DNA from: a virus
Virus record (IMG/VR): IMGVR_UViG_3300024262_000294
Coordinates: 1 to 21,533 of that record
Length of the DNA: 21,533 nt
Direction: 5' to 3' (one strand)
The notes under the pieces are model-generated. The model did not search any database, was not told where the DNA came from, and worked only from the letters and a program-made list of their open reading frames with translations. The position numbers were made by a program, and so were the translations under genes. Positions within the stretch are counted from its first letter, which is position 1. Every line of letters starts with the position of its first letter. Shown here in pieces: positions 1 through 21,533 of this stretch.

Positions 1-1792
1 CTCTATTTGAATTATAATATGTACCTGTATTAAGATCAAAAGATGAATCCCAAGTTTCATAACTATTATTTGTAGTTATAGTATTATCATATTCTTCTAA
101 CTCTACAGCATTATAGTGTGTAGTTATCCTAGCATCTGTTAACCTATGATCTACCCCATAAAACGCTAAGTTTTTAATAGAGCCTTCACACCCTGATAAT
201 ACAGTAGTTAGATTAGTATTAGCAAGAGCATACATCCCATAACCAATATATAGATTCTTAGTCTCTGTAAATTTTAAGCTTACCCCGTTATACGGGCCAC
301 CAATAGTATTAGTAAAAGTAACAGCACAAGCAACATCATTAATAGTGATAGTAAAGTCACTATCAATATCATCTGATCTAATAACAACATGATTCCAAGT
401 ACTACTGTCTAATACACAAGGATTAGTTGTTGATACCGCATGATGTCTATAGTTAAGAAAGTTCTGTTTTGTGCTGACTGAAACATGACCTGTGCTTAAT
501 ACAGCAACACTATTTTCACCATCAATAACACTATCATTTTTTTCAAATATAACTGCATCTGCTGTACCTGCACCTTTGTACCAAAATTCTATAGTAGCTA
601 GTTGTGCAGTTTTAACTAAGTTATAACTTGAAGCTTCATAGTTTTGTGGTTTTCCTGTATAAGCATAATGTGTACTAGCACACTTTAAACCATTACCGTT
701 AGGTTCAAAAGCTTGATCGCCTAAGTTATCATCTAATATTGATGTATAAATATGTGTATTATTACCTGCTAAATCAAAACCATCTTGCTTACCATCAATA
801 CCATTTAATTTATTATAATAACAAGGTTGATCGTCTAATACTACACTATCATAGTCAGTTTTAGTTACATTTAATAATTCTAATCTTTCCTTTAACACAC
901 ATAAATTTACTAATAAACTATTATCATCATCAGTTGGAGCTGCACTAAACCTTAATCTACTGATATAAAATGAATTATATACATTTTTTATAACACTTTT
1001 AGGGTAGGGAGTATTATTACTGGTTAAAGTTGCTGCACCAATAGTAACAGTATCAAATCTAGTATCAGGATAATCAGTTATTTTTCCATCTGAAGGGCTT
1101 GCATCACTATCTCCAGCATCTTGTGATCTTGATTTTTGTAACTTTCCATCAAAATACAAGCCTTGCCCCTGAGAACTAAAATCTAACATTATATGATGCC
1201 ATGTATTATTCTCTAATACAGCTTCAGTATAATGCAATGAACCATACACAGTATTTGGTCCATTTACATACCATACTAAATGATTTCCAGTATCGCTTAT
1301 GCCTATAAAATTCGAGAAGCCTGTACCGCTAGTTTCTAAGCTATTATTAAAGCATATTATTGATTGTGAAACCCCTGAAGGGCCAAGGCTATAACTTCCA
1401 AATCTATAAGCTGCTATATCTGCCGCTGGATGCCTATTAGAAATTAAATCTATATCTGGATTAGAAGAATAAAACCAAAAATCAATAATCATTCTTTCAG
1501 TTAGTTTTGCCTGCAGAGTGCCTAAATTATTTGCAGTTAAATAAGAGCCATCACCTAGTTTGACAGAACCATTTGAGCTATTAGGTCCAGTTTGTCCGTA
1601 TAAAGGTGTTCCTACAGCAGTAAGTGTAAGAGCATTATCTTCATCAGTTAGAGCAGCAGCTTCAATACCACTTGTAAAATACCAAAACCCAAGTCTAGTA
1701 GTAGATAAATTACAAGATAATGGAGGGTCTAATGGTCCAGTAGGGGTTTTATATTCATCTGTTAAAAAATTTAGTAGTTTAAAGTGGTGCAT
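1..1792 (-). CDS. LamG/concanavalin-like tail tip or receptor-binding protein (3' end missing)
   Basis: I translated this reading frame by hand. It is open from an ATG at 1792 to the left edge, about 597 codons with no stop, so the C-terminus is missing. The start has a good GAGGAG ribosome binding site 7 bases upstream, inside the end of the preceding gene, which it overlaps by 14 bases. Two regions look like concanavalin/LamG jelly rolls. One spans about residues 100-300 (MIIDFWFY, then NNTWHHIMLDF and LYFDGK). The other spans about 390-560 (ATIEFWYKGAG, STWNHVVIRSDD, then a closing NLYIGYG strand). LamG folds in phage tips usually bind glycans or host surface structures. Being the last visible gene after the tail-tip genes fits a receptor-binding or side-fibre protein. 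The function is inferred from fold-like patterns and position; the reading frame itself is secure. Confidence 0.85.
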   Translation of the reverse strand, partial: MHHFKLLNFLTDEYKTPTGPLDPPLSCNLSTTRLGFWYFTSGIEAAALTDEDNALTLTAVGTPLYGQTGPNSSNGSVKLGDGSYLTANNLGTLQAKLTERMIIDFWFYSSNPDIDLISNRHPAADIAAYRFGSYSLGPSGVSQSIICFNNSLETSGTGFSNFIGISDTGNHLVWYVNGPNTVYGSLHYTEAVLENNTWHHIMLDFSSQGQGLYFDGKLQKSRSQDAGDSDASPSDGKITDYPDTRFDTVTIGAATLTSNNTPYPKSVIKNVYNSFYISRLRFSAAPTDDDNSLLVNLCVLKERLELLNVTKTDYDSVVLDDQPCYYNKLNGIDGKQDGFDLAGNNTHIYTSILDDNLGDQAFEPNGNGLKCASTHYAYTGKPQNYEASSYNLVKTAQLATIEFWYKGAGTADAVIFEKNDSVIDGENSVAVLSTGHVSVSTKQNFLNYRHHAVSTTNPCVLDSSTWNHVVIRSDDIDSDFTITINDVACAVTFTNTIGGPYNGVSLKFTETKNLYIGYGMYALANTNLTTVLSGCEGSIKNLAFYGVDHRLTDARITTHYNAVELEEYDNTITTNNSYETWDSSFDLNTGTYYNSNR

Positions 1793-2387
1793 TTCTGAAC
1801 TCCTCTATCAATACCAATGCTTCTTTAACATTTAAAGAGTCTGATATGTTCTTTTTAGTACTCAATCTTAAATTTTCTATAGTTCCAGCTACACCTCTCC
1901 AGGAAGTTGCAATAGTAATTATTTCATTTGCTGCGGTTAATAAATCAATTACTCCATCATTAACTCCAATGCCAGCAGCAACTAAAGGATATTTCTCAAC
2001 TGTCCTTGTTTCATCTAATAAACACTCTTGTGCTTGCTGCATTTTATCAGCATAAACTAATTCTTGACCTGGCGTGGTAGTAATATATTTTTGTCTGGCA
2101 AAACCACAAGCATCGTCAATCTCTTTTAGAAAAGCATCTTTAACTACAGATAAATCTTTATCTAGTATCTCAAAACTTTTTAATACTTCTTGACCTTGAA
2201 TAACATAAGATACTGCACCGTATTCATGTATTTCAGAGTTAAAGTTAGGGTATGTGTTATTTACAACAGGATACCAGCCTTCTGCTAAATACTTTGTTAA
2301 AGGTGGTATTCCTAAATAAGCCAATGATAATTTTGGTCTTTTAACTGGATCACCTGTTATAACCCCATTTTCTACTTTAACGTACAT
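1779..2387 (-). CDS. Tail-fibre-associated protein, possibly assembly chaperone-like
   Basis: This encodes a 202-residue soluble protein with no signal peptide or membrane segment. The ATG at 2387 has a strong TTAGGAG ribosome binding site that overlaps the TAG stop of the gene before it. The middle, about residues 85-115, has an ACGFARQKYIT segment followed by GQELVYADKMQQAQE. I associate this pattern with small fibre-linked phage proteins encoded beside tail fibres, several of which help fibre assembly. The N-terminus (MYVKVENGVITGDP) also resembles the start of such proteins. It sits between two fibre-like genes and overlaps the next start by 14 bases, so it is probably translated together with the LamG protein. 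The exact role is unknown; it could equally be a minor structural protein. Confidence 0.7.
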   Translation of the reverse strand: MYVKVENGVITGDPVKRPKLSLAYLGIPPLTKYLAEGWYPVVNNTYPNFNSEIHEYGAVSYVIQGQEVLKSFEILDKDLSVVKDAFLKEIDDACGFARQKYITTTPGQELVYADKMQQAQECLLDETRTVEKYPLVAAGIGVNDGVIDLLTAANEIITIATSWRGVAGTIENLRLSTKKNISDSLNVKEALVLIEEFRNAPL

Positions 2388-2396
2388 TAATATCTC

Positions 2397-3566
2397 CTAA
2401 AGCGTAGTATAATTGGAACCTATGACGTTACCATAACTCTTCACACTACCAGTATTATCTTTTGTTATATAATAGGTAATAATATGAATACCGTCTAAAG
2501 GTGTTAATTCAAAAGGATAATTTCTTAATTGATCTGATACCAATAAAGACTGTCCTCCTGTTGAGTTCCAACCTGTACCATAGGTGATACCAGGCCAAAC
2601 AGCAGTACCAGAATATATTATATGAATGTAAGCAGCTGTGGTACTATTTGGCATAGCACTGGTATCTAGATTATAAGTTACTCCACCCGTTATACTGCTG
2701 AAAATATCATTACCTGTTACATTAACTTCTATAGTGGCTGGAGTCCCACCTAATACCTCAAAACCTTCCAAATATTTTTCAATGGTATGTCTTTTTAATC
2801 TTCTGGTCCATTTGTAATCGTCTGTTGTAACTCTTGCAAAAGTAGCATCTACAAAGTTAGCATCAACACCTGATGCTTCATCTGATACCGTTCCTCTCCA
2901 ATCGTATGTTGTTCCAGAATCATCAGCAACTATAATTTTTTTATTATCAACACCTTCTTCTACAACTAAACCACCACCACCTCCACCACCAGTTATCTCT
3001 ACCCAAACAGCGGTAGCAGCGGTATTATCAACACATATAAATGCTGTGTCTGCGGTAGTATTAACCCAAGTTGTACCTACATCATAAGAATCATCAGACG
3101 CATCAGGATCCGTAGTGGTCACAACATTAGGTAAATTATTAGTTTGTTTCCATACCGCTAATCCAACACTTGCATCAACACAAATAAAACTGTTATTTGC
3201 AGTAGTATCTATCCAAACACTTCCTACGCTATATCCACTTGATGAATCATCTGTAGTAATAGGCGATGCTGATGCAGATAAATTATCCTGTATACCAGAT
3301 CCACCACTAATCTCTGACCAATAAAGAGGACTTGTGGACGGTGTGTCGCCTGTACTTATTTGAATACAAACATATACAGAAGTTCCTTCTGTTGCAATAT
3401 CACCGACAGCGTAAGTTTTTCCTACATCCCAAACCTTACCTCTAATCTCATTATTTATTCTATTATCTAAATAAGTAAAATTGGTATTGCAAGTATTTCC
3501 TGTAGTCCATAATGTATCTGCTCCAGGATCATCAGGTATTCCTACAGTAATAGGTATAAGTGGCAT
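2397..3566 (-). CDS. Tail fibre-like protein with carbohydrate-binding-like module
   Basis: This 389-residue protein starts at an ATG with a near-perfect GGAGG ribosome binding site 9 bases upstream. Residues 45-86 (VWDVGKTYAVGD, then YVCIQ, then YWSEI) resemble the short CBM5/12-type carbohydrate-binding modules common in phage fibres. A duplicated unit of about 35 residues follows at roughly 108-142 and 158-192. Both copies contain a (S/T)xW(I/V)(D/N)TTA segment, then AFICVD or SFICVD and end in AVW. A seven-glycine linker at about 193-199 joins them to a separate C-terminal domain. The gene follows two minor tail genes and starts just after the stop of the preceding one. I infer a fibre or tip protein that contacts surface sugar; the carbohydrate specificity cannot be read from the sequence. 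Confidence 0.75.
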   Translation of the reverse strand: MPLIPITVGIPDDPGADTLWTTGNTCNTNFTYLDNRINNEIRGKVWDVGKTYAVGDIATEGTSVYVCIQISTGDTPSTSPLYWSEISGGSGIQDNLSASASPITTDDSSSGYSVGSVWIDTTANNSFICVDASVGLAVWKQTNNLPNVVTTTDPDASDDSYDVGTTWVNTTADTAFICVDNTAATAVWVEITGGGGGGGLVVEEGVDNKKIIVADDSGTTYDWRGTVSDEASGVDANFVDATFARVTTDDYKWTRRLKRHTIEKYLEGFEVLGGTPATIEVNVTGNDIFSSITGGVTYNLDTSAMPNSTTAAYIHIIYSGTAVWPGITYGTGWNSTGGQSLLVSDQLRNYPFELTPLDGIHIITYYITKDNTGSVKSYGNVIGSNYTTL

Positions 3567-3567
3567 T

Positions 3568-4347
3568 TTAAACGACCTCCGTTAAAGCAAAACCAATATC
3601 ATTAAGATTAAATAAAGGATAATCCAACGGATTTATTACTTTATTTCTTCCAAGAAATGTGTGGATACCATTAGCTTTATCATCTGGATCAAACTCATAT
3701 AATATACTTTCAGCAATACCTAATTCCAACTGCATTTTATAATAACTTTCACCAAGAGCGTATGATACATGTTTGTTTGTAAATATTGCACCACGTAATC
3801 TAACATTCTGGATCACCGATTCAATACCTACAGTACTTTTTTCAATAATAGTATTTGATGTGTCCATATCATGTTTCAATCCGTAATTCATATTATCAAC
3901 AGTGATAAATCGTCTACCGATAAACAAACGTCCTATTTTAATGAATCCATCTGAATTAGTATCATTAATGGTTAACCGCCAATAGGGATCAGTTACAGCC
4001 GTGTCTATTGTGTCACATGTTGTTTGATGCAGGATTGAACCATCATAGGTATAGGGTGTAATTACACCACTATCATAAACACTTACTGTTCTTCCAGCAT
4101 CACTAAAACACTCCCACTGATAAGAACCTAAAGTGGTTATATTGTGATTGCAGATACCTAATACTTGAACATCTTTAAGATCAGTTAGTGTTATGTCCAA
4201 AGCTAATTCAGTCAAATCTAATGTCTTGGCTGCTGCGGTAAGTAGTTTTCTATTTAACATGGTTGTATCAAGATTATTTCTCCATACACCACCTGAATAT
4301 GTTGCTGTGATACTTGAATCACTATAACCTAATACAAAATTACCCAC
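3568..4347 (-). CDS. Minor tail protein, distal-tail or tip-like
   Basis: This 259-residue protein uses a GTG start. An ATG two bases away reads into a stop after six codons, and an AGGTAA ribosome binding site fits the GTG. Residues about 125-150 (PYWRLTINDTNSDGFIKIGR followed by LFIGR) match a jelly-roll, galactose-binding-like pattern that I know from phage minor tail proteins encoded after the tape measure. The protein is acidic, with no membrane segments. It lies 15 bases after the hub-like gene and directly before a fibre gene, as expected for a component linking the tail tip to the fibres. The family assignment rests on motif memory, so the exact position in the virion is inferred. Confidence 0.75.
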   Translation of the reverse strand: MGNFVLGYSDSSITATYSGGVWRNNLDTTMLNRKLLTAAAKTLDLTELALDITLTDLKDVQVLGICNHNITTLGSYQWECFSDAGRTVSVYDSGVITPYTYDGSILHQTTCDTIDTAVTDPYWRLTINDTNSDGFIKIGRLFIGRRFITVDNMNYGLKHDMDTSNTIIEKSTVGIESVIQNVRLRGAIFTNKHVSYALGESYYKMQLELGIAESILYEFDPDDKANGIHTFLGRNKVINPLDYPLFNLNDIGFALTEVV

Positions 4348-4362
4348 ATTAATTACCTATAT

Positions 4363-6021
4363 TTAAGGACAAGCGGTTATAGGTCTAAAACCTAATAACT
4401 TATATGTCACTAACATTCTCTTAGTATTAACATTAATACCAATCACAACAAATTTATCATCATCTATTTCAAAATATTCACTGTTTATAGTTACTGTATC
4501 ACCTAAATCTAAAGCATCATGTTGGTCACAAGTACTATCATTATTACTTATCAAATAATTGGTATCTGATATCAATACAGTTGTACTTGATATTCTTACA
4601 CCGGTACAATTATTAGTCATTACACCCAATACTATACCTGTGTTAGATGCTAAGATTGGACAAGTTACTTCAAAAATATCATTTATTTGATTCCTATGTG
4701 CTAACCATGCCGCTGTTTCTGTAACAGCATCAGCAGAATAACGAATATTACTATCAATATCAACTGTTTCTAAATCATTATACAATGCCACATTACATGT
4801 TAAAAGAGCAGAAGTTTTTAAGTATTCATTCTTATAAACTTCTATATCTTTTACATTAACTAAACCACTTAAATCACCAGTATTTTGAATGGTGTAATTT
4901 TTTTGATAACCTAAATTTATTTGTTTAGGTGGAAATTCATATTCTACCTTTTCAACTTTAAAAGCGATAATATCTGTATTATCAATAAAATCTTGCCCCG
5001 CATCTAAAAATCTAACTAAAGGTGTATTAAGTTCATATCCTCTCACAGTATTCACATTTAGATCACCTACTGCATCAAACCAGTAAGTAACATCTAAATT
5101 ATCAATGATTGATTTAAATAATTTTACATAAGTAGTGGATGATGTTTGATAAAGTCCAAAAGTATAACTAGGTGCAAAATGAATCACTGAACCATTCAAT
5201 GATAATTCTGAAACAAGAAAATTTACAAAATCAGTAACAGTTTTTGTTACCTGCTTTACATCAATTGTAATATCGTATACAGGTTTTGAACCTAACTTAA
5301 TAGTACCTTCAGCTAAACAAGTATGATAATTACCTGATATAGGAGCAGTAGCGGCATCCATTAAAGCAGTAGTAGCATAATCTGCTGTAAATGTTAATGC
5401 TCCACCTCCATCTTTGACAGCATCAATACTAGCAACTGCGGCTCTTGCACCAGCGTAATCCCAATTACAACCATAAACCAACGTATTAGATTTTAAAAGT
5501 ACAGGCGTAATATTAAATACATCACCAAATAATCTTGGTTTAGTTTTATCTTTTAGTTCTATTTCGCCCTCGAAATTAGCCGGAACACCGGTAAATACTT
5601 CAGGATTAATAACTTTAGTCAGCACATCAAAATGAGATTTAGCTTTAATTTCAACTGTTTTTCTTTTTACTAATAATGTATCGCACTCACCTATAAATAA
5701 CGGATACCATACATTAGATGACGGAGCGAAATTAGATTTAACATATATTTTCATACTACGATCATGAAATAAATAGTCGTTTAAATAGTTTTGATCTTTA
5801 TTTATCAAACGAACATTCATACTATCATTCGTATTACCTAATTTTCTTTGTAATAATATTGAATCTTTAAGTAAAGGCTCATAAAATCTTTCTTCTGTAT
5901 CACCTGCAATAAAAGCTGTAAATCCTGAGTTAGAAAAATAAAATGTAGATTCCAATCCTGTATCAAATGATACACCCGTTATTTGTAGAGCAATTTGAAG
6001 TTGCTCTCTTTGAACACTCAC
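4363..6021 (-). CDS. Tail tip / baseplate hub-like protein
   Basis: This 552-residue protein begins with GTG at 6021. The start overlaps the TGA of the tape measure gene by 4 bases, and a GGAG site lies 8 bases upstream. The N-terminal half holds short beta-rich segments ending in FIGECDTLLVKRKTVEIKAK, a pattern seen in proteins that form the ring at the tail tip. A central block (about residues 165-260: PRLFGDVFNITPVLL, LVYGCNWDY, IKLGSKPVYDITIDVK) resembles siphophage minor tail proteins that carry a domain for assembling the tip. Being immediately downstream of the tape measure is the usual place for the distal-tail/hub genes. I see no protease, lysozyme or other catalytic motif. It could be a distal tail protein rather than the central hub. 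Confidence 0.75.
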   Translation of the reverse strand: MSVQREQLQIALQITGVSFDTGLESTFYFSNSGFTAFIAGDTEERFYEPLLKDSILLQRKLGNTNDSMNVRLINKDQNYLNDYLFHDRSMKIYVKSNFAPSSNVWYPLFIGECDTLLVKRKTVEIKAKSHFDVLTKVINPEVFTGVPANFEGEIELKDKTKPRLFGDVFNITPVLLKSNTLVYGCNWDYAGARAAVASIDAVKDGGGALTFTADYATTALMDAATAPISGNYHTCLAEGTIKLGSKPVYDITIDVKQVTKTVTDFVNFLVSELSLNGSVIHFAPSYTFGLYQTSSTTYVKLFKSIIDNLDVTYWFDAVGDLNVNTVRGYELNTPLVRFLDAGQDFIDNTDIIAFKVEKVEYEFPPKQINLGYQKNYTIQNTGDLSGLVNVKDIEVYKNEYLKTSALLTCNVALYNDLETVDIDSNIRYSADAVTETAAWLAHRNQINDIFEVTCPILASNTGIVLGVMTNNCTGVRISSTTVLISDTNYLISNNDSTCDQHDALDLGDTVTINSEYFEIDDDKFVVIGINVNTKRMLVTYKLLGFRPITACP

Positions 6022-9000
6022 TTTAAACGCTCCATATTAACAACATCTTCTTGAGCATCAGCTTGTCTTTTTTGATGCTCGATGGTTTCTTTAAATCCAA
6101 ATGAGTTAATCTGTCTTAAATTTGATACTTCTTCTCTCAATTGCCTTAATTCTTCAATGATTTCATCATTATCTTGAACTGGTGTACCAGATATACCGTA
6201 TTGTCTTAATTGTTGTGAAGTACTAGGGTCAATAACCATCTCACCTTGATGCAGGTAAGCGTATTGATTTTCAGGAACAAAATCTGTACCGTTCAAATAA
6301 GAAGGAACATTTAATCCAGTATTTAACGCTCTTGAATTTTGCAACATTAACCAAATACCTTCGTTTCTTAATGCTCCGTCTGCTCTAATTGCTATTGTTT
6401 CCTGTAACAAATTAAAAATATTTTCACCGATAAATTGAAGCATTTGATTATCAGTGAATTGCCCACCATAACCATTAATTGAGGTAGATGAATCAGTTCT
6501 TATACCTATCAATTCAGTTAACATTAAATTATTACGTTCAGCAATAAAATGAAGTAATTGATTATCAGAATATTGTCCACCATAACCTAAATCAACTGCT
6601 TGTCTGGATGCTTCTGATTCAATATTATTTAATGTTCCGTCAATATTAGATAATATTCTATTTCCTAATTGATTCTCTTGAGCGACAGCTTCATTCCAAG
6701 CGTTTATATCGTCCATAGTGAACCCTAATTCATTTTTAAGGTAATCAGTAACCACTTCATTAGAAGTTCCTATAACGTGCGCTAATTTGTTTGTAGACCA
6801 TAAATTATCACCGGCAATCTCTAGTAATATTTTAACTAAAGCATCATCACCATTATTTAAATTTTCAGTCAATTTAACTAAATCAATATCATTAGATGCA
6901 GCGAGTTCTAAAATTGATACATCTTTTGCCAAAGATGAATCAACAAGAACATTAGCTAATTTTTCAGAATTAAGTTGATTCTTATTTATCTCTTCTTGTG
7001 CTGAAATTGAATCTTCTAACAACTTAATTTGATAATCAATATCAGTTATCGACCAACCTTTAAATTCAGAATCAATATCTTTAGGATCTTCAGTAAGAAT
7101 TGAACTAGGATCAACAATCATACTTTCTAATTTTGACGTTACATCATCAAAGATTGAAGAATATTGTTGTGTGGACGCATAAAATTTTTGAGAAAAATCT
7201 AAGTAATCTTTAGCATATCCTGCTGCTTTATCAACATCACCTAATGCGACACTTTCGTTGAATAATTTTCCAGCAGCTTGCATTTGTTCTAAAGGAGATT
7301 GATTTTTAAGATCGGATATTTTTAACTCATCCAACAGATCCATAATTGTTTTATTAGCATCAATGGCTGCTTGATATCTTTCTAAATCAGTTAAAAGAGC
7401 TTCACCGGCTAAATCAGCATTAAATAGCATTAACTCACGTTGCTCTCTTAAAAATTCCAAACGAGCCTCATCACCTGTTGGAAATAAATCAGCTTTTAAT
7501 GAATCTAACTCTGATTGCAATGATTTAATGATATCTTTCAATCTGATCATTGCACTACCTAATTTTTGCAACGAAGGCAAAGCATCTCTTGTAGCTTCAT
7601 CAGAACCATCTAATGTCTTTATGTATTTGGCTAAATCTTTTGTAGTGTAACTGGTATGATCAGCAAGTACACCAAACTCATTATATACTTCTTGAATTTC
7701 TCTAATTGATGTTTCAAGATCAGAATTATCGTATAAAGAATTAAATAATTTTTCAATGGAAGTATTAAACTCTTCAATAGCTTCTAAATTTTCCTTAATA
7801 GCATCATCTTGATCTTTATATGCGTCATTTAATAATTTTAAATCATCAATTAAAACTAGTAATGTAGGATCAGTTTCATCTAATGATTTAGCATATTCCT
7901 GCAAAGCATCTACATCAAATAATGACAAATCTATATCATATTTTTCTGACAAATTATCAATTGTATTGGATGCTTTTTCTAATGGGGTTAAGTTTGAGTT
8001 TACTAAATCCTGTATTGATTCTTTGATTTTTCCAAAATGATCTCTCATGAAAACAATAGCATCAGTCAATTCATAAATTGACTGTATATGGTCAATATCT
8101 GCTTGACGCCTTAAATTAACTGAATCAATATATTTCACCACATCTTCAGCAGTTCTACCGAATTGTCCACCTAAATTATCAATTACTCTAAGAGCTTTTT
8201 CATAATCTTCAACACCTAATAATCTGTCTTTAGCATCTTGTAGTTTAACAAATTCATCAATCATTGAAGCGGTTAATTCTTCCTTTAAATCTCTCTCATC
8301 GGTGATGGTTTGTTTATAGGCGTCTTGTGCTGATATGAAATCTGTAAATACACCTTCTAATGCTGCTACCTGTCCCCATAATTTTTGACCTTCTTCATCA
8401 ACAGTATCTATACTTGCTAATAGATTTAAAAATCCTTGAGCAGTACTAGGTAAAGTAAATCCTAATGCTTCAAATGCTTTTGTGGCTCTGTCAGTGGCTA
8501 TTTGAAATTGTTTGCCTTCACCTAATAAACCGATAATACCATCCAACGATCCTTGTAGATTATCTAATCCACCTGCACCAAATAATGTAGAAGATGTTAG
8601 TGTCCCACTTCCTAGCGCATTAATTTGTAAACGGACATCTTCCATCGTTCTATAAGCATTATATATATCTTCTGCACTACCTGTTAATGTCCTCATTATG
8701 TCGAGAACACCATCACCCATACCGCCTACAAGTTCTTCAGCATTAATAATGGTCTGCTTAATAATTTCAGCACCCACATCTCCTTGTTTATTTACAACAT
8801 CGGTGAATTTTATAGTAACATCTTCAAATCGCTGACCTAGTTTAGAAACATAATAATCAGAAACTTGAACATCTCTGGACACTCTAACTAATGTTTCAAA
8901 TAATCCTTCACCTATTTTTTGGAAAGGTACTATAAATGATCCTGCAACGCTATTTACTATCATATCAGCTTGTGCGCTAAAGAAATTGGATAATTCTTCT

Positions 9001-12000
9001 TGTATCTCATCCCCTGTTTTACCAACAAAAGATATCTTCATTTCCTCTAAGATGACATCACTTAATAACCCTTCAACAATGCCTAGCTCTGCTCCAAGTC
9101 CAACTAATGAATCAGTAATTACACTTCCTATCTCACCAAAAACTAATGAAAATTGATTAGCTACTTCATCAGACACATCACTAAAATTATCTTCAACATC
9201 TGATGATGAACTAAACCAACTTTTTGTTGTTTCTTCAACAGTCTGAAATGAAACTGCATCCACACCGGATATAGCTGAATCTAATAATTGTTTATTGAAT
9301 TTAATACCATAATCAATCATTTCTTTTTTGGTTTTACCAAATAATCCACCAGCTATGAAATTAGTAATACCCCCTAATACAGGTACATCTTCAAGTATGG
9401 TAAAAATTTTTGCCATACCTGTTAATTCAGGTAATTGCTCTTCAAATCCTTCACCAAAAGCAAACCCACCTTGACGCATTAATATCGATGCAACGCCACC
9501 TAACTTACCATCAATGGATATCAAACTAGCGGTCATTTGAGACATTAGTTCAAATTCAGGTTTAGCATATTCTTCTAATGTTTCTAAAGAATTACTAAGA
9601 GACTCACTTTTAGCACTTGCATCACCTAATACAGTACTGGTGTTACTTGCGTTCGTTGATGTGTTTACATTTGAAGATAATCCAGTAGATGCTCCGCTTC
9701 CACCTAAATCACCCACATCTCCTACGAAACTTGCAACCATTGCTGCCATTGCTATCATTCTAGGAATAGCTGTATAAGGATCACCCATTCCTTGATTCAT
9801 GATGGCTGTTATACCTTTAGCTATTGCAAATGCTTGTTCAGCTATCATTGCTGCCTTAGCACCATCACTTCCTTCCTTAAACATTTTTGATGCTGCACCG
9901 GCTAAATTCCCATACATATCAAGTTGCTTTTGCTGATATTCAAATTTATCAGCATCAGTTTTATTAGTTTGTGCAGAATAGGTTGCTTCTAATGTAGCGA
10001 TATCTTCAAAAGCATTTTTAACATCAAACATACCTGAAACAACACGTTTTAAATCACTATCTAAACCTTTGGTGAAGTTTGTTTTCTCTTGTGCTCGACC
10101 TACACTTTTATATTCTTGAGTTAACTTCATCATAGACTTTGCAGCTAAAATAGCAGAAATAGCTTGTTTATCCATCAAAAAACTAATCTCTGCTATTCCA
10201 TTGGCAAATCTTTTCTGAGCACCAATTGTACTATCATATTGTTCTTTTAAATTCTCAATATAGTTATCGCTTAATATATCTTTACGATCTAAAAATGCTT
10301 GGTTAGTTTCTATAATACGTTGAGCATATTCTGTTTCAGATATGACTCCTTTATTCAAATCTTTAATATAATCTTTAATACTATCTGTCATAAAATCTTC
10401 AGCCGATGAAAAGTCAGGACCAATAACATCTGAATTTTTCATCCGATTAGATTCTTTATTAAAGTCACTCAAATTATCCGTGTATTTTTCTAAAGATTTT
10501 GCTGCTTTTTTTATTTGTTTTTCATTATCAGCAGTAGCTTTTTTAAAAGCTTTAGATTTTTGAGTATAAATCCCCATTCCTTTAGTATATTGTTCCAAGG
10601 TCACTTTCAACTTACTTGTACCTAATATGTAATCCACATAAAGTTTTGTAAGTTTACGTGCTTTATCAATCATCGGATCCATTCCTTTATCCAGATCTGA
10701 CATTAATCTTTTATGATCTTTTTCCGCTTGTGTTAATTTTTCAGTAGATGTGGTAATACCTAATAATTCATTTTTAGCGTCTAATAACGCTTTGGTATAT
10801 TCTTTCTCTTGAGCAGCAGCACCTTTAGTCATTTCAGCTTTAGTAAGCTGCATTTTAGACAACATTTGCATATTTTCAGAATATGTTTTTGTTGCTTCTT
10901 TCAATCCTGGTACTTCATAAACATTAGAGGGTGGTTTAATTAAATCAAAAGCTTTTTGCAATGCTTTGATTGCTTCTTCAAATGCGTTTACTTTTTTCTT
11001 AGCTTCGATTAAAACTGGATTAGTTTCTTCATTTGATTTTTTAAATTTATTTAATGCGGTTGTGGCTTTTTCAACTGAACCTGAACTTTTAAGAACAATA
11101 TCATAAATTATCTTACCTTGTGCAATACTTTTATCTTGTTCTAAAGTTAACTGTTTTTGTGCTTCAGTTAATCTTTTAGTTTGTTCAACAATAAGATTGC
11201 TAATATTTGATTTTGCTTCTTCACGTCTAGCTGGTGCTTCAATACGGGATAAATGTTGTCTTAATCTTAATTCTTCTGCAAGTACCTTGTTCGCTTCTTC
11301 TGTTTTTATTCTTTCTTCTTCTTTTTGTTTTGCCAACAAACTACCAGTTTCAGCAGCCAATTCACTTTCTCTTCTAGCGTCTTCTACACCAGAAGTATAG
11401 GTGTAAAAACTCCCTACGACTAAACCAATAGTAGTTAACAATAATCCCCAAGGTCCTAATAAAAAACGCATAGCAAAAGCTAATGCTCTTGTTGCCCATG
11501 ATGCTGCTTGAAGTGCTTTAACATATAACCAAGCAGCTACCGTTGAACCGCCTAATGCTACTGATAATTGGGCACTGGCAACCCCTGCAACATATTGACT
11601 ACGTGTCCAGACAGCTAATCCTTGAGTAGACAGTAATATACCTGTTGTTAAACGGGAGAAAAATCCCGTCATAACCGCTAATTGAGTATTAACAAATGCT
11701 GTGGCACTTCCTACTCCGAATAAGTTACCGGTAAAATTTGCAACTGCTAAAATAAGACTTGCAAGTTTTAATGATGCAAATGCTATTCCTAAATTTAAAA
11801 CAAAATTAGCTAAATCTTTTACATAAACCGTATTATCTTTTAGCCAAAGCGTTAAATCTGATAAATTTTGAATAAATCTTGTGATAAAGTTATCAGATGA
11901 TCCTAATATTTCATTAAGAGCTAATGACCAATTGTTACCCAAACGAGCAACGGAAGCAGAAACCGTATCGGTTAAACCAGGTAAATCTTTGGTACGATCA

Positions 12001-12665
12001 TATAGTTTCTCCATCGCACTAGCCATGACTTCACCGGTAATTTTACCTTCTGAACCTAACTGTTTTAAAGATTTTGTTGTACCGACAAATTCATCATGAA
12101 GTGCCCTTGCTAAAAGAGGTAAATTTTCCATCACAGAACGTAATTCATCACCCATCAGACCACCACCAGTAGCCGCACTAGCCATACCTTGAGATAATTG
12201 GTGCATGCCTGCTTGTAGCTCTTTTAATGTCCCACCTGCTAATCGTCCACTTAATACAACACCAGAAATCCATTTTTGCATGGTATCAACTGAAAAAGCA
12301 TTCTTAGTAGCAACAGAAAAACGACCTAATACACCAGCCACATCTTCAAATGCGATACCTAAATTATTAGCCATCGCAATTGTTTTTTCCATTGATTTAG
12401 TATCACCGGTTAAAGTGACCATTTTTTTACTAAGGAGATCGAATTTTTCAGCGGTTAGAGCCAGTTCTAAACCGACTCTTGCAAAGTTATCAGCGAGGGA
12501 TAATACAGCGAGGGATGCTCCTATGGTTTGTATTCTAGTAAGTGCATCGGCTGTTCGATTAGAACTATTGGTTATTGCGGCTAGTGACTGGTTTGTTCGT
12601 CTTGCTGATTGTTCTAAATCTGAAGCATCAAGTACAAGTCTAATCGTTCTTGTATTACCAGACAT
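6018..12665 (-). CDS. Tail tape measure protein
   Basis: At 2215 residues this is by far the largest gene here. It occupies the slot after the frameshifted chaperone genes, the conserved place for a tape measure protein. The ATG at 12665 has an AAGGTGA site about 8 bases upstream. Residues about 50-230 resemble the tape-measure N-terminal domain (GLMGDELRSVMENLPLLARA, then LKQLGSEGKITGEVMASAM). Hydrophobic segments at about 283-315 and 395-425 could insert in membrane during DNA ejection. Long helical, coiled-coil-prone stretches follow, with loosely repeated units of about 80 residues around 1475-1700. Two 32-residue repeats lie near 2026-2096, and a YLHQGEMVIDPS segment is near the C-terminus. 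In the tail it would fill the tube and set its length. Confidence 0.95.
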   Translation of the reverse strand: MSGNTRTIRLVLDASDLEQSARRTNQSLAAITNSSNRTADALTRIQTIGASLAVLSLADNFARVGLELALTAEKFDLLSKKMVTLTGDTKSMEKTIAMANNLGIAFEDVAGVLGRFSVATKNAFSVDTMQKWISGVVLSGRLAGGTLKELQAGMHQLSQGMASAATGGGLMGDELRSVMENLPLLARALHDEFVGTTKSLKQLGSEGKITGEVMASAMEKLYDRTKDLPGLTDTVSASVARLGNNWSLALNEILGSSDNFITRFIQNLSDLTLWLKDNTVYVKDLANFVLNLGIAFASLKLASLILAVANFTGNLFGVGSATAFVNTQLAVMTGFFSRLTTGILLSTQGLAVWTRSQYVAGVASAQLSVALGGSTVAAWLYVKALQAASWATRALAFAMRFLLGPWGLLLTTIGLVVGSFYTYTSGVEDARRESELAAETGSLLAKQKEEERIKTEEANKVLAEELRLRQHLSRIEAPARREEAKSNISNLIVEQTKRLTEAQKQLTLEQDKSIAQGKIIYDIVLKSSGSVEKATTALNKFKKSNEETNPVLIEAKKKVNAFEEAIKALQKAFDLIKPPSNVYEVPGLKEATKTYSENMQMLSKMQLTKAEMTKGAAAQEKEYTKALLDAKNELLGITTSTEKLTQAEKDHKRLMSDLDKGMDPMIDKARKLTKLYVDYILGTSKLKVTLEQYTKGMGIYTQKSKAFKKATADNEKQIKKAAKSLEKYTDNLSDFNKESNRMKNSDVIGPDFSSAEDFMTDSIKDYIKDLNKGVISETEYAQRIIETNQAFLDRKDILSDNYIENLKEQYDSTIGAQKRFANGIAEISFLMDKQAISAILAAKSMMKLTQEYKSVGRAQEKTNFTKGLDSDLKRVVSGMFDVKNAFEDIATLEATYSAQTNKTDADKFEYQQKQLDMYGNLAGAASKMFKEGSDGAKAAMIAEQAFAIAKGITAIMNQGMGDPYTAIPRMIAMAAMVASFVGDVGDLGGSGASTGLSSNVNTSTNASNTSTVLGDASAKSESLSNSLETLEEYAKPEFELMSQMTASLISIDGKLGGVASILMRQGGFAFGEGFEEQLPELTGMAKIFTILEDVPVLGGITNFIAGGLFGKTKKEMIDYGIKFNKQLLDSAISGVDAVSFQTVEETTKSWFSSSSDVEDNFSDVSDEVANQFSLVFGEIGSVITDSLVGLGAELGIVEGLLSDVILEEMKISFVGKTGDEIQEELSNFFSAQADMIVNSVAGSFIVPFQKIGEGLFETLVRVSRDVQVSDYYVSKLGQRFEDVTIKFTDVVNKQGDVGAEIIKQTIINAEELVGGMGDGVLDIMRTLTGSAEDIYNAYRTMEDVRLQINALGSGTLTSSTLFGAGGLDNLQGSLDGIIGLLGEGKQFQIATDRATKAFEALGFTLPSTAQGFLNLLASIDTVDEEGQKLWGQVAALEGVFTDFISAQDAYKQTITDERDLKEELTASMIDEFVKLQDAKDRLLGVEDYEKALRVIDNLGGQFGRTAEDVVKYIDSVNLRRQADIDHIQSIYELTDAIVFMRDHFGKIKESIQDLVNSNLTPLEKASNTIDNLSEKYDIDLSLFDVDALQEYAKSLDETDPTLLVLIDDLKLLNDAYKDQDDAIKENLEAIEEFNTSIEKLFNSLYDNSDLETSIREIQEVYNEFGVLADHTSYTTKDLAKYIKTLDGSDEATRDALPSLQKLGSAMIRLKDIIKSLQSELDSLKADLFPTGDEARLEFLREQRELMLFNADLAGEALLTDLERYQAAIDANKTIMDLLDELKISDLKNQSPLEQMQAAGKLFNESVALGDVDKAAGYAKDYLDFSQKFYASTQQYSSIFDDVTSKLESMIVDPSSILTEDPKDIDSEFKGWSITDIDYQIKLLEDSISAQEEINKNQLNSEKLANVLVDSSLAKDVSILELAASNDIDLVKLTENLNNGDDALVKILLEIAGDNLWSTNKLAHVIGTSNEVVTDYLKNELGFTMDDINAWNEAVAQENQLGNRILSNIDGTLNNIESEASRQAVDLGYGGQYSDNQLLHFIAERNNLMLTELIGIRTDSSTSINGYGGQFTDNQMLQFIGENIFNLLQETIAIRADGALRNEGIWLMLQNSRALNTGLNVPSYLNGTDFVPENQYAYLHQGEMVIDPSTSQQLRQYGISGTPVQDNDEIIEELRQLREEVSNLRQINSFGFKETIEHQKRQADAQEDVVNMERLK
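6378..6587 (-). repeat. Two 32-codon repeats near the tape measure C-terminus
   Basis: Units at 6492-6587 and 6378-6473 encode GYGGQYSDNQLL and GYGGQFTDNQML segments, each running on to an IRTD or IRAD end. By eye about 18 of 32 residues are identical. Six codons separate them. They are diverged, so this is an old internal duplication. It may mark a structural unit near the tail tip, where the C-terminus of the tape measure meets the hub. Confidence 0.8.
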
Positions 12666-12686
12666 AATAAAATCACCTTAAATTAA

Positions 12687-13435
12687 TCATCGTTTTTTTC
12701 TTGGTTTACTGGCTGATTTTTTCTGTTTGGCTTTTTGATCATCAGCAACCAGGCGTAGATAACAACGATCCATTTCAAGAATTACATTTTTAAACAATTC
12801 TATATTATGGATCTTTTCTAATAGAGCATATTGAATAATGCTTGTAATAGGAATAGCACCAACACTCATGCTATTTAATCGTTCCGTTCCCAATACATTA
12901 AAGTCATTATAGTAAATGCTTTCATCTAAAGTCAACAAAGGCATTTCGTCAAAAGGTGATGGTCTACCTTCATCATGCAACTTTTTAAAGAAATCGTATT
13001 TATCACCATATTTAAACGACCATTTAAGGTAGCTTATTAGTTTTTTACTATTTCCTTTTTCACCTCTTCAAACTCAGATTCATCTCTTGAACAATCTTGA
13101 ATAAACTCTTTAATACTTTTATAAGCAGGATTAGTGATAATAGTTAAAGCTGATTCCTCAGAAAATGGTAAATCAGCTTTGACTCCTTCTTCACGAATAC
13201 CTTTCCAATCTTTTAAAATATTTTTACAAGTAATTTGGTCGTGGATATACATCGCTCTGGCATAATCACCTTTATCTTGCAACTTTTGAATTTGTTTAAG
13301 TTTTGATTGTAATGATCTGGTATGGGATGGATTACCGTCTTGAGCTACTTTAAATGAAATATCATCAGTAAATTGAAACCATTTTCCATCTGTAGCTAAG
13401 TCAATATCTGTTCTAGGTAAGTTTAAATTAAGCAT
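12687..13435 (-). CDS. Frameshifted tail assembly chaperone fusion (GT-like)
   Basis: This is the predicted product of -1 ribosomal frameshifting at 13040-13046. It has the 132 residues of the upstream protein plus 117 residues from the -1 frame, about 249 in all, with the junction reading EIVKN then LISYLKWSFKYGD. The -1 frame is open only from 13067 to its TGA at 12687. The first in-frame candidate start is a TTG at 12980 and no ATG occurs before MPLL, so an independent start is unlikely. The C-terminal part carries PFDEMPLLTLDESIYYNDF and ends in a lysine/arginine-rich tail (KQKKSASKPRKKR). In lambda, gpG and gpGT are 140 and 279 residues and chaperone tail assembly around the tape measure. 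Gene order here is the same: tube, G, GT, tape measure. The frameshift itself is inferred. Confidence 0.85.
13037..13435 (-). CDS. Tail assembly chaperone (G-like)
   Basis: This 132-residue zero-frame protein begins MLNLNLPRTDIDLATDGKWF. I chose the ATG at 13435 because it has an AGGA site 8 bases upstream. An in-frame ATG at 13486 has no site and lies at or before the expected transcript start from the promoter at 13492-13520. The protein is mixed alpha/beta and soluble, with a central ITCKNILKDWKGI segment and an acidic C-terminal helix ending EEVKKEIVKN. Being just before a tape measure gene, with a slippery heptamer at its last codons, makes it the counterpart of lambda gpG. That protein is a chaperone which is needed for tail assembly but absent from the virion. 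The sequence itself does not resemble lambda G closely, so the call rests on position and frameshift architecture. Confidence 0.85.
   Translation of the reverse strand: MLNLNLPRTDIDLATDGKWFQFTDDISFKVAQDGNPSHTRSLQSKLKQIQKLQDKGDYARAMYIHDQITCKNILKDWKGIREEGVKADLPFSEESALTIITNPAYKSIKEFIQDCSRDESEFEEVKKEIVKN
13040..13046 (-). promoter_or_regulatory. Slippery heptamer A AAA AAC for -1 frameshift
   Basis: In the zero frame the codons read GTA AAA AAC TAA, so the X XXY YYZ pattern sits exactly on the last two sense codons, directly before the stop. After a -1 slip the ribosome reads CTA ATA AGC into an open frame of 117 codons. The two frames overlap only between 13067 and 13037, and this heptamer lies inside that overlap. 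An AAGGAA Shine-Dalgarno-like element at 13052-13057 could help. No strong stem is evident downstream. Confidence 0.85.
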
Positions 13436-13491
13436 TGTTGATTTCCTGTGTTTTGTAAAAAATAAAAATAATCGTAAAAATAACATAAAGT

Positions 13492-13520
13492 ATTATAGAT
13501 TATTAAGTTACAAAACACAA
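13492..13520 (-). promoter_or_regulatory. Sigma70-type promoter for the chaperone/tape measure transcript
   Basis: On the minus strand TTGTGT (13515-13520) is followed after 17 bases by a perfect TATAAT (13492-13497). It sits between the terminator after the tail tube gene and the chaperone start at 13435, giving a leader of about 50 bases. This is a consensus match by eye in AT-rich DNA, so chance is possible, but placement and spacing are right. Confidence 0.6.
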
Positions 13521-13526
13521 TAAATC

Positions 13527-13577
13527 AAAAAAGGGTGACTCTCTTATACTCCACAGGAAGTAAGTATAAGAGAGTCA
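13527..13577 (-). terminator. Intrinsic terminator after the major tail tube gene
   Basis: A perfect 15-bp stem (arms 13563-13577 and 13536-13550, TGACTCTCTTATACT on the minus strand) closes a 12-base loop. Three C and six T residues follow (13527-13535). It begins about 8 bases after the TAA of the tail tube gene. The three bases between stem and T run make it slightly unusual, but the stem is long and perfect. The plus strand has no T run after the stem, so it acts in one direction. Confidence 0.85.
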
Positions 13578-13584
13578 TATTAGG

Positions 13585-14793
13585 TTATGGCAATTCACCA
13601 ATCTTAGAAATTCTAATTACTTCACCAGTAGTCGCATCAGGAATACCAGTACCACTTAAATCGAGCATAGCCTGAGCATCTTGACCCGTACTGTCAGGGT
13701 CATCACCACTTAATTGACAATAAACCATTAAATTATAACCAAATCCATCTTCATTTATTACAGGGAAAATCACCTGAACAATGGTTTGATCCAATATTTT
13801 CTGCAACAATCCAAAATTAGCATCAGAAAAATGAGCAGTCGTTGAAACAGTTACATTAGCTGTTCCCAAGTCAAATGCTGTTTTAGCACGTTTGCCAACA
13901 CATGAACGACTAGTTAAACCGTTGTCGTTACCAATTGATAAAGATTCAATACAATATAATACCGCTACACCATCTATAATGATGTAAGGAATACCAGTTA
14001 CTGCACTGAAGAATTTTTCACTTGGAGTAGCAAGTAAGGTTCTTGCACCACCTGGTTGAACAATAGGTGTACCATTCAGAATATCTTTATCTGAACCCAT
14101 CAAACTGTATTCAATGGTAGGAATAGACCCATATTCAAATGTAGCGTTAAATGAACTGAACACTTCACCAGTATACATAATGGCTTTGTTGGTCATATCC
14201 AAATATTGCTTTTCAAATGAAAAACTGCGTAAAGTTGAACCAATATTGATATAAGGTGAAACCTGTGTACTTGCACCAGCACCAGCGGTTGCATCCCAAT
14301 CAGCAACCGTGTCAGATGTGATAACACCTAAAACCGTAGCGGTAACACTCGTTACATAAAAAACAATACCGTTATAAACATCAGCAGGAGCAACTAGGCC
14401 AGAAATTTGAACCGTATCACCGACATTAACAACAGTGGTTAAATCTGTACCACCAGTAGTCGTTAAAGTATCTGCTGTACCGTCATAAGCCATATCTTGA
14501 ACAATGGCTGCTGCAAATGCAGGCCATGTGTCCATCATTGTTGCTTCGATGAAATCATCATGAATGACGGTTCTTGAAAATTCGTTTGAAATACTGGCAT
14601 TAACATCTAAACCAGTAACAGTTTGACCGGAAGGTTTACGATCAGAACGTACCGTAGTGCTACTTGATATTTCAGGGGTTGCTGTAAATGCAGCAGAGGT
14701 TTTTGAGATTGCTTGAAAGTCACCAACCGGATTAACTTCAGCAAATGTTGCTTCTTCCAGATAAGAATGCTGGATAAGATTACCACTGGACAT
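13585..14793 (-). CDS. Major tail tube protein
   Basis: This 402-residue protein starts at an ATG with an AGGAG site 9 bases upstream. The N-terminal region has the tube-protein pattern ATPEISSSTTVRSDRKPSG followed by a GxxVNASISNEFS strand and DDFIEATMMDTW. This is the layout of the Phage_tube_2-like family, in which a beta-sandwich hexamer stacks into the tail tube. Residues about 110-175 (TTTGGTDLTTVVNVGDTVQI, then TVLGVIT) look like an extra inserted beta domain that may decorate the tube surface. It has its own promoter, an RBS-sequestering leader hairpin and a terminator, as expected for the most abundant tail protein. Downstream lie the chaperone and tape measure genes, which fits the role. 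The family name comes from motif recognition, not from a search. Confidence 0.9.
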   Translation of the reverse strand: MSSGNLIQHSYLEEATFAEVNPVGDFQAISKTSAAFTATPEISSSTTVRSDRKPSGQTVTGLDVNASISNEFSRTVIHDDFIEATMMDTWPAFAAAIVQDMAYDGTADTLTTTGGTDLTTVVNVGDTVQISGLVAPADVYNGIVFYVTSVTATVLGVITSDTVADWDATAGAGASTQVSPYINIGSTLRSFSFEKQYLDMTNKAIMYTGEVFSSFNATFEYGSIPTIEYSLMGSDKDILNGTPIVQPGGARTLLATPSEKFFSAVTGIPYIIIDGVAVLYCIESLSIGNDNGLTSRSCVGKRAKTAFDLGTANVTVSTTAHFSDANFGLLQKILDQTIVQVIFPVINEDGFGYNLMVYCQLSGDDPDSTGQDAQAMLDLSGTGIPDATTGEVIRISKIGELP

Positions 14794-14797
14794 AGTT

Positions 14798-14839
14798 ATA
14801 TCTCCTAATAAATTATTAAGTGTTATGATTAGGAGATAT
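14798..14839 (-). promoter_or_regulatory. Leader hairpin sequestering the tail tube RBS
   Basis: A perfect 12-base inverted repeat (arms 14828-14839 and 14798-14809, ATATCTCCTAAT and its complement on the minus strand) encloses an 18-base loop. The 3' arm contains the AGGAG ribosome binding site of the tail tube gene, whose ATG lies 4 bases beyond the stem. In RNA the site would pair with the upstream CUCCU and be hidden. This could delay or regulate translation, or protect the 5' end of the message. Confidence 0.75.
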
Positions 14840-14896
14840 TTTTACATATAGAGTCAATAAATGGTGTATATGTTAGAGTCCTATTTTTGAACTAAA

Positions 14897-14925
14897 ATTA
14901 TAAACAAAGTATTAAATTTAATCAA
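14897..14925 (-). promoter_or_regulatory. Sigma70-type promoter for the tail tube gene
   Basis: TTGATT (14920-14925) and a perfect TATAAT (14897-14902) are separated by exactly 17 bases on the minus strand. The -35 element overlaps the stop of the 40-residue gene upstream. The expected start near 14890 gives a leader of about 95 bases that contains the RBS hairpin. It is the best promoter match I found in the window. Confidence 0.65.
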
Positions 14926-15040
14926 TAGAATCATTTATTTGTTTTTCTTTAGCTTTTACATATTGCTCAAATGCCGATAAACAACCTTTCAACAATCTTA
15001 TTAATTGTTTATAAAATGTTATTTCTAAATTGGTCATCAT
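14918..15040 (-). CDS. Small 40-residue protein of unknown function
   Basis: The reading frame begins ATGATG at 15040, overlapping the TGA of the tail terminator gene by 4 bases, and runs to a TAA at 14918. The product starts MMTNLEITFYKQLIRLLKGC and ends KEKQINDSID. It looks like a single amphipathic helix with a charged, lysine-rich C-terminal half. An in-frame TAG just upstream fixes the start. There is no strong ribosome binding site, so expression would depend on translational coupling. I do not recognise a family. The position between tail terminator and tube protein, and the tight overlap, argue that it is real rather than chance. Confidence 0.55.
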   Translation of the reverse strand: MMTNLEITFYKQLIRLLKGCLSAFEQYVKAKEKQINDSID

Positions 15041-15462
15041 TGTTTGAAATATCTATGTTCGATGGCAAAGTTTAATTCAGATTTAAAAAATTTTCCTGAA
15101 AAACGATCATCTGGTTTATTTCCAAACATAGGACCTTCCGAATCAAAAATTTCTATATTTTCAGGCAATCGTTCACCTTGTAAAAAATCTTTTAATATTT
15201 CAGACAATTGAATGGCTCGATCCACACCGGTCATGCTTGGTACAAATATACCAAAAGTAATTCCTATTTGGGTCAAAATACAGTGTGGACCTTGCGATAT
15301 TGAATTAGTACTATCTCCAATATAGGATGGATAATAAGAAATAAATTCAGTCCCTAATGAAGGGTTGTTATCTGCTCGATTTAAATAATCATAAATTGGG
15401 GTTTCCGTCCAATTCGTTAACATAAATAAATCAAATTCTCGTTTAAAATCAGAATATGCCAT
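15037..15462 (-). CDS. Probable tail terminator protein
   Basis: This 141-residue protein starts at an ATG with a GAGAG site upstream. It has the size and layout of gpU-like tail terminators: an N-terminal helix (FKREFDLFMLTNW), a TPIYDYLN strand, then ITFGIFVPSMTGVDRAIQLS followed by a helix ILKDFLQG, and a C-terminal strand ELNFAIEHRYF. Terminators cap the finished tail and join it to the head. It lies just before the tail tube gene (a 40-residue gene intervenes) and after the tail-completion gene, the usual slot. The assignment is from position plus fold-like pattern. Confidence is moderate because these proteins diverge strongly. Confidence 0.7.
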   Translation of the reverse strand: MAYSDFKREFDLFMLTNWTETPIYDYLNRADNNPSLGTEFISYYPSYIGDSTNSISQGPHCILTQIGITFGIFVPSMTGVDRAIQLSEILKDFLQGERLPENIEIFDSEGPMFGNKPDDRFSGKFFKSELNFAIEHRYFKQ

Positions 15463-15474
15463 TATTATCTCTCA

Positions 15475-16161
15475 TTAATAAAACTTAACATTACGTTTTT
15501 GAACTATTTTAATTGCAGGAAATGAATTTTTCCACCGCTCTTCATAATACGCTGGACTGTACTGCCAATTTTTTCGTCTACCAGTATGTCTTAGTCCAAA
15601 TGTATATTTAGGTTTAAACGATGCTCCTAGCATAAAATGATGACTTATAATAAATGCTCGTCCAAATCTACGACTTGCTGATCTTGCCGCTTTACGATAC
15701 ATCCATTTTGCTTTGTTATTAACTGTACCTGCTTCTTGATATTTAGCGTACCGGATCATACCTGCTGTTACTAATTGATCACCTGGTTTAACTATATCTG
15801 GTACTTGTGTATCTCTAGTTAACTTACCATTAAAATACCAAGATTGAGAAAATTCTAAATTACCTGTCTTACGTGGTGTAAATTCTCTTAATTTTTTATC
15901 AATGTAATCCATCACTTCTTGTAATGAAAAAATTTCATCATAAGTAATTCTACCAGCAAATTTAACGTGGTCAATTCTACCTGATGGTGATATTTTATTA
16001 TCGACAAAGACATTAGGATTTCTTAAATTACCTTTACCTTGCTCTTCTCTTATGGCACGTTTCGCCATTGCAATATGGTAATCAACAGAATCATCTAATT
16101 CAGCCCTAGTTAGACTAAATCTAGTAGTTCGTCTTCCATTCTCAAAAAGTTCAACAGTCAT
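15475..16161 (-). CDS. Tail completion / HK97 gp10-like neck protein
   Basis: This 228-residue basic protein starts with an ATG that overlaps the stop of the gene before it (ATGA). The centre (FTPRKTGNLEFSQSWYFNG, about residues 93-111) and a YAKYQEAGT segment near residue 140 match the gp10-like neck family. Members have a (P/T)xxTGxL stretch and a YAxYxExGT motif. The protein is longer than many members. The extra C-terminal part is rich in arginine, aromatic residues and histidine (SRRFGRAFIISHHFM, GRRKNWQYSPAYYEERW). Members sit between the head-closure protein and the tail terminator, where this one is encoded. It may be needed to attach the tail to filled heads. Confidence 0.7.
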   Translation of the reverse strand: MTVELFENGRRTTRFSLTRAELDDSVDYHIAMAKRAIREEQGKGNLRNPNVFVDNKISPSGRIDHVKFAGRITYDEIFSLQEVMDYIDKKLREFTPRKTGNLEFSQSWYFNGKLTRDTQVPDIVKPGDQLVTAGMIRYAKYQEAGTVNNKAKWMYRKAARSASRRFGRAFIISHHFMLGASFKPKYTFGLRHTGRRKNWQYSPAYYEERWKNSFPAIKIVQKRNVKFY

Positions 16162-16394
16162 AATTGATATTCTATCTCATTAACCGTTAATTCATAACGC
16201 TTAGATATTTCTTCAAAACCTGTTCTATCTTCATTAATTTCACCTTGATAGAGACAATCAACAGTGAGTATAGTATTCACTTCAATTGTAATCGTTGCCC
16301 GAATCAAATTATGAACACTCACATTTAATAATTTTAATATGTCCACACCCACTTTTTCACTTAATGCAATTTGACTAACGGGTTCTTCACGCAT
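16158..16394 (-). CDS. Small neck-region protein, function unknown
   Basis: This is a 78-residue protein starting MREEPVSQIALSEKVGVDIL. An AGG-type ribosome binding site lies inside the end of the endonuclease-like gene, and the stop overlaps the next start by 4 bases. The sequence is mostly beta-prone (RATITIEVNTILTVDCLYQG, then a C-terminal KRYELTVNEIEY strand). I recall similar small proteins in neck gene clusters but cannot name a function. Tight coupling to the gp10-like gene suggests it belongs to the structural set rather than to the mobile endonuclease next to it. Confidence 0.65.
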   Translation of the reverse strand: MREEPVSQIALSEKVGVDILKLLNVSVHNLIRATITIEVNTILTVDCLYQGEINEDRTGFEEISKRYELTVNEIEYQL

Positions 16395-16398
16395 AATT

Positions 16399-17223
16399 TT
16401 AACCTATTCGCAAAACATTCATATTAAATAATTCAGTATTACCAGAAGATAGTATATCATAACCTTTATATTTTTCATGAACAAATGCTCGTAATATTGC
16501 TTGCTCCGTTATAAAAGCATATTGACCCTCTTCAAAATCCCAAGTCTTCACCACATCAAATTTTAACCTATCATCAACTGACCATCGTTGTTCTATAGTT
16601 TTATTGGTAATACCTATCTTATGAATCTCGGTATCTTTAATTTTTAAATAATAAAGAATAGCAGGTTTATTGGGATCGAAACCTCCACCAGTTGAACACG
16701 TTGGACATCCTTTACCTTGATTAACGTCAGTAAATTTAGCAAACCACCTGTGACCATGCTCACACATAAATTCTGTTTTAGTTTGACTATTAATGTACTT
16801 ACCAACTAACCATATACCACGATGATTAATTCTTTTATTTATTTCTTCTTTTGTCAATGTTCTGTTATTAACATCACAAGTCGGGCAACCAGTACCTTTA
16901 TTAACGATGTGACTAGAATCAGTAAACCACCTGTGACCATGCTCGCACATAAATTCTGTTTTAGTTCGACTATTAATGTACTTACCAACTAACCATATAC
17001 CACGATGATTAATTCTTTTATTTATTTCTTCTTTAGTTAGTTTTGTGTCAGAACAAGTTGGACATCCACATCCACGATTGACACTGTTAGAATCAGTAAA
17101 CCACCTGTGACCATACTCACACATAAATTCTGTTTTAGTTCGACTATTAATGTACTTACCAACTAACCATATACCACGATGATTAATTCTTTTATTTATT
17201 TCTTCTTTAGTTAGTTTCTTCAT
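16399..17223 (-). CDS. GIY-YIG homing endonuclease-like protein with three zinc-binding repeats
   Basis: This 274-residue protein has three repeats of about 60 residues (roughly 4-61, 62-122 and 123-180). Each begins LTKEEINKRINHRGIWLVGK and ends in a GCPTC. Within each, C, H, C and C of MCExGHRW and CPTC look like ligands of a treble-clef or zinc-ribbon finger. A C-terminal domain follows (LYYLKI, then HKIGITNKTIEQRW, then a TELF near the end), the pattern of a T5orf172/MUG113-type GIY-YIG nuclease. I chose the ATG at 17223, with GGAAA upstream, over a TTG at 17238 that has no site. It interrupts a row of neck genes, as free-standing homing endonucleases do in phages. Cutting activity and target are inferred, and a purely DNA-binding role is possible. 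Confidence 0.8.
   Translation of the reverse strand: MKKLTKEEINKRINHRGIWLVGKYINSRTKTEFMCEYGHRWFTDSNSVNRGCGCPTCSDTKLTKEEINKRINHRGIWLVGKYINSRTKTEFMCEHGHRWFTDSSHIVNKGTGCPTCDVNNRTLTKEEINKRINHRGIWLVGKYINSQTKTEFMCEHGHRWFAKFTDVNQGKGCPTCSTGGGFDPNKPAILYYLKIKDTEIHKIGITNKTIEQRWSVDDRLKFDVVKTWDFEEGQYAFITEQAILRAFVHEKYKGYDILSSGNTELFNMNVLRIG
16741..17208 (-). repeat. Three near-identical 111-bp tandem repeats within the endonuclease gene
   Basis: Copies at 16741-16851, 16924-17034 and 17098-17208 differ at only a few positions by eye. Spacing is 183 and 174 bases, both multiples of three, so the frame is kept. The less conserved linkers between copies vary in length. Near identity at DNA level points to recent duplication or gene conversion. 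Confidence 0.9.
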
Positions 17224-17262
17224 ATCGCTAATTTCCAATCAAAAATTATCAATCGTTTAGGA

Positions 17263-17316
17263 TTGTAGCAGAGAAGTGATTGAATCTTCTTTTTCAGGAG
17301 CAACCCCTAGCTACAA
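17263..17316 (-). other. Possible three-way-junction RNA structure upstream of the endonuclease gene
   Basis: In the 108-base gap before the endonuclease gene a 7-bp outer stem (17263-17269 with 17310-17316, TTGTAGC and its complement) encloses two 5-bp hairpins. One pairs 17296-17300 with 17304-17308 and has one G-U pair and a 3-base loop. The other pairs 17272-17276 with 17286-17290 around a 9-base loop. No group I intron core is recognisable. A TATACT sequence just upstream could be a -10 element, though no well-spaced -35 is seen. The structure is suggestive only. Confidence 0.35.
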
Positions 17317-17331
17317 AATTAGTATAACATT

Positions 17332-17652
17332 TTAACCTCTAATTACTATCAACCATCCCCAAGATTCGTGAGATGGGCCGAACTTAGGTAATACTTTTTG
17401 AATAACGTATTGTTCAGTTCCTGACACTAAATAATCACCATTTTCAGGTTTAGTAAATAATTGTCCATCAAAATCTAAACGACATACCATTGCTTGTAAA
17501 TCATCTTGTGATGCTTCGTTAACTAATGCTTGTTCTCTAACGGCACCAGGTGTTCCCATCCATACAAGAAAATTATCACCGGTTGCAGGTCGAGTAATGG
17601 TAAATTGTGCGCCAGCAACTTTAATAACATTATAAAACCGATTAATGTCCAT
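17332..17652 (-). CDS. Probable head closure / head-tail joining protein
   Basis: This 106-residue protein starts at an ATG with an AAAGGT site 5 bases upstream. The N-terminus (FTITRPATGDN) and the C-terminal pattern (NGDYLVSGTEQYVIQKVLP, ending in WGWLIVIRG) look like the small beta-barrel head-closure proteins. In those, a GD...Y.V strand pair precedes a final hydrophobic strand. Head-closure proteins form the ring that seals the DNA-filled head beneath the connector. It follows the gp6-like connector by 9 bases, the expected order. The family is inferred from pattern and position. Confidence 0.65.
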   Translation of the reverse strand: MDINRFYNVIKVAGAQFTITRPATGDNFLVWMGTPGAVREQALVNEASQDDLQAMVCRLDFDGQLFTKPENGDYLVSGTEQYVIQKVLPKFGPSHESWGWLIVIRG

Positions 17653-17661
17653 GTTGACCTT

Positions 17662-18306
17662 TTAAATAAATGTTGATTTGAACCTATCTAATGTGGAAGA
17701 ATATTCCATAGGAGATGTTCTGTTATAACCTGTTGCATTTTCTTCAGTATTATAATATTCAATACTATAAACTCCAGGTATTGCTTCCTTTTTTATCGGT
17801 CCATTACTTAAAGATCCAGTTGCAGGATTCATTGACCAACGAATAGCCATAATTTGATAAAATACACCTAATATTTCAGCAGGTATAGGACAATATCCAC
17901 CATAATATCTCACTTCGAGCTTATTATAATTATAAAAATAACCTCCTATACCTTTATCATCTCTAGTATAAGCAATTTCAGCATCATCACCTAAAACACA
18001 AACAACCGATTCAACAGGATTAGATCCTAAAGGTAATCTTACAACAAAACCAGGATCAAAATTTGACTTACGATAATACTCCACTCTATATTGTAGAGGT
18101 ATTTTTTGATTAAGATAATTCTCAATAGAACCACTGGTCGCATCAATTGAAGATTGAATAAAAGGATCTTGTGTTAAATCGGTGATACCTAGATAATCTT
18201 TAACTTCTTGAACAGTGGGCCAATCACATAATGCAAAAGGGTGAATTGCTAGTTTTGTACCACTTTCAGTCGTTAATGTGTCTCCACCCTCTGTTAACAA
18301 ATACAT
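17662..18306 (-). CDS. Head-tail connector protein (gp6-like)
   Basis: This 214-residue protein starts at an ATG with an AGGAA site 8 bases upstream. From about residue 28 it shows the gp6-like adaptor pattern: WPTVQEVKDYLGI, then IQSSIDATSGSIENYLNQ, then a beta segment, then YYGGYCPIPAEILGVFYQI. Adaptors of this kind form a ring under the portal. About 27 residues precede the expected start and read LLTEGGDTLTTESGTKLAI, an apparent doubled LTExGxxL motif that family members normally lack. The C-terminus (YSIEYYNTEENATGY) fits a tail that contacts the portal or head-closure ring. It begins the neck cluster. Confidence 0.8.
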   Translation of the reverse strand: MYLLTEGGDTLTTESGTKLAIHPFALCDWPTVQEVKDYLGITDLTQDPFIQSSIDATSGSIENYLNQKIPLQYRVEYYRKSNFDPGFVVRLPLGSNPVESVVCVLGDDAEIAYTRDDKGIGGYFYNYNKLEVRYYGGYCPIPAEILGVFYQIMAIRWSMNPATGSLSNGPIKKEAIPGVYSIEYYNTEENATGYNRTSPMEYSSTLDRFKSTFI

Positions 18307-18308
18307 AA

Positions 18309-18542
18309 TTAAGTTCCTATGACGTTAGCTGCTCTTAAAGATGCTAATAAAGTATTATAATCTGCAACCAATGTTGCCACATCTAATGCAACTGAATCTG
18401 GCACTGGTGTAGCCATCGCTTTAAGATCAACGATATCTTGAGTCGTTGTTTTAACGGTTGATGAACTTTGAACAATCGCTACTTCTTCAGCACCCGTTAA
18501 GGCTGCTGCTGCTGGTAAATTTGATATACTGGTATCTGCCAT
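18309..18542 (-). CDS. Short head-fibre-like protein
   Basis: This 77-residue protein starts at an ATG with an AGGAGAG site. The N-terminus (SISNLPAAAALTGAEEVAIV, then a TVKTTTQDIVDL segment) is a recurrent phage motif at the start of fibre and decoration proteins. The C-terminus (LVADYNTLLASLRAANVIG) resembles the end of Phage_fiber_2-type head-fibre proteins. It is placed two bases before the connector gene, on the head side of the neck. I infer a small virion decoration or an anchor for the fibre proteins encoded before it. The family link is by motif memory only. Confidence 0.7.
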   Translation of the reverse strand: MADTSISNLPAAAALTGAEEVAIVQSSSTVKTTTQDIVDLKAMATPVPDSVALDVATLVADYNTLLASLRAANVIGT

Positions 18543-18586
18543 TTTCTACTCTCCTATCTTCAATTGTGTATTATTCTTCATAAACA

Positions 18587-19252
18587 TTACCAAGTCACCG
18601 CATTGATACAATCAATATTGGTGCAAGCATTTATTTCTGCTATTTTTACTGCTTCATGCTGAAATTGAGCATTGATAAATACTCCTAGATGTATACCAAT
18701 TTCTTTTAGTTCACCGTAAGTAACTACTTGATAAGTGTTATCACCCATCTTCCAATTTACTGTATCTGCATCAGTTAATCCAGCATTGGCTGAATTAGTT
18801 ACTGCTTGGTGCATCGTTGAGCGGTTTCTAATATTGACATCAACAATGAAAGTGTTTGCTAAAGAAGTCGTTACTTCCGTTGTGCTGTTAACTAACTCAT
18901 CCCGTTTTTCTTTCATTTCAGAAAGTTTAGCGTCTTTAGCCTCTTGCAGTAAAATAGCTAAATACTCAGCTTCTTGAGTCGCTTGTGTAACAACTACACC
19001 TTCTTCATCAGTGTAATCACTAAACATGGACACTTCTTTATACGTCTCTACATATACCCCATTTTCCTTAACTGGTGTATCTTTGACTACTTGATTAAGT
19101 GCATTAGAAGCTACAGGTTTAGGAGTCTTATTAATGAAAAACCAAATATCCAGTAACACAGGTTGTTTATTTCTAGGGAATGAAATACTAGGATTGTCAG
19201 CCTTTAATTGGCTGAAACTTTTTATTTCTTTTGTTGTGTCGTTTATATACAT
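18587..19252 (-). CDS. DUF4376-like fibre-associated protein
   Basis: This 221-residue protein starts at an ATG with an AAAGGA site about 8 bases upstream. From about residue 90 it matches the DUF4376 layout. A helical AKLSEMKEKRDELVNS comes first, then a beta stretch (TFIVDVNIRNRSTMHQAV), then WKMGDNTYQVVTYGELKEI, then a final helix. It ends in an INACTNIDCINAVTW segment where family members end with a similar alanine-rich W motif. Such proteins are encoded beside phage fibres and are thought to be fibre caps or assembly factors. It lies 12 bases after the large fibre gene. The N-terminal 85 residues are not recognised. Confidence 0.75.
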   Translation of the reverse strand: MYINDTTKEIKSFSQLKADNPSISFPRNKQPVLLDIWFFINKTPKPVASNALNQVVKDTPVKENGVYVETYKEVSMFSDYTDEEGVVVTQATQEAEYLAILLQEAKDAKLSEMKEKRDELVNSTTEVTTSLANTFIVDVNIRNRSTMHQAVTNSANAGLTDADTVNWKMGDNTYQVVTYGELKEIGIHLGVFINAQFQHEAVKIAEINACTNIDCINAVTW

Positions 19253-19264
19253 TATTATTTTCCT

Positions 19265-21142
19265 TTATACCGCTATAGCATAGTAAATATAGGTTGCTGT
19301 ATTTACATTCAGGTTAGCTGTTGCTTCTTGTGTCACTGCAAATCCTAAGTTATCAGCTACAATAGCTGTAATTGTTTGTTCTGCTGAGGTGGTATTTAAT
19401 TGAAGCATCTTAGTAAAGCCCCTCATAGTATCTACAAACCACCAATCACCTGCTTCGTCAGTGCGCTTAATCAATACAAATTTACTGCCTACCGAGAACC
19501 CACAATCTATGATATTACTACTGTCTGTTGTACCGTCACCTATGTATGAGCCTACTTTAGATATACCTGCCAAGGTTGCGAATAGGTAGGCTACATTTGC
19601 TGCATTAAGTGTATTAGAACCTGATGTATCTCTTATTGTAAATTGAGTGCTTGTAGCCGCTGTAGAATTAAACCAGGTTATAGGTGGTGGTGCTTTATTT
19701 GTCGAATCTAGTATTAAGCCTGTTGTCGCGCTGGTATATACAATCCAGTTAGCTACCCCATCTCTATTCTTAAACCATATCATTTCAGGGATCACACCTA
19801 GGCTATGATCAAATAAACCCGTACCCCCTGTACCTGTATAAGTAACTACATCAAAGAAGCCTTGTGCACGTTTCCACATCCATGAATAAAAGGTGGTATC
19901 TGTTCCTGCATCTTTATTGAACCCATTCATATAATCAAATGTCCAATCAGGTGCTGTCGCTTCTGCACCTGTACTGTTCATTTGCAATAGACCAGTACCT
20001 GCTAATCTAGTAGACGTATAATTATTTGTAACTGAATCAATATTTCTGGTTATACTCGCATCAGTCACAAAACCACTTTTATAGGCAGGGAGCGTAGAGC
20101 CATCTTTTGTATCAATAGCAAACACCTCACCAGCACTCGTAGGTGTTTTCATGGGTCTGCGGATTGCCATGTAGATGTAGTCACCGCTTGCTGACAGCTT
20201 TTGAATGAAGCCTGTTGGCGTAATATCAACGATATCTACAGTATTATAATCTATAGCATTCGTATTTGGAATCAACCAACCATCGAACCCTCCAGTAGTT
20301 ATACCTCTCATTATGTCTGCTTGCTCCCAATTCCCTATAGCTGAGGTTTTCTTAACCAAAACATATTGAGGTTCCCATCCAATGGTTATTTCTTGAGGAT
20401 TACTTACTGCTGTATAACCTCCACAAGCAATCATCCCATCACTACCATCACCACTTGGACCTAGTGGGTCATCTGCGAATAGGTAGGCTATGTATGTATT
20501 GAAATTATTATTAGTCTGTGATCCAGAGCCAAGTGAAAATACACTATCTGTTGGTTCAGTATTATTCCAATATAAGCTACCTCCAGAAGAAGCTGCTATT
20601 GTATTTAATAATAAAGCGTCTGTAGCAGTTGTGCTTTTATGATAAACAAACCAATCATTAATAGTACTAGTGACTTTAGTTATAATCATCCCAGGAGCAA
20701 CACCTAAGTCATGCGCTATCTCTCTACCTGCTACACCATTGCCAGTGTAAGTAACTACATCAAAAAAACGTGGGGCTTTTCGGAATGTCCATGATGCGTA
20801 AGCTTCAGTATTGGTATTAACTTTAACATCAGCTCCCAGGGTAAAACCTGTTGTACCAAAAGCTGTTATTGTATCTGCATCTGATACTTCTGCTGCGTCA
20901 GTCTCACTAGTTAATGTATTTCCTGCACCCCTAATGGTATCTGTTATAACATGCGTATCTGCGGCATCACGATTTTTAATCCAAACCATGCCATCTTCAG
21001 TAGACAGGTCAATATCATTAACTATGCCTAAGGCTGCACCAGTACCAGTGTATAAATAAGTGCTAAACACATCTTCAACAGTTAAAACTACATCACCTTG
21101 TCCACCTTGTTCAACACCTTGTAATGCTTTCAATAGATTCAT
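19265..21142 (-). CDS. Fibre protein with two DUF7483-like modules
   Basis: This 625-residue protein begins MNLLKALQGVEQGGQGDVVL. I chose the ATG at 21142, four bases beyond the stop of the upstream gene. A TTG at 21175 would create an overlap and a poor N-terminus. Two modules share FFDVVTYTG at about residues 127 and 428, each followed by an (A/S)LGVxP segment, an NWxVY stretch and an AYLFA strand. This is the repeated layout I know from DUF7483-type phage fibres, which often also carry concanavalin-like folds. The protein is rich in T, G, D and N and is beta-prone, with no membrane segment. It is probably a virion appendage. Its place on the head side of the neck suggests a head or neck fibre rather than a tail-tip fibre. 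Confidence 0.75.
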   Translation of the reverse strand: MNLLKALQGVEQGGQGDVVLTVEDVFSTYLYTGTGAALGIVNDIDLSTEDGMVWIKNRDAADTHVITDTIRGAGNTLTSETDAAEVSDADTITAFGTTGFTLGADVKVNTNTEAYASWTFRKAPRFFDVVTYTGNGVAGREIAHDLGVAPGMIITKVTSTINDWFVYHKSTTATDALLLNTIAASSGGSLYWNNTEPTDSVFSLGSGSQTNNNFNTYIAYLFADDPLGPSGDGSDGMIACGGYTAVSNPQEITIGWEPQYVLVKKTSAIGNWEQADIMRGITTGGFDGWLIPNTNAIDYNTVDIVDITPTGFIQKLSASGDYIYMAIRRPMKTPTSAGEVFAIDTKDGSTLPAYKSGFVTDASITRNIDSVTNNYTSTRLAGTGLLQMNSTGAEATAPDWTFDYMNGFNKDAGTDTTFYSWMWKRAQGFFDVVTYTGTGGTGLFDHSLGVIPEMIWFKNRDGVANWIVYTSATTGLILDSTNKAPPPITWFNSTAATSTQFTIRDTSGSNTLNAANVAYLFATLAGISKVGSYIGDGTTDSSNIIDCGFSVGSKFVLIKRTDEAGDWWFVDTMRGFTKMLQLNTTSAEQTITAIVADNLGFAVTQEATANLNVNTATYIYYAIAV

Positions 21143-21146
21143 ATCA

Positions 21147-21533
21147 TTACACCGTCTTAATATCTGTACCAACAACTGTTAGCGTATAGACATCATCCTT
21201 ATCTTTAGTTACTAACAATCTATCTGTACCTGCTACTGTTAGCGTAGGGGCAACACCTCCCGCAAATAGCATGGCAGCTGGCCAAGTGATTGTACAATTA
21301 CCTCCATTAACAATATCAAAAATATAAGCACACACATTGCTGGCTACAAAATTACTAAAAGCAATCGTTAATGTACCAGCAGCAGGTGCGGTTATTTGCT
21401 GCATATCTCCTGCTGAATAATCAAACGTATGCGTGGTGGTAGTTGCTGGTGTTGCGTCTGCTGCTTGAAGATAACTACTATCTGTTATCTGATTGCCGTT
21501 ACAGTCTAAATTACCCCCTAACTGAGGTGTAGT
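21147..21533 (-). CDS. Fibre-like protein (5' end missing, cut by the right edge)
   Basis: The reading frame is open to the window edge, 43 codons upstream of an internal ATG at 21404 that could be mistaken for the start. The visible 128 residues begin TTPQLGGNLDCNGNQITD, a motif very common in phage fibre proteins and normally internal, so the true start lies outside the window. The rest is a beta-rich domain (GTLTIAFSNFVASNVCAYIF, CTITWP, TLTVAGTDRLLVTKDKDDVY). This resembles short C-terminal fibre domains that end in similar strands. It ends five bases before the start of the next fibre gene. I infer it is the last domain of a larger fibre or head-appendage protein. Confidence 0.8.
   Translation of the reverse strand, partial: TTPQLGGNLDCNGNQITDSSYLQAADATPATTTTHTFDYSAGDMQQITAPAAGTLTIAFSNFVASNVCAYIFDIVNGGNCTITWPAAMLFAGGVAPTLTVAGTDRLLVTKDKDDVYTLTVVGTDIKTV

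Follow-up and report, generated by a model that had tools for sequence, protein, structure and literature searches.

A predicted programmed -1 ribosomal frameshift at a stop-abutting heptamer in a phage tail assembly chaperone gene

Introduction

Between the tail tube and tape measure genes of a 21.5-kb fragment of an IMG/VR viral contig (hereafter the window), two overlapping reading frames meet at a slippery-looking heptamer and a stop codon. Are these frames two genes, or one gene that ribosomes read in two frames? Frameshifting of the lambda G/GT type in the -1 direction is established and well known in long-tailed phages (Levin 1993; Xu, Hendrix and Duda 2004; both as cited in PMC5009743), and the initial annotation of the window proposed that a frameshift of this type joins its tail chaperone genes.

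Results

All the tail genes that we examined are encoded on the minus strand. The gene for the tail tube protein (13585..14793; Pfam Phage_tube_2, E 1.2e-17; phrog_290, E 8.1e-38) is directly upstream of ORF1 (13037..13435), which has a Shine-Dalgarno sequence, AGGAAA, at 13447-13442, begins with the ATG at 13435 and ends with a TAA at 13039-13037. ORF1 encodes a 132-aa G-like tail assembly chaperone that matches phrog_313 (E 3.1e-12) and positions 13-134 of the 271 in phrog_8233, both tail assembly chaperone families. The T-like extension in the -1 frame (12687..13040, 117 codons past the slip) matches phrog_3817 (E 9.3e-12) and much of the rest of phrog_8233, at positions 139-263. Directly downstream lies the tape measure protein gene (6018..12665; Pfam TMP_3, E 5.4e-27; many PHROG tape-measure matches). 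The order of tube, chaperone, -1 frame and tape measure is standard, in the window as in related phage records. By the usual rule of 0.15 nm of tail length per tape measure residue, the very long tape measure protein of the window, at 2215 aa, corresponds to a tail of ~330 nm.

Two other proteins of the window drew our attention. Within the tail/connector module, a 279-aa ORF (16399-17238, minus strand) contains three tandem repeats of ~161 nt that are 80-88% identical and whose products resemble treble-clef zinc fingers (Pfam DUF4379, CapR), with a weak MUG113 match C-terminally; the ORF has the look of a mobile or homing-endonuclease-like gene that was inserted here. A 636-aa protein of unassigned role (19265-21175, minus strand), encoded upstream of the connector genes, has two DUF7483 stretches (Pfam E 1.4e-82).

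At its 3' end ORF1 reads ...GAA ATA GTA AAA AAC TAA, which places the heptamer A_AAA_AAC (13040..13046, minus strand) in the zero-frame register X_XXY_YYZ, 0 nt from the TAA. The coding strand has three AAAAAAC strings and, by arithmetic from the coordinates, only the one at 13046-13040 has the register for a slip. The open stretch of the -1 frame, 13067 to 12687, starts 28 bases before the ORF1 stop and overlaps ORF1 by 31 bases, stop included. The earliest ATG, GTG or TTG in it, a TTG, comes 59 nt after the ORF1 stop begins, and a single ATA precedes it. The predicted full-length product of the -1 frame is reachable only by frameshifting. On all of these points, namely the heptamer in frame immediately before the stop, the 31-base overlap and the 117 codons that lack an early start, the initial annotation was correct.

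Do the two frames specify one protein? The conceptual fusion of ORF1 and the -1 frame gave a single uninterrupted match to phrog_8233 (residues 11-247 against 15-263; 71.4 bits), whereas the separate halves scored 40.0 and 21.9 bits, which together fall below the score of the fusion, and their matches meet at positions 134/139 of the profile. One continuous match that exceeds the sum of its halves speaks directly, at the level of homology, for the two frames making one protein. A comparison of the ORF1 profile with solved structures returned no convincing match.

Relatives are widespread: tblastn found relatives of ORF1 or the -1 product in several hundred phages (of Pseudomonas, Vibrio, Achromobacter, Caulobacter, Rhodobacter and others). 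We compared the window with 98 related loci, comprising 25 named phage records (from which a near-copy of phiCbK was omitted), 72 IMG/VR loci found through the -1 frame with a three-member alignment and peptide patterns, and L103 (IMGVR_UViG_3300017598_000806), the closest informative relative, located through its tail tube protein. One IMG/VR contig is near-identical to the window; among viral contigs, scans with the tape-measure start recovered this one only, and genome contigs gave no match. The 99 loci, window included, fall into 54 groups when clustered at 70% identity of the -1 product. The IMG/VR loci were sought with two peptide patterns, one of which includes the junction KL, a mild bias; the named phages, picked by protein similarity, agree, with the heptamer in 25/25.

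All 99 loci carry an in-frame A_AAA_AAC (46 loci, 28 groups) or G_GGA_AAC (53 loci, 26 groups) at the end of ORF1, and none has AAG or AAT as the last codon of the heptamer. Since 98/98 homologous loci have one of these two heptamers at the same place, the heptamer of the window is far beyond chance. The initial annotation had suggested comparing homologues for adjacent frames and a conserved heptamer, and both were found in every one of the 98, named phages included. It had also described the site as A-rich, unlike the GGGAAAG of lambda; the difference from lambda stands, but an A-rich site is nothing unusual in a family that uses A_AAA_AAC or G_GGA_AAC only.

The pattern of conservation extends to synonymous positions. 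The three X bases are identical in every locus, though the first of them is a synonymous third codon position: the third base of the pre-slip codon is A in 28/28 A-type groups and G in 26/26 G-type groups, with background third-base frequencies of 0.157 for A and 0.284 for G (naive P ~10^-37, relatedness ignored). Similarly, all 26 G-type groups use GGA despite its being a minor glycine codon (37/395), and the asparagine codon of the heptamer is always AAC, with AAT making up 29% of asparagine codons in these genes. The agreement of X1, X2 and X3 fits re-pairing of the P-site tRNA rather than protein constraint alone. Leucine (CTN) directly follows the slip in the -1 frame in 53 of the 54 groups. 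L103, with ~47% amino acid identity in each frame and saturated synonymous sites, retains the identical ATAGTAAAAAACTA junction and the same gene order; its stop is TAG instead of TAA.

Collectively, the homologues and the fusion match to phrog_8233 support the frameshift that the initial annotation had proposed, and we conclude that the chaperone gene of the window very probably ends in a programmed -1 ribosomal frameshift site of the lambda G/GT type. Read directly from the DNA are the register, the open frames, the gene order, the homology of the fused product and a heptamer that is conserved in every locus and covaries. The slippage itself, its frequency and the roles of the proteins we infer: most ribosomes would terminate at the TAA and release the 132-aa G-like chaperone, and in a minority tRNA-Lys on AAA and tRNA-Asn on AAC would slip one base back onto AAA AAA, after which reading would proceed through CUA AUA AGC... 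to produce a G-T fusion of 249 aa. If the two parts act as they do in lambda, G may bind the tape measure protein and T recruit the tail tube protein, with tail assembly controlled by a low GT:G ratio.

The stop directly after the heptamer raises the question of whether it takes part in the slip. Among the 99 loci, the distance from heptamer to stop is 0 nt in 72, 3 nt in 11, 12 nt in 1 and 39 nt in 15. By groups (<70% identity), nothing separates heptamer and stop in 45 of 54 (TGA in 21, TAA in 20, TAG in 4). In the M6/CN1-like clade (L010, L038-L040, L044, L045, L052, L056, L058-L060, L065, L071, L072 and L090), which lacks an abutting stop, the zero frame continues for 39 nt past the heptamer to a TAG. 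The conserved leucine accounts for the C-T at the junction, but it does not account for the zero-frame TNN being a stop in most groups: leucine needs just a TNN codon, and only 3 of the 16 TNN codons are stops.

With the stop abutting the slip site, slippage may face competition from release factor. In a variant of the frameshift model, a shifty stop, slippage would be post-translocational: the tRNA for Lys would occupy the E site, the tRNA for Asn the P site and the stop codon the A site, so that the level of release factor would set the GT:G ratio. An abutting stop is present in 27/28 A-type groups and 18/26 G-type groups (Fisher p 0.01, phylogeny ignored), a difference that fades at 50% clustering (p 0.11), and nine groups manage without one. 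E. coli work on the HIV site, described in PMC4373837, points both ways: with a stop at this position the site was sensitive to release factor 2, but the stop decreased, rather than increased, frameshifting. Nor does the abutting stop appear to substitute for a downstream hairpin, an idea that we rejected (mean hairpin z -1.75 with the stop and -1.18 without; p 0.27). We consider the shifty-stop variant possible but doubtful. A broader proposal, that the chaperone family forms a distinct release-factor-gated class of -1 frameshifts in bacteria, with an RRR-AAC heptamer, a type that slips poorly on E. coli ribosomes, abutting a stop, slippage with that stop in the A site and a G:GT ratio dependent on release factor supply, strikes us as somewhat less likely still. 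Either way, the M6/CN1-like clade provides natural comparison cases for the idea.

We examined possible stimulators on both sides of the heptamer. For downstream structure, the minimum free energy (MFE) of the 54 nt that begin 5 nt past the heptamer was compared with synonymous-codon permutations, with pseudoknots outside the model. Family-wide, the mean MFE was -14.5 kcal/mol compared to -10.0 kcal/mol in permutations (0/100 as low), and a hairpin with z below -1.5 was present in 61% of the 54 groups. Windows further downstream had a weaker excess of structure, still 0/100 at offsets 60 and 120. By contrast, the 54 nt in the window had no stem beyond that of permutations (MFE -4.4 vs -4.8 kcal/mol); thus the initial annotation rightly saw no evident strong stem here, where most relatives have a hairpin. 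A 7-bp CTACCTT/AAGGTAG pairing located 7 nt downstream was equalled by half of the permutations and was set aside. A downstream stem-loop is optional for bacterial -1 frameshift signals, and its absence does not bar the window from membership.

Upstream, a Shine-Dalgarno-like purine tract, GAGGTGAAAAAGGAA (13052..13066, minus strand; 6-20 nt before the heptamer), is a possible stimulator. It includes the AAGGAA to which the initial annotation drew attention (13057-13052) and a stronger GAGGTGA (13066-13060), and a tract of this kind is present in L103 as well. The best anti-Shine-Dalgarno duplex in the window has an energy of -10.1 kcal/mol, which is not significant against synonymous permutations (0.195), and across the family 36/200 permutations reach the observed mean. 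The element is present, but because amino acid composition explains it at the family level it cannot be claimed as selected.

How efficient might the site be? On the ribosomes of E. coli, which may not be those of the host, A_AAA_AAC is far less shift-prone than A_AAA_AAG (PMC5009743; PMC4066793), and bacterial ribosomes favour heptamers whose last three bases are all purine or all pyrimidine (PMC4066793). Because the heptamer is weak on E. coli ribosomes and the window lacks the hairpin common in its relatives, the predicted efficiency of frameshifting could be very low.

Three explanations would dispense with ribosomal slippage. In the first, the second frame is a separate gene translated by re-initiation after the ORF1 stop. 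The AAGGAA just before that stop would suit this reading, as would many GenBank records, in which the second frame is entered as an ORF of its own, truncated at the 5' end and starting further downstream (L005, L006, L010, L086-L090, L092, L094, L095 and L097-L100). However, the TTG of the window comes late and, across groups, the first ATG, GTG or TTG of the -1 frame lies 3 to 95 codons past the slip. The conserved start that the initial annotation had named as evidence against a frameshift is not seen in these groups, while relatives do conserve the residues that immediately follow the slip. The covariation of X1, X2 and X3 is, moreover, not needed for re-initiation, which we judge to be very improbable.

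The homologues argue similarly against transcriptional slippage, in which some mRNAs would have an altered number of A's and the frames would be joined without slippage by the ribosome. Although the window has a run of six A's in an AT-rich gene, roughly one homologous group in two carries GGGAAAC here, which contains no long homopolymer, and a six-A run is short for slippage by RNA polymerase; this explanation is slightly less probable again. Finally, an assembly error or a true frameshift mutation in a once-continuous gene, which error-prone homopolymers might bring to mind, is refuted by the homologues and can be dismissed almost entirely, as the other IMG/VR contig is the same in sequence (L002/L003) and 97 more divergent loci share the frame relation and the heptamer.

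Discussion

The programmed -1 frameshift that we propose resembles G/GT of lambda in its position between the tail tube and tape measure genes, in its direction, in its products, a short chaperone and an extended fusion, and in placing an X_XXY_YYZ heptamer close to where the first gene ends. The heptamers differ: lambda has G_GGA_AAG, and the window has A_AAA_AAC with the stop right behind it. The spacing differs too: the mean distance from slip to stop is 26 nt in the SEA-PHAGES set and 36 nt in the Xu set (PMC10885494), compared to mostly 0 in the family of the window. Judged by its homologues, the site is real and ordinary for its family, and its traits unlike those of lambda are family traits.

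Closer precedents exist in single phages. AAAAAAC has been reported in gp93/gp94 of Caulobacter phage phiCbK, and GGGAAAC in Colossus (PMC3556154). The phiCbK ORF1 is detectably related to that of the window (27% identity) and ends in the same AAAAAAC TAA, but its -1 extension is longer (~160 aa). In Burkholderia phage KL1, GGGAAAC lies immediately upstream of the ORF1 stop and gp18/gp19 form a -1 fusion (PMC3483164). This chaperone pair is homologous and its heptamer likewise abuts the stop; KL1 differs in using G_GGA_AAC with TGA and in having an extra tail gene between chaperone and tape measure. Stops directly after the slip site also occur in Rous sarcoma virus and barley yellow dwarf virus (PMC4373837), in unrelated genes read by eukaryotic ribosomes. 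As both heptamers and the stop-abutting layout were already in single-phage papers, what is new here is one more member and a family-wide tabulation.

Among the records inspected, only phiCbK/Karma, KL1, AH03, Loki and RcHartney have a joined CDS; most treat the second frame as an ORF of its own, cut short, or leave it unannotated, and L091 and L101 have no CDS over the -1 frame. The tabulation settles the reading of the chaperone gene pair in the window and provides a simple annotation rule for a large phage family: the chaperone gene should finish with AAAAAAC or GGGAAAC, in most cases right before the stop. The absolute preference for AAC, which is disfavoured in E. coli tests, beside a stop makes slippage in the A and P sites versus the E and P sites testable in natural bacterial sites.
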